The notes beneath the pieces were generated by a model. That model did no database searches. It had not been told where the DNA came from and saw only the letters and a program-made list of their open reading frames with translations. A stretch of DNA of 64,000 nt from Streptomyces sp. CB01249 (GTDB lineage Bacteria; Actinomycetota; Actinomycetes; Streptomycetales; Streptomycetaceae). Below, one piece after another: positions 1 through 64,000 of the stretch. Position numbers and translations under genes: made by a program. Each line of letters begins with the position of its first letter. Positions within the stretch are counted from its first letter, which is position 1. The stretch lies in the NCBI RefSeq assembly GCF_001905735.1, contig NZ_LISW01000008.1, forward strand, positions 248,001 to 312,000. Direction: 5' to 3'.

Positions 1-517
1 CGCAGGGCGCGATCCGGACCTCCGCGCTGACCCGCACCGGACCCGTCCGGGTGTTCACCAGCCACTCCACCGCGTCGCTCTGCTGCGGCGCACCCGTGCG
101 GCGCGCGTCGGCCAGCATGCGCGGGATCACCGTGGCGGCCAGCGAGGGGACCCGTTCGAACAGCGACACCGGCCCGGTCCACGCGGGCAGCGCCTCGCCG
201 GGATACCGGGCGGCCGTGTCGGCGCGGGCCGTGGCGTTGCGGGCGAGGAGGATGACGTCCCGGACCTCGCCGTCCTCGCCGAACACGGGGGACAGCAGCA
301 GGGCCCCCACCGAGAGGGCGTCGAGCACGTCCTGACCGGAGGGAGCGGCACCCACGACGGTCTTCGGGGGCCGGGTCACGGCGTCGGGCGCGGGGGGCCC
401 GTACCGCTCGGCGTACTGGGTGACGCGCCGACGCTGGGCATCCAGGAGCGCCCGGATCGACTGGAGTTCCAGACGCGAGCGTGCGCTGCCCGCGGGAGAG
501 GGGTCGTCCACGGGCAT
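1..517 (-). CDS. PAS-like sensor protein, N-terminal part (runs off window)
   Basis: An open frame of 172 codons starts at an ATG at 517 (minus) and continues without a stop to the window edge, so only the N-terminal part is present. A GAGAGG ribosome-binding site lies just upstream. Residues 1-35 are charged and probably helical. From about residue 58 the chain reads like a PAS fold (VGALLLSPVFGEDGEVRDVI, later VSLFERVP and RTGPVRVSAEVRI). In streptomycetes such N-terminal PAS regions often precede GAF and SpoIIE/PP2C phosphatase or LuxR output domains, but the output lies outside the window, so its function is not assignable. It is on the same strand as the urea amidolyase operon but is separated from it by 127 bp holding a strong hairpin, so it is probably a separate unit. 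Confidence 0.6.
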   Translation of the reverse strand, partial: MPVDDPSPAGSARSRLELQSIRALLDAQRRRVTQYAERYGPPAPDAVTRPPKTVVGAAPSGQDVLDALSVGALLLSPVFGEDGEVRDVILLARNATARADTAARYPGEALPAWTGPVSLFERVPSLAATVIPRMLADARRTGAPQQSDAVEWLVNTRTGPVRVSAEVRIAPC

Positions 518-582
518 GTCGGGCCTCTCGGTGCGGGTACAAGGGCGGCGCCGCAACAGCATCGGGGCGGGGGACCGGGCAC

Positions 583-606
583 GCCACCCGGTGTACGCCG
601 GGTGGC
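583..606 (-). terminator. Hairpin after the urea amidolyase operon
   Basis: A perfect 9-bp stem (583-591 with 598-606) and a 6-nt loop lie 39 bp beyond the stop of the allophanate hydrolase gene and before the next minus-strand gene. It has no clear U-run, as is usual for streptomycete terminators. It is inferred to end the operon transcript. Confidence 0.5.
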
Positions 607-644
607 CGCCGCCCGGTCCGCCGAAGGGGCGACGCCCCCTGCCC

Positions 645-2348
645 TCAGGCGCTCGTCGCCTCCAGATAGGCGCGCCAGCCCCCGTGCTCCGTGATGTCGG
701 TGCCGTCCGCCGCCGCGTGCGGGTCGCACTGGAAGCCGAGGACCCAGCTGCCGTCGTCGAGTTCGACGCGGCCCAGTGACATGGGCGCGGGCAGCGCCGC
801 GAGGAAGCGCCCGAGGGCCCCGGGCGAGAGGAGCCACCGCTCGCCCGCGATCGCCGCACCGGCTTCCGGCCCCACGCGGACGAGGCCCGGCTTGGGCGGG
901 GTCGTCCGGAGCGCCGTGAGCCGGTAGGACGCGGTGGTGGTCACCTCACCGGCGTACCGGGCCCCGGTATCGGTGAGCTGGTGGTTGAGCGGCTGCCCGG
1001 TCAGGTGGGCGCCGAACACGGCGAGACCGATGCCCCCGTCCGGCAGGGGGTCCGGTGCCTGTTCCCCGGTGAACAGGGCGGCGATGTCGATGGCCGGCTG
1101 GTCCTCGAAGGCGCGGGTGATGACGCTGACGCCGAACGGGCTGCCGTCGGCCTCCCCGGCCGGGACCGCGACGGCCGCCATGTCCAGGAGGTTCACGAAG
1201 TTGGTGTACGTGCCCATCCGGGAGTTGATCGCCACCGGATCGGCCAGCACCTCGGCGATGTCCGGGTGCCCGGTGGTCGTCGGCAGCAGCAGCGCGTCGT
1301 AGCCCGACAGCAGTTTGTACGCGAACACCCGGTACCGGTCCAGCCGTTCCTGGTCGGCGGCCAGCGCATGGGCGGGCAGTCTGCCGGCGGCGAGGATGAT
1401 CCTGGCGACCGTGGGGTCCACCGCCGACCGGTGGTCCGCCACGAACTCGCCGACGGACGCGTAGCGTTCGGCGACGAGCGCCCCGTCGTAGAGCAGCCGG
1501 GCCGCGTCCAGCAGCGGTGTCACGTCCACCACGGCGGTCGTGACACCGGCGGCCTCCAGCTGCTTGACGGCCGCGGCGAACGCGGCGCGCCCCCCGGGCG
1601 ACAGAGGGGCGAGGTCTTCGTCCCGGGGCACCGCGACCCGGGGCCGGGGCGGGGCGGAGAGACGGACGTCGTCGGGCCAGACCCGGCCGCGCGGGTCGCC
1701 CCTGTCCGGTCCTGTCATGAAGCCCATGGCCGTCTGGGCCTCGGTGAGGGTGCGGGCGAACACCGTGACCGCGTCGTAGGGCCGGGCGGCGGGCAGCACC
1801 CCGGTGGTGGGCGCGACCCCCAGCGTGGGCTTGATGCCGACGATGCCGTTCAGGGCGGCGGGGACGCGACCGGAGCCCGCCGTGTCGGTGCCGAGCGCGA
1901 TGTCCACGAGGCCCAGGGCCACGGCGACCGCCGAACCGGAACTGGATCCGCCGGAGATCTTCTCGGGGTGGAGCGCGTTGCGCACGGGACCGTACGGGCT
2001 CCGCGTGCCGACCAGGCCGGTGGCGAACTGGTCCAGACTGGTCTTGCCCAGCAGGAGCGCGCCCGCGTCCAGCAGCCGCCGCACGGCCGTCGCGGAGGAG
2101 TCCGGGTGGTACGCGAAGGCGGGGCAGCCGCCCGTCGTGGGCAGGTCCGCCACGTCGATGTTGTCCTTCACCGCGAGCAGGACGCCCGCCAGCGGCAGCG
2201 TCTCCCCGGCGGCCAGCCGGGCGTCCAGGGCGGTGGCCTCCGCCAGGACCTCCTCCTCCGGGCGCAGGAGGATCCACACCTCCGGCCGGTCGGTCTCGGC
2301 GATGCGGCGGTAGGCGGCGGTGACGCGTGCGGCACAGCTCTGGGTCAC
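645..2348 (-). CDS. atzF: Allophanate hydrolase
   Basis: This amidase-signature enzyme of 567 residues hydrolyses allophanate to ammonia and CO2, the second step of ATP-dependent urea breakdown in the cytoplasm. The amidase core occupies residues 1 to about 440, with the catalytic lysine in LAVKDNID, the Gly/Ser-rich SGGSSSGSAVAVA segment that supplies the cis-serine, and the nucleophile region GTDTAGSGRVPAA. The roughly 120-residue C-terminal extension (from about GIGLAVFGAHLTGQPLN) matches the extra domain that distinguishes allophanate hydrolases from simple amidases. Its ATG overlaps the stop of the urea carboxylase gene by 4 bp (ATGA), so the two are translationally coupled, and together they equal the fused eukaryotic urea amidolyase. 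The identification is firm from domain order and context. Confidence 0.93.
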   Translation of the reverse strand: MTQSCAARVTAAYRRIAETDRPEVWILLRPEEEVLAEATALDARLAAGETLPLAGVLLAVKDNIDVADLPTTGGCPAFAYHPDSSATAVRRLLDAGALLLGKTSLDQFATGLVGTRSPYGPVRNALHPEKISGGSSSGSAVAVALGLVDIALGTDTAGSGRVPAALNGIVGIKPTLGVAPTTGVLPAARPYDAVTVFARTLTEAQTAMGFMTGPDRGDPRGRVWPDDVRLSAPPRPRVAVPRDEDLAPLSPGGRAAFAAAVKQLEAAGVTTAVVDVTPLLDAARLLYDGALVAERYASVGEFVADHRSAVDPTVARIILAAGRLPAHALAADQERLDRYRVFAYKLLSGYDALLLPTTTGHPDIAEVLADPVAINSRMGTYTNFVNLLDMAAVAVPAGEADGSPFGVSVITRAFEDQPAIDIAALFTGEQAPDPLPDGGIGLAVFGAHLTGQPLNHQLTDTGARYAGEVTTTASYRLTALRTTPPKPGLVRVGPEAGAAIAGERWLLSPGALGRFLAALPAPMSLGRVELDDGSWVLGFQCDPHAAADGTDITEHGGWRAYLEATSA

Positions 2349-5300
2349 GCTGCTTCCTCTCGTGCGACGACGGCCAGCGGGGTGCCGGCGTCGATCTGCT
2401 GTCCGGGGGTGACGAGGACGTCGGTGACGACGCCGTGCGCGGGGGCGCGCACCACGACCTCCATCTTCATGGCTTCCAGGACCAGAAGTGCCTGTCCCGG
2501 CTCAACTCGCGTGCCGGGCACGGCTTCCACCTTCCACACGGTGGAGCTCAGCGGGGCCTCGACCAGGCCCGAGCCGGGCGGCAGGGTGAGCGGGACGGCG
2601 CCCTCGGCGGCCGGCTCCGGTTCGGCGCGCGGGGCGAACTCGCCCGCCGCCTCCCACGCCCGCCGCTCGGTCTCGAAGGCGGCGGACTGGCGGTCGCGGA
2701 AGGCGGCGATGTCCTCCGCGTTCTTCCGGAGGAACGCCTCGTGCTCGGCGAGCGAGAAGACGCCCGGGCGGATGTCGAGGGCGGTACGCCCGGAGGCCAG
2801 GTCGCCCCGGATGTCCAGGAGTTCGTCCGGGCCGACCGGGTGCCAGACGATCCGGTCGAAGAACCTCAGCAGCCACGGCGTGCCGTCGGCGAAGGAGCGG
2901 GGCGGGCGCAGACCGCCCCACACCGGGACGGTCCGGCCGATGAGCTGATAGCCGCCGGGGCTCTCCATCCCGTAGATGCACAGGTACGAGCCCCCGATGC
3001 CCACCCCGGCCTCCGCCGTCCAGGTGCGCGCCGGGTTGTACTTGGTGGTCACCAGGCGGTGGCGCGGGTCGAGCGGGGTGGCGGCGGGGGCGCCGAGATA
3101 GACGTCGCCGAGGCCGAGGACGAGATAGCGGGCGTCGAAGACCGTACGGCGTACGTCCTCCACGCTGTCCAGGCCGTTGATCCGGCGGATGAACTCGATG
3201 TTGGACGGATTCCAGGGAGCGTCCCCGCGCACCGAGGCGGCATAGCGGTCGATGGCCTCGTCCACGGTCGGGTCGTCCCAGGACAGCGGAAGGTGCACCT
3301 CCCGGCTGGGCACCCGCAGATCGGCGGTGGCGGGCAGCTGCTCCTCGGCCTCCCGGAGCAGACCGAGCAGCCTGCGCAGCGGCAGCACGTCCGGATCGGT
3401 GTGCAGATGCAGCGAACGGACGCCCGGAGTGGCGTCGACCAGACCGCGCGGCGCGAGCGCCCGTATGTGCTCGGCGAGGGCGTGGACCCGCATCCGCAGC
3501 CCCAGGTCGAGGGTCATCGGGCCGTACTCGACGAGGATGTTGTCGTCGGCGCCCCGCCGGTACGTGACCTCGGGGGCGGTGTCGTCGGCCGGGCGGCGGC
3601 CGAGCACCCCGTCGTCGCCGTCCGGGCCGCCGGGGGCCGGCAGCGTGAGGAGGGCCGGGGTCCGGCGCAGGGCGTCGGCCGTCTGCTCGGTGACGGGGAC
3701 GAACTGGACGGTGTCGCCCGGCCGCAGCTGGCCCGTCTTCCACCGCTCACCGCGCACCACGGTGACCGGGCAGGCGAAACCGCCCAGGCTCGGCCCGTCG
3801 GGGCCGAGGATGGCGGGGGTGTCGCCGGTGAGGTTGACCGCGCCGACGGAGTACGCGGTGTCGTGCACGTTGGACGGATGCAGCCCCGCCTCACCCCCGT
3901 CCGGACGTGCCCACTCGGGGCGGGGTCCGACCAGACGCACACCGGTGCGCGCCGACTGCGCGGAGACCTTCCAGTGTGTCCCGTAGACCGTTTCGATGCC
4001 CTCCCGGGTGAGGAAGTCCGGTGCGGCGTGCGGGCCTTCACTGACCGCGATGCGCCAGTGCGCGGCGAAGTGCGGACGCGAGGCGGCCGGGACGGGGGCG
4101 GGCGCCGGGGCATCGGTCCCGGGCCGGGTGGGCCGCAGCACGTCACCGGTGCGCAGGGCGCGTCCGGCGTGGCCGCCGAAGCCGCCCAGGGTGAAGGTGG
4201 CCGCGCTGCCCAGGTAGGCGGGGACATCGAGACCGCCGCGCACCAGGACGTAGGTGCGCATTCCGGGGCCCTGGGCGGTGCCGACGTCGAGCAGTTGCCC
4301 GGCGGCGAGCTCGACCGGCTCCCACAGGGGCACGGGGCGCCCGTCGACGGTGACGGTGGCGGGGGCGCCGGTGACGCAGACGGTGGCCGGGGCGGAGAAG
4401 CGCAGCGCGGGCCCCTCCAGGGTGCACTCCAGGCCGGGGGCGCCCTCCGGGTTGCCGACGGCCCGGTTGCCGAGGCGGAAGGAGAGGTCGTCCATCGGGC
4501 CGCCGGGCGGGATGCCGACCTCCCAGTAGCCGGTGCGCCCCGGCCAGTCCTGCACCGTGGTCTGGGCACCGCCGCGCTCCACCTCGATCCGGGGACGCGG
4601 ATCGCGCAGACCGGCCAGGGTCGCCGTGGTGTGCCGGGCGTCGAGCACGACCGGCTCGCGGCAGGCGGCGCGCAGCAGCCCGAGGTTGGTCTCCACCCCG
4701 TCCACCACCGTCCCGTCCAGGGCCTCGGCCAGCCGGGCGAACGCCTCGGCACGGGTGTCGCCCGTCGCCACGACCTTGGCGAGCATCGGGTCGTACGCCG
4801 TGGAGACGTGCTGCCCGGTCTCCGCCCAGCCGTCCACCCGTACGCCGTCGGGGAAGGCGACCCGGGTCAGCAGGCCGGAGCTCGGCCGGTGGTCCCGGGC
4901 CGGGTCCTCGGCGTAGATCCGCGCCTCGACCGCGTGGCCCCGGGCGGACGGTTCCGTCAGGAAGCCGCTCTCGCCGCGCGCCAGCCGCAGCATCCAGGCG
5001 ACCAGGTCGATGCCGTGGATCTCCTCGGTCACCGGATGCTCCACCTGGAGGCGGGTGTTGACCTCCAGGAAGTACGCCTCCTCGCGCACCGGGTCGTACA
5101 CGAACTCCACCGTCCCGGCCGAGCGGTAGTCCACCGAGGCGCACAACTCCCGGGCGGCGGTGTGGAGTACGGAGCGCAGGTGCGGCGGCAGGTCCGGTGC
5201 CGGGGCCTCCTCCAGCACCTTCTGGTTGCGGCGCTGGAGGGAGCAGTCGCGGTCGCCGAGCACCACGACGGACCCGGCACCGTCCCCGAAGACCTGCACC

Positions 5301-5926
5301 TCGACGTGGCGGGCGCGCTCCACGTAGCGCTCCAGGAAGACCCCGCCGTCGGCGAAGCTGCCCCGGGCCAGCCGCGACACCCGGGCGAAGGCGTCCCGCA
5401 GCTCCTCGGGCCCGGCACACGCCTGCATGCCGATGCCGCCTCCGCCGCCGGTGGCCTTGAGCATCACCGGGTAGCCGGTCCGCTCCGCCGCGCGCAGGGC
5501 CTCCTCCTCGTCGGCGAGGAGCCCGCTGCCGGGCAGCAGGGGGACGCCGGCCGCGAGCGCCGCGGCCCGTGCGGTGTGCTTGGCGCCGAACACCTCCAGC
5601 TGGGCGGGCGTGGGGCCGACGAACGCGAGGCCCGCCTTCTCCACGGAGGCGGCGAACGCCGTGTTCTCGGACAGGAAGCCGTAGCCGGGGTGGATCGCCC
5701 CGGCCCCGGTGGCGAGGGCGGCCTCCAGGACCGCGTCCGCCCGCAGATAGCTCTCGGCGGCGGGGGCGGGGCCGAGGCGCACCGCCTCGTCGGCGAGGCG
5801 GACGTGCGGGGCGGTGCGGTCGGCGTCGGAGTACACGGCCACCGTACGCAGGCCGAGGGCTTCGGCGCTGCGGATGACCCGGCAGGCGATCTCGCCGCGG
5901 TTGGCGATGAGCAGGGTGTCGAACAT
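2345..5926 (-). CDS. Urea carboxylase (biotin-dependent)
   Basis: The protein has 1193 residues and carboxylates urea to allophanate using ATP, bicarbonate and biotin. Order of domains: biotin carboxylase (about 1-450; start LIANRGEIACRVIRSAEALG, the ATP-grasp glycine loop KATGGGGGIGM, and EVNTRLQVEHPVTEEI), then the KipA/KipI-like carboxyltransferase halves (about 455-1080; WPGRTGYWEVGIPPGGPMDD and later GGSYLCIYGMESPGGYQL), then a biotinyl-lipoyl domain with the biotinylation site EAMKMEV, the lysine being residue 1154 of 1193. Length and architecture equal full bacterial urea carboxylases rather than acyl-CoA carboxylases, which lack the KipAI block. It is followed by allophanate hydrolase with a 4-bp overlap and preceded by the NCS1 permease 30 bp away. 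Confidence 0.95.
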   Translation of the reverse strand: MFDTLLIANRGEIACRVIRSAEALGLRTVAVYSDADRTAPHVRLADEAVRLGPAPAAESYLRADAVLEAALATGAGAIHPGYGFLSENTAFAASVEKAGLAFVGPTPAQLEVFGAKHTARAAALAAGVPLLPGSGLLADEEEALRAAERTGYPVMLKATGGGGGIGMQACAGPEELRDAFARVSRLARGSFADGGVFLERYVERARHVEVQVFGDGAGSVVVLGDRDCSLQRRNQKVLEEAPAPDLPPHLRSVLHTAARELCASVDYRSAGTVEFVYDPVREEAYFLEVNTRLQVEHPVTEEIHGIDLVAWMLRLARGESGFLTEPSARGHAVEARIYAEDPARDHRPSSGLLTRVAFPDGVRVDGWAETGQHVSTAYDPMLAKVVATGDTRAEAFARLAEALDGTVVDGVETNLGLLRAACREPVVLDARHTTATLAGLRDPRPRIEVERGGAQTTVQDWPGRTGYWEVGIPPGGPMDDLSFRLGNRAVGNPEGAPGLECTLEGPALRFSAPATVCVTGAPATVTVDGRPVPLWEPVELAAGQLLDVGTAQGPGMRTYVLVRGGLDVPAYLGSAATFTLGGFGGHAGRALRTGDVLRPTRPGTDAPAPAPVPAASRPHFAAHWRIAVSEGPHAAPDFLTREGIETVYGTHWKVSAQSARTGVRLVGPRPEWARPDGGEAGLHPSNVHDTAYSVGAVNLTGDTPAILGPDGPSLGGFACPVTVVRGERWKTGQLRPGDTVQFVPVTEQTADALRRTPALLTLPAPGGPDGDDGVLGRRPADDTAPEVTYRRGADDNILVEYGPMTLDLGLRMRVHALAEHIRALAPRGLVDATPGVRSLHLHTDPDVLPLRRLLGLLREAEEQLPATADLRVPSREVHLPLSWDDPTVDEAIDRYAASVRGDAPWNPSNIEFIRRINGLDSVEDVRRTVFDARYLVLGLGDVYLGAPAATPLDPRHRLVTTKYNPARTWTAEAGVGIGGSYLCIYGMESPGGYQLIGRTVPVWGGLRPPRSFADGTPWLLRFFDRIVWHPVGPDELLDIRGDLASGRTALDIRPGVFSLAEHEAFLRKNAEDIAAFRDRQSAAFETERRAWEAAGEFAPRAEPEPAAEGAVPLTLPPGSGLVEAPLSSTVWKVEAVPGTRVEPGQALLVLEAMKMEVVVRAPAHGVVTDVLVTPGQQIDAGTPLAVVAREEAA

Positions 5927-5956
5927 GACGGCAACTCCTGGGTACGGGGCCGGGGT

Positions 5957-7612
5957 TCAGGCGAGGGGCGGCTGTGCGGGCAGCACGTGGTCACCCACGC
6001 CGTCGGTGCTCAGGCAGAGCGAGCAGACGACCGCGTCGTGGGTGGCGCAGGCGGCGACGTCGGGGCGTTCGAACGACTGCTTGCAGACGTGGCAGTCGTA
6101 CGTCACCGCGCTGGGGTTGCCGTCCGCGTCGAGCATCGGCTCGTCCAGGCCGTCGTCGGTGCGGCGCAGGTAGTACCGGCCCTTGGTGACGTACGCGACC
6201 AGGGGCGTCAGCACGAAGGCGATGACGGCGGCGGCGACGGGCGAGTACGGCTGGAGGGTGTCACCCAGGGCGTGGAAGTACATCGCGATCGACAGGCCGG
6301 AGGCGGCGGTGAAGGCCACCACGCCGACGGGGTTGACGGCGTACAGCATGCCCCGGCGGAACTCCGGCCGGAGCGGCGAGAGGCGCAGCAGGTACTTGTT
6401 GACGCCGATGTCGGTGGCGACGGTGACGATCCAGGCGATGGCGCAGTTGGAGTAGAAGCCGAGGATGTCGTTGAGGAAGCTGAACATGTCGGCCTCCATC
6501 AGCGCGAGCGCGAAGCCGAGGTTGACCAGGACGAAGACCAGACGTCCGGGGTAGTGCTTCGTGACCCTGGTGAAGGAGTTGGTCCAGGCAAGCGAGCCGG
6601 AGTACGCGTTGGTGACGTTGATCTTGATCTGGCTGATGACCACCAGGACCACGGCGAGCGGGACGACCAGCCAGGACGGCAGCATCGCGTCGAAGGCGCC
6701 CCGGAACTGCTGGATCGGCTCGGGCGCGGCGTCGGCCCCGACCTTCGCGATGATGTACACCGCGAGGAACACCCCGATGGCCTGCTTGAGCGCGCCGAGC
6801 ACCACCCAGCCGGGTCCGGCCATGACCACGGCGGTCCACCAGGTGCGCTTGTTGGCCTCGGTCTTCGGCGGCATGAAGCGCAGGTAGTCGATCTGCTCGC
6901 CGATCTGCGCGATGAGCGAGAGGCACACCCCGGCACCGAGGAGCACGGACGCGGTGTCGATCCCGCCCTTGCCGTCCGTTCCGGCGTACGAGAGGAACCG
7001 GTCGACCGTGCCGGGGTCGGTGGCGACCAGATAGACCAGCGGGCCGACCATGAGCAGCAGCCAGATCGGCGTGGTCCACACCTGGAGCTTGCTGAGCGCC
7101 GACATTCCGTAGATCACCAGCGGAATGACCATCAGCGTGGAGACGAGATAGCCCAGCCAGAGCGGCAGTCCGAGGCCCAGTTTCAGGCCCTGCGCCATGA
7201 TCGAGCCTTCGAGGGCGAAGAAGATGAAGGTGAAGCTGGCGAAGATGACTCCGGTCAGGACCGAGCCGTAGTAGCCGAAGCCGGAGCCCCGGGTGATCAG
7301 GTCCAGGTCGAGGTTGTACCGGGCGCCGTAGTAGGCCAGCGGGAAGCCGGTGACGAAGATGACGACGGCGGCCACCGCGATCGCCAGGAGCGCGTTTCCG
7401 GTGCCGTGGGCCAGGCCGATGCCCGCGCCGATCGAGAAGTCGGCCATGTAGGCGATGCCGCCCAGGGCGGTGGTGGCCACGACCGCGGGGGTCCAGCGGC
7501 GGTAACTGCGGGGCGCGAAGCGGAGGGTGTAGTCCTCCAGCGTTTCGCTCGTCGCCCGGCTCTCGGCGGCGGGCGGTGGTGTGGACGTCGCACGTGACTC
7601 GGTCGTACTCAT
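5957..7612 (-). CDS. NCS1-family permease with a C-terminal Cys/His cluster
   Basis: This is a 551-residue integral membrane protein of the nucleobase:cation symporter-1 family with about 12 hydrophobic segments. The N-terminal FAPRSYRRWTPA and the conserved GSGFGYYGS and IGEQIDYLRFMPP stretches are typical of the family. It presumably imports a nitrogen compound. Because it lies in one operon with urea carboxylase and allophanate hydrolase, urea or a compound yielding urea (for example allantoin) is the likely cargo, but the substrate is inferred. After the last membrane segment the chain has an unusual hydrophilic tail with C507, C510, C522, H525, C530 and C533 (CxxC-x11-CxxH-x4-CxxC), which looks metal-binding. 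The start has a GAAGGG ribosome-binding site. The gene is 77 bp after gntR on the same strand. Confidence 0.88.
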   Translation of the reverse strand: MSTTESRATSTPPPAAESRATSETLEDYTLRFAPRSYRRWTPAVVATTALGGIAYMADFSIGAGIGLAHGTGNALLAIAVAAVVIFVTGFPLAYYGARYNLDLDLITRGSGFGYYGSVLTGVIFASFTFIFFALEGSIMAQGLKLGLGLPLWLGYLVSTLMVIPLVIYGMSALSKLQVWTTPIWLLLMVGPLVYLVATDPGTVDRFLSYAGTDGKGGIDTASVLLGAGVCLSLIAQIGEQIDYLRFMPPKTEANKRTWWTAVVMAGPGWVVLGALKQAIGVFLAVYIIAKVGADAAPEPIQQFRGAFDAMLPSWLVVPLAVVLVVISQIKINVTNAYSGSLAWTNSFTRVTKHYPGRLVFVLVNLGFALALMEADMFSFLNDILGFYSNCAIAWIVTVATDIGVNKYLLRLSPLRPEFRRGMLYAVNPVGVVAFTAASGLSIAMYFHALGDTLQPYSPVAAAVIAFVLTPLVAYVTKGRYYLRRTDDGLDEPMLDADGNPSAVTYDCHVCKQSFERPDVAACATHDAVVCSLCLSTDGVGDHVLPAQPPLA

Positions 7613-7689
7613 GGGCAGCCCTTCGGGGAGCGGTGTACGGAGGGAAGGCCGTGCTGAGGACGGGGCGGGCGTCGTCGGCCGCCGGGGTT

Positions 7690-8436
7690 TCAGAGGCGGT
7701 CGGAGTGCAGGGCCATCTGCGTCATGGCGCGCTGGGCCCGTTCGAGGACGACGGCCATGGAGTCGCCGACATGGGCGTGCAGGGCGCGGTGGCCGTCGGC
7801 GAGGCGCCCGTCGAGGACGGCCTCCATGATCGCGATGTGCTCGGTGATGGTCGTCCCTACCCGGTCCGGGGTGAGGAAGTCGTACATCCGGACCCGGCGG
7901 ATGCGCTCGCCGACGGCCACGAGGGCATCCGTCAGGGCGGGGTTCCCGGAGGCGCGGGAGAGCTCGGCGTGGAAGCGCTCGTCCTGGACGACGAAGCGGG
8001 GATCGGGGTCCGGGGGCCGCTCGCGCATGGCGTACCAGCGGTCCAACTCGCCCTTGAGAACAGTCGGATCATGCCGTACGGACGGGTCGTCGATCGCCCG
8101 GGCGATGCCGCGCAGCTCCAGGGTCACCCGGAGTTCGTAGAGGTCGCGCAGCTGGGCCAGGTTGGGGATCGTGACGAAGAAGCCGCCGTCCCCGCGCTCG
8201 ATCAGGCCGTCCGCGAGCAGGCGCGCCAGGGCCTCGCGCACCGGGGTCCGTGACACGCGGAAGCGTGCGGCGAGCCGGGTCTCGGCCAGTCGCTCGCGCG
8301 GCCCGAACTCGCCGTCGAGCACGGCCGCGCGCAGCTGCCCGTACACCGCCTCGCGGAGCGAGGGCGCGGGCTCCGCGTCCGCGTCCCGCGCTGTGTCCGG
8401 GGGTGTATACAGCGTCGTATCCAGCGTCGCATCCAT
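7690..8436 (-). CDS. GntR/FCD-family transcriptional regulator
   Basis: The protein has 248 residues. A winged helix-turn-helix (about residues 28-95) contains LREAVYGQLRAAVLDGEF and the recognition segment ARFRVSRTPVREALARL, hallmark of GntR proteins. The all-helical C-terminal half has DERFHAELSRASGNPAL, the FCD effector domain signature (usually metal plus a carboxylate ligand). It is the first gene of the minus-strand series gntR, NCS1 permease, urea carboxylase, allophanate hydrolase, so it most likely controls that operon in response to a pathway compound. The GTATAC-rich stretch just inside its coding start (about 8402-8425) could be an autoregulatory site, but I cannot confirm this. 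Confidence 0.88.
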   Translation of the reverse strand: MDATLDTTLYTPPDTARDADAEPAPSLREAVYGQLRAAVLDGEFGPRERLAETRLAARFRVSRTPVREALARLLADGLIERGDGGFFVTIPNLAQLRDLYELRVTLELRGIARAIDDPSVRHDPTVLKGELDRWYAMRERPPDPDPRFVVQDERFHAELSRASGNPALTDALVAVGERIRRVRMYDFLTPDRVGTTITEHIAIMEAVLDGRLADGHRALHAHVGDSMAVVLERAQRAMTQMALHSDRL

Positions 8437-8483
8437 GGGCGGAGACGCTAGGAACCGGTTGTTTCACCGGAGTCCACGGCGGG

Positions 8484-8510
8484 GTGAACGACTGGTTTCC
8501 GGTAGCTCAC
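8484..8510 (-). promoter_or_regulatory. GlnR-like box upstream of the urea operon
   Basis: Reading the minus strand, GTGAG, 6 nt, GAAAC, 6 nt, TTCAC lie about 50-75 bp before the gntR start. The GlnR consensus alternates gTnAc and GaAAc half-sites spaced by 6 nt; these three half-sites match 4/5, 5/5 and 4/5. Nitrogen control of urea amidolyase genes would make sense. Assignment is by eye only. Confidence 0.45.
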
Positions 8511-8529
8511 GCCGGTCCGGGGACAAGGC

Positions 8530-8561
8530 GAAGCGCCCCGCACACGGGCGCGGGGCGCTTC
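8530..8561 (-). terminator. Hairpin terminator of axeA
   Basis: A perfect 12-bp stem (8530-8541 with 8550-8561) and an 8-nt loop begin 18 bp beyond the axeA stop codon. It separates axeA from the gntR promoter region. Confidence 0.7.
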
Positions 8562-8578
8562 ACCATGGGGGCGAGGGG

Positions 8579-9565
8579 TCAGCCCGTGGCGCAGGAGACC
8601 GTCGGCCAGGTCCAGTTGCCGTTGGACTGGATGGTGACGCCGAAGTTGTTGCCGCTGCCGTTGGGCTTGGCGGTCAGCACCTGGGCGCTGGGGTAGCCGG
8701 CGCTGATGTTCCAGGTGGAGAGGACCTTCTCCGGGGACGGCAGGTTCATCGTCACGGTCCAGTTGTTGGAACCGGAGACCGCCACGTTGAGGTTGTAGCG
8801 GTCGCCCCAGCTCTGGCCCGCGGACAGGGTCGCCGTGCAGCCGCCGGTGTTCCCGCCGCCTCCGCCGCTGCTGCCGTCGGGGGCGACGGCCCGCCCGGTC
8901 TGCGGCGAGATCATGCCCGAGCACAGGCCCCGGGAGGCGAGCGACTGGGCGATGCGCGGGATGGCGGCCAGGGTGTTGGCGGGCCACTCGTGCATCAGGA
9001 TGACCTGGCCGTTGGTGAGGCGGGACACGGCCTGGACGATCGCGTCGGTGCTCGCCCCGTTCCAGTCCTGCGAGTCGACGTCCCAGATCACCTCCGTGAG
9101 CCCGTACTTGGCCTCGACGGCCTTGAGCGTGGCGTTGGTCTCCCCGTACGGCGGCCGGAAGAGCTTCGGTGTGCCGCCGCCCGCGGCCGCGATGGCCTGC
9201 TGGGTCCGGGAGAGCTCCGAGTCGATCTGCGCCTGGCTCTGCTGGGTGAGGTGGGGGTGGGTGTAGCTGTGGTTGCCGACCCACATGCCCGCGTCGACCT
9301 GGGCCTTCACCTGCGCGGGGTACGAGGCGGCGAACTGGCCCTCGTTGAACATGGTGGCCCGCAGACCGTTCTGCCTGAGAGCGTTGAGCAGGGCGGGGGT
9401 GTGGTCGTTGGACGGGCCGTCGTCAAAGGTCAGGCCCACGTAGCCGGTGCAGGCGGCGGCCTGGGCCGGGGCGGCGGCCGTGGCGGTCAGACCCAGGGAA
9501 CCCGACGCGGCGAGCGCGAGCCCCGCCGCCAGGGCGGCCGGGCGGCGGTGGAAGCGGAGACGCAT
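8579..9565 (-). CDS. axeA: Secreted acetylxylan esterase (CE4) with CBM2
   Basis: The protein has 328 residues. It removes acetyl groups from xylan (possibly also from chitin-like substrates) outside the cell. A signal peptide (residues 1 to about 37, twin arginine-like n-region RFHRRPA and ending AQA-A) precedes a CE4 NodB domain (about 40-225) with metal and catalytic residues in TFDDGP (D48, D49), NHSYTHPH (H99, H103), FRPPYGETN and the late [10 protein letters not shown] Ser/Gly linker leads to a C-terminal CBM2 (about 242-328, Cys at both ends). The catalytic domain is very like Streptomyces lividans AxeA. The ATG at 9565 with GGAGG just upstream was chosen because it gives a proper signal peptide. 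Upstream CGAAACT repeats suggest xylan-type control. Confidence 0.92.
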
Positions 9566-9651
9566 GAACTGTCCTCCAGGTGAGGGGAGTTCCGGCCGCA
9601 CGGGCGGCACGGCCGGGCCTGAGCACGGAGTTTTTGGGCCCCTTGAGCGAC

Positions 9652-9677
9652 TGTCAATAGTTTCGGCAAGAGTTTCG
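9652..9677 (-). promoter_or_regulatory. axeA promoter region with CGAAACT repeats
   Basis: On the minus strand two CGAAACT direct repeats (9677-9671 and 9665-9659, one turn plus apart) sit immediately upstream of a TTGACA -35 box (9657-9652). CGAAACTTTCG-type elements are known negative control sites of streptomycete xylanase genes, so this is probably the xylan-responsive promoter of axeA. Confidence 0.6.
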
Positions 9678-9807
9678 AAAGCGTCGGTCTGGTGTTGCGA
9701 TGGGTTCGGATGGCGACGATGCACGTCAGTGGGGGTGCGGTGTTGTGCGCCGAGGGGTGAAGGGGGTGGGTGGGTCCATGAACGCGTTGCGGCAGGGGGT
9801 CATGCGG

Positions 9808-9818
9808 CGAAACTTTCG
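9808..9818. promoter_or_regulatory. CGAAACTTTCG element (xylanase-type operator)
   Basis: An exact CGAAACTTTCG lies 42 bp upstream of the -35 box of the Cip1-like gene. The same inverted repeat is described as a repressor site in xylanase promoters of Streptomyces. It may act on the plus-strand gene, on axeA, or on both. Confidence 0.6.
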
Positions 9819-9849
9819 GGGCCTCGGAAGGCTCCGTCCGTCCACTGTA

Positions 9850-9895
9850 TTGACAGTGCGCCGTCAACTCGCTGTCATACATGGGAGCGCTCCCA
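9850..9895 (+). promoter_or_regulatory. Promoter with CebR-type operator TGGGAGCGCTCCCA
   Basis: TTGACA (9850-9855) is a consensus -35. The perfect 14-bp palindrome TGGGAGCGCTCCCA (9882-9895) lies just past the expected -10, where bound repressor would block transcription. This is the exact CebR (cellobiose/cellotriose-responsive LacI-family repressor) operator of streptomycetes, so the downstream CBM2 protein belongs to the cellulose regulon. Confidence 0.88.
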
Positions 9896-9924
9896 CATAC
9901 TTCCCCACGCCCGAGGAGGCGCAC

Positions 9925-11112
9925 ATGACCATCCACCCCCGCCGCTTACCGCGCAGACCCTGGACGGCGGCCGGCTCCGTCGTGGCGCTGGCCCTGTCGC
10001 TGCTCGTCGCCATGCCCGCCGGGGGACCGGCCGCGGCGGCGGAGTCCGCGCCCGGGTGTCAGGTCGACTACACGGCCAACGAGTGGACCGGCGGCTTCAC
10101 CGCCGACGTGCGCGTCACCAACGAGGGCCCGGCGCTCAGCGACTGGCGGCTCACCTGGACGTACGAAGGGGACCAGCAGGTCACCTCCGGCTGGAACGGC
10201 ACCGTCACGCAGACCGGCCACGCCGTGACCGCCGTCAGCACAGCCTGGAACGGCGCGGTGGCCGAGGGCGGCACCGTCTCCTTCGGTGTGCAGGGGACCT
10301 CGCAGTCGGGCGGGCCCGCGCCCACCGACTTCGCCCTCAACGGAGTCTCGTGCGGCGGCGACGTCACCACGCCCCCGACCACGCCGCCGCCCACGACTCC
10401 GCCGCCCACCACGCCGCCCTCCGCCGAGTGCGGTGACGCGGTCGTCTGCGACGACTTCGAGGACCAGGCCGGTCCGGCCCCCGCCGGGAACTGGCAGTTC
10501 ACCGCGCCGGACTGCCAGGGCACCGGGACGGCCGCCGTGGACACGGAGACCGCGCACAGCGGCAGCCGGTCGCTGCGGCTGGACGGGAAGGCGGGGTACT
10601 GCAACCACGCCTTCGTGGCCTCCACCGCGGACCTCTCGGCCGTGGGTCCCGTGCTGTACGTGCGCATGTGGGTGCGGCACACCACGGCGCTCCCGGCGGC
10701 GCACGTCGCCTTCGTGTCGATGCCCGACAGCTCCCAGGGCGGCAAGGCTCTGCGGATCGGCGGGCAGAACGGGGCGCTCCAGTGGAACCGGGAGACCGAC
10801 GACGCGACGCTCCCGGCGCAGAGCCCGACCGGGGTGGGGCTGAGCAGGCCGCTGCCGACGGGCAGTTGGCAGTGCCTGCGGTTCGCGGTGGACACCTCGG
10901 CCCCGGGGCTCGACACCTGGCTGGGCGACGAGCAGGTGCCCGGTCTGCACGCCGACGGCGTCCCCACGCGTGACGTGGACGACCAGTGGCTCTCGCGGAC
11001 CACCCCGCCCCGGCCCACCGCCCTGCGGCTGGGCTGGGAGAGCTACGGGGTCGGCGACGACACCCTGTGGTTCGACGACGTGGCGGTCGGCTCCGCGCCG
11101 ATCGGCTGCTGA
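9925..11112 (+). CDS. Secreted CBM2 plus Cip1-like domain protein
   Basis: The protein has 395 residues and is secreted: a signal peptide (about 1-38) with an RRLPRRPW n-region is followed by a CBM2 cellulose-binding module (about 43-147, CQVDYTANEWTGGFTADV start), a Pro/Thr linker (about 149-163) and a domain of about 230 residues. That domain strongly resembles fungal Cip1 (cellulose-induced protein 1): shared stretches include CDDFED, APDCQGTG, GYCNHAF, GGKALRIGGQ, NRETDDATLP and WFDDVAVGSAPIGC. Cip1 homologues have a concanavalin-like beta-jelly-roll fold; lyase activity has been reported for relatives, but activity here is unproven. ATG at 9925 follows GAGGAGG. The upstream CebR operator shows cellulose-linked control. 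Confidence 0.88.
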   Translation: MTIHPRRLPRRPWTAAGSVVALALSLLVAMPAGGPAAAAESAPGCQVDYTANEWTGGFTADVRVTNEGPALSDWRLTWTYEGDQQVTSGWNGTVTQTGHAVTAVSTAWNGAVAEGGTVSFGVQGTSQSGGPAPTDFALNGVSCGGDVTTPPTTPPPTTPPPTTPPSAECGDAVVCDDFEDQAGPAPAGNWQFTAPDCQGTGTAAVDTETAHSGSRSLRLDGKAGYCNHAFVASTADLSAVGPVLYVRMWVRHTTALPAAHVAFVSMPDSSQGGKALRIGGQNGALQWNRETDDATLPAQSPTGVGLSRPLPTGSWQCLRFAVDTSAPGLDTWLGDEQVPGLHADGVPTRDVDDQWLSRTTPPRPTALRLGWESYGVGDDTLWFDDVAVGSAPIGC

Positions 11113-11121
11113 CGGGCGAGC

Positions 11122-11154
11122 GCGTACCGGCCGCGTTCACCACGGCCGGTACGC
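11122..11154. terminator. Bidirectional hairpin between convergent genes
   Basis: A perfect 12-bp stem (11122-11133 with 11143-11154) and a 9-nt loop fill the gap between the convergent Cip1-like gene and the iclR-type gene, and can serve both strands. Confidence 0.65.
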
Positions 11155-11157
11155 CGT

Positions 11158-11850
11158 TCACCCGAGGTGGTCGCCCAGTGTGCCGATCGCGGCGGCGGCC
11201 TCCAGGACGTGCGGGACGGCCCGGTCGGCGAGTTCGGGGTCGGAGGTGACCACGTTGATCGCGGCCCGGACCGGCCAGCCCGGCAGCGGGGCCGCGATGC
11301 CGTGGGCGCCGATGTTGACCTCGCTGTGGGTGATGACGTAGCCGGTCTCGCGGATCGCCTGGACGCGGGGCGGTTCGGCGGTGCGCGGGGGGCCGGAGGC
11401 CAGCGCGGCGAGACCGCCGGAGCCGTGGTCCAGGGGGTCGCGGCTGCCCTTGCGGTACCAGAACAGGGGGCCGTCCGTCGGCGGTTCGGCCACCACCGTG
11501 GTGACGGCGGCGGTGCCGACGGCCTCGACCAGGCTCGCGGTGGCGTCCAGGCGGCGGGCGAGGCGGTGCAGGACCGGCTCGGCGACGGTCCGCAGACTGG
11601 GGCCGGTGCCGCCGAGGAGCCCGGTCACGGCCGGGCCCACGGTGTAGCGGCCGCCGTCGTCGCGCGCGGCGAACCCCGTCCGGTGGAGCGAGACGAGCAG
11701 GCGGTGCGCGATGGAGCGGTGGAACCCCGTCGCGGCCGATACCTGACTGGTCGTCAGGCCCTCCGGGTGGCGGCTCAGCTCGACTAGGAGGGCGAGTCCG
11801 CGCTCCAGGGTCTGCGAGCCGCCGCTCTCGGGGTCGTTCGGCGGTGTCAT
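11158..11850 (-). CDS. IclR-family transcriptional regulator
   Basis: The protein has 230 residues. An N-terminal winged helix (about 12-75: QTLERGLALLVELSRHPEGL and the recognition helix TGFHRSIAHRLLVSL) is followed by the IclR ligand domain (about 85-225), with the expected GPAVTGLLGG linker and a PGWPVRAAINVV core. It overlaps the fumarylacetoacetase stop codon by 4 bp (ATGA), so it is translated with that gene and probably regulates phenylalanine/tyrosine (homogentisate) catabolism; the effector is unknown. The ligand domain is slightly shorter than the typical 250-residue family members. Confidence 0.88.
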   Translation of the reverse strand: MTPPNDPESGGSQTLERGLALLVELSRHPEGLTTSQVSAATGFHRSIAHRLLVSLHRTGFAARDDGGRYTVGPAVTGLLGGTGPSLRTVAEPVLHRLARRLDATASLVEAVGTAAVTTVVAEPPTDGPLFWYRKGSRDPLDHGSGGLAALASGPPRTAEPPRVQAIRETGYVITHSEVNIGAHGIAAPLPGWPVRAAINVVTSDPELADRAVPHVLEAAAAIGTLGDHLG

Positions 11851-13079
11851 TCCACCTCTTCGGGGATCGGCCGGATGGTGGGGAGGATCCTGCCACGGAC
11901 CTCGCCCAGGCCGATGCGTCCCCGCGCGCCCGGCGCCGAGTAGCGCAGGACGACCTCGTCGCCGTCCTGGAGGAACGTGCGCTCCTCGCCGCCCGCCGTC
12001 CAGGTCTCCTTGCCGCCCCAGGACAGTTCGAGGAACGAGCCGCGCTGGTGCTTTTCGGGCCCCGAGATGGTGCCCGACGCGTAGAAGTCGCCGACCCGCA
12101 GCGAGGCGCCGTTGACCGTGAGGTGGGCCAGCATCTGCGCGGGCGACCAGTACATGGACGCGTACGGCGGGCGCGCCACCACCGTGCCGTTGACCTCGAC
12201 CTCCACGTCGATGTCGTAGCCCGACGGGCCCTCCTCGCGCAGATACGGCAGTACGGCGGGTTCCTGGCCGGGCAGTTCGGTGCGGGCGTGCTCCAGCGCG
12301 GCGAGCGGGGTGACCCAGGCGCTGATGCTGGTGGCGAAGGACTTGCCGAGGTTGGGGCCCAGCGGGACGTACTCCCACGCCTGGATGTCGCGCGAGGACC
12401 AGTCGTTGACGCCGGTCACGCCGAACACGGTCTCGGTGAACTCGGAGGTCGCGACGCGCTGCCCGAGCGGGATCGTGCGGCCGACGACGAAGCCGAGTTC
12501 GGCCTCGATGTCCAGGCGCAGCGAAGGACCGAAGGTGGGTGCGGGGTCGGCGGGGGCCTTGCGCTGTCCGGCGGGGCGGTGCACGGGGGTGCCCGAGACG
12601 ACGACGGAGCCCGCGCGGCCGTGGTAGGCGACCGGCAGATGGCGCCAGTTGGGCATCAGCGCGTCCCCGTCGGGCCGGAAGATCCGCCCGACGTTCGTGG
12701 CGTGGTCCGCGGACGCGTAGTAGTCGACGTAGTCCCCGACCTCGAACGGCAGGTGCAGCGTGATGCCGGCCAGCGGCACCAGGCGGACGCGGTCGCGGTA
12801 CGCGGTGTCGGTGAGCAGCCCGGTCGCCCAGGCCCGGACCTGCGCCCACACCGTCGCGCCCGCGGCCATCAGCGGGTTGAGCGCGGGCGCGTCGAGCAGC
12901 GGCGCCCAGTCGGGGCGAAGCGCGGTGGCGGCGGCGCCCAGGTCCAGGACGTGGTCACCGATGCGGACGCCGACGCGCGGGGCGCCGTCCGCGGTCGAGA
13001 AGACGGCGTAAGGGAGGTTGTCGACGTCGTACGCGCTGCCGGCCGCGTCCTCGGCCCAGGTGGCGGGGTGGGTGGTCAT
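11847..13079 (-). CDS. fahA: Fumarylacetoacetase
   Basis: The 410-residue cytoplasmic enzyme hydrolyses fumarylacetoacetate to fumarate and acetoacetate, the last step of tyrosine catabolism. An N-terminal SH3-like segment (about 1-110, YAVFSTADGAPRVGVRIGD) precedes the FAH catalytic domain with DYVDYYASADHATNVGRIFRP-type His/Asp metal region (kept short here: DYVDYYASADHATN), FDIEAELGF-like DIEAELGFVVG, the NDWSSRDIQAWEYVPLGPN region and ASGTISGPEKHQRGS. Size agrees with the eukaryote-like fumarylacetoacetase class, not the smaller isomerase-type FAH proteins. The downstream iclR gene overlaps by 4 bp. No homogentisate dioxygenase gene lies nearby. Confidence 0.93.
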   Translation of the reverse strand: MTTHPATWAEDAAGSAYDVDNLPYAVFSTADGAPRVGVRIGDHVLDLGAAATALRPDWAPLLDAPALNPLMAAGATVWAQVRAWATGLLTDTAYRDRVRLVPLAGITLHLPFEVGDYVDYYASADHATNVGRIFRPDGDALMPNWRHLPVAYHGRAGSVVVSGTPVHRPAGQRKAPADPAPTFGPSLRLDIEAELGFVVGRTIPLGQRVATSEFTETVFGVTGVNDWSSRDIQAWEYVPLGPNLGKSFATSISAWVTPLAALEHARTELPGQEPAVLPYLREEGPSGYDIDVEVEVNGTVVARPPYASMYWSPAQMLAHLTVNGASLRVGDFYASGTISGPEKHQRGSFLELSWGGKETWTAGGEERTFLQDGDEVVLRYSAPGARGRIGLGEVRGRILPTIRPIPEEVE

Positions 13080-13104
13080 GCGAGGGCCCTTCGGTGACGG
13101 GGGG

Positions 13105-13953
13105 TCAGGTGGTGGCGGGGCCGAGCAGGCCCAGAGTGGTCAGGTCCTCCAGCGGTTCGAGCACGCTGCACGACCCGTACGAGACGAACGCCTCCCGCGC
13201 GGCGGCGGCCTCGGCGGCCGGGAGCGCGGTCACGGCCCGGGCCAGCGCCTCCGCATCACGCTCGGCGAGGGCCGCGCGGATACCGGACAGGGGCGCTCCG
13301 GCGCGGGCCCGGGCCGTCGCCAGGAGCACGTTGAGGTAGCCGTGGTGCTCGAAACCGGTGGCGGCGGCGGTGTGGCGGACCGCGTGGTGCAGCCCGGCCG
13401 TGCACTTGAAGGCGGCCCCGGCGGCCACGGCCGCGTGGATCCACGCCGCCACCTCGTCCTCGTCCGGGAACGCCGCCGCCTCGGTCCCGCCGGTGCGGAA
13501 CTTCAGCCGGAAGCCGTGGCGCACCACCAGGGCGAGCGCCTGCTCCCAGGCCCGCGTACCGGGGCGCGGCACCTCCACGTACACCGTGCCGGGGAAGCCG
13601 AGTGCGGCCAGCTCCTCGATCTGGGGCCCGAGGGGCGGGGCGGGGTCCGGCTTGAACTCCACGGCCGCCGGGACGAGCCGGTCGGTCCCCGCGAATGCGG
13701 CCAGGGCTGACGGGAGCGCGGCGGGCCCGGCCACCACGCTCACCCGCAGGCCGCCGGGGAAGAGCCGGGGCTCGGCCAGTCCGGCCAGCTCGGCGAGCCG
13801 GTCGGCGCCGATCACGAACGGGCCGACGAGCTCGGCGTGGCCGGACGCGAGGTGCCCGGCGTGCTCGGTCACGGCACGCGGCAGCGGAGCCAGGCCGGGC
13901 GGGAAGACCGCGGCGTCGTCCACGAGATGGCGGAAGGCGAGAGGGAAGGACAC
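13105..13953 (-). CDS. Conserved protein of unknown function next to fahA
   Basis: I do not recognise the family. With the GTG at 13953 the protein has 282 residues, is Ala/Leu-rich, has no signal peptide or membrane segment, and contains a motif-like FRHLVDDAAVFPPGLAPLP near its start, FKCTAGLHHAVR in the middle (about residue 190) and a final YGSCSVLEPLEDL. The FKTGTGG-like alternation of short strands and helices suggests an alpha/beta enzyme fold. Start choice: TAGGGT lies 7 nt before this GTG, typical for a leaderless streptomycete transcript; a longer start at 14013 is possible but has no ribosome-binding site. It is upstream of fahA on the same strand with a 25-bp gap, so it is probably cotranscribed. 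Confidence 0.7.
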   Translation of the reverse strand: MSFPLAFRHLVDDAAVFPPGLAPLPRAVTEHAGHLASGHAELVGPFVIGADRLAELAGLAEPRLFPGGLRVSVVAGPAALPSALAAFAGTDRLVPAAVEFKPDPAPPLGPQIEELAALGFPGTVYVEVPRPGTRAWEQALALVVRHGFRLKFRTGGTEAAAFPDEDEVAAWIHAAVAAGAAFKCTAGLHHAVRHTAAATGFEHHGYLNVLLATARARAGAPLSGIRAALAERDAEALARAVTALPAAEAAAAREAFVSYGSCSVLEPLEDLTTLGLLGPATT

Positions 13954-13960
13954 GCGCGAC

Positions 13961-13966
13961 ACCCTA
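13961..13966 (-). promoter_or_regulatory. -10 element of a leaderless transcript
   Basis: TAGGGT on the minus strand sits 7 nt before the GTG at 13953, placing transcription start on or next to the start codon. It would drive the unknown gene, fahA and iclR. Confidence 0.5.
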
Positions 13967-14052
13967 GCCGAGGGACCCGTAATGCGGACGGAAGATGTTC
14001 CGATATCGGTCACGCGCTCACGGGGTGCGCGGTGGGATCTTCAAGAATGCGC

Positions 14053-14068
14053 AATGGTCTAGGCCAAC
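14053..14068. promoter_or_regulatory. DasR-responsive element (dre) before chitinase gene
   Basis: AATGGTCTAGGCCAAC closely follows the 16-bp dre consensus (ACTGGTCTAGACCAGT). DasR is the GntR-family repressor released by glucosamine-6-phosphate and controls chitinase genes in streptomycetes. The site is 63 bp upstream of the chitinase start. Confidence 0.82.
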
Positions 14069-14130
14069 TCATTGACGTGAATGCGTCATCCTTCGATTCT
14101 TGGCGGCACCTTCTCCCGACAGGAGCCTCC

Positions 14131-15351
14131 ATGAGACGTCTTCGCGCTCTGCTCTCCGGCGTGGCCACCGCCGCCCTGGCCACCGCAGGAATCGCGGCCT
14201 TCGCCGCGCAGCAGGCATCGGGTGCGTCCGCCGACGCCACCGCGCTCTCCAACCGCTGGTACGCCGCCGCGCCCTATCTGATGCCGCACGACAACAATCC
14301 GCCGGACGCGGGCGCCATCATGGACGCCTCCGGCCTCAAGGCGTTCCAGCTCGCCTTCGTCCTGGCCCCCAATGGCGGCGGTTGCAGCCCCACCTGGGAC
14401 GGTACGTCGCCGGTCTCCTCGGACACCGCGGTCGCCTCCGTCATCAGCGCGATCCGCGCCAAGGGCGGCGACGTGTCGGTCTCCATCGGCGGCTACGGCG
14501 GGACGAAGCTCGGCCAGACCTGTTCCGACGCGGCCTCCACCGCCGCCGCGTACCAGCAGGTCATCACCAAGTACCAGCTGAAGGCCATCGACTTCGACCT
14601 CGAGGAACCGGAGTACGAGAACACGGCCGCCATCGCCCGCGAGATCGGCGCCGCCAAGATCCTCCAGCAGAACAACCCCGGCCTCTACGTCTCCGTCACC
14701 ACGGCGGGCACCGCCGACGGCACCGGCTGGTTCGGCAAGCAGATGCTCAACGAGGCCAAGGCGCAGGGCTTCACGCCGAACAACTTCTCCATCATGCCGT
14801 TCGACGGGGGCTTCAACGGGGCCGCCGCCCAGACCAGCGCCCTGACGAACTTCAACGCGATCCTGCGGTCCACCTTCGGCTGGGACGAGGCCACCGCGTA
14901 CGCCCACGAGGGCTTCTCCGGCATGAACGGCCGCAGCGACACCGGCGAGTACTTCACCCAGGCCGACTTCCAGACCGTCCTGGACTTCGCCACCGGCCAC
15001 CACATGGACCGCTTCACCTTCTGGTCCCTCAACCGCGACCGCCAGTGCACCCCGCCCGACAACAACGGCAAGACCTCCGGCACGTGCAGCAGCGTGGCGC
15101 AGGCGGACTGGGACTTCGCCAAGTACTCGGTGAAGTTCGCGGGCGTCACCCCGCCCACCACCACCCCGCCCACCACGCCGCCCCCGACCGGCAGCTGCAC
15201 CGCCGCCGCGTGGAGCGCCGCAGCCGTCTACAACGGCGGTGACACGGTCTCGTACGGGGGACACACCTGGAAGGCCAAGTGGTGGACCCAGAACGAGACG
15301 CCCGGCTCCACCGGTGAATGGGGAGTCTGGCAGGACCTCGGCACCTGCTGA
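14131..15351 (+). CDS. Secreted GH18 chitinase with C-terminal CBM5/12
   Basis: The protein has 406 residues. A signal peptide (about 1-32, MRRLRALLSG n-region) precedes a GH18 barrel (about 40-345) with the SxGG-type strand VSVSIGGYGG (about 116-124) and the catalytic strand IDFDLEEPE (D154, D156, acid E158). A Thr/Pro linker (TPPTTTPPTTPPPT) leads to a C-terminal chitin-binding CBM5/12 (about 357-406) with aromatic surface residues in HTWKAKWWTQNE. The first Asp of the usual DxxDxDxE motif is Lys151 here, so only DxDxE remains; the general acid is intact. ATG at 14131 with AGGAGCC before it. The dre element upstream indicates chitin/aminosugar control. Confidence 0.9.
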   Translation: MRRLRALLSGVATAALATAGIAAFAAQQASGASADATALSNRWYAAAPYLMPHDNNPPDAGAIMDASGLKAFQLAFVLAPNGGGCSPTWDGTSPVSSDTAVASVISAIRAKGGDVSVSIGGYGGTKLGQTCSDAASTAAAYQQVITKYQLKAIDFDLEEPEYENTAAIAREIGAAKILQQNNPGLYVSVTTAGTADGTGWFGKQMLNEAKAQGFTPNNFSIMPFDGGFNGAAAQTSALTNFNAILRSTFGWDEATAYAHEGFSGMNGRSDTGEYFTQADFQTVLDFATGHHMDRFTFWSLNRDRQCTPPDNNGKTSGTCSSVAQADWDFAKYSVKFAGVTPPTTTPPTTPPPTGSCTAAAWSAAAVYNGGDTVSYGGHTWKAKWWTQNETPGSTGEWGVWQDLGTC

Positions 15352-15365
15352 CCCGCCGAGCCGAA

Positions 15366-15395
15366 GGGCCGCCCCGGTCCCGGCCGGGGCGGCCC
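15366..15395 (+). terminator. Hairpin terminator of chitinase gene
   Basis: A perfect 12-bp GC-rich stem (15366-15377 with 15384-15395) lies 15 bp after the chitinase stop. Confidence 0.75.
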
Positions 15396-15520
15396 GTACC
15401 ACGCACCCGTCTGCACGTGTCACCCGCATTGCCCCGCCCCACCACCCTGCGGCTAGTTTGTGTGCAGCACAGACGGGGACCGTGACGGCAGAGGTGCACG
15501 GGGACGAGAGGTCGGGAAGA

Positions 15521-17743
15521 GTGTCGCTGCGCGCAGGCGATCCAGCCGAGATCGGCGGTTATCCGCTGGAGGCGCGGCTCGGATCAGGGGGCATGGGCAC
15601 GGTCTTCCTGGCCCGTACGAGCTCCGGCCGGCCCGTCGCGATCAAGCTGATCCACCAGCAGTTCGCCGGAGACAGCGAGTTCCGCATCCGCTTCCGCCAG
15701 GAGGTCGCGGCGGCGCGCCGGGTCAGCGGCGCCTTCACCGCCGCCGTGGTGGACGCCGCGCCCGAGGCCGAGCAGCCCTGGATGGCGACCACCTACATCG
15801 AGGGCCCCACCCTCGCCGAGCGCATCGCCGCCGAGGGCCCGCTCAACGGGGCCGGACTGCGCAACCTCGCCATCGGGCTCGCCGAGGCGCTGCGCGACAT
15901 CCACCGCGTCGGGGTCGTCCACCGCGACCTGAAGCCGTCGAACGTCGTGCTGTCCCCCGAAGGGCCGCGCGTCATCGACTTCGGCATCTCGCGCGCCGCC
16001 GACCAGCAGACCCTGACGATGACCGGACGCGTCATCGGCACCCCGCCCTTCATGTCGCCGGAACAGCTCCAGGCGCCGCGCGGCGTCGGACCGCGCTCCG
16101 ACGTCTTCTCCCTGGCCACCCTCCTGGTGTACGCGGCCACGGGCCACGGCCCCTTCGACGCGGACAGCCCCTACCTCACGGCCTACCAGGTGGTGCACGA
16201 GGAACCCTCGCTGGACGCCGTGCCCGGGCGGCTGCGCACCGTCGTGGAACCGTGCCTGGTCAAGGAGCCCGAGGGCCGGCCCTCCGCCGACGAGCTCCTG
16301 GAGCTGCTGCGGGACCTGCCCGCCGACCTCGGCGGCGCGGTGGCGCCAGGGCGCACCCCCGGCCGCACCCGGGACGTGGCCACCCAGCACCACCTGGCCA
16401 CGCGCGACACCGAGGCGCCGGGCGCCCCCGCCCCCGAGCAGACCGGTTCCCCCGGTGGGCGCGGGCTGCGCGGCCGCTGGCGGCCCGTGCTCGCGGCGGC
16501 GGTCGCCGTGGCCGCGATCGGCGGGGGAGTGGCCGTCCTCAAGGCGGGCGGCTTCGGCGAGGAGCCGGACGACGCCAAGGCCCGCACGGTCGCCGAGCCC
16601 GCCGGCACCCTGCCGGGCGGCTTCAGGCCCTGGCGCGTGACCGTGCCCGGCGGGCAGGCGGACATCCCCGACGAGCTGCGGTGCGTCGCGCGCGGCGAGG
16701 CGGCGTTCTGCGGGGGCGGCGGCGTCGTCGCCACCCGGATCGACGTCCGGGACGGCTCGCGCGCCTGGACGGTGAAGAGCCCCGGCGTCCCCGTCCAGGG
16801 CATGCACCTCGTGGGCGCCACCGACGACACCGTGATCGGTTACCGGTTCTCCGCCCAGGACGACCCCCAGGCGCGGGGCGACGAGGTGGTGGCCGTCGAC
16901 GCCGACAGCGGCAAGGAGCTGTGGTCCACGGTCTCCGGCGCCCAGTCGACGGCCGTCACGGGCCGGACCGAGGACGCCGTGGTGACCGGCTCCACCGTGA
17001 TCACCGTCAACGCCTCCGACGACGCCTTCGAGGCCCGGGACGCGCACAGCGGCGAGCTGATCTGGACCGCGTCCTTCCCCGGAGGGTCCCGGTGCGCCCC
17101 CGTCCCGGCGGGCGACGCGCTCCTCGCCATGTGCGTCACGGACGCGGAGATCCGGGCCCTGGCGACACGCCGCCCGGTCGTCCACACGCTGGACCCGGCC
17201 AAGGGGACCTGGGGCCGGGCCATCGCGCTGGACGGGCCCGGCGTTCCCGTGGGCGCCGACGGCGGCCGGCTCGTCCTGCTCCGGGAGCACACCGAGGGCG
17301 CGGCGCTCACCGGCTACGACGCGGTGACCCGGGTCGACCCGGTCTCCGGCAAGGTCACGAACACCCCGCTGGACACCACGTACGAGGGCACGCCCGGCAT
17401 GGCGGGTTCCACCGTGTACATCAGCGGGCAGACCGGCCGCGTCACCGCCTTCGACCCCGCCACCGGCCGGAGGAAGTGGTCCCGGCAGACCAGCGTGGAG
17501 GGCGCGTCGGGCCCGGTGGCCGGGGACGGCGCCCTGCTCTTCAGCTCCGCCACCGGCCGTGTCGTCGCCCTCTCCCCGTCCGACGGCACGGTGCTGTGGG
17601 CGACGGACCCGAGGGCCGACGGCCTGACCGGCCAGGCGGGCGAGAGCCCCCGCGTGACCGTCGCCGGACGCGTGGTGATCGTGGCCGCCGCCCGGAACAC
17701 CGTCTTCGCGTTCGACGCCGGACGGCCGCCGAAGTCGGGCTGA
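15521..17743 (+). CDS. Membrane Ser/Thr protein kinase with PQQ-like beta-propeller
   Basis: With GTG at 15521 the protein has 740 residues. The cytoplasmic Hanks-type kinase (about 12-275) has the glycine loop GSGGMG, catalytic-pair lysine K42 in VAIK, HRDLKPSN, DFG (IDFGISRA) and FMSPEQ. A proline-rich linker leads to one membrane segment (about 322-345, VLAAAVAVAAIGGGVAVL). The remaining 390 residues are extracytoplasmic and carry several PQQ/WD-like blades (for example GSRAWTVKS, GKELWSTVSG, GELIWTASF, GRRKWSRQT, GTVLWATDP). This is a sensor-kinase layout seen widely in streptomycetes; ligand and targets are unknown. Other in-frame GTG starts at 15482 and 15494 are possible; 15521 gives the typical short pre-kinase region and has GAGAGG upstream. 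Confidence 0.88.
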   Translation: MSLRAGDPAEIGGYPLEARLGSGGMGTVFLARTSSGRPVAIKLIHQQFAGDSEFRIRFRQEVAAARRVSGAFTAAVVDAAPEAEQPWMATTYIEGPTLAERIAAEGPLNGAGLRNLAIGLAEALRDIHRVGVVHRDLKPSNVVLSPEGPRVIDFGISRAADQQTLTMTGRVIGTPPFMSPEQLQAPRGVGPRSDVFSLATLLVYAATGHGPFDADSPYLTAYQVVHEEPSLDAVPGRLRTVVEPCLVKEPEGRPSADELLELLRDLPADLGGAVAPGRTPGRTRDVATQHHLATRDTEAPGAPAPEQTGSPGGRGLRGRWRPVLAAAVAVAAIGGGVAVLKAGGFGEEPDDAKARTVAEPAGTLPGGFRPWRVTVPGGQADIPDELRCVARGEAAFCGGGGVVATRIDVRDGSRAWTVKSPGVPVQGMHLVGATDDTVIGYRFSAQDDPQARGDEVVAVDADSGKELWSTVSGAQSTAVTGRTEDAVVTGSTVITVNASDDAFEARDAHSGELIWTASFPGGSRCAPVPAGDALLAMCVTDAEIRALATRRPVVHTLDPAKGTWGRAIALDGPGVPVGADGGRLVLLREHTEGAALTGYDAVTRVDPVSGKVTNTPLDTTYEGTPGMAGSTVYISGQTGRVTAFDPATGRRKWSRQTSVEGASGPVAGDGALLFSSATGRVVALSPSDGTVLWATDPRADGLTGQAGESPRVTVAGRVVIVAAARNTVFAFDAGRPPKSG

Positions 17744-17756
17744 CCAGGGCCGCGTC

Positions 17757-17762
17757 TACAGT
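17757..17762 (+). promoter_or_regulatory. -10 element of a leaderless transcript
   Basis: TACAGT is followed by 7 nt and the ATG at 17770, with no ribosome-binding site between, so the methyltransferase mRNA is probably leaderless. Confidence 0.5.
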
Positions 17763-17769
17763 GGCCCGC

Positions 17770-18384
17770 ATGAACCGCTGGACCGAACTGACCGGAGACA
17801 CCTCGGGCGAGGACTACGCCGCCCGCTTCGCGGCCCTGGCCCGCAGCGGCAAGGACATGCACGGCGAGGCGCGGTTCTGCGCCGCCCTGGTGCCCGCCGG
17901 GGCGCGGGTGCTGGACGCCGGCTGCGGCACCGGCCGGGTCGCGATCCGGCTCGCGGAGCTCGGGTACGACTGCACCGGGGTGGACGTCGACGCCTCGATG
18001 CTGGCCGTCGCGCGCGAGCAGGCGCCCGGGCTGCCCTGGTACCGGGCGGACCTGGCCGCGTTCGACCCGGACGCGCTCTCCATCGAACCGGGGTTCGACC
18101 TCGTCGTCGCCGCGGGCAACGTGATGGCGCTGGTCGCCCCCGGCACCGAGGCCACCGTCGTCGCCCGGCTCGCAGGAGCGCTGCGCCCGGGCGGTCTGCT
18201 GGTCGCCGGGTTCGGCCTGGACGCGGCCCACCTCCCCGTACCGCCCGGCCTCACCCTCGCGGAGTACGACGCCCACTGCGCCGCCGCCGGGCTCACCCCT
18301 GTCGACCGCTTCGCCACCTGGGACGCGGCGCCGTACGAGGGCGGCGGCTACGCGGTGAGCGTGCACCGGCGGGGAGACGGCTGA
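17770..18384 (+). CDS. SAM-dependent class I methyltransferase
   Basis: The protein has 204 residues with a Rossmann-type methyltransferase core: motif I VLDAGCGTGRVAIRLAE (about 47-63), an acidic strand end GVDVDASML that binds the ribose, DLVVAAGNVMALV (motif IV region) and LRPGGLLVAGFGL (motif VI). No substrate-specific part is recognisable; it could act on a small molecule. The gene starts 26 bp after the kinase gene but appears to have its own leaderless promoter. Confidence 0.85.
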   Translation: MNRWTELTGDTSGEDYAARFAALARSGKDMHGEARFCAALVPAGARVLDAGCGTGRVAIRLAELGYDCTGVDVDASMLAVAREQAPGLPWYRADLAAFDPDALSIEPGFDLVVAAGNVMALVAPGTEATVVARLAGALRPGGLLVAGFGLDAAHLPVPPGLTLAEYDAHCAAAGLTPVDRFATWDAAPYEGGGYAVSVHRRGDG

Positions 18385-18480
18385 CCGGACAGGGGTTCCG
18401 GCCTCGCACACAGGGCCTTCGCGACCCGCACCCGCGCCAGGTCCGTCATCGCCGTTGATCCGTTCCATCGCGTGTTCGTA

Positions 18481-20845
<2,365 letters not shown>

Positions 20846-20854
20846 CGACACCGG

Positions 20855-20890
20855 AAGGGCCGGTCCCCCCGCGCGGGGGGACCGGCCCTT
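20855..20890. terminator. Strong bidirectional terminator hairpin
   Basis: A perfect 16-bp stem (20855-20870 with 20875-20890) and GCGC loop sit between convergent katG and the GH92 gene. Confidence 0.85.
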
Positions 20891-20908
20891 GCCGTTGCGT
20901 GGAGCCGG

Positions 20909-23900
20909 TCAGGCGGTGGCCACCGCGAAGACGTGGATGATCCCGCCGTCCGTGGTGCCCGGCAGCGTCACGGACGCGAGCTGCTTCCCGGCCTGGAGCG
21001 CGATCGGCGCGGTGGCGAAGACCTCGGTGCCCACCGGGTCCTTTCCGCCGCCCTGCACATCGCGGTACTCGGTGTGCAGGGCCACCGTGTTCCCGTACGA
21101 GGGCTGCTGCGAGCCGCCGCCCAGCGTCCAGTCGCTGAAGCCGATCTCCGCCTGCTGCGTGGTGCCGTCGGTGTACGTGAGCGTCACCGTGCCCGACGCC
21201 TTGCCCTCGGCGGCGCTCCCGAGGAACGCCAGCTTCGTGTCACCCTCGCCGGAGGCGACGTTCAGCACCTGGGGCCCCGTACCGACGACCTCGATGTTGT
21301 CCGGGTCACCGGCCTTCACCTTCGGCCAGGTGAAGTCGAAGCCGCCCGAGGAGACCGTGCCGCCCGGCGCCGCACCGGCCGCCGCCAGCGCCTGGGCCGA
21401 GTAACTCCAGCCCTCACCGTCGAAGTTGGCCTGCGGATTCTCGTCGTCCGCCGAGATCCCGGTGCTGTTGCGGTTCCACAGCAGCCCGTTCTTCTCGGCG
21501 ACCGTCACCGCCGCCGACGTCTTCGGCAGCTCCGTGCCCGCCGACGACGTCAGCGTCACCGGGACCGTGTAGTAGCCCTCGGCGGTGTCCTTCCCCGCCG
21601 ACACGGTGAGCTTCGCCTGTGCCGCGCCGCTCGCCGGGACCGTGAAGTCGCCCTCCGACGGGGTCACGGTGACCCCGTCCGGCGCCTGGGCCGCCCAGTG
21701 CACCGTGGTGGCCTTCGTCTCCAGGCTCTGCACCTTGACCACGGTCTGCGCGCCCTCGCCGCCCGGCTCCACCTTCAGCTGGTCCGGGGAAGCGCCCGTG
21801 AAGTACTTCAGCCCGCCGCCGGGGAAGGACGGCGGCGCGTCGGCCGGTGCGCTGCCCCAGGTGGTGTCGGGCGTCGCGCCGAGCGTGAAGTCCAGCCGTC
21901 CGCCGTGCTCCACCAGCGAGTCACCGACCCACGGCTTCGTGGACGTACGGCCGTTCACCTTCAGCCCGTGGATGTACGTGTGGTCCGCCGAGGCGGCCGG
22001 AGCCTCGATGGTGATCTTCTTGCCGTGCCCGGTGCGCACCACCGCGTGCGGGAACAGCGGTGCGGTCAGCGTCAGATCGGCACGGCTCGGGTTCTGCGGG
22101 TACATGCCGAGCGCCGAGAAGACGTACCAGGACGACATGGTCCCCGCGTCGTCGTTGCCCGGAATCCCGCCGGGGCCGTCGGTCCACAGCTGGTCCAGCT
22201 CCGCGCGGACCGTCTCCTGCGTCTTGTACGGGGCGCCGAAGTAGTTGTACAGGTAGGGCGCGTTGATGTCGGGCTCGTTCGTCGGGTCGTAACGCGTGTC
22301 GTCCTTCGCCGAGAAGTCGAACTTCCCGTCCGGCGTACGGAAGAACGCGTCCAGCCGCTCCGTGGCGCGCTCGTTGCCGCCCATCGCACCGGCGAGACCG
22401 GCGACGTCCGAGTAGACCATCCAGGTGTACCGGGCGCTGGAGCCCTCCACGAACCCGGCGCCGGTGCCGGGCGTGAAGGTGCCCGCCCAGCTGCCGTCGG
22501 CCTTCCGGTCGCGTATGTACCCGCCGTGCTCGGTGGCGTTGGCGTCGAAGACGTTCGTCCAGTTGCCCGACCGGTCCAGGAACTTCTTGGCGTCGCCCTT
22601 GTTGCCCAGCCGCCGGGACAGCTCCGACAGGCCGTAGTCGGCCGCCGCGTCCTCCAGCGTCTCGGCCGCCCCGCCCCAGCAGTGGCAGTTGTCCGCCGGT
22701 ACGTAACCGAGCTCCAGGTACTTGTCGAGCGCGGGGCGCTGGCCCACGCACTCGACGTTGCAGCCGGAGCTGTCGGAGTCGTTGGCGGTCGGCACGGTCG
22801 CCGCCGTGACCAGGGACTTCAGCGCGCCCTTGACGTCGAAGTCACGGCCGCCGAAGGCGTAGATCCCGGCCAGCGCCGCGTCGGACGGGTCGCCCGACAT
22901 CACGCTCGTCTTGCCGTTCTCCAGCAGCCAGCGGTCCCACTCGCCGTCCCGCTGGTTCGCGTAGTTGAACAGGGACTGCGCGTAGTCGCTGCCCGCCTTC
23001 GGGTTGAGCAGCGCCATCAACTGCACCTGCGCCCGGTACTGGTCCCAGCCGGAGAAGGTGCCGTACTGCGCCTTCTGGCCCTTGGACAGCCGGTGCGGCT
23101 TGCGGTCGGCGCCGAGGTAGCGGCCGTCCACGTCGCTGGTGAGGGTCGGCTCCAGCATGGAGTGGTAGAGCGCGGTGTAGAACGCGGTGCGCTGGGTTTC
23201 GGTGCCGCCGCCGATCTCGACGGCCTTCAGCGCCTCGTTCCAGTTTGCGGCGGCCTGCCGCTTCACCGTGTCGAAGCTCTTGCCGGGTCCGTTCTCCTTG
23301 CGGAGGTTGGCCTCGGCGTTCGCGGCGCTGACGTACGAGACGGCCACCTTGGCGCGCGCCTCGGTGGTGCCGTCCGCGAAGGTGACGTACCCGCCGGAGC
23401 CCTTGCCCTCCACGGCGTTGCCGGACGAGCTGTAGCCCGTACCGCCGGAGGCGGAGGTGGAGCCGGGGGTGAGGGTGCCGTCCTTCCAGGTGCCGGTCTT
23501 CGCGAAGGGCTTGTCGAAGTGGGCGGTGAAGTACAGCGTGTAGAGGTCCTTGCGGTTGTTCGCGCTCTGCGGACCGCAGAAGTTGCCCGCCGTGACCGAC
23601 CCGGTCACCGTCCGCGCGGCCTTGTCGATCCGCACGGTGGCGTCGGTGCTGCCGGTCTCCGAGTTGGAGGTGCGGAAGAGCAGGCTGGCGGGCTTGTCCG
23701 CCGGGAAGCCGAACTCCCCGGACCCCGTCCTGGCGGTCGTGGTCAACGCCGCCGAAGCGCCGCTGGCCAGGCCCACCTTGTAGTAGCCGGGGGTGGCCGT
23801 CTCGTCGTCGTGCGAGAAGTCGCTCGCGTACTTCGCGTCGGTGGTGTCCGAGGTGGGGGAGGAGTCCACGTCGCCCACGTACGGCATGATCGGGATGTCG

Positions 23901-24259
23901 CCGTTCGCGCCCGAGCAGCCCACCCCGTTGAGGTGGGTGAGGCTGAAGCCGCGGATCTTCTTCGCGTCGTACTGGTAGCCGCCGGGGGCGGGCGTCGAGA
24001 CCTGCTTGCCCCGCGAGTTCTGCGGGCTCCACGCCAGCATGCCGAACGGCTGCACGGCGCCCGGGTAGGTGTTGCCCGCGTTGGACGTGCCGATCAGGGG
24101 ATCGACGTACGACACCGGGTTCTTCACGATGTCCCTGCCCGGCGCGGCCGAAGCCGGGGCGGCGGCGGCCGTGAGCCCCGCGACGGCCAAGGCGGCGGCC
24201 GTGACGGAGCCCACGGCCCGGATCGCGGTGTGCGTACGACGTTTGTGCGTCTGTGGCAC
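20909..24259 (-). CDS. Secreted GH92 alpha-mannosidase with NEW3 module
   Basis: With GTG at 24259 the protein has 1116 residues. A signal peptide (about 1-38, THKRRTHTAIRAVGS n-region, ASAAPG end) precedes the GH92 domain, which begins YVDPLIGTSNAGNTYPGAVQ and continues with HLNGVGCSGANGDIP, YHSMLEPTLTSDVDGRYLG, TFSGWDQYRAQ, DNCHCWGG and GIPGNDDAGTMSSWYVFSA, all family hallmarks; these calcium-dependent exo-enzymes cut alpha-1,2-linked mannose. After about 770 come a NEW3-type beta-sandwich (DQLKVEPGGEGAQTVVKVQ) and a further jelly-roll-like module. The chosen start gives a normal signal peptide and has AGAAGGG upstream; a longer start at 24433 seems unlikely. It likely harvests mannans or glycoproteins. 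Confidence 0.92.
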   Translation of the reverse strand: MPQTHKRRTHTAIRAVGSVTAAALAVAGLTAAAAPASAAPGRDIVKNPVSYVDPLIGTSNAGNTYPGAVQPFGMLAWSPQNSRGKQVSTPAPGGYQYDAKKIRGFSLTHLNGVGCSGANGDIPIMPYVGDVDSSPTSDTTDAKYASDFSHDDETATPGYYKVGLASGASAALTTTARTGSGEFGFPADKPASLLFRTSNSETGSTDATVRIDKAARTVTGSVTAGNFCGPQSANNRKDLYTLYFTAHFDKPFAKTGTWKDGTLTPGSTSASGGTGYSSSGNAVEGKGSGGYVTFADGTTEARAKVAVSYVSAANAEANLRKENGPGKSFDTVKRQAAANWNEALKAVEIGGGTETQRTAFYTALYHSMLEPTLTSDVDGRYLGADRKPHRLSKGQKAQYGTFSGWDQYRAQVQLMALLNPKAGSDYAQSLFNYANQRDGEWDRWLLENGKTSVMSGDPSDAALAGIYAFGGRDFDVKGALKSLVTAATVPTANDSDSSGCNVECVGQRPALDKYLELGYVPADNCHCWGGAAETLEDAAADYGLSELSRRLGNKGDAKKFLDRSGNWTNVFDANATEHGGYIRDRKADGSWAGTFTPGTGAGFVEGSSARYTWMVYSDVAGLAGAMGGNERATERLDAFFRTPDGKFDFSAKDDTRYDPTNEPDINAPYLYNYFGAPYKTQETVRAELDQLWTDGPGGIPGNDDAGTMSSWYVFSALGMYPQNPSRADLTLTAPLFPHAVVRTGHGKKITIEAPAASADHTYIHGLKVNGRTSTKPWVGDSLVEHGGRLDFTLGATPDTTWGSAPADAPPSFPGGGLKYFTGASPDQLKVEPGGEGAQTVVKVQSLETKATTVHWAAQAPDGVTVTPSEGDFTVPASGAAQAKLTVSAGKDTAEGYYTVPVTLTSSAGTELPKTSAAVTVAEKNGLLWNRNSTGISADDENPQANFDGEGWSYSAQALAAAGAAPGGTVSSGGFDFTWPKVKAGDPDNIEVVGTGPQVLNVASGEGDTKLAFLGSAAEGKASGTVTLTYTDGTTQQAEIGFSDWTLGGGSQQPSYGNTVALHTEYRDVQGGGKDPVGTEVFATAPIALQAGKQLASVTLPGTTDGGIIHVFAVATA

Positions 24260-24337
24260 CGTTCCTGCCCTTCTGATGTGACGGACGGTCAACGCGGCGG
24301 GAGCCGGCCGCCGTGACCGGAGGAACGGCGTCGCCCC

Positions 24338-24349
24338 GACAACGTTGTC
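24338..24349. promoter_or_regulatory. LacI-type palindrome GACAACGTTGTC
   Basis: A perfect 12-bp palindrome with a central CG, the usual form of LacI-family operators, lies 79 bp upstream of the GH92 start. It is probably the sugar-responsive operator for the mannosidase gene. No LacI gene is in the window. Confidence 0.55.
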
Positions 24350-24470
24350 AACGACGTGGAGGATGCTCCTCCTGCCGGTCCGGGGTGTCAAGGCTCCCCG
24401 GAATCCGCCCGTCCGGCCGGGCTGCCCTCGCACAACAGCCCGGCCCGCGCCCCCGGTTGCCCCGGGCCCG

Positions 24471-26705
24471 TCAGCGCAGGGACGCCGGAAGCGCCTCCCG
24501 GTGCAGGATGCCCAGCCGCTGCGTCGCCCGGGTCAGTGCCACGTACAGGTCACTCGTGCCGAACCGGCCGGGCTCCACCACCAGGACGTGGTCGAATTCG
24601 AGGCCCTTGGCCTGCCGGGGCCCCAGCAGCACCACCGTGCGGGTCAGATCCGGCTCACCGCCGGGCACCACCCCGTCCAGCGGCGCCGCGATCTCCTCGT
24701 GCAGCTCGCGCGGCGCGATCACCGCGAGGCGCCCCTCGCCGGGCGTCAGCTCCTCGACCGCCCGCGCCACCGCGCCCGCCAGATCCGCCCCGGTCTCCCG
24801 CACCCACGGCACCTCGCCCGTGGAGCGCACCGATCCCGGCGGCTCGAACGACGGGTCCTCGGCCCGCAGCACCTTCGCCGCGACCTCCATCACCTCGGCG
24901 GGCGTACGGTAGTTGACCGCCAGCCGCACATGCTCGTACCGGTCGCCGACGTACGGCTCCAGGATGTCCTGCCAGGAGCCGACCCCGGCCTCCTCGGAGG
25001 TCTGCGCCGGGTCGCCCACCAGGGTCATCGACCGGGTCGGCGACCGGCGCATCAGCAGCCGCCACGCCATCGGCGACAGCTCCTGCGCCTCGTCCACGAT
25101 GATGTGCCCGAAGGCCCACGTCCGGTCGGCGGCGGCCCGCTCGGCCGCGGAGCGGTGGTCGGCCTCCTCCTGGCGCTCCGCCATCCGCTCCGCGTCGATG
25201 ATGTCGTGCGCGGCCAGCAGCTCCGACTCCTCGTCCTCGAACTCGAAGGACTCCGAGCCCCGGGACAGCTCCAGGACGCCCTGGGCGTACGCGATCCGCT
25301 CCTGGCGCTCCGCCTCGGCCGCCGCCCGCTCGGCGCTGTCGTCGGTCCCGAGCAGTTCCGCCGCCTCGTCCAGCAGCGGCACGTCGGCCGGGGTCCACGC
25401 GCCCTCGCCGGGCGCCCGCCGGATGGCCTCCGCGTCCGCCTCCGGCAGGTGCACCGGCTCGGCCAGGAAGTCGGCCAGGAAGCCCTCGGGGGTGAGCGCC
25501 GGCCACAGCTCCTCGATCGCGGCGTGCACCTCCTGGCTGACCGCGACCGCCTTGCCGAGCTGGGCGATGTCGTCCGGGCCCAGGAAGTTGGGCCCGCCGT
25601 ACGGGTCGGCGCCGATGCGCTCGGTGAGCTGGGCGGTCAGCGCGTCGATGATCCGGAACGCGAAGTGCGGCCGGGCGAGGTTGTACGGCAGCCGGGTGTC
25701 CCGGGCCGCCTGCCGGGCCTCGTAGGCGATCTCCCAGTCCAGGATCAGGTCGCCGTCGTCGTGCGGGACGATCAGCGGGGCGCCCGGCTCGGGCAGCAGC
25801 TGCCGGTCCCGCACCGCGAGCTCCAGCGCCTCGGCCATGGCCGCGCCGCCCTTCACGGCCGCCGCCCGGGGGGTGTCCGTGCCCCGGGCGTGGACGCCGG
25901 GGAACAGCTCGGCCTGGGTGGCGAGGAGGACACCGGTCTCACCGAGCGAGGGCAGCACCTCGCCGATATAGCTGAGGAAGGCCGGGTTCGGGCCCACGAT
26001 GAGGACCGCCCGCTTGGCCAGCAGCTCGCGCTGCTCGTACAGGAGGAACGCCGCCCGGTGCAGGGCGACGGCCGTCTTGCCGGTGCCGGGCCCGCCCTCG
26101 ACCACCAGGACGCCCCGGTGCGGCGCGCGGATGATGCGGTCCTGCTCCGCCTGGATGGTCCGCACGATGTCCGCCATGCGTCCGGTCCGCGCCGAGTTCA
26201 CCGCGGCGAGCAGGACCGTGTCGCCGGTCGGGTCCTCGAATCCGGTGCGCTCCCGGTCCCCGACGTCCAGGATCTCGTCATGCAGCTCGGTGACCGTGCG
26301 GCCCTCGGTCGTGAGGTGGCGGCGCCTGCGCAGACCCATCGGGGTGTGATTCGTGGCGAGATAGAAGGGGCGGGCGACCGGTGCACGCCAGTCGATCAGC
26401 AAAGGCGTGTGTTCGGCGTCGTCCTCGCGGATTCCGATACGGCCGATATGGTGCGCGACGCCGTTCGTGAGATCGATACGGCCGAAACAGAGCGAGCCGT
26501 CCACCGCGTTCAGGGCGGCGAGCAGACCGGAGCGCTCGGCGACCAGGACATCGCGTTCGAGCCGGGCCTGCTGGCCGGTGCCGACCGGCGTCAGGGCGTC
26601 CTGGACCTGCTCGGCGGCGTCACCGCGCAGCACGTCGACACGGTGGTGGAGCCGGTCGATGTATTCCTGTTCCTTCTGCAATTCGGTGGTTTCCCGAGTT
26701 GACAA
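24471..26705 (-). CDS. HelD/UvrD-like ATPase (RNA polymerase-associated helicase family)
   Basis: With a TTG start at 26705 (GGGAG 6 nt upstream) the protein has 744 residues. The N-terminal part (about 1-60) is a helical arm (ELQKEQEYIDRLHHRVDVL) as in HelD proteins. Superfamily-1 motifs follow: Walker A GGPGTGKTAVALHRAAF (about 190), HIIVDEAQELSPMAW (motif II), LVGDPAQTSEEAG (III), LAVNYRTPAE (IV), KGLEFDHVLVVEP (V) and DLYVALTRATQRLGIL (VI). HelD proteins remove stalled RNA polymerase from DNA, and the actinobacterial relatives include HelR, which gives rifamycin tolerance; which subtype this is cannot be settled here. A hairpin is in its 5' leader. Confidence 0.88.
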   Translation of the reverse strand: MSTRETTELQKEQEYIDRLHHRVDVLRGDAAEQVQDALTPVGTGQQARLERDVLVAERSGLLAALNAVDGSLCFGRIDLTNGVAHHIGRIGIREDDAEHTPLLIDWRAPVARPFYLATNHTPMGLRRRRHLTTEGRTVTELHDEILDVGDRERTGFEDPTGDTVLLAAVNSARTGRMADIVRTIQAEQDRIIRAPHRGVLVVEGGPGTGKTAVALHRAAFLLYEQRELLAKRAVLIVGPNPAFLSYIGEVLPSLGETGVLLATQAELFPGVHARGTDTPRAAAVKGGAAMAEALELAVRDRQLLPEPGAPLIVPHDDGDLILDWEIAYEARQAARDTRLPYNLARPHFAFRIIDALTAQLTERIGADPYGGPNFLGPDDIAQLGKAVAVSQEVHAAIEELWPALTPEGFLADFLAEPVHLPEADAEAIRRAPGEGAWTPADVPLLDEAAELLGTDDSAERAAAEAERQERIAYAQGVLELSRGSESFEFEDEESELLAAHDIIDAERMAERQEEADHRSAAERAAADRTWAFGHIIVDEAQELSPMAWRLLMRRSPTRSMTLVGDPAQTSEEAGVGSWQDILEPYVGDRYEHVRLAVNYRTPAEVMEVAAKVLRAEDPSFEPPGSVRSTGEVPWVRETGADLAGAVARAVEELTPGEGRLAVIAPRELHEEIAAPLDGVVPGGEPDLTRTVVLLGPRQAKGLEFDHVLVVEPGRFGTSDLYVALTRATQRLGILHREALPASLR

Positions 26706-26738
26706 AACAGCTCCCTGACGGATATGGTGATTCTTGTT

Positions 26739-26763
26739 GGCCCCCGGTGAGGGGCCTTTTTCT
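26739..26763 (+). terminator. Intrinsic terminator-like hairpin, plus orientation, in the helD leader
   Basis: GGCCCC (26739-26744), a 6-nt loop, GGGGCC (26751-26756) and a run of five T follow, a canonical intrinsic terminator on the plus strand. No plus-strand gene precedes it. In the opposite strand the same hairpin lies about 34 nt upstream of the helD start, preceded by an A-run. Confidence 0.5.
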
Positions 26764-26796
26764 GTGGGCGCACAGAACCACTCAATATACGTGAGG

Positions 26797-26830
26797 AAAT
26801 CCCCGGTCCGCAATTGCGGACCGGGGATTT
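26797..26830 (-). terminator. 34-bp perfect palindrome (terminator of alpha/beta hydrolase gene)
   Basis: Bases 26797-26813 are exactly complementary to 26814-26830, giving a 17-bp stem without unpaired loop in DNA. It lies 30 bp after the stop of the alpha/beta hydrolase gene and upstream of helD, and most likely terminates the former. Confidence 0.7.
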
Positions 26831-26860
26831 CGCTTTGCACCGGGAGCCCCGGGCCCGCGT

Positions 26861-27670
26861 CTACGCCAGGACCTCGCGCAGCCGCGCGGCGTACGCGCGG
26901 GGGTGGGTGGTGTTGCCGTTGTGTCCGCCGGGAAAGGTGACGACCTTCCGCCCGGCCAGCCGGGCCAGCCGGTGCGCGCACTGTCCGACGAAGGCGTGCG
27001 GTGCCGTGGTGGCGCCGCCGGCCGCCACGATGCGCACCGGGGACGTCCGGAGCGCCTCCGTGTCGAGTTCGGCCTCGATGACCGCGGTGAAGTCGCGCGC
27101 GATGAAGAAGCCGAAGTTGGCGGCCCGCTCCGGGGTGAGCGGCATGGGCGTCAGGTCCGGCTCGGTTTCCTGGCGGGCCGGGTCGATGCCGAGCACCCGG
27201 GCGATCTCCGGCAGGGCGGCCCGCAACCCGCCCTGCCGGTACACCTCCTGGAGGCGGGCGAGTTCCGCCGCGTGCCCGGCGCGCGGGCCTGCGGGCAGCA
27301 GGGAGGGGCTGACCGGGTCGTGCGCCACGAGGGTGCGCAGCCGGCCCGGGTGGGCCACCGCGAGGTGGAGTCCGATCGCGGCGCCCATGCTGCATCCGAG
27401 TATCAGGGCGGGTTCGTCGGTGAGTTCGGTCAGCAGTCGGTACGCGTCGTCGGCGTGCTGCTCCATGGTCACGCTCCGCCCGGATGCGGCGCAGGTGCTG
27501 CGGGACAGGCCCCGGCGGTCGTACGTGACCACGGTGTACCGGTCGGTGAGGCGGTCGACCAGGTCGGCGCTCCGGCCGGCATCGCCCTCACCGCTCTGCG
27601 AGACGAGCAGCAGCGGGCCGGTGCCCCGGACCTCGTAGTACAGGGTGGCGCCGTCGGTGTCGAGGAACAT
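26861..27670 (-). CDS. Alpha/beta-hydrolase fold protein
   Basis: The protein has 269 residues from ATG 27670 (GGAAGA ribosome-binding site). It shows the hydrolase core: oxyanion region LLLVSQSGEG, YDRRGLSRS, nucleophile elbow LGCSMGAAIG (Ser in GxSxG), an acid-bearing strand and a late VVTFPGGHNG with the catalytic His. The HxTrp/HG motif of esterases is replaced by SQSG. Substrate is unknown. A longer start at 27736 exists but lacks a ribosome-binding site. It follows the isochorismatase gene on the same strand by 108 bp with its own AT-rich upstream region, so membership in the siderophore operon is doubtful. Confidence 0.82.
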   Translation of the reverse strand: MFLDTDGATLYYEVRGTGPLLLVSQSGEGDAGRSADLVDRLTDRYTVVTYDRRGLSRSTCAASGRSVTMEQHADDAYRLLTELTDEPALILGCSMGAAIGLHLAVAHPGRLRTLVAHDPVSPSLLPAGPRAGHAAELARLQEVYRQGGLRAALPEIARVLGIDPARQETEPDLTPMPLTPERAANFGFFIARDFTAVIEAELDTEALRTSPVRIVAAGGATTAPHAFVGQCAHRLARLAGRKVVTFPGGHNGNTTHPRAYAARLREVLA

Positions 27671-27737
27671 GGGGGTCTTCCGGCCGGTGGGGTCACCGGC
27701 GGGGAGGGCGCCGGCGGTGACCCCACCGTACTGCATC

Positions 27738-27755
27738 TTTTTAGATATATCGGTA
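27738..27755. promoter_or_regulatory. AT-rich GATATATC element before the alpha/beta hydrolase gene
   Basis: A short AT-rich stretch containing GATATATC (palindromic) stands out against the surrounding GC-rich sequence, about 75 bp before the hydrolase start. It could be a promoter -10 region or a PadR/MarR-type operator half-site; neither is proven. Confidence 0.35.
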
Positions 27756-27778
27756 ATGATGGAGTGTGGCGCGCGGGC

Positions 27779-28411
27779 TCATATCTCCTTCAGCAGCGCG
27801 TCCGTCGTCGTCACGACCGCGCAGCGGCCCGCCGCCCAGCGCAGCGCCATGTCGTGCTCCTCGCGGGAGAAGTCCGCGACCGCGTCGGCCACCACGAACG
27901 CCTGGATGTCGCGCATCCACGCGTCGGCGGCGCTCATCAGCACACCGATGTGCGCGTACACCCCGGTGATCACCAGCTGGTCGCGGCCGTCGTCGCGGAT
28001 GAGCGATTCCAGCTCGGTGCGGACGAACGCGCTGTACTTCCACTTGGTGAGCACCGTGTCGCCCGGCGCGGGCGCCACCTCGTCCGGCGAGGCCAGCACC
28101 TCCGGGTCGTCCGCCATCCCCGGCCCCCAGAAGTCCAGTTGGAGACCGCGCTCCTCGGCGGTCTGGCCGCCGCGCTGCGCCGAGTGCACCACCGGGATTC
28201 CGGCGCGGCGGGCGGCCTCGATCACGCGGGCGGTGTTCGCGAGCATGCCGGTCAGCGGCTCCTCGCCGGGGCGGTACGCGCGCAGGAAGTGGTTCTGGAG
28301 GTCATGGACGAGCAGCACGGCGCGCGCCGGGTCGACGGTCCAGCCGACCCGGTTCGCCGGGAGTTCGCCGGGGCTCGGCAGGGGATAGGGGGCGATGGCG
28401 GGAAGTGCCAT
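27779..28411 (-). CDS. dhbB: Isochorismatase (siderophore type), without carrier domain
   Basis: The 210-residue protein converts isochorismate to 2,3-dihydro-2,3-dihydroxybenzoate and pyruvate. The isochorismatase fold begins VDPARAVLLVHDLQNHFLRAY (Asp in HDLQNHF) and includes LTKWKYSAF (Lys) and ITGVYAHIGVLMSA, where the cysteine of ordinary cysteine hydrolases is replaced by glycine, as in EntB/DhbB enzymes. It ends after the catalytic domain, so it lacks the aryl carrier domain fused to EntB or DhbB of other bacteria (about 285-310 residues). It is third in the dhbA-dhbE-isochorismatase series, 33 bp after dhbE. Confidence 0.9.
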   Translation of the reverse strand: MALPAIAPYPLPSPGELPANRVGWTVDPARAVLLVHDLQNHFLRAYRPGEEPLTGMLANTARVIEAARRAGIPVVHSAQRGGQTAEERGLQLDFWGPGMADDPEVLASPDEVAPAPGDTVLTKWKYSAFVRTELESLIRDDGRDQLVITGVYAHIGVLMSAADAWMRDIQAFVVADAVADFSREEHDMALRWAAGRCAVVTTTDALLKEI

Positions 28412-28444
28412 GAGGGGAGCCTTTCGGTGCCGCGCGGGGCGGAC

Positions 28445-30103
28445 TCAGTTCTGTGCGGGGGGAGTTGACGCGGAGGCGGCGGCGGTGTCGGTGCGCAGGC
28501 CCTTCTTGCTGACCTTGCCGATCCCGGTCTGCGGGAAGGCGTCCACGAATTCGACGAGGTCGGGCACCTTGTACGCGGCGATTCCGCGTTCGCGTACGTG
28601 CCGTTTGACGGCGAGCGCCCCGGGCGGTTCGGCGCCCTCGCGCAGGATCACGTACGCCAGGGTGCGTTCACCGAGATACGGGTCGGCCACACCGACCACC
28701 GACACGTCGTGCACCGAGGGGTGGGCGAGGATGATGTTCTCGATCTCCTCCGGCGCGACCTTCTCGCCGCCCCGGTTGATCTGGTCCTTCGCCCGCCCCT
28801 CCACGACGAGATGGCCGGTCGGGGTGCGGCGCACGATGTCGCCCGTGCGGTAGAACCCGTCCTCGGTGAACGCGGTCCTGTTGTGCTCGGGCGCGCGCCA
28901 GTAACCCCGGATCGTGTACGGCCCCCGGGTCAGCAGATGCCCGAACTCGCCGTCGGGGACGTCCTGTCCGGCGTCGTCCACGATGCGGATCTCGTCGTCC
29001 TCGGAGATCGGCCGGCCCTGGGTGGAGACGACGGTCTCGTGGTCGTCGTCCAGCCGGGTGTAGTTGACGAGGCCCTCGGCCATGCCGAAGACCTGCATCA
29101 GCCGGCAGCCGAGCGCCGGTTCGAGGCGCCGGGCGGCCGTCTCGCTGTATTTGGCGCCGCCGACGAGTACCAGTTCGAGGCTCGACAGGTCCTGCTCCGC
29201 CGAAGCGGCCGCGTCCGTCCACACCAGGGCGAGCGGCGGCACCATGCCGGTCATGGTGACGCGCTCCCGCTCGATGACCGGGAACGCCGTGGCCGGGTCG
29301 GGGCGCGGGCACAGGACGACGGTGCCGCCCGCGTACAGCGTGCCGAGCCAGCCGGGCGAGCTCATCGGGAAGTTGTGCGCGGCGGGCAGGATCACGAGGA
29401 AGCGGGTGTCCGCGTCGACGCCGCAGATCTCGTTGGAGCCGCGCAGCGAGTAGATGTAGTCGTCGTGCGTACGGGGGATGAGCTTGGGCACCCCCGTGGT
29501 GCCGCCGGACAGCTGGAGGAAGGCCAGGTCGTGCGGCTCGGGCCCGTCCTCGGGCTCCCCGGACGCGTCGCACGGCACGTCGGACAGGGCGGTGTGCCCG
29601 CCCGGGTCGCCGACGACGAACACATGCTCCAGGGTGGGCGCCTGCTCCCGTACGGCGGTGGCCAGCGCGCGGTAATCGAATCCGGCGTGCGTGTCCGGGA
29701 TGACGTAGGCGACGGCCTCGGCGAAGGAGCAGAAGTAGCCGATCTCCGTCTCACGGTGGGCGGGCAGCGCGTAGACGGGCAGCGCGCCGATCCGGAAGAG
29801 GGCGAAGACGACCTCGGCGAACTCGGCGATGTTGGGCAGCTGGACGACGACCCGGTCGCCCTTGGCTATCCCGCGCGCCCGGAAGCCGGCCGCCAGCCGG
29901 GCCGCGCGCTCGTCCAGTTCCCGGTACGTCCAGGCGCGGCGCTCGGGCGCGGGGTCGATCAGCGCGACGCGGTCGCCGTGGGCCTCGGCCCGTTCGCGCA
30001 GCATGCTCGTGAAGGTCTCGCCGCGCCAGTGGCCGGCCGCGCGGTAGCGGGCGGCGAACTCTGCGGGCCAGGACGGGGCGTCGTCGTACGGTGAGGCAGT
30101 CAT
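28445..30103 (-). CDS. dhbE: 2,3-dihydroxybenzoate-AMP ligase
   Basis: The 552-residue stand-alone adenylation enzyme activates 2,3-dihydroxybenzoate for loading onto an aryl carrier protein during catechol siderophore assembly. ANL-superfamily motifs are in order: the P-loop-like [18 protein letters not shown], the acid-pocket stretch [16 protein letters not shown] typical of aryl acid ligases (Asn in HNFPM pairs with the carboxylate), [33 protein letters not shown], and [18 protein letters not shown] with the final GKVSKKGL lysine. ATG at 30103 was chosen; GGAG lies 10 nt upstream. No NRPS partner is in the window. Confidence 0.93.
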
Positions 30104-30155
30104 CGTTTCAGGTCTCCAGGGGGAGGGCCGGTTGCGGGGGCGCCGGGCGGACGGG

Positions 30156-30995
30156 TCAGGCGCGCAGGGTGGCGCCGCCGTCGACGTACAGGTCGTGCAG
30201 GGTGATGTGGCGGGCTCGGTCGGACACGAGGAAGGCGACCGCCTCGGCGATGTCGGACGGCTCGGCGATCCGGCCCAGCGGGATGCCCGTGCGGTAGCTC
30301 GCCAGGTCCCCGGCGATGACGCGCTGCGCGGCGGGCCCGTCGTCGTGCGCCTCACCGGCCGGCCACATCCCGCGCTGCATGTCGGTGAGCGTGGAGCCGG
30401 GCGAGACGGTGTTGCAGCGGACGCCCCGGGGGGCCAGTTCCAGGCCGAGGCACTTGGTGAACATGACGGAGGCGGCCTTGGACGCGGCGTACGCCGCCAT
30501 GGTCGTACGGGGGATGCCTGCGGCGTTGGACGCGACGGTGACGATGCTGCCCGCGCCCCGGTCCGCCATCCGGCCCGCCACGGACCGCGAGACGTGGAAC
30601 ACCCCGTCGGTGTTGACGGCGAACGTCGCCCGCCAGTCCTCGTCGGTCAGCTCGGTGACGGGTGAACAGCGCAGTATCCCGGCGACGTTGACCGCGATGT
30701 CGAGGGCGCCGATCGTGTCCTCCGCCTCGGCGACCAGGGCCTCGACGGCCGCCGCGTCCGTGACGTCCAGCGCCCGGGCCACGACGCTGCTTTCCCCGAA
30801 CTCCCGGGCGAGGGCGTCCACGCCCTCCGGGGCCGCGTCGGTCGCCAGGACCCGGCAGCCGCGCGCGACGAGGGCCCGCACGACCGCCTCGCCTATGCCG
30901 CGTCCGGCTCCCGTCACGAGGGCCAGCCGGCCACTGAGCTCCTCGTCGGCGGGATCGAGGGGACGAGAGGACGAGGGGGCGGAACGCGGCGCCAT
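30156..30995 (-). CDS. dhbA: 2,3-dihydro-2,3-dihydroxybenzoate dehydrogenase
   Basis: The 279-residue short-chain dehydrogenase oxidises dihydro-dihydroxybenzoate to 2,3-dihydroxybenzoate with NAD. Rossmann motif [15 protein letters not shown] (about 28-42), NVAGIL, catalytic Ser in [10 protein letters not shown], and [13 protein letters not shown] (YxxxK) are present; the ISSNAAxxPR-type sequence and the C-terminal [15 protein letters not shown] are typical of EntA/DhbA. It is the first gene of the locus, directly behind an iron box, so transcription should rise on iron limitation. Start ATG 30995 follows GGGAG. Confidence 0.92.
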
Positions 30996-31038
30996 GGTTC
31001 TGGGGTCTCCCTAGGACGGTGAACAGGGGCGGCAACAC

Positions 31039-31057
31039 TTAGGTAAGCCTAACCATA
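31039..31057 (-). promoter_or_regulatory. Iron box (DmdR1/IdeR-type) of the dhb locus
   Basis: TTAGGTAAGCCTAACCATA matches 15 of 19 positions of the iron-box consensus TTAGGTTAGGCTAACCTAA used by DmdR repressors. It is 44 bp upstream of the dhbA start. Confidence 0.85.
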
Positions 31058-31429
31058 GAGTGATCACGCGAACGAGGGGGTCGGAACCGGCGATCCCGCC
31101 CGGCCGCATGCCATCTCATGCCCCTTTTGCTCCTATATGAGCAAAAGGTCAATTGCGGGCGTTCGGGGCGGGTTTGATGCTGTCAGATGCGGCCAAAACG
31201 GACGAATGATGTCATTCCGGTTTCAGTGGGCAGCGTCACGTCGGCCGTTTCTGACGCGCAATCCGATCTCCCGGTTCCCAGTCGTGCCAAGAAATTTGAC
31301 TTCCCCCGGCGCGGGCGATCATGAGCATTTCCTTTGATTGATCTTGCAAAACAATTGTGATCAGCAATTCCGGGCTTGTTCCGGCCGTCGTTTCTCGCTT
31401 ACGGTCCCGTCATCAATCCGGATGGAACG
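31058..31429. other. Intergenic region, relatively AT-rich, no gene supported
   Basis: This region separates the divergent dhbA and LysM-protein genes. It has lower GC than its surroundings and only short open frames without ribosome-binding sites or codon bias. It must contain the promoter of the riboswitch transcript; the stretch around 31340-31375 (TTGCAAAACAATTG, TGATCAG) is the most AT-rich and is a likely place for it. I see no further feature. Confidence 0.5.
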
Positions 31430-31592
31430 CCGAATCCTGCCGCCGTCCGGGAACCCGACCACTCACGTACGGCAGGAGCGGGGGACCCAGGTTTGCCGCC
31501 GGTCCGGAATCCGGAGCGGCTAGGGGTGAAGTCGCCATGTGCGACCGGACATCTCCAGTCCGAACCCGACAGCTCACCTCGTAGGCGACGGA
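31430..31592 (+). ncRNA. c-di-AMP riboswitch (ydaO/yuaA type)
   Basis: The leader of the LysM gene contains the conserved blocks of this class in order: CGAATCCTGCCGCC, GGGAACCC-like start, GCAGGAGCGGGGGACCCA (about 31472-31489), GGGGTGAAG (about 31523-31531), and CCGAACCCGACAGCTCACCTC with GTAGGCG (about 31560-31586). In actinobacteria this riboswitch controls cell-wall hydrolase genes such as rpf and LysM/NlpC proteins, usually turning them off when c-di-AMP is bound. The gene's ribosome-binding site follows at once. Confidence 0.9.
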
Positions 31593-31605
31593 GAGGAAAT
31601 ACCCC

Positions 31606-32484
31606 ATGCCCATGCCGGGTAAGCACCGTCGTGCCAAGTCCGCGTCCCTGACCCGCGGTTTCATCGCCGTCAGCGCGGGCGGAGCCGTTCTCGCGCTCCC
31701 CCTGATCTCGGCCGGATCGGCTTCCGCCGCCCCCGCCAAGACCGTCGTCGCCGAAAAGGCCGCGGCCCCGACTTCCGTTGCCGGCAAGGAAATTGCCGCG
31801 CGCAAGGCCGCGCCCACCACCTATTCCGTGGTGTCCGGCGATTCGCTTTACAAGATCGCCCAGGGCCATTCCCTCAGCGGTGGCTGGGAGCGGCTCTACA
31901 AGGACAACCGCGGTGCAGTCGGCGGCAACCCCGACCTCATTCACCCGGGCCTGAAGCTCACCATCGGCGCCAAGTCCGAGGCCGCCGCCCCGAAGGCCGC
32001 CGAGAAGAGCGCATTCAAGGCGGAGAGCGCCGAGAAGAACGGCGACACGGCCCCCCGGACCGAGAGCGCCGACCGCGCCGACCGTTCCGAGCGCACCGCC
32101 GTCCCGGTCGCCGCCGAGAAGACCGCCGAGAAGCCCGCCGAGACCCAGACGGCCGTCGCTTACACCGACGACCTCGACGGCTGGATCAAGGAATCCCTCG
32201 CCATCATGGGCCAGCAGGGCATCCCCGGCAGCTACGACGGCATCTACCGCAACATCATGCGGGAGTCCTCGGGCAACCCGATGGCGATCAACAACTGGGA
32301 CATCAACGCCGTCAACGGCACCCCCTCCAAGGGCCTGCTCCAGGTGATCCAGCCCACCTTCGACGCCTACCACGTGCCCGGTACGTCGACGGACATCTAC
32401 GACCCGGTCGCCAACATCACGGCCGCGTGCAACTACGCCGCCGCCACGTACGGCTCGATGGACAACGTCTTCGGCGCGTACTGA
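31606..32484 (+). CDS. Secreted LysM protein with transglycosylase-like domain
   Basis: The protein has 292 residues. A long-n-region signal peptide (about 1-41, KHRRAKSASLTRG, cut near ASA-AP) precedes a LysM peptidoglycan-binding motif (about 71-126, YSVVSGDSLYKIAQGHSL and HPGLKLTI), an Ala/Glu/Lys-rich linker (about 128-185) and a C-terminal SLT-like lytic domain (about 190-292) with the catalytic-type glutamate in IMRESSGNPMA followed by PSKGLLQVIQPTFDAYH. It probably remodels peptidoglycan during growth or spore germination. GAGAGGAA before ATG 31606 sits at the end of the c-di-AMP riboswitch, so its production should follow c-di-AMP levels. Confidence 0.88.
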   Translation: MPMPGKHRRAKSASLTRGFIAVSAGGAVLALPLISAGSASAAPAKTVVAEKAAAPTSVAGKEIAARKAAPTTYSVVSGDSLYKIAQGHSLSGGWERLYKDNRGAVGGNPDLIHPGLKLTIGAKSEAAAPKAAEKSAFKAESAEKNGDTAPRTESADRADRSERTAVPVAAEKTAEKPAETQTAVAYTDDLDGWIKESLAIMGQQGIPGSYDGIYRNIMRESSGNPMAINNWDINAVNGTPSKGLLQVIQPTFDAYHVPGTSTDIYDPVANITAACNYAAATYGSMDNVFGAY

Positions 32485-32521
32485 CCGAAACCGGCCCCGC
32501 GCTCGGGGCAGGGCCGTGAGC

Positions 32522-32562
32522 AGGGGCGGAGAGAAGCGGAAGCGCTTCTTTCCGCCCCTTTC
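32522..32562 (+). terminator. Hairpin terminator after LysM gene
   Basis: A long imperfect stem (arms GGGGCGGA and TCCGCCCC with an inner AGAAGCG/CGCTTCT part) followed by TTTC lies 38 bp after the stop. Confidence 0.65.
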
Positions 32563-32704
32563 ACGTGCCGTGACGCTCTTGTCGCGGAAAAGCCGTACAA
32601 CCCTTGTGGCACAAGCGGTGTCGAACACGGCGTCCAGGAAGGCAGCGGGCCCTTCCTGGCACCCCCCGGAGTCGCCCGGCCATCCTTGATCCAAGGAGCC
32701 ACTT

Positions 32705-34231
32705 GTGCGTACGCACCGTTCGGCCGCCGTTCTCGCGGCCTCGATCCTCCTGCTGACGGGCGCGGCCATCGCCGCGCCCTCCGCCTACGCCGGCCCGTCC
32801 GCGCCCGGCGCCGTCCAGGCGAAGGACCGCAACACCGACTTCAACGGCGACGGCTACGAGGACGTGCTCATCGGCGCCCCGGGCGCCACGATCGACGGCA
32901 AGCTGGGCGCCGGCTTCGTCACCGTCCAGTACGGCTCCCACAGCGGCCTCGGCACCAGCCCGTCCGCCGTCTTCAGCCAGAACACCGCCGGGGTGCGCGG
33001 CGCCGCCGAGGCGGGCGACGCCTTCGGCCAGTCCGTGGCCACCGGCGACCTGAACGGCGACGGCTACGACGACGCGATCATCGGCGTCCCGGGCGAGGAC
33101 ATCGAGCCCTTGGCGGACGCGGGCGGCGCCGTCGTGCTCTGGGGGTCCCCGCAGGGCCTCACCGGCACGGACAGCGACTGGCTCCAGGCCGGCGAGCCCA
33201 CCGCCTGGGCGCGATTCGGCAACGCCCTCGCGGCCGCCCACTTCAGCCCCGACGTCCCCGGCGACGAGCTGGCCGTGACCGACCTGTCCGACCTCATGCT
33301 CTTCCGCTACGAACCCGCCCTGCTGAAGAAGGACACCGCGCCCCTCGCCCCCGCCCAGCGCGAGAACGTGATCCCGGCCGAACCCGGACACGAGATCGCC
33401 CCGAAGTCGCTGACCACGGGCGACTACGACGGCAACGGCCTCGCCGACCTCGTCGTCTCCGGGACGAGTGCGGGCGCCGCCGCCGGCCGAGGCTGGTCCG
33501 CCTACTTCTCCGGACAGGTGCAGGGACTCCGATTCGAGCGCTCCCTGCGTGGCGGCCCCGCCGTCGCCTCGGGTGACATCAACAACGACGGCTACGACGA
33601 CCTCGTCACGGGCACGCCGCACAACCACGACGACACCAGCGGTGGCGTGCCGGACGGCGGCGTGGTCGGCGTCTACTACGGCAGCGCCGGGGACGGCCCC
33701 GTCGTCGGCGCCGCCGGGCCCGGCACCGAGCCCCTCTGGTGGACGCAGGACTCCCTGGGTGTCCCCGGTGTCTCCGAGGAGGGCGACGGCTGGGGCACCG
33801 ACCTGTCCGTGGGCGACACGGACGGCGACGGCTACGCGGACGTGGCCATCGGCGCGCCGTTGGAGAACATCGCAGCGCAGGGCTCGGGCGTGTCCCGGCT
33901 GGACGCGGGAGCCGTGTGGGTGCTGCGCGGAGCGGCCGGCGGTCTCACGACGGCTGCGGCCCGCTCCTGGGACCAGGACTCCGGGGGAGTCCCCGGGGTG
34001 ACCGAGGACTACGACCAGTGGGGCGGCCAGGTGCGCCTGATCGACCCCGACGGCGACGGACGGTACGGCCTCCTGGCCGCCGCCCCCGGCGAGGATGTGT
34101 CCAACGGGGTCGTCTGGGTGCTGCCCGCCGGCCAGGGCGGTGTGACGGCCACCGGATCGTGGACCTTCGACGGCGGATCGCTCGGCGCCCCCAGGACGAA
34201 GGCCCACTTCGGCGGGGCGATCGACGAGTAG
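32705..34231 (+). CDS. Secreted FG-GAP (integrin-like) repeat protein
   Basis: Starting at GTG 32705 (AAGGAG upstream) the protein has 508 residues. A signal peptide (about 1-30, RTHRSAAVLAASILLL) is followed by about seven FG-GAP/calcium-loop repeats of a beta-propeller: DFNGDGYEDVLIGAPG, DLNGDGYDDAIIGVPG, DYDGNGLADLVVSG, DINNDGYDDLVTG, DTDGDGYADVAIGAP and others. The D-x-D/N-x-D loops bind calcium. Such proteins are common in streptomycetes; function is unknown but extracellular binding is likely. No enzyme domain is visible. The repeats fill the whole mature protein. Confidence 0.88.
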   Translation: MRTHRSAAVLAASILLLTGAAIAAPSAYAGPSAPGAVQAKDRNTDFNGDGYEDVLIGAPGATIDGKLGAGFVTVQYGSHSGLGTSPSAVFSQNTAGVRGAAEAGDAFGQSVATGDLNGDGYDDAIIGVPGEDIEPLADAGGAVVLWGSPQGLTGTDSDWLQAGEPTAWARFGNALAAAHFSPDVPGDELAVTDLSDLMLFRYEPALLKKDTAPLAPAQRENVIPAEPGHEIAPKSLTTGDYDGNGLADLVVSGTSAGAAAGRGWSAYFSGQVQGLRFERSLRGGPAVASGDINNDGYDDLVTGTPHNHDDTSGGVPDGGVVGVYYGSAGDGPVVGAAGPGTEPLWWTQDSLGVPGVSEEGDGWGTDLSVGDTDGDGYADVAIGAPLENIAAQGSGVSRLDAGAVWVLRGAAGGLTTAAARSWDQDSGGVPGVTEDYDQWGGQVRLIDPDGDGRYGLLAAAPGEDVSNGVVWVLPAGQGGVTATGSWTFDGGSLGAPRTKAHFGGAIDE

Positions 34232-34315
34232 GCCGCCCGGACCCGGCCGTCCCGGAATGCGAGGGCACGGCGGGGCGTGGATGCTGGAACGGTCAGCGTC
34301 TCTAGGAGGTCAGTC

Positions 34316-34504
34316 ATGGGCATGCTCGACAAGATCAAGGACATGATCAAGGGGCATCCGGACCAGGCCCGCCAGGGAGTCGAGAAGGGCGGCGACTTCG
34401 TCGACAAGAAGACCGGCGGCAAGTACGAGGGCCAGGTCGACTCGGCTCAGCAGAAGATGAACGACCAGCTCGGTGACCGCCGCCCGCCCGGCGAGGGCCG
34501 GTAG
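34316..34504 (+). CDS. Small Rv0909-type antitoxin-like protein
   Basis: This 62-residue, highly charged protein starts at ATG 34316 with a perfect AGGAGG(T) site upstream. The sequence MGMLDKIKDMIKGHPDQ, then GVEKGGDFVDKKTGGKY and VDSAQQKMNDQLG, is the conserved pattern of the actinobacterial Rv0909/MT0933-like antitoxin family. No toxin gene is adjacent (the neighbours are an FG-GAP protein and a phosphatase), so the toxin-antitoxin role is doubtful and a small stress protein is an alternative. Confidence 0.8.
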   Translation: MGMLDKIKDMIKGHPDQARQGVEKGGDFVDKKTGGKYEGQVDSAQQKMNDQLGDRRPPGEGR

Positions 34505-34621
34505 GCGCTTGCACGGACCGCGAGGGAGCGGTGGACGACCACAGCCGTGGTGTCCACCGCTCCTGCGCATCCGGGGCGCCTCCGACGTGCCGCACCGGCC
34601 GCCCGGGAGCATCCTGGCTGT

Positions 34622-37129
34622 GTGACCTGGCACGGCGCGGCCGGGCGGCTGCCGTTCGGTCCGAGCGACGGCCCGCCCCGAGGACCGGAGGACAGCCGGG
34701 CGCCGGACGATCTGTCCCTGGTGCTCGCCCAGTCCGTCGTGAACGCGATCGAGGCGGTCGGCGGCCGGGCCGGCGGGATCTACCTCCCCTCCCGCACCCC
34801 CGGCCTGCTCCGGCTCGCCGTCCTCGCCGGGCTCCCCGGCCCCCTGTTCCTGCCCTGGTGGCGGATGCACGTGAACCGGCCGTTCCCGATCGCCGAGGCG
34901 TTCCGCACCGGCAGCCCGGTCTACCTCTCCGACGCCGAGGACGCCATGCGGCGCTTCCCGCAGCTGATGGCCGGGCTGCCGTTCCCCTTCGGCTCGCTGT
35001 ACGTGCCGGTGCTGCGCCGCCGTGAACCGGTCGGCGTCCTCGCCGTCCTGCGCGGCGCGACGGGCGACGAGCCGGTGCCCGCCGCCGACCGGGACCGGCT
35101 CCAGCGCGTCGCCGACGGCCTGGGCGCCGAGCTGGCCGGCCTCGCGGACGCCGGCGTCCGCCCCGAGTGGGAGGGCGAGCCGCTTCCCGTACAGCTGCCC
35201 GCCAGGACCTCGCCGCCCGTGCGCATCGGCCGCTTCGACTGGAACCTCGCCACCGGCGCCGTCGACGCGGACGACGAGCTCGCCGCGATCCTCGGCAGCG
35301 ACGGATCCGACCACTTCCACGGCACCATCGAAGCCCTGGCCGCCCGGCTCGCCCCGGAGGACGTCTACGGCCTCTGGGCGCTGGCCCGGCAGGCGGCGGG
35401 CTCCCGCGGCCCCGTCGTACGCCGGATGCGGCTGCGCGGCCCGGACGGGCGCTCCCACCTGCTGGAGGTGTCCGGGCGCCGGCAGGACGACGCGGGGCCC
35501 GGCGGACACCTGACCGGCTTCCTGGTGGACCTGGGCATCGGCCCGGTCGTCGCGGAGGCCGCGGACCGGCTGCCGCGCGGCATCTTCTCGCTCGACCGCT
35601 TCGGCCGGATCACCTACGTCAACCCGCTCGCCGAGGACATGCTCGGCCGGCCCCGGGCCGCCCTGGTCGGCCGGGTGCTCTGGGAGGCGCTGCCCTGGTT
35701 CGCGAACCCGGCGTACGAGGACCACTACCGGGCCGCGATGATCTCCGACGCCCCGGTCCACTTCCTGGCCCGCCGCGACCCGCCCCCCTGGCTCTCGGTC
35801 TCCCTGTACCCCGGGCACGACGGCCTGACCGCGGTCCTCACGCCCACCGACACGCCCGCCTACACCCCGGACTCCGTCGTCTCGCCCGGACTGGGGCTCG
35901 GCTCACCGGCCGACCGGTCCGCCGCCCTCTACCGGCCGGTCGCCCTCGCCATCGCGCTCACCGAGGCCGTCACCGCCCGGCAGGTCTCCCGCGTGGTCAC
36001 CGAGGAGCTGCTCCCCGCCTTCGGCGGCCGGCAACTGGCGATCTACCTGCTCAAGGAGGGCCACCTCTACCTGGAGTGGGAGACCGGCTTTCCGCAGGGC
36101 TTCCTCGACCGGTTCGACGCGGTCGGCCTGGACGCCCGCATCCCCGGCGTGGAAACGCTCACCACCGGGCGCCCCATCTTCTTCGAGTCGATGCAGCGCC
36201 TGGCCGCCGCCTATCCGGGCATCCCGATGGACGCCGACGTCGGCGCTCGCGCCTTCCTCCCGCTCATCGCCTCCGGGCGGCTCGTCGGCTCCTGCATCCT
36301 CGGCTTCGACCAGCCGCGCGGCTTCAGCCCGGAGGAGCGTACGGTCCTGACCGCCCTGGCCGGCCTCATCGCCCAGGCCCTCCAGCGGGCCCAGCGCTAC
36401 GACACCGAGGCCGCCCTCGCCCGCGGCCTCCAGGACGCCCTGCTGCCGCACCGGCTGCCCGCCGTCCGGGGCATCGACACCCAGGGCCGCTACCTCGCCG
36501 GCACCCAGGGCATGGACGTCGGCGGCGACTGGTACGACGTGATCGAGACCCACGGCCGCCTCGCCCTCGTCATCGGGGACGTGCAGGGGCACGGTGTGTC
36601 CGCCGCCGCGACCATGGGCCAGGTCCGCAGCGCCGTACGGGCCTTCGCGCTCAGCGGCCACGACCCCCAGGAGGTCATGAGCGGCACCAACCGGCTGCTC
36701 ATCGACCTGGACACCGGCCAGTTCGCGAGCTGCTGCTACATCGTGACGGACCCGGCCACCGGCCGGACGCACGCCGTGCGCGCCGGGCATCCCCAGCCCG
36801 TCCTGCGCCGGCCCGACGGCACCGCCGAGGTCATGGACCTCCCGGGCGGCATCGTCCTGGGCATCGACGCCGAGGCCGGCTACCCCGTCACCGAACTGCA
36901 CCTCGACCCGGGCGCCACGCTCGCCCTGTACACCGACGGCCTGGTCGAGCAGGCGGGCATCGACATCGACGTCGGGGTCGAGCGGCTGCGCTCCACCCTC
37001 CAGGGCCTGGGCGCCGCCCCGCTCGCCGACACCGCCGACCACGTCATCCGCCGGGCCCGCCAGGCCGCGGACCGGCCCGACGACATCGCCCTGCTCCTCG
37101 CGGCCCGGTGGACCGGGGACGACGCCTGA
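34622..37129 (+). CDS. Cytoplasmic GAF-PAS-PAS-GAF-SpoIIE phosphatase
   Basis: With GTG at 34622 the protein has 835 residues and no membrane segment. Domains by rough position: GAF-like (20-170), PAS (185-300), PAS (315-415, RGIFSLDRFGRITYVNPLAEDMLGR-type with FDRFG and NPLAE), GAF (440-590, LPAFGGRQLAIYLLKEGH and ALAGLIAQALQRAQ), then PP2C/SpoIIE phosphatase (600-833) with metal ligands in GMDVGGDWYDV, IGDVQGHG, LYTDGLVE and final RPDDIALL. It would dephosphorylate an anti-sigma-factor antagonist (STAS protein) in response to sensed signals; partner and ligand are unknown. A CATCCT hexamer 6 nt before GTG suggests a leaderless transcript. An upstream in-frame start at 34547 is possible. Confidence 0.87.
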   Translation: MTWHGAAGRLPFGPSDGPPRGPEDSRAPDDLSLVLAQSVVNAIEAVGGRAGGIYLPSRTPGLLRLAVLAGLPGPLFLPWWRMHVNRPFPIAEAFRTGSPVYLSDAEDAMRRFPQLMAGLPFPFGSLYVPVLRRREPVGVLAVLRGATGDEPVPAADRDRLQRVADGLGAELAGLADAGVRPEWEGEPLPVQLPARTSPPVRIGRFDWNLATGAVDADDELAAILGSDGSDHFHGTIEALAARLAPEDVYGLWALARQAAGSRGPVVRRMRLRGPDGRSHLLEVSGRRQDDAGPGGHLTGFLVDLGIGPVVAEAADRLPRGIFSLDRFGRITYVNPLAEDMLGRPRAALVGRVLWEALPWFANPAYEDHYRAAMISDAPVHFLARRDPPPWLSVSLYPGHDGLTAVLTPTDTPAYTPDSVVSPGLGLGSPADRSAALYRPVALAIALTEAVTARQVSRVVTEELLPAFGGRQLAIYLLKEGHLYLEWETGFPQGFLDRFDAVGLDARIPGVETLTTGRPIFFESMQRLAAAYPGIPMDADVGARAFLPLIASGRLVGSCILGFDQPRGFSPEERTVLTALAGLIAQALQRAQRYDTEAALARGLQDALLPHRLPAVRGIDTQGRYLAGTQGMDVGGDWYDVIETHGRLALVIGDVQGHGVSAAATMGQVRSAVRAFALSGHDPQEVMSGTNRLLIDLDTGQFASCCYIVTDPATGRTHAVRAGHPQPVLRRPDGTAEVMDLPGGIVLGIDAEAGYPVTELHLDPGATLALYTDGLVEQAGIDIDVGVERLRSTLQGLGAAPLADTADHVIRRARQAADRPDDIALLLAARWTGDDA

Positions 37130-37138
37130 CCGGCCGCC

Positions 37139-38074
37139 TCAGCCCGCCCCCGGGCCGCCGGGCCCGCCCGGGTGGAGCCCCCGCCGCAACGCGGTCAGGT
37201 GCTCCGCCGCCACCCGGCGGGGCGCGTCGGTGTCCGGTGCGCCCGGGGTCTCCGCCCAGGCGCCGAACGCGTGGTACGCCCTCGGGAAGTGGCGCACCTC
37301 CACCGGCACCCCGGCCCGGGCGAGGCGGAGCGCGTACAGCAGACCCTCGTCGCGCAGCGGATCGAGCCCCGCCGTCGAGAGGTACGCCGGGGGCAGCCCG
37401 CCCAGGTCCGCCGCGCGCGCCGGCGCCGCGTACGCCGGGACGTGGGGCCCGCCGCCGCCCGGCCCCAGGTACAGCTCCCAGCTCTCCCGGGCCAGGCGGC
37501 GGTTCCAGACGGGGGTGTCCGGGAACGCGGCCATCGAGTCCGTGTCCAGCCGGTCGTCCAGCACCGGGGTGCTCAGGTGCTGGAGGACGAGGGCCGGGCC
37601 GCCCCGGTCCCGGGCCAGCAGGGTGAGACCGGCGGCGAGACAGCCGCCGGAACTGGCGCCCGCGACGGCGAGCCGGGCCGGGTCCGCCCCGATCTCCGCC
37701 GCGTGTCCGGCGGTCCACTCCAGCGCGGCCCAGCAGTCGTCCAGCCCCGCCGGGAACGGGTCCCCCGGGGCCAGCCGGTAGGACACCGCCACGACCACCG
37801 CGGAGGCGAACACCGCCGCCCGCGCGGCCGCGTGGTGGACCGCGTCCACGCTGCCGAGGACGAAGCCCCCGCCGTGGATCCACAGCACCGCGGGCAGCGC
37901 GGCCCCCGCCCCGGCCGGCCGGTAGACCCGCACCCGCAACCGGGGCGCACCCGCAACGCCCGGAATCCAGCGCTCCGCGACCTCGGCCCCCGGCACGGCC
38001 GGAAGCTCGTCCAGCGGCAGCGGGCCCGCCCGGTGCGCCGCGACCGCGTGGGCCAGCCGCCCCGTCACCGGCAT
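37139..38074 (-). CDS. Alpha/beta hydrolase (hormone-sensitive lipase-like esterase)
   Basis: The 311-residue protein has the HSL-family oxyanion motif IHGGGFVLG (about 82-90), the nucleophile elbow GASSGG (Ser in GxSxG, about 155), PAYLSTAGLDPLRDE with the catalytic Asp, and YHAFGAW with the His. These enzymes cleave short acyl esters. The gene is last in the minus-strand series monooxygenase, binding protein, two permeases, double ATPase, esterase; it overlaps the ATPase gene by 10 bp, so it is part of that operon and likely acts on the imported or oxidised substrate. It ends 9 bp from the convergent phosphatase gene. Confidence 0.87.
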   Translation of the reverse strand: MPVTGRLAHAVAAHRAGPLPLDELPAVPGAEVAERWIPGVAGAPRLRVRVYRPAGAGAALPAVLWIHGGGFVLGSVDAVHHAAARAAVFASAVVVAVSYRLAPGDPFPAGLDDCWAALEWTAGHAAEIGADPARLAVAGASSGGCLAAGLTLLARDRGGPALVLQHLSTPVLDDRLDTDSMAAFPDTPVWNRRLARESWELYLGPGGGGPHVPAYAAPARAADLGGLPPAYLSTAGLDPLRDEGLLYALRLARAGVPVEVRHFPRAYHAFGAWAETPGAPDTDAPRRVAAEHLTALRRGLHPGGPGGPGAG

Positions 38075-39678
38075 GCCCGCTCCCGACGCCGTGGCACCGC
38101 TTCCAGCAGGGCCCGCGTGTACGGGTGCGCGGGCTCGGCGAAGACCCGCTCCACCGGTCCGGACTCCACGATCCGGCCGTCCCTCATCACCAGCACCCGC
38201 GCGCACACCTCCCGTACGACCGCGAGATCGTGCGAGACGAAGAGCGTCGCCAGCCCGAGCTCGTCCTGCAACGACCGCAGCAGGCCGAGCACTTGGGCCT
38301 GCACGGACACATCGAGGGCCGAGACCGGCTCGTCGCACACCAGCAGCCGGGGCGCGGGCGCCAGGGCCCGCGCGATGGCCACCCGCTGACGCTGCCCGCC
38401 GGACAACGCGAGCGGCCCGCGAACCAAGTGCGCTGCGGACAGGCCCACTTGTTCCAGGAGCCGTACGGTGTGCTCCCGGCGCTCCGCGCGCGCCACCCCG
38501 GACACGGCCAGGGCCTCGCCCACGATCCGCTCCACGCTCCACCGCGGGTCGAACGCGCTGAGCGGATCCTGCGGCACGAGCTGCACGGTGTGCCGCCGTT
38601 CCCGCCGGTCCCGCTCGCGCAGGGTGCTCCACGGCGCCCCGCCCAGCTCCACCGTCCCGCCGTGGGGCGCGACCAGCCCCAGCACCATCCGGGCCAGCGT
38701 CGACTTGCCCGAACCGGACGCGCCGACCAGGCCCACCGCCTCGCCCGGCCGCACGGTGAACGACACGCCGTCCACCGCCGTCCTGCGGCTGCCCCGTGCC
38801 CCCTTGAACACCTTGCGGACCCCGGAGACGGCGAGCAGCGGCCCGCCGCCGTCGTCCGGAACCGCCACCGAAGGCGCACGGCGCGCTCCGCTTCCCGGGA
38901 TCGCCGCCAACAGACCCTTGGTGTAAGGGTGTTCCGGCACCTCCAGAACCCTGTCGGCGGGCCCGGACTCCACGATCCGGCCGTCCTTCATCACGGCCAC
39001 CTCGTCCGCCAGCGCCTCGACGACCGCCAGGTCGTGGCTGATGAGGAGCAGCCCGGTGCCGTCCTCCTTCAGCTCGCCCAGGAGCCCCAGGACGCGCGAC
39101 TGGACCGAGGCGTCCAGGGCGGTCGTCGGCTCGTCCGCGATCAGCACACCGGGCTCGGCGGCGATGGCCGAGGCGATCAGTGCCCGCTGCCGCAGCCCGC
39201 CGGACAGCTGGTGGACGTAGGCCCGTGCCCGTTCCGCTGGGTCGGGCACCCCGACCCGCTCCAGCAGGGCGAGGACTCGCGCCCCGGCCTCCTTGCGCGG
39301 GACGACGCGGTGGGCGAGCAGCGGCTCCGCGATCTCCTTGCCGACGGGCCGCAGCGGGTCCAGCGCCACCAGCGCGTCCTGCGCGACGAGGCCGACGCGC
39401 CGGCCCCGTACCGCACGCCACTCGCGCGGCCCGAAATCCCGCGCCTCGCGGCCCGCGACGCGCAGCCGGTCCGCCGTGACCCGGGCGGTCGGGCCCGCGA
39501 GGCCGAGCAGGGCGCGGGCGAGCGTGCTCTTCCCGGAGCCCGACTCGCCGACGACCGCCAGGCACCGCCCGGCGGCCAGCGAGAAGGCGGCGTCGCGCAC
39601 CGCGTGCACCTCGCCGGGTCCGGTGCCGAAGCGCACGTTCAGCCCGGCGACATCGAACAAGGGAATCGTGGTGGTCAT
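38065..39678 (-). CDS. ABC transporter double ATPase (peptide/nickel type)
   Basis: The 537-residue protein is a fusion of two ABC ATPases (DppD- and DppF-like). First domain (about 8-255): Walker A GESGSGKST, VAQDALVALDPL, signature LSGGLRQR, Walker B VLIADEPTTALD. Second (about 275-530): GASGSGKST, VPQDPLSAFDPRW, LSGGQRQR, LLVCDEPVSALD. Each ends with the HPYTKGLL/HPYTRALL stretch of the oligopeptide/dipeptide importer subfamily. It powers the two permeases encoded just upstream; its ATG overlaps the previous stop (ATGA). Confidence 0.93.
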   Translation of the reverse strand: MTTTIPLFDVAGLNVRFGTGPGEVHAVRDAAFSLAAGRCLAVVGESGSGKSTLARALLGLAGPTARVTADRLRVAGREARDFGPREWRAVRGRRVGLVAQDALVALDPLRPVGKEIAEPLLAHRVVPRKEAGARVLALLERVGVPDPAERARAYVHQLSGGLRQRALIASAIAAEPGVLIADEPTTALDASVQSRVLGLLGELKEDGTGLLLISHDLAVVEALADEVAVMKDGRIVESGPADRVLEVPEHPYTKGLLAAIPGSGARRAPSVAVPDDGGGPLLAVSGVRKVFKGARGSRRTAVDGVSFTVRPGEAVGLVGASGSGKSTLARMVLGLVAPHGGTVELGGAPWSTLRERDRRERRHTVQLVPQDPLSAFDPRWSVERIVGEALAVSGVARAERREHTVRLLEQVGLSAAHLVRGPLALSGGQRQRVAIARALAPAPRLLVCDEPVSALDVSVQAQVLGLLRSLQDELGLATLFVSHDLAVVREVCARVLVMRDGRIVESGPVERVFAEPAHPYTRALLEAVPRRRERACR

Positions 39679-40547
39679 GAGGCGGCCCGTCCTTCCGCTC
39701 GTGCCTGCGCGTGGCGGCCCACGACGGTGACCGCGAGGACCGTGGAGACCAGCAGGAGGCCCGGGAAGAGCGCGATCCACCACGCCTGGTCCAGGAACCC
39801 CTGGCCCTCCGTGAGCATCGCCCCCCACTCGGGCGTCGGCGGCTGCGCGCCCAAACCCAGATAACTCAGCGCCGCCCCCGTCGAGATGGACGCCCCGAGC
39901 GTCACCGTCGCCAGTACCAGCAACGGCCCCAGCGTGTTCGGCAGCACATGGCGGAGCACGATCAGCGGACGCGGCACCCCCAGCGCCACGGCGGACTCGA
40001 CATACCCGGACCGCCGCACCACCAGTGCCTGCGCCCGCACCACCCGGGCGAACCCGGGCGCCGTCCCCACCGCCACGGCGACCGTGGTGCCCAGCACCCC
40101 CTTGCCCGCGATGAGCACCACCATCAGGGCCGGCAGCAGTCCGGGCAGCGCCAGCAGCGCGTCGGCGGCCCGCATCAGCACCGCGTCGCCGAACCGGCCG
40201 GACAGCGCGGCGGCCAGCCCCCAGATCACGGCGAGCCCGACCCCGGCACCCGTCGCCGCCGCCCCGATGGCCAGCGAGTAGCGGGTGCCGTGCACCACCC
40301 GGGCGAAGACGTCCCGCCCCAGCTGATCCGTACCGAACCAGTGCGCCGCGCCCGGCGCCTGGAGCGCGTGGACCGGGTCGGTGTCGGCCGGGCTGCCGTG
40401 GGCCAGGAGCCCCGGAGCCAGCGCGGCAAGCAGGATCAGCCCCAGCAGCACGGCGGCGGCGAGCACCCCCGGCCGCACCCCGCCAGCACGGCCCCTGCGG
40501 ACCGCCGCGACCGGTGCCCCGGCCCGTACGGCCTGTTCGACGCTCAT
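39675..40547 (-). CDS. ABC transporter permease (DppC-like)
   Basis: The 290-residue membrane protein has about six transmembrane segments, an N-terminal hydrophobic helix, the periplasm-facing HWFGTDQLGRDVFARVVHGTR motif region (short: FGTDQLGRDVFARV) that defines DppC/OppC permeases, and the cytoplasmic EAA loop ESAVALGVPRPLIVLRHVLPN (short: RHVLPNTLGPLL). It pairs with the DppB-like permease directly upstream. Starts and stops overlap on both sides as ATGA, meaning translational coupling. Confidence 0.92.
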   Translation of the reverse strand: MSVEQAVRAGAPVAAVRRGRAGGVRPGVLAAAVLLGLILLAALAPGLLAHGSPADTDPVHALQAPGAAHWFGTDQLGRDVFARVVHGTRYSLAIGAAATGAGVGLAVIWGLAAALSGRFGDAVLMRAADALLALPGLLPALMVVLIAGKGVLGTTVAVAVGTAPGFARVVRAQALVVRRSGYVESAVALGVPRPLIVLRHVLPNTLGPLLVLATVTLGASISTGAALSYLGLGAQPPTPEWGAMLTEGQGFLDQAWWIALFPGLLLVSTVLAVTVVGRHAQARAEGRAAS

Positions 40548-41509
40548 GCGGCAGTCACCCCCGTACGCCTGCGCAGCCGGGGGTCCACGACCACGTACAG
40601 CAGCTCCACCACCGCGCCGACCAGCACGAACACCACGGCCGACAGCGCGACCACGCCCTGCACCACCGGCAGGTCGCGGTCGCTCACCGCCTGGAGGGTG
40701 ATCCGGCCGAGGCCCGGGCGCGCGAACACGTTCTCCACCACCACCGCGCCGCCCAGCAGCGTCCCGGTGAACCAGCCCGCGAGGGTCAGCGCAGGAAGCG
40801 CGGCGTGGCGCAGTGCGTGGCGCGAGCGCACGGTGTGCTCGGCGAGCCCCCGCGAGCGCGCGGTCAGGCTGAACGGCTGCTCCAGCGCCCCGAGCAACCC
40901 CTCCCGCATCACCTGCGTGAGCACCGCCGCGATCGGCAGCGCCAGCGTGAGCACCGGCAGGACCAGCGAGCGGGCGTCGCCGCTGTCGGAGACCGGCAGC
41001 CACTCCAACCGGAACGAGAACACCGTCAGCAGCATGATTCCGAGCCAGAACGACGGCGTGGACACCACCAGCAGCTCCACCGCCGACGACACCCGGCGGG
41101 GCCAGCGGGAACGCCCCGACGTCAGCACGGTCACCGACGCCGCCAGCACCACCGCGACCAGCGAGGACCACAGCGCGAGCTGGGTGGTCGGCCCGATCTG
41201 ACCGGCCAGCAGCGAGGAGACCGGCTGCTGCACCTGGTACGAGTCGCCCAGCTCGCCGGTGGCCAGCCGTCGGAGATACGCGCCGTACTGGACGAGCGGG
41301 GACCGGTCGAGGCCGTAGTGGTGGCGGATCTCCTCGCGCTGCTCCGCGCCGACCAGGGCATGGGATCCGACGATCGCGCCGACCGGATCGCCGGGGACGA
41401 GGTGCAGCGCCAGGAAGGCGCAGGTGGCGGCCCCCCAGACGACGAGGACCGCCGCCCCGGCCCGGGCCGTGACGGCCCGGACCACGGCGGACGCGTGCGG
41501 GCGTCTCAT
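40544..41509 (-). CDS. ABC transporter permease (DppB-like)
   Basis: The 321-residue membrane protein carries the DppB/OppB N-terminal signature LALHLVPGDPVGAIVG, HYGLDRSPLVQYGAYL, GELGDSYQ, STPSFWLGIMLL and the EAA loop (LRHAALPALTLAGW). About six transmembrane segments. It forms the membrane channel together with the following DppC-like permease. ATGA overlaps link it to the binding-protein gene and to the second permease. Confidence 0.92.
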   Translation of the reverse strand: MRRPHASAVVRAVTARAGAAVLVVWGAATCAFLALHLVPGDPVGAIVGSHALVGAEQREEIRHHYGLDRSPLVQYGAYLRRLATGELGDSYQVQQPVSSLLAGQIGPTTQLALWSSLVAVVLAASVTVLTSGRSRWPRRVSSAVELLVVSTPSFWLGIMLLTVFSFRLEWLPVSDSGDARSLVLPVLTLALPIAAVLTQVMREGLLGALEQPFSLTARSRGLAEHTVRSRHALRHAALPALTLAGWFTGTLLGGAVVVENVFARPGLGRITLQAVSDRDLPVVQGVVALSAVVFVLVGAVVELLYVVVDPRLRRRTGVTAA

Positions 41510-43143
41510 CGGCCGGCCTCGACCCAGGCGGCGTAGAACTCCGGCCACGCCGACAGGGACAGCCGCAGCCCGTGCACCTTCTTGCTCACCCCGACGGACG
41601 CCTTCTGCACATACGCGGGGACCACCGCCGCGTGGTCGGTCGTCCACTTCTGCACCTTGGCGTAGTACGCGGCGCGCTCGTCCGGCGAGGTCGCGGCCTG
41701 TGCCTTCTTCAGCCAGGCGTCGACCTGAGGGTCGGTGACCCTGGCGAAGTTGTGCCCGCCGCCCTCGGACGACTCGGTGGAGAGGAAGAAGCTGCTCAGG
41801 ATGTCGCCGTCCCCGCGCGCCCAGGACGTCTCGACCACGTCGTAACGCCCCTCGTCCAGCTGCGCGGAGACCGCCGTCGCGTCGGTGGAGGCGGCGAGCC
41901 TCAGGTCGATGCCCGCCTTCTTCAGGTCGCCCTGCACGGCCTGCGAGAACACCGACGCCTGGCCGTAGACCGGGGCGGTCACGGTCAGCCGCTCGCCGTT
42001 CTTCGTCCGGTAGCCCTCCGCGTCGCGCCCCGTCCAGCCCGCCCGGTCCAGGAGCCGGCCGGCGAGCGCCCGGTCGTAGGGCCAGCTGTTCACCAGCGCG
42101 GGGTCGTAGCTGTGCGGAGTCGCGGGGGAGAGGGTGCTCCAGGCGCGGGTGCCGGTGCCCTGGAACACCGACTCCACCAGGGCGTCCAGATCGATGGACC
42201 GCTGGAACGCCTTGCGTATCCGCTCGTCCGAGAAGAGCGGGCTCTTCGTGTTCAGGTAGAAGGTGTCGACCGCGCCCGGGACGTCCTTCGTCACGACGTC
42301 CAGCCGGGCGTCGCGGCGTACGGCCGCTATGCGGTTCGCGGGCAGCGCGGCCGCCGCGTCGACCTGACCGGACGTCAGGGCGCCCACCCGGGTGGCGTCC
42401 TCGGTGAGGAAGCGGATGGTGAACGCGTCCAGCCGGGCGGGCCCGCTGTGACCGGCGTCCTTCGGGGCCCACGCGTAGGCGGCGTTCCTGGTGTAGCCGC
42501 GCTGCTGGCCCCGGGTGTAGGCACCGGCCTCGAAGGGCCCGGAGCCGACCGAGCCGGTGCCCGCGCAGAGCTTGTCGGCGCCCGCCTTCAGCGAGGCGGG
42601 CGAGGCGATGCCCAGATAGGTGGTGCTCGCCGCCTGGAGGAAGGGCGCGTACGGACGGCTGAAGCGGACCTCGACCTCGTACTTCCCCTTCACGGCGGTG
42701 CCCTCGTACGGGCCGAGCAGCCCGGCCGCGTACTGCGACTGGGTCGCCTTGGCGGTGATGTGGTCGAAGTTGGCCTTCACCGCCGCCGCGTCGAGATGCT
42801 TCCCGTCGTGGAAGGTGACGTCGTCGCGCAGTTCGAAGGTGTACGTCCGGCCCCCCTCGGAGGTCTTCCAGGACTTCGCCAGCCACGGCTCCAGCTTCCC
42901 GTCCGGGGTCTGGTGGACGAGCGAGTCGAAGACCGGGCGCTGGACGAAGGCGGTCACGTCCTGCGCGCTGGTGTGCGGGTCCCAGCAGTCCGGTTCCTGC
43001 TGCGCCGCGTAGGTGAGGCTGCCGCCGCTGCGGGGTTGCGCGGGACCGGCGGACGAGGCACCGCCGTCCGTGCTGCACGCGGTGACGGCGGCGAGGAGCA
43101 GGACGGGCAGCAGAGCGGATCGGCGATGGCGCGGCTGGTGCAT
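41506..43143 (-). CDS. ABC transporter substrate-binding lipoprotein (family 5)
   Basis: The 545-residue lipoprotein has a signal peptide with lipobox AAVTAC (lipidated Cys at residue 23). The SBP_bac_5 fold follows: QQEPDCWDPHTSAQDV, LAKSWKTSEGGRTYTFELRDDVTFHDGK-type stretch (short: RTYTFELRDDVTFHDG), FDAAAVK-like LDAAAVKANF, and DERIRKAFQRSIDLDALV. Family members bind peptides, nickel, opines and many other solutes, so the ligand is open. ATG at 43143 (GGAG 6 nt upstream) gives a normal lipoprotein signal; an in-frame GTG at 43188 overlaps the previous stop (GTGA) and would lengthen the n-region to 38 residues. Confidence 0.9.
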   Translation of the reverse strand: MHQPRHRRSALLPVLLLAAVTACSTDGGASSAGPAQPRSGGSLTYAAQQEPDCWDPHTSAQDVTAFVQRPVFDSLVHQTPDGKLEPWLAKSWKTSEGGRTYTFELRDDVTFHDGKHLDAAAVKANFDHITAKATQSQYAAGLLGPYEGTAVKGKYEVEVRFSRPYAPFLQAASTTYLGIASPASLKAGADKLCAGTGSVGSGPFEAGAYTRGQQRGYTRNAAYAWAPKDAGHSGPARLDAFTIRFLTEDATRVGALTSGQVDAAAALPANRIAAVRRDARLDVVTKDVPGAVDTFYLNTKSPLFSDERIRKAFQRSIDLDALVESVFQGTGTRAWSTLSPATPHSYDPALVNSWPYDRALAGRLLDRAGWTGRDAEGYRTKNGERLTVTAPVYGQASVFSQAVQGDLKKAGIDLRLAASTDATAVSAQLDEGRYDVVETSWARGDGDILSSFFLSTESSEGGGHNFARVTDPQVDAWLKKAQAATSPDERAAYYAKVQKWTTDHAAVVPAYVQKASVGVSKKVHGLRLSLSAWPEFYAAWVEAGR

Positions 43144-43184
43144 GAGGGCTCCGGGGTACGAGGGGAGAGGGGGCCGGGCGTGGG

Positions 43185-44222
43185 TCACGGAGCGGTCCGG
43201 AACCGGGCCGGTTCGGGCCGGACGTCCCGCGCCGCCTCCGCCAGCAGTTCGAACGAGCGCAGCCGGTCCGTCTGGTCCGGCACAACGGTCAGGGCCATCA
43301 GCTCATCGGCCCCCGTGCGCGCCACCAGGTCCGCCAGCCCGGCGCGCACGGTGTCCGGCGCCCCGATCAGCTGATGCCCCGCCAGCTCGTCCAGGAACTG
43401 TGCCTCCGCCTCGGTGTACGCGTGCCCGGCGGCGGTCCGGGCCGAGGGGAACGCGTCGAAGCGGCGCACCGTACGCATCCGTGTCTTGCCGAGCAGATAG
43501 GGCGCCGCGACCTCGCGCGCGGCCCGGTCCGTCCCGGCGACGGTGACCAGCGCGGAGATCAGGGTGCGCGGCCGGTCCAGGTACGGCGAGGGCCGGAAGG
43601 ACCGCCGGTAGTGGTCCAGGGCGTCCGCGGTCGCGTGCGGGTTGATCTGGTGCGCGAAGGCGTACGGCAGGCCCAGCGACCCGGCGAGTCCGGCGCCGCG
43701 CGTGCTGGACCCGAGCAGCCAGAGCTCCGGCCTGCCGTCGGCGGCGGGCACGGCGGTGATGGGCGACGCCGGGTCGCCGGGCGCGAAGTAGCCGTTCAGC
43801 TCGGCGACCTGACGGGCGAAGCCGTCCCCGTCCTCCGGTGCGCGGCGCAGGGCGCGGGCGGTGTGCGGGTCGGTGCCGGGCGCCCGGCCGAGGCCCAGGT
43901 CGACGCGGCCCGGGTGCAGCGCCTCCAGGGTGCCGAACTGCTCGGCGACGACGAGCGGCGCGTGGTTGGGCAGCAGGACGCCGCCGGAGCCGACGCGCAG
44001 CGTGGTCGTGGCGGCGGCCAGGCGTCCGGCGAGTATGCCGGGCGCGGAGGTGGCGAGGCCGGGGGTGCTGTGGTGTTCGGCCACCCAGTAGCGCAGGTAG
44101 CCGAGTTCCTCGATGCGCGGGGCCAGGGCGACGGTGTCGCGGAGCGCCCGGGTCGCGGAGCCGCCCTCGAAGACGGGCACCACGTCGAGCACGGACAGGG
44201 GGAAGCCGCGGGGACGGCTCAT
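43185..44222 (-). CDS. Luciferase-like flavin monooxygenase
   Basis: The 345-residue protein belongs to the bacterial luciferase-like (LLM) family of FMN-dependent monooxygenases: [21 protein letters not shown] start, [48 protein letters not shown]-type core (short: [19 protein letters not shown]), [12 protein letters not shown], and [23 protein letters not shown]. It matches the MsnO8/YhbW-like subgroup often annotated without substrate. It is first of the six closely packed genes leading through the ABC importer to the esterase, suggesting it oxidises a substrate brought in by that importer. Only 51 bp without a hairpin separate it from the MFS gene. Confidence 0.87.
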
Positions 44223-44273
44223 GGAGACCTCCGGGAGGGGGCGGACGAGCGGGTGAGGGGCGGTGCGTACGGC

Positions 44274-45746
44274 TCAGGTGCGGCCGGTGACCGGCTCCGG
44301 GCCCGCGGACGTCTTCTTCGGCGCCCCGGCGGCGGCCGGTCCGGCCCCGGGCTTCCCGGGCAGCAGCAGACCCGCGGCGAAGACCACGACGGCCGCGGCG
44401 ACCGGCCACCAGAAGGCGTCGGAGAAGGAGTCGGCGGTGGGGGCGGCGTGGGAGCCGCCGCCCTGGAGGATCAGCGCGACGACGGCGATGCCGAGCGAGG
44501 CGCCGATCTGGTTGAGGATGAAGACCGCGCCCGTGGCACCGGCGACCGACTCGCCCGGCACCGTCTTGTAGACCGAGCCCATGGTCGGCGCGCCGACCAG
44601 GCCCATGCCGAAACCGGCGGCGAACTGCGCGGCGGTCAGGGCGGCCTGGGACGTACCGGAGCCCGAACCGGTGAAGACCAGGGCGCCGACGCCGATCAGC
44701 AGCGCACCGGCCGGGACCAGCCGCCGGGCGCCCACCTTGTCCGCGAGGTTGCCCGCGACCGGCATGCCGATCAGGGTGCCGAGGCCCAGCGGGGCGAGCA
44801 GCAGCCCGGACTCCAGGACGGTGTGGCCGCGCACCTGCTGGTAGTACAGCGGCAGCAGGAACAGCAGCGAGAACAGACCGCCGCCGAGCAGGAACATCGT
44901 GGTCACACTCGCGCTGAACCCCCTGCTGCCGAACAGCCGGAGGTCCAGCAGCGGCGTCACCGAGGTGCGCAGCGCGTGCACGGCGTACCCGGCGAACAGG
45001 GCGACGCCCACCGCGAGTCCGACGATCACCTGCGTACCGTCGAAGCCGTCGCCGCCCGCCCGGGACAGCGCGAACACGATCGCGGCGAAACCGGGGGAGA
45101 GCAGGGCCACGCCCAGCGCGTCGAACGGCACGGGGTCGCCGCTCGGCGGCGGGTCGGCCGGGAGCACCCGGACGGCCAGCACGATCGCGGCCAGCGCGAA
45201 GGGGATGTTGACCAGGAACATCCACTGCCAGGAGAAGTTGTCCAGCAGCAGCCCGCCGACCACGGGGCCGATCACCGGGCCCAGCGTGATCGGCACGGAG
45301 ACCAGGCCCATGACCCGGCCGATCCTCGCCGGTCCCGCGGCGCCCGCCACCACGGTCATCATGATCGGATCGACCATGCCGCCGCCGAACCCCTGCACGA
45401 CGCGGAAGGCGATCAGGCTCTCCGCGTTCCGGGCGAAGGCGCAGAGCGTCGAGCCGATCAGGAACACCGAGAGGCCGAGCAGCCACATCCGCTTGGCGCC
45501 GAACCGCGTCACCGCCCAGCCGGCCAGCGGGATCGCCAGCGCCACCGCGAGCAGATAGCCGGTGGTGACCCACTCGATGGTGGCCAGCGTCGCGTGGAAC
45601 TCGCCGCCCAGGGTGCTGATCCCGACATTGACGATCGTCGCGTCCAGATACGACATCATCCCGCCGAGCACCATGACGCCGACCAGCGTCAGCAGCGCTC
45701 CATCGAGCCGGGCGGGCCCGCTCCCCACCGGCTTCGTTACAGACAC
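44274..45746 (-). CDS. MFS drug exporter (DHA2/EmrB-QacA type, 14 TM)
   Basis: The 490-residue protein has about 14 hydrophobic segments, a start LVGVMVLGGMMSYLDATIVNVGI with the DHA2 motif LDATIVN, and motif A/C regions such as GYLLAVALAIPLAGWAVTRFGAKR (short: LAIPLAGWAVTRFGAKR) and GPVIGPVVGGLLLDN. It probably expels a toxic compound using the proton gradient. Start GTG 45746 follows AAAGGAG. The gene diverges from a TetR regulator with a perfect palindrome between them, the common exporter-regulator arrangement. Downstream LLM and ABC genes may be cotranscribed. Confidence 0.92.
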   Translation of the reverse strand: MSVTKPVGSGPARLDGALLTLVGVMVLGGMMSYLDATIVNVGISTLGGEFHATLATIEWVTTGYLLAVALAIPLAGWAVTRFGAKRMWLLGLSVFLIGSTLCAFARNAESLIAFRVVQGFGGGMVDPIMMTVVAGAAGPARIGRVMGLVSVPITLGPVIGPVVGGLLLDNFSWQWMFLVNIPFALAAIVLAVRVLPADPPPSGDPVPFDALGVALLSPGFAAIVFALSRAGGDGFDGTQVIVGLAVGVALFAGYAVHALRTSVTPLLDLRLFGSRGFSASVTTMFLLGGGLFSLLFLLPLYYQQVRGHTVLESGLLLAPLGLGTLIGMPVAGNLADKVGARRLVPAGALLIGVGALVFTGSGSGTSQAALTAAQFAAGFGMGLVGAPTMGSVYKTVPGESVAGATGAVFILNQIGASLGIAVVALILQGGGSHAAPTADSFSDAFWWPVAAAVVVFAAGLLLPGKPGAGPAAAGAPKKTSAGPEPVTGRT

Positions 45747-45777
45747 AGCAACTCCTTTGAACTGACTCAGCCAGAAA

Positions 45778-45797
45778 ATTTAACTGGGTAGTTAAAT
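45778..45797. promoter_or_regulatory. TetR operator candidate (perfect 8-4-8 inverted repeat)
   Basis: ATTTAACTGGGTAGTTAAAT, a perfect inverted repeat with arms of 8 and a 4-nt centre, lies between the divergent MFS and tetR genes, 31 bp from the MFS start and 28 bp from the tetR start. It overlaps the likely -35 region of tetR. Confidence 0.85.
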
Positions 45798-45813
45798 CAG
45801 GTGGCTGGCACCG

Positions 45814-45819
45814 TAGCAT
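45814..45819 (+). promoter_or_regulatory. -10 element of leaderless tetR transcript
   Basis: TAGCAT is 6 nt before the tetR ATG; no ribosome-binding site intervenes. Confidence 0.5.
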
Positions 45820-45825
45820 GGGCGC

Positions 45826-46536
45826 ATGAGCGTTGGCGAGAAGGAAGAGAAGGACGGGCGCCCGGCGGACCGCGGGCGCCTCGACAAGCGCCGGGCGATC
45901 GTGGAGGCGGCCCTGCGGGTCTTCGCGCAGGTCGGATACGCCCAGGCGAGCCTGGACGTGATCGCCGCCGAGGCCGGGGTCTCCAAGCCGACGATCTACA
46001 ACCACCTGGGCTCGAAGGAGAAGCTCTTCCGGTACGTCCTGACGGAGACGGCGGCCCGGTCCAACGCCAAGACCCTGGACGTCCTCACCGACTTCCCCAC
46101 CGACCCGGACCGGCTGCGCCCCGCGCTGGAGGACCTGGCCACCAAGCTGGTCGACTGCTACTGCGACGAGCAGTCCGAGGCCGTACGCAGGCTGCTGTAC
46201 GCGGAGGCCGTGCGCTTCCCGGACCTCTTCGACGCGGTACGGGCCAGCGGGCCCAACCAGTTCACCGAGGCGCTCGCGGGCCGCCTCGCCCGGCTGGCCA
46301 ACGCCGGGCACCTGCGGATCGGGGACCCGGTCAGGGCGGCCAACCAGTTCATCGCGCTGGTCTACGACGAGCTGCCGGGGATGAGCGCGCTGGGCACCCG
46401 CCCGCTGGACCCGGCGGAGGTCGCCGAGGTCGTCACCGCGGGCGTCGACACCTTCCTGCGCGCCTTCGGCACCCACAAGGAAGCCCCCGACGCGCCGGGG
46501 GCGGCGTCGGGGGCTTTGGGCGGGGTCAGCGGCTGA
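45826..46536 (+). CDS. TetR-family regulator divergent from MFS exporter
   Basis: The 236-residue protein has the TetR DNA-binding domain (about 20-70: RAIVEAALRVFAQVGYAQ, SLDVIAAEAGVSKPTIYNHLG, SKEKLF) and a helical ligand domain with AefR-like C-terminal part (RLLYAEAVRFPDLF). It likely represses the divergent exporter, and perhaps the six genes beyond it, through the palindrome at 45778-45797, and is released by an unknown ligand. Its end overlaps the convergent thioesterase gene by 11 bp. Confidence 0.9.
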   Translation: MSVGEKEEKDGRPADRGRLDKRRAIVEAALRVFAQVGYAQASLDVIAAEAGVSKPTIYNHLGSKEKLFRYVLTETAARSNAKTLDVLTDFPTDPDRLRPALEDLATKLVDCYCDEQSEAVRRLLYAEAVRFPDLFDAVRASGPNQFTEALAGRLARLANAGHLRIGDPVRAANQFIALVYDELPGMSALGTRPLDPAEVAEVVTAGVDTFLRAFGTHKEAPDAPGAASGALGGVSG

Positions 46537-47323
46537 GCGGCCCCTGGGCCGGAGCGGCGGACAGGGATACGGCCAGTTCCGCGACGGCCGGCAGATGGTC
46601 GTTCAGGAAGAAGTGCCCGCCCGGCAGGATCCGCATCGCGAACGCGCCCGTGGTCGTCTCGCGCCACGGCCCCACGTCCTCCGGCGCCACCTCCGGGTCC
46701 CCGTCCCCGGTGAGGGCGACGACCGGGCACGACAGGAGACCGCCGCCCGGCACGTACCCCGCGACGGCCGCGTAGTCGGCGCGCAACGCCGGCAGGATCA
46801 CGTCGAGCAGTTCCGGGTTGGCCAGCACGGCCGGGTCCGTGCCGCCGAGCTCGCGGACCCGGGCGAGCAGCGCCTCGTCCGTCTCCGGCGCCCCGGAGCC
46901 CAGGCGCGAGGGCGCCCGCCGCCCGGACACGATCAGCGCCGCCGCCCCCTGGCCCGGTACGCCGGACAGCCGCAGCGCCACCTCGTGGGCGAGCGAGGCG
47001 CCCATGCTGTGCCCGAGGAACACGCGCGGCCCGGCCGGGGCCGGGCCGGCCGCCAGGGCCTCGGCGATCAGGTCGGCGAGCCGGTGCAGATCATCGAGGG
47101 GCTCCTCGCGATAGCGGTCCTGCCGGCCCGGGTACTGCACGGCGCGCACGTCCAGCGCCTGCCGTACGGCGTCGGACAGCGGGCGCCAGAACCCTGCCGC
47201 GCCGCCCGCGTGCGGGAAGCACACCAGCTCGGCGCGGGCGTCCGTGCGGTGGTAGCGGCGCAGCCAGGTCTCCGGGCGCGCGCCCGCGCCCCGGCCGGCC
47301 TCTTCGGTCTCTTGCTTGTGCAT
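46526..47323 (-). CDS. Type II thioesterase (stand-alone)
   Basis: The 265-residue alpha/beta hydrolase matches external thioesterases of polyketide and nonribosomal peptide assembly lines: LVCFPHAGGAAGFWRPLSDAV-type start (short: CFPHAGGAAGFWRPL), VQYPGRQDR, nucleophile elbow FLGHSMGASLAHE, LTGDGDPEVAPEDV with the Asp and LPGGHFFLND with the His. Such enzymes clear misprimed carrier proteins. No PKS or NRPS gene is in the window, so its partner lies elsewhere. The upstream flavoprotein gene is on the same strand, 68 bp away. Confidence 0.9.
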   Translation of the reverse strand: MHKQETEEAGRGAGARPETWLRRYHRTDARAELVCFPHAGGAAGFWRPLSDAVRQALDVRAVQYPGRQDRYREEPLDDLHRLADLIAEALAAGPAPAGPRVFLGHSMGASLAHEVALRLSGVPGQGAAALIVSGRRAPSRLGSGAPETDEALLARVRELGGTDPAVLANPELLDVILPALRADYAAVAGYVPGGGLLSCPVVALTGDGDPEVAPEDVGPWRETTTGAFAMRILPGGHFFLNDHLPAVAELAVSLSAAPAQGPLSR

Positions 47324-47391
47324 GGATTGCCTTCGGTTCTCACATCTGGTGTACGGGGGCGTCCACCGTCGGACGGCGGACACGTTCCGGA

Positions 47392-48714
47392 TCAGCGTCG
47401 CCGGACGCCCGGCGTGGGCACCAGGCGGACCGCCGTGTTCAGGACATGGTCGATCGCGTCGCGCGAGGGGTGCTCCGTGAGGTTGGTGAGCAGCCGGGCC
47501 AGGGTGTTGAGCAGCGCCGGCGAGCCCATCACGTACCGGTTCAGCACCGGCTGGAAGCCCGACCGGCTGAAGACGAGATCGGCCGCCGTGTTGCCGAGCC
47601 GGTAGTAGCGGCCCCAGCGCCGGTTCATCTCGGCCGGGTAGTGGCGCAGCGCCCGCTCCCGCCTCGGCCCCGGCGGCAGCGCCAGCGCGAGCGCCGTCGT
47701 CTCGGCGGCGACCTCGCCCGCCTCCATCGCCTGCCCGATGCCCTCGCCGTTCCACGGGCTCACCATGCCCCCGGAGTCCCCGACGAGCAGGAGCCCCCGG
47801 GTGTACAGCGGGTGGCGGTTGAAGCCCAGCGGCAGGGCGGCGCTGCGCACGGGCCCCTCGGCGTTCTCCTCGCGCAGCCCCCACTCCTCCGGCGTACGGG
47901 CGAGCCACCGGTCCAGCGTGGCCCGCAGGTCCGCACTGCCGTGCCGGCGGTGGGGGAGCGCGCCCAGACCGACGTTCACCCGGCCGTCGCCCATCGGGAA
48001 GATCCAGCCGTACCCCGGCAGATACGCGTCGCTCCTCGGGAAGCGGAGGTCGGCCCACAGCTCCAGGAAGTCCTCCCGCGAGCGCTCCGGGCTGCGGTAG
48101 TAGCGCCGGGCGGCCGTGGCGATCTGCCGCTTGGCGTCCCGCTCCAGGCCCATGGCCAGCGCGATCCGGGCCGAGGCGCCGTCGGCGGCGATCACGACGG
48201 GCGCCCGGTGCACCACCGTGTCCGCGCCGGACACCGCCGACACCCCGGTGATCCGCCCGGCCCGGTCGGTCACCGGCTCCTTCACCTTCACCCCGGTACG
48301 CAGCCGGGCCCCGGCCGCGACGGCGTGCCGGGCCAGGATGTCGTCGAAGTCGTGGCGGCTGCGGGTGAGCCCGAAGTCCGGGAAGCCGCCCAGCGCCGGC
48401 CAGTCGATCTCCACCTGCCGGGGACCGGCCACCCAGCGCATCCCCCGCGACCGGGTCCAGCCCGGGGCCTGGATGTCGACGCCCATGCGGATCAGCTGGT
48501 GCACCGCGCGCGGGGTCAGCCCGTCCCCGCACACCTTCTCGCGGGGGAAGCGGGACTTCTCCAGGAGCAGCACATCGATCCCGGCCCGCGCGAGGTGGTA
48601 GGCGGCGGACGAACCGGCCGGGCCCGCGCCGACCACGATGACCTGCGCCTCCTCGGCCGCGCCGGGAGCGGTCTCCTCGTCCGACGGCGACTGCTCTGCA
48701 CGCGTCTCCCGCAT
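47392..48714 (-). CDS. Geranylgeranyl reductase-family FAD-dependent oxidoreductase
   Basis: The 440-residue flavoprotein has an N-terminal FAD-binding VIVVGAGPAGSSAAYHLARAG motif, then EKSRFPREKVCGDGLTPRA, typical of the geranylgeranyl reductase family (FPRxKxCGDGLTPRA), a middle GYGWIFPMGDGRVNVGLG and the second FAD motif LLVGDSGGMVSPWNGEGIGQ. Relatives reduce isoprenoid side chains or act in halogenation/hydroxylation; in streptomycetes a menaquinone or polyprenyl substrate is plausible but not shown. ATG 48714 with GAGGAG just upstream was preferred over a longer start at 48771. Confidence 0.87.
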   Translation of the reverse strand: MRETRAEQSPSDEETAPGAAEEAQVIVVGAGPAGSSAAYHLARAGIDVLLLEKSRFPREKVCGDGLTPRAVHQLIRMGVDIQAPGWTRSRGMRWVAGPRQVEIDWPALGGFPDFGLTRSRHDFDDILARHAVAAGARLRTGVKVKEPVTDRAGRITGVSAVSGADTVVHRAPVVIAADGASARIALAMGLERDAKRQIATAARRYYRSPERSREDFLELWADLRFPRSDAYLPGYGWIFPMGDGRVNVGLGALPHRRHGSADLRATLDRWLARTPEEWGLREENAEGPVRSAALPLGFNRHPLYTRGLLLVGDSGGMVSPWNGEGIGQAMEAGEVAAETTALALALPPGPRRERALRHYPAEMNRRWGRYYRLGNTAADLVFSRSGFQPVLNRYVMGSPALLNTLARLLTNLTEHPSRDAIDHVLNTAVRLVPTPGVRRR

Positions 48715-48858
48715 GGGGCTCCTCTGCTCGCTCGGCACCGCCGCCGGGACGACGGCCCTGTACACCGACATCCTGCCGGTTTCCGGAGCCCCCGGGGGCG
48801 GGTGATCGAAAGAGGCGTGCCCGGCCCCGGGCCGTTCACACCCGGAGCGCCCCGCCGC

Positions 48859-49344
48859 TCAGCCCGGCGGCCTGCGTCCCGAGTCGGCGAGCAGCCGCTC
48901 GATGCGGTCGAAGCGCTCGTGCAGCAGCCGCTCCGTCTCGTCCCGCATCTCGCGCGCGGCGTGCCCGGCCTCGGCGGCCAACCGGTGGCGGCGCCGCTGC
49001 TCGTGCCCGACGAACCAGGTCGCGAGGGCGGCCGTCACCATCCCGTACGTCGTGATGCCGACCCCCATCACGACGGCGGCCACGACCCGCCCCCACAGCG
49101 TCACCGGGAAGAGATCCCCGTAACCGACGGTCGTCGCCGTCTCCACCGACCACCACAGCGCCCGCGGATAGGACGTGATCGTGGCGTCCGGCGCGTGCCG
49201 TTCGGCCAGGACCACCAGCCAGGACCCGGCCAGCATCGTCACGGCGAGCAGCACCGTCGCCCAGCCCGCCGCCTTCAGATGCAGCGAGCGGTTCTCCCGG
49301 CCGAGCAGCAGCTCGACCGCCTTGGTCAGGAATACAGGCACCAT
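48859..49344 (-). CDS. kcsA: KcsA-type potassium channel
   Basis: The 161-residue protein is close to S. lividans KcsA (160 residues) throughout. It has an N-terminal amphipathic helix, TM1 (about 24-48), the pore helix YPRALWWSVETA, selectivity filter TTVGYGD (71-77), TM2 (about 83-109, LWGRVVAAVVMGVGITTYGMV) and a C-terminal bundle helix HERFDRIERLL. The inactivation-linked glutamate (E68, KcsA E71) and the pH-sensing His (H22, KcsA H25) are kept. The position equal to KcsA Tyr82 at the outer mouth is Phe79. ATG at 49344 gives the KcsA-like start; it has no good ribosome-binding site but a GATGAT hexamer 6 nt upstream, so it may be leaderless. Confidence 0.95.
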   Translation of the reverse strand: MVPVFLTKAVELLLGRENRSLHLKAAGWATVLLAVTMLAGSWLVVLAERHAPDATITSYPRALWWSVETATTVGYGDLFPVTLWGRVVAAVVMGVGITTYGMVTAALATWFVGHEQRRRHRLAAEAGHAAREMRDETERLLHERFDRIERLLADSGRRPPG

Positions 49345-49645
49345 TTCCGGATCATCGGGCCCGGGCGCCGGTCCCGGCGCCCGGGCACGCGCCCGCCGCC
49401 CGCGCGTCACCCGATCGCGCCCGGACCGGCCCGCCGGGGAACGCGGACCGGTCCCGCACACCGATCGCCCTGCGACGATCCGTGTTAAACCTGGATATGT
49501 GGGTGGCACAGGTCGATTCCGGGCGATATTTCACCGCTCCGCCCGGCGTCCGCAGCGACACGAGGGCGGCCGCCCGGGCGGCGACGCGCCCGCGCCCTCG
49601 AAGCCGCCCCGCGGGCGGACCTCCCGGGGACGCGGACTGATCTCG
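49345..49645. other. Divergent promoter region kcsA / sensor phosphatase
   Basis: These 301 bp lie between divergent genes. Most of it is GC-rich; only 49479-49500 (GTGTTAAACCTGGATATG) is AT-richer and may hold the plus-strand promoter. I see no operator-like palindrome or small gene. Confidence 0.4.
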
Positions 49646-52288
49646 ATGTTCAGCGTCCGCACCGTCGCCGGACAGTTCTTCGTCCTCATGCTCGGCATCG
49701 TCATCCTGCTCGACGCCGCCGCCGTCGTCGCCCTCGTCGTACAGGGCCGCCGCGACAGCATGAGCGCGGCCCGCACCCAGTCGCTGAGCGTCGCGCAGAC
49801 CTTCGCCCACGCCCCGGGCGTCGCGGCGGCTCTCGACAGCAAGAACCCCACCACCGTCCTCCAGCCCCGCGCCGAGGAGATCCGGCAGAGCACCGGCGTC
49901 GAGAACGTGGTCGTGGCCGGCACCGACGGCATCCGCTACACCCACCGCGACATCGCCCTCATCGGCAAGAGGATCAGCGGCCCCTACAAGGAAGCGGTCG
50001 CGGGGGAAGCGGTCACCCGCACGGTGACGGGGAGCCGGGGCAGAGCGGTCACCTCGCTGGTGCCCGTCGAGCGCCGGGACGGCTCCGTGGCCGGACTGGT
50101 GGCGGTCGGCATCAAGGTCGAGGCCGTCAACCGGCTCGCTTACCCGAGCATCCCGCTGACCATCGGCGCCGGGGTCGCCGCCCTCGCCCTCACCGCGGCC
50201 GGCGCCGCCCTGGTCGGCCGCCGCCTCAGCCGCCAGACGCGCGGCCTCGGCCCGGCCGAGATGACCCGGATGTACGAACACCACGACGCCGTCCTGCACG
50301 CCGTGCGCGAGGGCGTCCTCATCATCGGCGCCGACCACCGGCTGCTGCTCGCCAACGACGAGGCCCGGCGGCTGCTCGGCCTCCCGGCGGACGCCGAGGG
50401 CCGCGCGGTGACCGACCTCGGGCTCGCCTCCGGCACCGCGGAGCTGCTGTCCTCCGGGCAGGTCGCCACGGACGAGCTGCGGCCCGCCGGGGACCGGCTG
50501 CTCGCAGTCAACCTCCGCCCCACCGAGGAGCGCGGCGGCCAGCCCGGCATGGTCGCCACCCTCCGCGACACCACCGAGCTGCGGGCCCTCACCGGCCGCG
50601 CCGAGACCGTACGCGAACGGCTGACGCTCCTCTACCGGGCGGGCGCCCTGATCGGGACCACCCTCGACGTCACCACCACCGCCCAGGAGCTCGCCGACGT
50701 CGCCGTCCCCGGATTCGCCGACTGCGTCACGGTCGACCTGGCCGACGCCGTCCTGCGCGGCGGGGAGCCGAGACCGCCCACGGGCGACACCCTGGACCTC
50801 CGCCGCACCGCCGTCCGCACCTCCGCCGAGGACCACCCGCTCTTCCCGGCCGGCCGCGTCATCGGCTACCGGCCGGCCACCGCCGAGGGCCTGGGCACCG
50901 GCGTCGGGCACACCTGGATCGTCTCCGACCTGGCCACCTCCCGGCAGTGGCGGGAGACCGAGCCGGAACAGGCCGACCGCGTCCTGGAGCACGGCTACCA
51001 CTCCCTGCTCTCGGTCCCGCTGCGGGCCCGCGGCGTCATCCTGGGCATCGCCAACTTCTGGCGCGCGCAGAACGAGGACCCCTTCGACCTGGACGACCTC
51101 TCCTTCGCCGAGGAACTGGTGGCCCGCGCCGCGGTCAGCGTCGACAACGCCCGCCGCTACACCCGTGAGCACGAGATGGCCGTCACCCTTCAGCGCAGCC
51201 TCCTCCCGCGCGGCCTGCCCGAGCAGAACGCCCTGGACGTCGCCTACCGCTACCTCCCGGCGCAGGCGGGCGTGGGCGGCGACTGGTTCGACGTGATCCC
51301 GCTCTCCGGCGCCCGGGTCGCCCTCGTCGTCGGCGACGTCGTCGGGCACGGACTGCACGCGGCGGCCACCATGGGCCGGCTGCGCACGACGGTCCTCAAC
51401 TTCTCCACGCTCGACCTGGCGCCCGACGAACTCCTCGGCCACCTGGACGAACTGGTGGTCAGGATGGACCAGGACGAGGAGTCGGGCGGCGGCTCGATCA
51501 CCGGTGCCACCTGCCTGTACGCGATCTACGACGCCGTGTCCGGACGCTGCACGGTCGCCAGGGCCGGCCATCCCGGGCCCGCGCTCGTGCTGCCCGACGG
51601 CACGGTCAGCTTCCCGGAGATCCCGGCCGGACTGCCCCTCGGGATCGGCGGCATGCCCTTCGAGATGACCGAGCTGGACGTACCCGAGGGCAGCCGCCTC
51701 GTCCTGTACACGGACGGTCTGGTGGAGCGCCGCGACCGGGACATCGACGACGGCATGGAGTTGCTGCGCCGCTCGCTCGCCGACCGCGACCGCACCCCCG
51801 AGGAGACCTGCGACGACGTGCTGGAGGCCATGCTGCCCAGCCGTGCCAGCGACGACGTGGCCCTGCTGGTCGCCCGGACCCGCACCCTGGACCCGTCCCG
51901 GCGCGTGCAGTGGGACGTGCCCCCGGACCCGGCCGCGGTCGCCGGAATCCGCAAACAGGCCATGCGCTGGCTCTCGGACCGGGGCCTGGACGAGGAGGGT
52001 TTCGTCACCGAGCTCATCCTGAGCGAACTCGTCACCAACGCCATCCGCTACGGCTCCGAGCCGATCACGGTCCGGCTGCTCTACGACCGTGCCCTGACCT
52101 GCGAGGTGTCGGACTGCAGCAGCACCTCCCCGCACCTGCGCTACGCCACCACGACGGACGAGGGCGGCCGGGGCCTCTTCCTCGTCGCCCAGTTCGCGGA
52201 GCGCTGGGGGGCCAGGTACACCGACCGGGGCAAGGTCATCTGGTCCGAGCAGACACTCGGCGGCCCGCCGCCGTCCGGTCTGCTGTAG
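49646..52288 (+). CDS. Membrane sensor SpoIIE phosphatase with PAS, GAF and HATPase domains
   Basis: The 880-residue protein begins with TM1 (about 8-33, FFVLMLGIVILLDAAAVVAL), an extracytoplasmic sensor of the sCache/CitA type (34-165, with VQPRAEEIRQSTGVENVVV and DGIRYTHRD), TM2 (about 170-195), PAS (210-310), GAF (320-500), a PP2C/SpoIIE phosphatase (510-740; VGGDWFDV, VGDVVGHG, LYTDGLVE, SDDVALLV) and a C-terminal HATPase/anti-sigma-like kinase domain (750-870; ELVTNAIRYG, DEGGRGLFLV). It unites opposing phosphatase and kinase outputs for partner-switch control. The extracellular part resembles carboxylate-sensing histidine kinases. ATG 49646 is chosen to start just before TM1; its ribosome-binding site is weak. 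Confidence 0.9.
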   Translation: MFSVRTVAGQFFVLMLGIVILLDAAAVVALVVQGRRDSMSAARTQSLSVAQTFAHAPGVAAALDSKNPTTVLQPRAEEIRQSTGVENVVVAGTDGIRYTHRDIALIGKRISGPYKEAVAGEAVTRTVTGSRGRAVTSLVPVERRDGSVAGLVAVGIKVEAVNRLAYPSIPLTIGAGVAALALTAAGAALVGRRLSRQTRGLGPAEMTRMYEHHDAVLHAVREGVLIIGADHRLLLANDEARRLLGLPADAEGRAVTDLGLASGTAELLSSGQVATDELRPAGDRLLAVNLRPTEERGGQPGMVATLRDTTELRALTGRAETVRERLTLLYRAGALIGTTLDVTTTAQELADVAVPGFADCVTVDLADAVLRGGEPRPPTGDTLDLRRTAVRTSAEDHPLFPAGRVIGYRPATAEGLGTGVGHTWIVSDLATSRQWRETEPEQADRVLEHGYHSLLSVPLRARGVILGIANFWRAQNEDPFDLDDLSFAEELVARAAVSVDNARRYTREHEMAVTLQRSLLPRGLPEQNALDVAYRYLPAQAGVGGDWFDVIPLSGARVALVVGDVVGHGLHAAATMGRLRTTVLNFSTLDLAPDELLGHLDELVVRMDQDEESGGGSITGATCLYAIYDAVSGRCTVARAGHPGPALVLPDGTVSFPEIPAGLPLGIGGMPFEMTELDVPEGSRLVLYTDGLVERRDRDIDDGMELLRRSLADRDRTPEETCDDVLEAMLPSRASDDVALLVARTRTLDPSRRVQWDVPPDPAAVAGIRKQAMRWLSDRGLDEEGFVTELILSELVTNAIRYGSEPITVRLLYDRALTCEVSDCSSTSPHLRYATTTDEGGRGLFLVAQFAERWGARYTDRGKVIWSEQTLGGPPPSGLL

Positions 52289-52310
52289 ACGGAGGACCGG
52301 GACGACGGAC

Positions 52311-52339
52311 GCGGGGCCCGGCAGACTGCCGGGCCCCGC
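52311..52339. terminator. Bidirectional terminator hairpin
   Basis: A perfect 13-bp stem (52311-52323 with 52327-52339) lies between the convergent phosphatase and beta-helix genes. Confidence 0.8.
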
Positions 52340-52379
52340 GCCGGTTCACCTCAGGTGCCGGATGTCCTGCGTCTCCCCG

Positions 52380-54563
52380 TCAGGGGTAGGACACCACCTG
52401 CGACGGCACGGTCGAGGTCCCGGAGGTCGGCGAACCCGTGTCGTTGATGACGTGGTTGTACTGGCCCTGGCCGCCGAGCGAGACGACGATCAGGTCGTGG
52501 AACTTCACGCCGGACTTGACCGGGGCCTCGAAGCCGTGGTCCTGGCGGATGCTCGGGTCGACGTTGAAGTAGCAGTAGCTCCCCAGTCCCCAGCCCTCAT
52601 GGGTGTTGACCGAGTCGTCCACCTTGTAGGCGGCGTAGCCCTTGATGTTGCCGTTCTGGACGGCCGCCTGGTTGGGGGCGTCATAGGCCTTCTCGTTCTG
52701 GAAGAAGATCGTCTTGCCGTTCTCGCCGGACCAGCGGACGTCGTACTTGTTGAAGTGCTCGACGAAGAGTCCGGTGGCCAGGACGTTGTCGCCGTTGACC
52801 TGGAGGCCGTAGTCGGAGCGGTTGGTCTCCCAGCCGATGCCCTCGCCGTGGTCGGCGCGCCACAGCCAGGTGTGGTCGATGATCGTGTCGTTGCTGTTGA
52901 TCACCATGCCCGTGGTCGCCTTGCCGGCACCGGCGCCGCCGACCCGGATGAACACGTCCTGGACGCTGGTCGGGTTGGCGGAGTGGTTCGCGGAGGCGCC
53001 GTCGGGGCCGACCTGCACGAGGACCTGGGAGTTCTGCGGACCGGCGTCGACCAGGAGGCCGGCCAGCTTGACGCCGTCCACGTCACCGACCTTGAGGGCG
53101 GTGACCCCGTTGTCCGGGATGATCGTCGCCAGGCCGAGGCCCAGCACGACCGTGTTCGCGCGGTCGATGTTGATCGTCTGGTTCACGTGGTAGATGCCGG
53201 GCGTGAACAGCAGGTGCAGGCCCTGCTGGACGGCCGCGTTGATGGTGGCGGCGGTGGCCCCCGGCTTGACGACGTAGAACTGGCTCAGCGGGATGGACTC
53301 GCCCTGCGGGGTCCCGTTCCAGGAGACGCCGCGCGCGTTGGTGCGCTTGGCGGGGACGAAGACCTTGTAGTCGTTGCCGTCCAGGTAGAGGAACGGCTTC
53401 TCGCGGGAGACCGGGGTGTTCTGGAGGGTGGTGTAGGGCGGCTCGGGGAAGCTCTGGGCGGGCGCGCCCTCGACGCCGGAGAACGTCATGTTCCAGACGC
53501 CGTTGCCCCAGCTGCCGATGGAGCTGTCGCGGGTGTACCACTGCTGCTGCGAGTACGGGCCGACCTGGCCGTCGATCTTGCTGTCGGCGATGTAGCCGCC
53601 GCTCGCCCAGCCGTAGCCGTTCGGGGCGAGGTTGAGGCCGCCCTTGACGTGCATCCGGCGGAACGGAGCGGCCTGCGAGACGGCCCAGCGGTCGGTGCCG
53701 TTGACCGGGTTCAGCGCCAGGTTCTCCGCCGAACGCCAGAAGTTCTGCGTGGCGTTGCCGTTGAACCAGCCCGCGTCCACGGTGACATCACCGTTGAACG
53801 TGGTGTCGTCCGGCTTGAGGCCGAGACCGGCGATCGAGGTGTAGAAGCCGATCTGCGCGTTGATGTTGTTGTACGTGCCCGGCTTGAACATCAGCGCGTA
53901 GCGTCCGTTGCCGAACTGCGCCGACTCCTGCTGGTGGAAGATCTCGTCCACCTTGGCCTGGATGTTGGGCGTCGACGGGTCGAAGACCAGGACGTTCGGG
54001 CCGAGGTCACCGCCGCCCGGGATCTGCGGGCCGCCGTCGCCGCCGGTGGTGCCGAACACCTGGAACTCCCACAGCGAGTAGCCGTAGCCGGTGGCGCGGG
54101 CGGTACCGGTCAGCCGCACGTAGCGGGCGGTGCCCGAGACGTTCAGCGTCTCGTTGCCGCCGGGGCCCGTGGTGGTCGAGTAGGCGGTGCTCCACGTGCT
54201 GTTGTCCGTGGAGAACTCGATCTTGTAGCTCTTGGCGTAGGCGGCCTCCCACCGCAGCGCGATCTGGCTGACCGAGGCGGAGGTGCCCAGGTCGACCTTG
54301 ATCCACTGCGGGTCGGAGAACGCGCTCGACCAGCGGGTGCCGTTGTCGCCGTCGACGGCGGCGGTGGCGGGGGTGCCGTCGCCCTCCTGGCTGGACACGG
54401 TCACCGTCTTGCCCTGCGAGAGCAGGGAAGGGGCCGCGCTGACCGGGGTGGAGGGCACGAAGGCGAGGAGCGAGACGACGAGACCGGCGACGGCGGCCAG
54501 TACGCCGGTGCGTCTTCTTCCGGTCGAAGGTGCGGGTCTGCGGAGCGAGGGGGGTCCATACAT
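52380..54563 (-). CDS. Secreted discoidin (F5/8) plus beta-helix protein, probable carbohydrate-active
   Basis: The 727-residue protein has a signal peptide (about 1-44, ending VSAAP), an F5/8 type C discoidin domain (CBM32-like, about 48-170; QGKTVTVSSQEGDG, NGTRWSSAFSDPQWIKVDLG and the closing LWEFQVFG), a Gly-rich linker and a large parallel beta-helix region (about 185-727) with pectate-lyase-like turns (NGVTALKVGDVDGVKLAGLLVDAG, INSNDTIIDHTWLWRADHG). The helix begins NVLVFDPSTPNIQAKVDEIF. This recalls beta-helix glycoside hydrolases acting on glucans, but I cannot assign a GH family or catalytic residues. ATG 54563 has AGGAGA upstream. A LacI-type palindrome in the promoter region supports a sugar-regulated role. 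Confidence 0.8.
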   Translation of the reverse strand: MYGPPSLRRPAPSTGRRRTGVLAAVAGLVVSLLAFVPSTPVSAAPSLLSQGKTVTVSSQEGDGTPATAAVDGDNGTRWSSAFSDPQWIKVDLGTSASVSQIALRWEAAYAKSYKIEFSTDNSTWSTAYSTTTGPGGNETLNVSGTARYVRLTGTARATGYGYSLWEFQVFGTTGGDGGPQIPGGGDLGPNVLVFDPSTPNIQAKVDEIFHQQESAQFGNGRYALMFKPGTYNNINAQIGFYTSIAGLGLKPDDTTFNGDVTVDAGWFNGNATQNFWRSAENLALNPVNGTDRWAVSQAAPFRRMHVKGGLNLAPNGYGWASGGYIADSKIDGQVGPYSQQQWYTRDSSIGSWGNGVWNMTFSGVEGAPAQSFPEPPYTTLQNTPVSREKPFLYLDGNDYKVFVPAKRTNARGVSWNGTPQGESIPLSQFYVVKPGATAATINAAVQQGLHLLFTPGIYHVNQTINIDRANTVVLGLGLATIIPDNGVTALKVGDVDGVKLAGLLVDAGPQNSQVLVQVGPDGASANHSANPTSVQDVFIRVGGAGAGKATTGMVINSNDTIIDHTWLWRADHGEGIGWETNRSDYGLQVNGDNVLATGLFVEHFNKYDVRWSGENGKTIFFQNEKAYDAPNQAAVQNGNIKGYAAYKVDDSVNTHEGWGLGSYCYFNVDPSIRQDHGFEAPVKSGVKFHDLIVVSLGGQGQYNHVINDTGSPTSGTSTVPSQVVSYP

Positions 54564-54606
54564 GGGGGCTTGTCTCCTGAGTCGCGGAACGGGTGCACGA
54601 CACGAA

Positions 54607-54628
54607 GCCGGAGAGCGCTCTCTCCGGC
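54607..54628. promoter_or_regulatory. Nested palindrome, LacI-type operator candidate
   Basis: GAGAGCGCTCTC (54611-54622) is a perfect palindrome nested in a wider inverted repeat GCCGGAGA-N6-TCTCCGGC (54607-54628). It is 44 bp upstream of the start of the beta-helix gene, downstream of a TTGACG -35-like box (54665-54660, minus). The form resembles operators of sugar-responsive LacI-family repressors (compare the CebR site). Confidence 0.6.
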
Positions 54629-54665
54629 GATGGGGATACTTCACCCCCGGCTCACGACACGTCAA

Positions 54666-54959
54666 TAGGTGTGCACCGACGGCTTGTTCGGGTGGCCTTG
54701 AGGACAACAGTTGACGACGGAAAGCTCACGAGTGTCCGCGTTGCGGCCATCTTGACAGCGCCCGGTTCCCGGGAACTGACGCAGCGTCGGTTCAGTTGAT
54801 GACGGGGTGCGTACGAGGAGTGAATGAGGCGGCGCTGATCGTTGCCACCGCAATCACCGAGCGCGCACCGGGGGCGTCCGGGCCTCCGCACCGCGCCCGC
54901 CCGCGCCTGTTACCGGACATGTTGTTCCCGCTCCGGGGACAGCGGACCCGGCCCCTCGC
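54666..54959. other. Intergenic region, no gene supported
   Basis: The space between the divergent beta-helix gene and the XRE unit shows no gene with codon bias. A TTGACA at about 54752-54757 and a GGTTCCCGGGAACTG inverted repeat (about 54763-54779) may belong to a promoter for the plus strand. Nothing else is seen. Confidence 0.4.
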
Positions 54960-54965
54960 TATCCT
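54960..54965 (+). promoter_or_regulatory. -10 element of leaderless XRE transcript
   Basis: TATCCT is 7 nt before the ATG at 54973, so transcription would start at or next to that ATG, giving a leaderless message that begins with the short leader ORF. Confidence 0.5.
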
Positions 54966-54972
54966 CCGGGGC

Positions 54973-55032
54973 ATGAGCCGTGAGCGAGGCGCGAGAAGCA
55001 CCGCTGACCAGGCACGACGAGGCCCGAGGTGA
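54973..55032 (+). CDS. Possible 19-residue leader peptide before the XRE gene
   Basis: A 19-codon frame (MSRERGARSTADQARRGPR) begins 7 nt after TATCCT and ends in TGA at 55030-55032, overlapping the GTG of the regulator frame as GTGA. The peptide is Arg-rich with no recognised family. It may only couple translation to the downstream gene. Codon use is not distinguishable from chance at this length. Confidence 0.35.
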   Translation: MSRERGARSTADQARRGPR

Positions 55033-55037
55033 CCGAG

Positions 55038-56471
55038 ATGACGGGCCCCGCACCCGCGGACGCCCGGAGTGTCCAGGCCTGGCGGGCGTTCGGCGCCCGG
55101 CTGCGGCTGCGGCGCAGGCGGGCCGGTCTCACCCAGGCCCAGGTGGGCGCCCGGGTCGGCTACGACCACACCGCCATCAGCAAACTCGAACACGGCAGCC
55201 GCCGCACCCCGCTCCCGCTGGCCCGCCGCCTGGACCAGCTGCTGGAGGCCGACGGGGACCTCGTCGCCGCCTGCGAGGAGGCCGAGGAGAGGGAGCGCGC
55301 TCAGGCGGCGCCCCTCGCGCCCGGACCGCTGCCCGACCCGGTCCGGCAGGGCCCGCTGCCCGGCGAGCCCGCCGGCGGCGCGCTCCCGGCGATGCTCCCA
55401 CCGGGGACCGTCCTGCCCGGGCGGCTGCCGGTGTACGGCCTGGTCTGCCCGCTGCACGGGCGCGACGGCTGCACGGTCCCCGCCCTCGCCGACGTCGTCG
55501 CCCTGCACGCGCGGTTCTGCGCCCTGGGGCCCGAGGCCGCGGGCCGCCCCGCCCTGGACACCGACACGGTGCACGCCCTGACCGCGCTCCTCGCCGTCTG
55601 CCTGCGCGCCGACGAGGAGCACGCCTGGCCCGGCGCCACCGCCGTGGTCGAGCGCACCCTGCACGCGATGCTCCGCTGGATGGCGCTCCCGGCCGCCCCG
55701 TACCAGCGCCAACTCGCCCCGCTGGCAGCCGAGTACGCGCAGTCGGCCGGCTGCCTCAGGCTCCTCTGGGGGCGCAACGGCACGGCGATGGCCTGGCTGG
55801 ACCGGTCCCTGGTGTGGGCGGCCATGTCCGGCCATGTCGGCGTGCGGGTCGCGGCGCTCAGCGACATGAGCACCCTGGCGCGGCTTGAGGGCGACGGGCC
55901 CTCCGCCCTCGCGTACGGCGAGGCCATCCGCCCGGCCGCGGCGGGCCGGCACTGGGCGGGGGCGATGAGCGATCTGTACCAGGCACGCGGCCACGCGGTG
56001 CGCGGCGACGCCGACCGCAGCCTGCACCACATCGCCCGGGCCTGGGCGCAGATGGACCTGGCCGACGAGCGGGACGAGGCGGAGGCGCCCTGGCTCTCCG
56101 TCGCCTCCGTGCGCCTGCGGGTGGAGTCCGGCGCGGCGGGCGCGCTGCGCGACCTCGCCGTCGCGACGGGGGAGCGCCGCTACGCGCTGCGCGCCCTGGA
56201 CGCGGTCGGCAGCGCGATCCGGCTGCTGCCGCCGGGCCTGCACTCGGCCCGCAAGCTGTTCCTGGCCCGCACGGCGGACGCGTACGTCTGCGCGGGCGAA
56301 CCGGCCGCCGCGTCGGCGGTGGCGGGACCGGTCCTGGACAGCACCGAGGTGCACCCCGCGACCCTGCTCGGCCAGGAGCTGCGCGGACTCCACGGACGGC
56401 TGGCCGGCCGCGCCGACGGGAGTACGGAGACCGAGGAGTTCGTCCGCAGACTGGCCGCCGTCGTCCACTGA
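55038..56471 (+). CDS. XRE-family helix-turn-helix regulator with helical C-terminal domain
   Basis: The 477-residue protein has an N-terminal HTH (about 10-65: ARLRLRRRRAGLTQAQVGARVGY, DHTAISKLEHGSR) followed by a Pro-rich linker and a large helical region (about 150-470) with TPR-like repeats, a layout common in streptomycete regulators such as those related to NsdA/BldD-neighbour families. Target genes are unknown. Start: ATG 55038 has a strong GAGGTGA site 5 nt upstream; GTG 55029, three codons earlier and overlapping the leader ORF stop, is an alternative. The gene is not obviously cotranscribed with anything else. Confidence 0.85.
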   Translation: MTGPAPADARSVQAWRAFGARLRLRRRRAGLTQAQVGARVGYDHTAISKLEHGSRRTPLPLARRLDQLLEADGDLVAACEEAEERERAQAAPLAPGPLPDPVRQGPLPGEPAGGALPAMLPPGTVLPGRLPVYGLVCPLHGRDGCTVPALADVVALHARFCALGPEAAGRPALDTDTVHALTALLAVCLRADEEHAWPGATAVVERTLHAMLRWMALPAAPYQRQLAPLAAEYAQSAGCLRLLWGRNGTAMAWLDRSLVWAAMSGHVGVRVAALSDMSTLARLEGDGPSALAYGEAIRPAAAGRHWAGAMSDLYQARGHAVRGDADRSLHHIARAWAQMDLADERDEAEAPWLSVASVRLRVESGAAGALRDLAVATGERRYALRALDAVGSAIRLLPPGLHSARKLFLARTADAYVCAGEPAAASAVAGPVLDSTEVHPATLLGQELRGLHGRLAGRADGSTETEEFVRRLAAVVH

Positions 56472-56536
56472 GGACGGGGAAAGGCGGGGGCGGGACGTGT
56501 GGACCACGCCCCGCCCCGTACACACACCCGGTGGGA

Positions 56537-59500
56537 TCAGCTCACGTCGAGGGCCACATCGTCCACGACGAAGCTGGTCTGCAGGTAGGCGTCCTCCTTA
56601 CTGGTGAAGCCCAGCGTCACCGTCTGCCCGGCGGCCGACGCGACGTCGAAGGTCTTCAGCACATAGCTGTTGGTGGCGTCGAGATTCGAGTACGTCGCCA
56701 GCGTCCGCGACCCCAGCTTCACGGTGAACGTGTCGTACGCGTTCCCGTCCGGCGTCTCGGCGGTGTCGGTCCGCAGGTAGAACGACAGCCGGTAAGTCGA
56801 GCAGCCGGCCGGAACCGTCAGCGACTGGGTGGCGGTGTCGCTGTGCGTGCTGCCCCAGCCGCCGAACCACGCCTGGTACGAGCCGCTGTGCGCGGGCTTC
56901 TCGGAGGTCCGGTTGTTGATGACGCCGCTCGTCTGCGTCCAGGGCGAAGTCCCGTTCTCGAAGCCGCCGTTGGTCACGACCTGCCGGGGCTGGCAGTTCC
57001 CGCCGCCACCGATCACCAGCGAGTACGTGGTGGTGTGCGTGGCCGTGCCGGTACCGGTCACGGTGAGCGTGTACGTACCCGCCGCGGCCTGGGCACTCGC
57101 GGAGACCGTCATCGTGGCCGACGACCCGGACTGCACGGAGGTGGGCGAGAAGGAGACGGTGACGCCGCTCGGCGCACCGGACGCCGTCAGCCGCACGCTC
57201 TGCGCGGAGCCGCTGGTGGTGGCCGTGGACACGGTCGCGGTGACCGAGGAGCCCGGCTGGACGCTGCCCGAGACCGGGTTCACCGAGACGGAGAAGTCGT
57301 CGGCGGGCGCGGTGGAGCCGACTGCCGTCTTCCACAGCGTGTACGCGACCCCGTCGGCGCTGCGGTCGAGCGCGGTGGCGTTGATGTTGGCGGTGGTGTC
57401 GCACGACTGGTGGTAGCAGGGGTCGTACGAACGGCCCGCCGTGCCGCCCCACTTGGATGCCTGGGCCGAGGTCTTCGTGTCACTGGCGCCGGTGGCGTAG
57501 CCGGAGGTGGCGATCCCGCCCTGCTGGAAGGAGTAGTCGTCGGAGCGCCCCTGGCCCTCGACGTTCTCCTCCGGGGCGAGCCCGAGGGAGGTCCAGTACT
57601 CCTTCATCGGCGCCGAGGCGGCCGAGTTGAGGTTGTTGATGAAGTAGCCGCCGTTGACCGAGGCGACCATGTCGAAGTTGTAGTACGCGGTGATGGCGCT
57701 GCGCTGGGCCGAACTCAGCTGGCTGACGTAGTACTTGGAGCCCTGGAGCCCCTGCTCCTCGCCGTTCCACCAGGCGAACCGGACGTGCTTGGTCATGGCC
57801 GGGTTCTGCTGGGCGAGGGCGAGCGCGTTCTCCAGCAGGGTTGCCGAGCCGGAGCCGTTGTCGTTGATCCCGGGCCCGGCGGAGACGCTGTCGAGGTGGG
57901 CGCCGAACATCACGGTGCTGTCGGCGGGGCCGCCCGGCCAGTCCGCGATGAGGTTCTTGCCGGTGTAGGTGCAGGTGGCGCAGGTCTGCTCGGTGACGGT
58001 GTAGCCGGCCGCCTGGAGCTTGCCCTTCACATAGTTGAGCGAGGCGGTGTATCCGTTGCTGCCGGCCCGCCGGTTGCCGCCGTTCTGCGAGGCGAGGGTG
58101 TTGAACTGGGTGAGGTGGGCCTGCACGTTGGCGACGCTGATGTCGGGCGCGGTGCCGCCGGGGTTGCCGCCGCCGTCGTTGACGGTCAGCGTGTACTGGG
58201 CGGTGTGCTCCTGGGTGCCCGCGCCCTTCACGGTGAAGGTGTACGAGCCGGGGGCCGCGGCCGACGTGGTCGACACGGTCATCGTGGACGTGGCGCCGGA
58301 CTGCACCGAGGACGGGCTGAAGGAGACGCTGACCCCGCCGGGCAGGCCGCTCGCCGACAGGTTCACGGTCTGGGCGCTGCCGGACGAGATCGTCGTACGG
58401 ACGGTGGACGTCACCGAGCTGCCGGGCTTCACCGAGCCGGAGGCCGGGTCCAGGGAGAGCGAGAAGTCGTTGTTGCCGCTCGGCGAGCAGGTCGGGTCAC
58501 CGCTCTGGGCGGGCACACTGACCGCGTCCCACGCCGCCTTGGCGCGGTTGTACAGCGTGCAGGTGGCGTCGAGGTTCTTGGCAGCGGTGAGGGTGGCCGT
58601 GCGGTAGCGCTTGTACGTCATGCCGCTGGTCTTCAGGAGCATGCCGCCGTAGAACACCTTGCCGGCGCTCTGGATGCCCACACCGGTGACCGTCGAGTTG
58701 TTGCAGGTGGGGCTGGAGGGCTTGCCGCCGCCGGGGTTCGAGCCCTCGGCGAGCAGATAGAACCAGTGGTTGAGGGGCCCGGCCGCCGCGTGCTCCTCGG
58801 TGCTGGGTATGGAGGAGCTGTAGCAGTTCGGGTCGCCGATCTGGCCGGGGTTGTACATGATCCGGATCGGCCCGTTGCCGACGAGGTTGATCTTCTCGCC
58901 GACGGTGTAGTCCGGATCGTCGTACGGGGCCGGCTCGTTGGTGTACGCCTCGGTGAGCGCGCCCATGATGTCGCCGGTGGCCTCGCCGAGCCCGGACTCG
59001 TTGTTGGCGCCGCCGGGGGTGTACTGGTCGATGCCGTGGCCGAACTCGTGGCCCACGACGTCCATGGCGCCGATCCACTGGTTGGCCTGGTTGTGGCCGA
59101 TGGAGACCGTGGAGCCGTCCCAGTACGCGTTGACGTCGTTGAGGCCGACCTTCACCGGCCAGCTGCGGCCGTTGCCGTCGTGCCCGTTGCGCCCGAGCCA
59201 GTCGCGCAGCATGTCCCACTCGTGCTGGGCCGCCCACATCACGTCGACGCAGCCGGTCTCCTTGCTGGACGCGTTGCCGGTGCCCCAGGAGTCGGTGGAC
59301 TTGGTGAACACGCTCCCGGTGCTGTAGTCGGCGCAGCTGAGCCCGGGGCGGTTCGGGTCGCGCAGCGAGTAACTGCTGCCCGACGACGTGGTGTTGATGG
59401 TGAGCGGGTTGGGTCCGTTCCACTGGCTGTTGCCGGTGCCGGCCCGGACGTCGTCATAGCTGTCGATGACCGCGCCGGTGCCCGCGTCCACGAACACGTG

Positions 59501-60034
59501 CAGCCGGCTGGGCGCCTTCGCGGTCCGGCCCGTGAGCACGGTCTCCCAGGCCAGCCGGGAGCGCTTGTCGGTGGCCCGTACGACGAGCCGGTGGCTCTCG
59601 ACCTCGTCCACCGTGCGCAGCTGCTTGCGCGAGGTGGCCTCCGCGGCCTTCGCGGAAACGGTCGCGGTGGTGGGCACGTTGATGCGCCGCGAGACCGCCG
59701 ACTGCGAACCGCGCACCCGGCCCTTGGAGTCGGCCACCACGACGGCGTCCCCGCCGACCACGGGCAGGCCGCGGTAGGTGCGCTCGTACGCGACGGAGTA
59801 GAGGCCGTTGATCCACGGGGTGACCATCCGGCGCTCGTAGCGCTCCTCCGGGCCCTTGGCCAGGGTGTCGAGCCCGCTGGCCGCGGCCCTGTCGGCGGCG
59901 GTGACGGCGGTGGTGAGTGCCTTGGGGGCGGGCGGCGGTGTGGGATCCGCCGAGGCGGACGGGCCGCTGACGGCGACCAGCATTCCGGCGAGGACGGCCA
60001 GGGTCGTCCCGGCCGTCAACGGTCTGCGTTTCAT
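56537..60034 (-). CDS. Secreted double protease: M4 thermolysin-type plus M28 aminopeptidase-type
   Basis: The 1165-residue secreted protein has a signal peptide (about 1-29, SASADP), an FTP/PepSY-like propeptide (about 60-200), an M4 metallopeptidase domain (about 215-510; zinc site HEFGH at 329-333 and E351 in GLGEATGD, plus H415 region [11 protein letters not shown]), an Ig-like bacterial domain (524-618), an M28 domain (about 628-905; zinc ligands H713 and D715 in AHLDS, D725 in NDNGSGS, E759/E760 in WWNGEEQG, D788 in YNFDMV, H875), a second copy of the Ig-like domain (913-1008) and a C-terminal beta-sandwich (1015-1165). Both catalytic domains look intact, so one polypeptide may combine endo- and aminopeptidase action. 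ATG 60034 has GAGGAG upstream. Confidence 0.92.
57011..57298 (-). repeat. Ig-like domain coding repeat, copy 2
   Basis: This stretch encodes residues 913-1008 of the double protease and is clearly related to the stretch at 58181-58465 (shared SGSVxPGSSVT, SGSAQ, VSFSP, SVQSG). It is an internal duplication placed on either side of the M28 domain. Confidence 0.75.
58181..58465 (-). repeat. Ig-like domain coding repeat, copy 1
   Basis: It encodes residues 524-618, between the M4 and M28 domains, and is the partner of the repeat at 57011-57298. Confidence 0.75.
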
Positions 60035-60351
60035 CGAGGCTCCTCATGGGGTCCGTGATCGAGCGACCGAACACTCACATGTGGTCATGACCCCGTCAAC
60101 GAACTGCGGGCGCCCGCAGGGGAGTTGGCAAGTCTCGTCAAGTCGGACGGGCGCGCCGAGGGAAACGCATGCGGAAATGAGGGATGGACAGGTGGGGAGG
60201 CGGACGTTATCCTGCACTCTCACCGGATCGGTGATCTACACGCAACTGTCGAGGCGAGCATATCACTGAATCGGCAGGCGCACAAGCACTTCTGGCCCTC
60301 CTTCATGCCTCACCTGTTGTCCCGCCCGAACCCACAAGGAAGGCACACGCC
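60035..60351. other. Divergent promoter region double protease / aldo-keto reductase
   Basis: For the minus strand TTGACG (60099-60094) is followed by the 10-bp palindrome GGTCATGACC (60083-60092), a candidate promoter-operator of the protease gene. For the plus strand TCACC-N5-GGTGA (60220-60234) is an inverted repeat about 120 bp before the aldo/keto reductase. No gene is supported here. Confidence 0.4.
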
Positions 60352-61272
60352 TTGACCTCGCACTCCCTCACCGCAGCGGCCGCCGGCACCTGGCGGCTCG
60401 GTGATCTGACCGTCAACCGGATGGGCTTCGGCGCCATGCGGCTGACCCAGAACGGCCGGGCGTTCAGCGACGAGCGCACCCCGCACGACCGGGACCGGGC
60501 CGTCGCGGTGCTGCGCCGCGCCGTCGAGCTCGGCGTGAACCACATCGACACGGCGGCCTTCTACTTCTCGCCCCTGCGCTCGGCCAACGAGCTGATCAAC
60601 CGGGCGCTCGGCCCCTACCCGGACGACCTGGTCATCACCACCAAGGTGGGCCCGGGCCGCGGCCCCTCCGGCGACTGGACGGACTGGGCCCGCCCCGAGG
60701 AGCTGCGCGGCCGGGTGCAGGAGAACATCCGTCAGCTCGGCCGTGACCACCTCGACGTCGTCAACCTCCGGATGAACGGCAACCGCCCCGTCTCCGAGCT
60801 CTTCGGCGCCCTGGCCGAACTGCGCGAGGAAGGGCTCATCCGCCACCTGGGCCTCTCCAACGTCTGGCCGGAGCAGATCACCGAGGCCCTGGCCATCGCC
60901 CCCGTCGTCTGCGTGCAGAACCGCTACGGCATCGGCGAGCGGCGCGCCGACTCCCAGGAGGTGCTGCGCCTGTGCGGTGAACGGGGCATCGCCTTCGTCC
61001 CCTTCTACGCCATCGCGGGCGCCGGCCGCGAGTCCGGGGCCGTCGCGGAGCACGAGGCACTGCTCGACGTGGCCCGCGCCCACGACGCCTCGCCCGCCCA
61101 GGTCCGGCTGGCGTGGACCCTCCAGCAGGGTCCGCACGTCCTGGCCATCCCGGGCACCGGCAACCCCGAGCACCTGGAGGCCAATGTGGCGGCGGGCGCC
61201 CTGCGGCTCACCGACGAGGAGATGGCGCGGCTCACCGCGCTCGGGCAGGACACCGGGGCGGACGTAGCATGA
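60352..61272 (+). CDS. Aldo/keto reductase with altered catalytic tetrad
   Basis: The 306-residue protein starts at TTG 60352 (AAGGAAGG upstream). It has the AKR barrel: GFGAMRLT (N-terminal strand), VNHIDTAAFY with Asp66 and the proton donor Tyr71, TTKVG with Lys98, SNVWPEQI and PGTGNPEHLEANV. The fourth residue of the usual tetrad, His in the LVQLH strand, is Arg140 here (DVVNLRMNG). Many bacterial relatives share this NLR variant, so it may still be an active reductase with a different substrate range. It is followed by a second AKR overlapping by a few bases. Confidence 0.88.
   Translation: MTSHSLTAAAAGTWRLGDLTVNRMGFGAMRLTQNGRAFSDERTPHDRDRAVAVLRRAVELGVNHIDTAAFYFSPLRSANELINRALGPYPDDLVITTKVGPGRGPSGDWTDWARPEELRGRVQENIRQLGRDHLDVVNLRMNGNRPVSELFGALAELREEGLIRHLGLSNVWPEQITEALAIAPVVCVQNRYGIGERRADSQEVLRLCGERGIAFVPFYAIAGAGRESGAVAEHEALLDVARAHDASPAQVRLAWTLQQGPHVLAIPGTGNPEHLEANVAAGALRLTDEEMARLTALGQDTGADVA
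61265..61270 (+). promoter_or_regulatory. -10 element inside the end of the first AKR gene
   Basis: TAGCAT is 7 nt before ATG 61278, suggesting a leaderless transcript for the second AKR in addition to read-through. Confidence 0.45.
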
Positions 61273-61277
61273 TCCTC

Positions 61278-62261
61278 ATGGAACAGCGCGAACTGGGCAG
61301 GACCGGACGTACCGTGTCGGTCGTCGGACAGGGCACCTGGCAACTCGGCGGGGACTGGGGCGAGGTCCGCGAGGAGGACGCCTTCGGGGTGCTCGACGCG
61401 GCCGTCGAATCGGGGGTCACCTTCTTCGACACGGCGGACGTCTACGGGGACGGCCGCAGCGAACAGCTCATCGGCCGCTATCTGAAGGAGCGGCCCGACG
61501 CCGGGGTCTTCGTCGCCACGAAGATGGGCCGCCGCGTCGACCAGGTGCCGGAGAACTACACCCTGGACAACTTCCGCGCCTGGAACGACCGTTCCCGCGC
61601 CAACCTGGGCGTCGACACCCTCGATCTCGTACAGCTGCACTGCCCGCCCACCGCCGTCTACTCCTCCGACGAGGTGTACGACGCGCTGGACACGCTCGTC
61701 GCCGAGCAGCGGATCGCGGCCTACGCGGTCAGCGTCGAGACGTGCGCCGAGGCGCTGACGGCCATCGCCCGGCCGGGTGTGGCGAGCGTCCAGATCATCC
61801 TCAACCCGTTCCGCCTCAAGCCGCTGGACGAGGTCCTGCCGGCGGCGCGGGCGGCCGGGGTCGGCATCATCGCCCGGGTCCCGCTGGCCTCCGGGCTGCT
61901 GTCCGGCAAGTACACCGCGGACACCGTCTTCGCGCCCGGCGACCACCGCACGTACAACCGGCACGGTGAGGCGTTCGACCAGGGCGAGACCTTCTCCGGC
62001 GTCGACTACGCGACCGGTGTGGCGGCCGCCGCCGAGTTCGCCGCGCTCGCCCCCGAAGGCGCCACCCCGGCGCAGACGGCGCTGCGCTGGATCATCCAGC
62101 AGCCGGGTGTCACCAGCGTCATCCCCGGCGCCCGCTCGACGGAGCAGGCCCGGGGCAACGCGGCCGCCGCCGCGCTCGCCCCGCTTCCGCAGAGCACGCT
62201 GGACGCGGTGCGCGACCTCTACGACCGCCGGTTCCGCGCCTCGGTCCACGGCCGCTGGTAG
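61278..62261 (+). CDS. Aldo/keto reductase
   Basis: The 327-residue NAD(P)H-dependent reductase has the complete AKR tetrad: Asp51 and Tyr56 (FFDTADVYGDGRSE), Lys82 (ATKMGRR), His121 (LVQLHCPP), plus the cofactor-binding IPGARSTEQARGNA. It begins ELGRTGRTVSVVGQGTW as in YajO/Tas-type enzymes. ATG 61278 is preferred because the leaderless-type TAGCAT is 7 nt upstream; ATG 61269, overlapping the previous stop codon (ATGA), would add MIL. Natural substrate is unknown. Confidence 0.9.
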   Translation: MEQRELGRTGRTVSVVGQGTWQLGGDWGEVREEDAFGVLDAAVESGVTFFDTADVYGDGRSEQLIGRYLKERPDAGVFVATKMGRRVDQVPENYTLDNFRAWNDRSRANLGVDTLDLVQLHCPPTAVYSSDEVYDALDTLVAEQRIAAYAVSVETCAEALTAIARPGVASVQIILNPFRLKPLDEVLPAARAAGVGIIARVPLASGLLSGKYTADTVFAPGDHRTYNRHGEAFDQGETFSGVDYATGVAAAAEFAALAPEGATPAQTALRWIIQQPGVTSVIPGARSTEQARGNAAAAALAPLPQSTLDAVRDLYDRRFRASVHGRW

Positions 62262-63395
62262 TCACCGCCCGGAGAACAGGCTCATCCCCAGGAACACGGC
62301 GGCCAGAAAGGCGATCGCACCCGCGATGGCACTGGCCACCCGGGGCCGGCGCCGGATCGCCTCACCGGCGGTCCGCCGCCGGCCCTTCGTGCTCCTGGGC
62401 GCCGCACGCCGCCCGTGCCCCTGTCCGGGCGCGGGCGCCGGCGCGTGTCCCGCCGGTGCCTGCGGCAGCCGGTACGTGGTCGGCGCACCGGAGTCCGCGC
62501 CGGGCAGCGGTGCGGGAGCGGCGGGTGCGGCGGGGAAGGGCGCGAGGGCGGGCGCCGGGTGGTGCGGGGGCAGCGGTTCCGGGCGGCCGCGCCAGGCGTC
62601 GCCCTGGAACCAGTCGGCGACCTGCTGGGCGGTGGGCCGGTCCTCCGGCTGCTTGGCGAGCAGGCCGAGCAGATACGTGTCGAAGGCGGCGGGGACGTCC
62701 ACGCCACGCTGACGCAGCGGCACCGGGGGCGTGTCCACGTGCTGGTACAGGGTGGCCGTCGCGGTGTCCGAACGGAACGGCGGGTCGCCGAGCAGCAGTT
62801 GGTAGACGACACAGCCCAGCGAGTACATGTCGGACGCGGCGTCGGCGGTGCGGCCGAGCGCCCGCTCCGGGGCGAGGTAGAGGCTCGTCCCGACGATGTG
62901 GCCCGTCGTCGTCAGCGCGGCGGACGGGTCGTCCACGAACTGCGCGATGCCGAAGTCCCCGATCTTGACGGTGCCTTCGCCGTCCAGCATGAGGTTCCCG
63001 GGCTTGATGTCGCGGTGGACGATGCCCTGCCGGTGCGCGGCGGCCAGTCCGGCGGCAGCCTGTCCCGCGATGCGGGCGGCCTGTTCGGGGCCCAGCCGTT
63101 CCTGGGCCAGCAGCAGATCCGCCAGGCTCCGGCCCTCGACCAGCTCCATCACGAGGAAGAGCCGGTTCTCCCAGGCGCCGAAGTCGAAGACGGCCACCAG
63201 ATGAGGGTGGCTCAGGCGGGCCGCGGTCTGGGCCTCCAGGCGGAACCGGGCGGTGGCCGACTCGTCGGCGTGTTCGCCGAGGAGCAGCTTCACGGCGACG
63301 GCACGGCCGAGGACTTCGTCGGTGGCCCGCCAGACCTCACCCATTCCGCCCCGGCCGATGGCGGATATCAGCCGGTACCGACCAGCAACCAGCAC
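62262..63395 (-). CDS. Membrane-anchored Ser/Thr protein kinase (PknB-like)
   Basis: The 377-residue protein starts at GTG 63395. The kinase domain (about 8-265) has IGRGGMGEVW, the lysine in VAVKLLLG, HRDIKPGN, GDFGIA and APERA, all expected for an active Hanks-type kinase. A Pro/Ala-rich stretch (about 275-345) is followed by one membrane segment near the end (about 350-373, IAGAIAFLAAVFLGMSLFS) with only a few residues outside, so there is no extracellular sensor. Its ends abut the convergent AKR gene without a gap. Targets are unknown. Confidence 0.9.
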   Translation of the reverse strand: MLVAGRYRLISAIGRGGMGEVWRATDEVLGRAVAVKLLLGEHADESATARFRLEAQTAARLSHPHLVAVFDFGAWENRLFLVMELVEGRSLADLLLAQERLGPEQAARIAGQAAAGLAAAHRQGIVHRDIKPGNLMLDGEGTVKIGDFGIAQFVDDPSAALTTTGHIVGTSLYLAPERALGRTADAASDMYSLGCVVYQLLLGDPPFRSDTATATLYQHVDTPPVPLRQRGVDVPAAFDTYLLGLLAKQPEDRPTAQQVADWFQGDAWRGRPEPLPPHHPAPALAPFPAAPAAPAPLPGADSGAPTTYRLPQAPAGHAPAPAPGQGHGRRAAPRSTKGRRRTAGEAIRRRPRVASAIAGAIAFLAAVFLGMSLFSGR

Positions 63396-63547
63396 CTGTG
63401 CACACCAATCTCGATGGCTCGGGCCCAGGGCCTGGCCGAGGACCGCTCCGACTGCCGCGGCGACGGCCTCGCCGGAGCGAGAGCGGGGTGGGGGAGCGCG
63501 GCAAGATCAGGATATCCGGCGCGCGGAGCCCGGATGACCGGACCTCC

Positions 63548-64000
63548 TCAACGGGCGGTGCCGCCCAGCGATTCGACCAGGGGGAGCAGCCGGTGCGGCA
63601 CGCGCTCGCGCAGCGCGACCTCGGTCCGGGTCCGGACCACGCCGGGCAGCCGGATGAGCCGCTGGATGACGTCCTCCAGGTGCCCGTTGTCCCGGGCGAC
63701 CACCCGGGTCAGCAGGTCGCCGCCGCCCGTGGTCGAGAACGCCTCGATGATCTCGGGCACGGCGGCGAGCGCGTCGCCGACCTCGTCCAGATGGCCCTGC
63801 GTGACCTCCAGGTGCACGAAGGCGAGGACGGGGTGGCCGAGCGCGGCGGGCGAGAGGAAGGGACCGCTCCCGGTGATCACACCGTCGCGCTCCAGCCGGT
63901 CGATGCGCGCCTGGAGGGTGCCCCGGGCGATGGACAGGATGCGTGCGTACTCGCGCACGCTCGTCTGCGGCTGCTCGATGAGCAGCCGCAGGATACGGGT
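63548..64000 (-). CDS. Lrp/AsnC-family regulator (C-terminal part; start outside window)
   Basis: The open frame runs from the window edge to TGA at 63548, 150 residues. It has the Lrp HTH (RILRLLIEQPQTSV, EYARILSIARGTLQARIDRLERDGVITG) and the RAM/AsnC ligand domain (AFVHLEVTQGHLDEV, GGGDLLTRVVARDN, IRLPGVVRTRTEVALRERV). The N-terminal few residues are beyond 64000. An apparent start at 63958 is internal to the HTH and is not real. Such proteins control amino acid metabolism; the effector is unknown. A gap of about 150 bp separates it from the upstream-placed kinase start. Confidence 0.9.
   Translation of the reverse strand, partial: TRILRLLIEQPQTSVREYARILSIARGTLQARIDRLERDGVITGSGPFLSPAALGHPVLAFVHLEVTQGHLDEVGDALAAVPEIIEAFSTTGGGDLLTRVVARDNGHLEDVIQRLIRLPGVVRTRTEVALRERVPHRLLPLVESLGGTAR

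Follow-up and report, generated by a model that had tools for sequence, protein, structure and literature searches.

A predicted secreted fusion of M4 and M28 zinc peptidases in Streptomyces and its exchanged C-terminal module

Can one secreted chain carry two different working zinc peptidases, and what would be gained by joining them? The question is raised by a gene in the window (the whole 64,000-nucleotide stretch of Streptomyces sp. CB01249 DNA that was analysed), which the first-pass annotation had read as one polypeptide with an M4 and an M28 peptidase. That reading is confirmed by a single 1165-aa open frame in which both Pfam families score above their cut-offs. The gene and its parts, from the N-terminus onwards, are as follows.

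56537..60034, minus strand: whole gene, M4-M28 fusion peptidase, 1165 aa, single open frame
59948..60034, minus strand: probable signal peptide, residues ~1-29, judged by eye from the translated N-terminus
59447..59929, minus strand: FTP/PepSY-type prodomain of the M4 peptidase, residues ~36-196 (Pfam FTP, 30.2 bits)
58499..59446, minus strand: M4 (thermolysin-type) catalytic domain, residues 197-512 (Pfam M4 and M4_C; HEFGH 329-333, E351, H415)
58175..58462, minus strand: Ig-like linker domain 1, residues ~525-620 (alignment with Ig-like domain 2; strands in the full-length model)
57320..58150, minus strand: M28 aminopeptidase domain, residues 629-905 (Pfam, 162.9 bits; ungapped match to SGAP, 1cp7)
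57005..57298, minus strand: Ig-like domain 2, residues ~913-1010 (predicted model; VIA-align match to 2ber)
56540..56986, minus strand: C-terminal MAM/CBM-like jelly-roll module, residues ~1017-1165 (by fold similarity, VIA-align)

The sequence AGGAG lies 5 bases upstream of the ATG. By eye the N-terminus (MKRR, a hydrophobic stretch, then ASA-D) looks signal-like, and the protein is probably secreted. The first-pass description had included neither the prodomain nor the C-terminal jelly-roll module.

The M4 half scores 102.1 bits for Peptidase_M4 (cut-off 22.4) and 80.0 for Peptidase_M4_C (cut-off 24.4), and it is preceded by an FTP prodomain (30.2 bits, cut-off 21); PepSY stays below its cut-off of 24 at 13.7 bits. 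The HEFGH motif and E351 stand where the first-pass annotation had placed them, and H415 can be added to its list. We take H329, E330, H333, E351 and H415 to form the HExxH motif, the distant glutamate ligand and the catalytic histidine. Family M4 is thus indicated by the Pfam domains, by the HExxH motif with its distant glutamate and histidine, and by the FTP/PepSY-type prodomain; the half is a complete thermolysin-type site for which endopeptidase activity is predicted. Enzymes of family M4 are synthesised as zymogens that carry an FTP prodomain. Other thermolysin-type M4 peptidases, for example E495 of Pseudoalteromonas, resemble the fusion in having a prodomain, M4 and M4_C domains, HExxH with a distant glutamate, and C-terminal modules (PMC3327674, partial text). 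Unlike in these enzymes, the 'accessory' part of the fusion includes a second complete peptidase.

This second peptidase reaches 162.9 bits for Peptidase_M28 (cut-off 21.3), and all of its site residues are present (H713, D715, D725, E759, E760, D788, H875), as the first-pass annotation had listed them. Following a glycine-rich stretch, the M28 half begins at residue 1 of the solved chain of Streptomyces griseus aminopeptidase (SGAP, 1cp7) and aligns with it over 282 residues without a gap (150/282 identical, 53%, E 8.1e-92). Residues H713, D725, E760, D788, H875 and E759 fall one to one on SGAP residues 85, 97, 132, 160, 247 and 131, which we take to be the ligands of the two zinc ions and the catalytic glutamate. 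D631, I632, D890 and D894 match what is presumably the SGAP calcium site, and the presumed substrate-binding residues of SGAP also correspond. The Pfam match, the two-zinc ligands and the catalytic glutamate point to a SGAP-like member of family M28; the half is a complete SGAP-type site with predicted aminopeptidase activity. Judged by sequence, each half is an ordinary enzyme of its family, and the architecture is a new variant. The M28 half also carries a CxxC pair, C685/C688 (window 57971-57982), which is not found in SGAP and is kept in 51 of 54 fusions.

Are both sites maintained among the relatives of this protein? A set of 63 fusion frames was collected, 54 of them distinct from M4 to M28. 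In the M4 half, H329, E330, H333, E351, D355, H415, N302 and A303 are invariant in all 54 distinct fusions, and so are H713, D715, D725, E759, E760, D788, R830, Y874 and H875 in the M28 half; an earlier set of 31 fusions has the same invariance at the positions tested in both. The loss of one catalytic site on careful alignment, named by the first-pass annotation as an outcome that would overturn it, is ruled out by this invariance. Of six domains, M4 and M28 have the lowest median pairwise dN/dS (0.18 and 0.24), against 0.29-0.34 in the prodomain, the Ig domains and the tail (simple counting method, 31 sequences, pairs with dS of 0.05-1.0, 377-465 pairs per domain; three rows without a jelly roll were left out for the tail). 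These values indicate purifying selection on both halves. Together with the invariant residues, they support the view that a single chain holds two zinc peptidase sites, both complete.

How are the two enzymes held with respect to each other? The full-length AlphaFold model, at a mean pLDDT of 55.7, is too low in confidence to place the two active sites relative to each other, and its M4 region, with 26 aligned rows, contains blocks at pLDDT 21-33. The Ig-like domains, of ~98 residues each, lie one between M4 and M28 and one after M28. In the full-length model, domain 1 comes out as strands, in blocks of ten residues at pLDDT 75-91, and the predicted model of domain 2 (blocks at pLDDT 78-96) matches residues 404-502 of the Micromonospora sialidase chain 2ber with a VIA-align Z of 12.1 over 93 residues. 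The two had been called near-identical, which overstates a likeness of 64 identical residues among 100 aligned. A tree of 33 of the 92 Ig domains sorts them mostly by their position in the fusions, so that the pair is not a fresh duplication. A 621-aa frame elsewhere in the window's genome (L005:1501-2043) matches residues 904-1089 of the query, that is, Ig domain 2 and the start of the tail, at 46%.

The stretch from M4 to M28 measures 113-117 residues and holds an Ig domain in 62 of the 63 fusion frames; in the remaining one (L134) it measures 35 residues and has no Ig domain. These spacer lengths fit two tethered enzymes better than one channel. The processive digestion put forward by the first-pass annotation finds no support here.

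The last ~150 residues are predicted with fair confidence to fold as a jelly roll (ten-residue blocks at pLDDT 56-93). Their fold matches are MAM domains and carbohydrate-binding modules (VIA-align Z 10.5-12.9 over ~120-145 residues), for example 5x7o (Z 12.9 over 134 residues) and promeprin beta, 4gwm (Z 12.8 over 140 residues). MAM and several CBMs tie in this search, so that no single family is picked out, and in the window protein no CBM family of Pfam passes its cut-off; the tail is therefore a putative binding-type module by its fold alone. C-terminal PPC domains bind protein and accompany a higher efficiency of one M4 enzyme on proteins (PMC3327674, partial text).

The ending of the chain is not constant. 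When M4 and M28 domains are compared as pairs, 53 fusions are distinct; of these, 39 have the order FTP-M4-Ig-M28-Ig-jelly roll, 13 end differently and one, L134, reads FTP-M4-M28-jelly roll. All 13 without a jelly roll were scanned with Pfam: seven carry CBM_5_12 above cut-off (L031, L125, L131, L137, L139, L140 and L143), five carry P_proprotein above cut-off (L063, L127, L128, L129 and L130), and in L024 CBM_5_12 lies just under its cut-off (22.4 against 26.2). Thus, the tail has been swapped while the catalytic pair stayed. It is this exchange of the last module (jelly roll, chitin-type CBM5/12 or P-domain) next to a catalytic pair that is kept which, on sequence grounds, is new here.

What could such a chain do? 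The reading that we consider somewhat better than an even bet is a two-headed secreted zinc protease held on an insoluble substrate by one shared tail. The chain would be exported by the general secretory route, and the FTP prodomain would keep the M4 head silent until a clip near residue 196. The mature chain of ~970 residues would then consist of an active M4 peptidase, an Ig-like spacer, an active SGAP-type M28 peptidase, a second spacer and one terminal module. With the terminal module anchoring the chain on the insoluble substrate, M4 would open a protein internally and the nearby M28 would trim the new N-termini. The gain would lie in local coupling of endo- and exopeptidase, an anchor that both heads share and a dose fixed at 1:1, and not in processivity. 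Two enzymes side by side on a bound substrate are favoured by the single tail at the far end, by its exchange and by the strict upkeep of both sites. A set of fungal peptidases of families S8, M28 and M3 has been reported to degrade keratin together, with confirmation by pure enzymes pending there; this resembles the endo- and exopeptidase teamwork proposed for the fusion, but the fungal set consists of separate secreted proteins and has no M4 enzyme (PMC4756042, partial text). In the main text of a paper on the keratin secretome of Streptomyces sp. G11C, M28 is mentioned once, for a fungus, and thermolysin or M04 is not mentioned, so that this main text gives no sign of the fusion (PMC7693968, partial text).

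Does the chain stay whole? The first-pass annotation had also considered that it may be cut into two enzymes. On that account the fusion is a precursor: its own M4 or another protease would cut the glycine-rich linkers after secretion and free a thermolysin-like and a SGAP-like enzyme, and the fusion would mainly ensure equal amounts, with M4 activity controlling the release of the aminopeptidase. We regard this as the less likely account but as a serious rival, and it draws on several precedents. The start of the M28 half at SGAP residue 1, after a glycine-rich stretch, is in keeping with such a cut. The elastase that cuts PaAP, the M28 aminopeptidase of Pseudomonas aeruginosa, is presumably an M4 enzyme. 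PaAP depends for its activity on endopeptidase cuts, by elastase and LysC, in the linker adjoining its M28 domain; there the endopeptidase and the aminopeptidase are separate proteins, unlike in the fusion (PMC11313473, partial text). SGAP in culture filtrate is the catalytic domain alone, of ~30 kDa (PMC11313473, partial text), whereas the M28 of the fusion stands behind M4 and between Ig-like domains. Three secreted forms of the M4 enzyme E495 have been described, which retain two, one or none of its C-terminal domains (PMC3327674, partial text). The bare SGAP domain and these trimmed M4 forms suggest that the fusion chain, too, may be cut. Against this, an M4 enzyme set free would be parted from the terminal module, whereas in an unfused relative each enzyme has one of its own. 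In that relative (L132) separate neighbouring genes encode M4-jelly roll and then M28-jelly roll, in the order of the fusion and on the same strand. A second unfused locus (L133) has M4-Ig and then M28, likewise in the order of the fusion and on one strand; in the last ~180 residues of its M28 gene no tail is named by profiles or Pfam, so that a separate tail for each partner is seen in L132 only.

Does only one of the two heads matter in nature, the other being a passenger, or M4 serving only to mature the M28 half? M28 can evidently do without M4, since M28-only relatives exist at 22 Micromonospora and 3 Streptomyces loci. However, M4 is under the strongest constraint of all six domains, its tested residues are kept in every distinct fusion, and M4-only relatives exist as well; we hold this reading to be improbable. 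The stand-alone proteins repeat the second half of the fusion in its order of M28, (Ig) and tail, as M28-Ig-CTD in Micromonospora and as M28-CTD, without the Ig domain, in Streptomyces (L053-L055); they have no M4 head, and those that were examined have signal-like N-termini. One M4-only relative, in Streptomyces atratus OK807 (L050:5983-7200), is a broken copy in two frames with a stop between them, and the stretch examined there has no M28 match.

Have the two halves always travelled together? In the M28 tree, the M28-only proteins of Micromonospora and Streptomyces (L053/L054) branch from within the fusions, which argues that the pair has not always been kept in one chain. The M28 tree requires three changes, such as a single fusion event with the M4 head lost twice, and the M4 tree six; whether the M4 head was gained or lost depends on the root, and the six single-enzyme rows taken as the M28 outgroup are not split off by any one branch, since the unfused L132 and L133 fall among them. 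AU tests reject a tree in which all fusions form one exclusive clade (p 8.7e-31 for M28 with 40 rows and 6.5e-5 for M4 with 37 rows), p-values that are not clean because earlier trees had been seen beforehand and rows were chosen. In three fusions of family f86 (L131, L137 and L143), the M28 halves lie outside all other fusions and the M4 halves lie among other f86 copies, a conflict that perhaps reflects an exchange of halves. M4 and M28 distances agree (Mantel r 0.91, 0/2000 permutations as high), which fits joint descent but may also come from a shared species history. On a plasmid of Streptomyces sp. SYP-A7193 (L060, 6001-15516), separate M4-Ig, M28-Ig and S8 genes come after the fusion on its strand, forming a small protease cluster. 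In Embleya (L058:4101-5744), a separate FTP-M4 frame lies directly upstream of the fusion.

How widespread is the fusion, and is it genuine? With a 421-residue junction query, the M4-to-M28 junction is found in one stop-free frame in at least 44 of 246 Streptomyces genomes, including the window's own (46 spanning matches, counted by eye among the matches listed, sorted by E-value; a lower bound, since seven candidates were scored per genome). After the spanning set, E falls from 1e-179 to 1e-78 and matches cover one side of the junction only. The fusion is a minority trait, for 202 of the 246 genomes have no spanning match among the matches listed. When a named collection was scanned, 50 loci came up: 24 Streptomyces fusions (L008-L031), 22 Micromonospora loci with M28-Ig-tail alone, 3 Streptomyces loci with M28-tail alone and 1 broken M4-only copy. 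Other genomes do have M4 and M28 as separate genes next to each other, but nothing was found to favour a sequencing or assembly error joining two genes, which the first-pass annotation had named as a refuter, and we dismiss it, since the stop-free junction recurs in those 44 or more Streptomyces genomes and at 24 of the 50 loci, with the downstream neighbour gene conserved at 22 of 24.

Beyond this genus sample, 14 of 394 genomes of the class have a spanning match among the genomes listed, 7 from Streptomyces (of 40 of the same genus) and 7 from family f86; in one genome of family f110 (G768), both halves appear as two matches in one frame, which brings the fusion to 15 of 394. In the phylum (296 genomes), the window's own genome is the only one with a spanning match among the matches listed, and the eight other Streptomyces listed there have none. 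Plasmid records also carry it: 10 of 74 match 80% or more of the protein at a single place among the matches listed (Streptomyces and Embleya), and a Nonomuraea record with 79% at one place proves on reading to hold a complete fusion frame. No fusion from outside Actinomycetota is found among 40 of the 74 matching plasmid records listed. The genomes and records examined thus place M4-M28 fusions in Streptomyces, f86, f110, Embleya and Nonomuraea. Three long M28-bearing frames were rejected as missed fusions (G008, 1195 aa; G033, 860 aa; G003, 910 aa), since the M4 profile does not match them and M28 matches weakly. The first of these is the Streptomyces frame L144:980-4564, with a distant M28 match and no M4 profile match.

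In the five plasmid records that annotate the fusion, it is called 'M28 family peptidase' or 'M20/M25/M40 family metallo-hydrolase'. The thermolysin-type half thus goes unnamed, although between 1 in 5 and 1 in 6 of the Streptomyces genomes sampled carry the fusion. No description of an M4-M28 fusion was found in the titles and abstract openings of the open-licence literature, which is weak evidence of novelty. Tentatively, and with rather less confidence than an even chance would allow, the fusions may form a class of protein degraders in actinomycetes, two-headed and anchored, in which a fixed M4-M28 pair with a swappable surface-binding tail, repeatedly split and possibly rebuilt, would act on matrix-embedded protein. 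Such degraders on insoluble matrices can be likened to the bifunctional carbohydrate-active enzymes that act on plant walls. The fused, split and tail-swapped relatives offer a natural experiment on whether joining endo- and exopeptidase to a shared anchor speeds the digestion of insoluble proteins such as keratin, cuticle and cell-wall protein.

The window's genome has other peptidase genes of both families. Further M4 genes are found at L002-L004 (the match at L002 has an internal stop), with a weak match at L007, and six further M28 matches reach at most 44.5 bits, against 167.3 for the fusion gene. On one side, the fusion gene lies tail to tail with the gene of a helix-turn-helix protein (55029-56471, plus strand), which is found at this position in 22 of 24 fusion loci, all but L024 and L031 (in one of the 22 the contig end cuts it). 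Genes for two aldo/keto reductases and a protein kinase flank the fusion gene on the other side, and none of the neighbours suggests a shared transcript. Two genes away from the fusion, at 52380-54707 on the minus strand of the window, a 775-aa frame carries an F5/8 type C domain; it lies close to the fusion in 13 of 24 loci.
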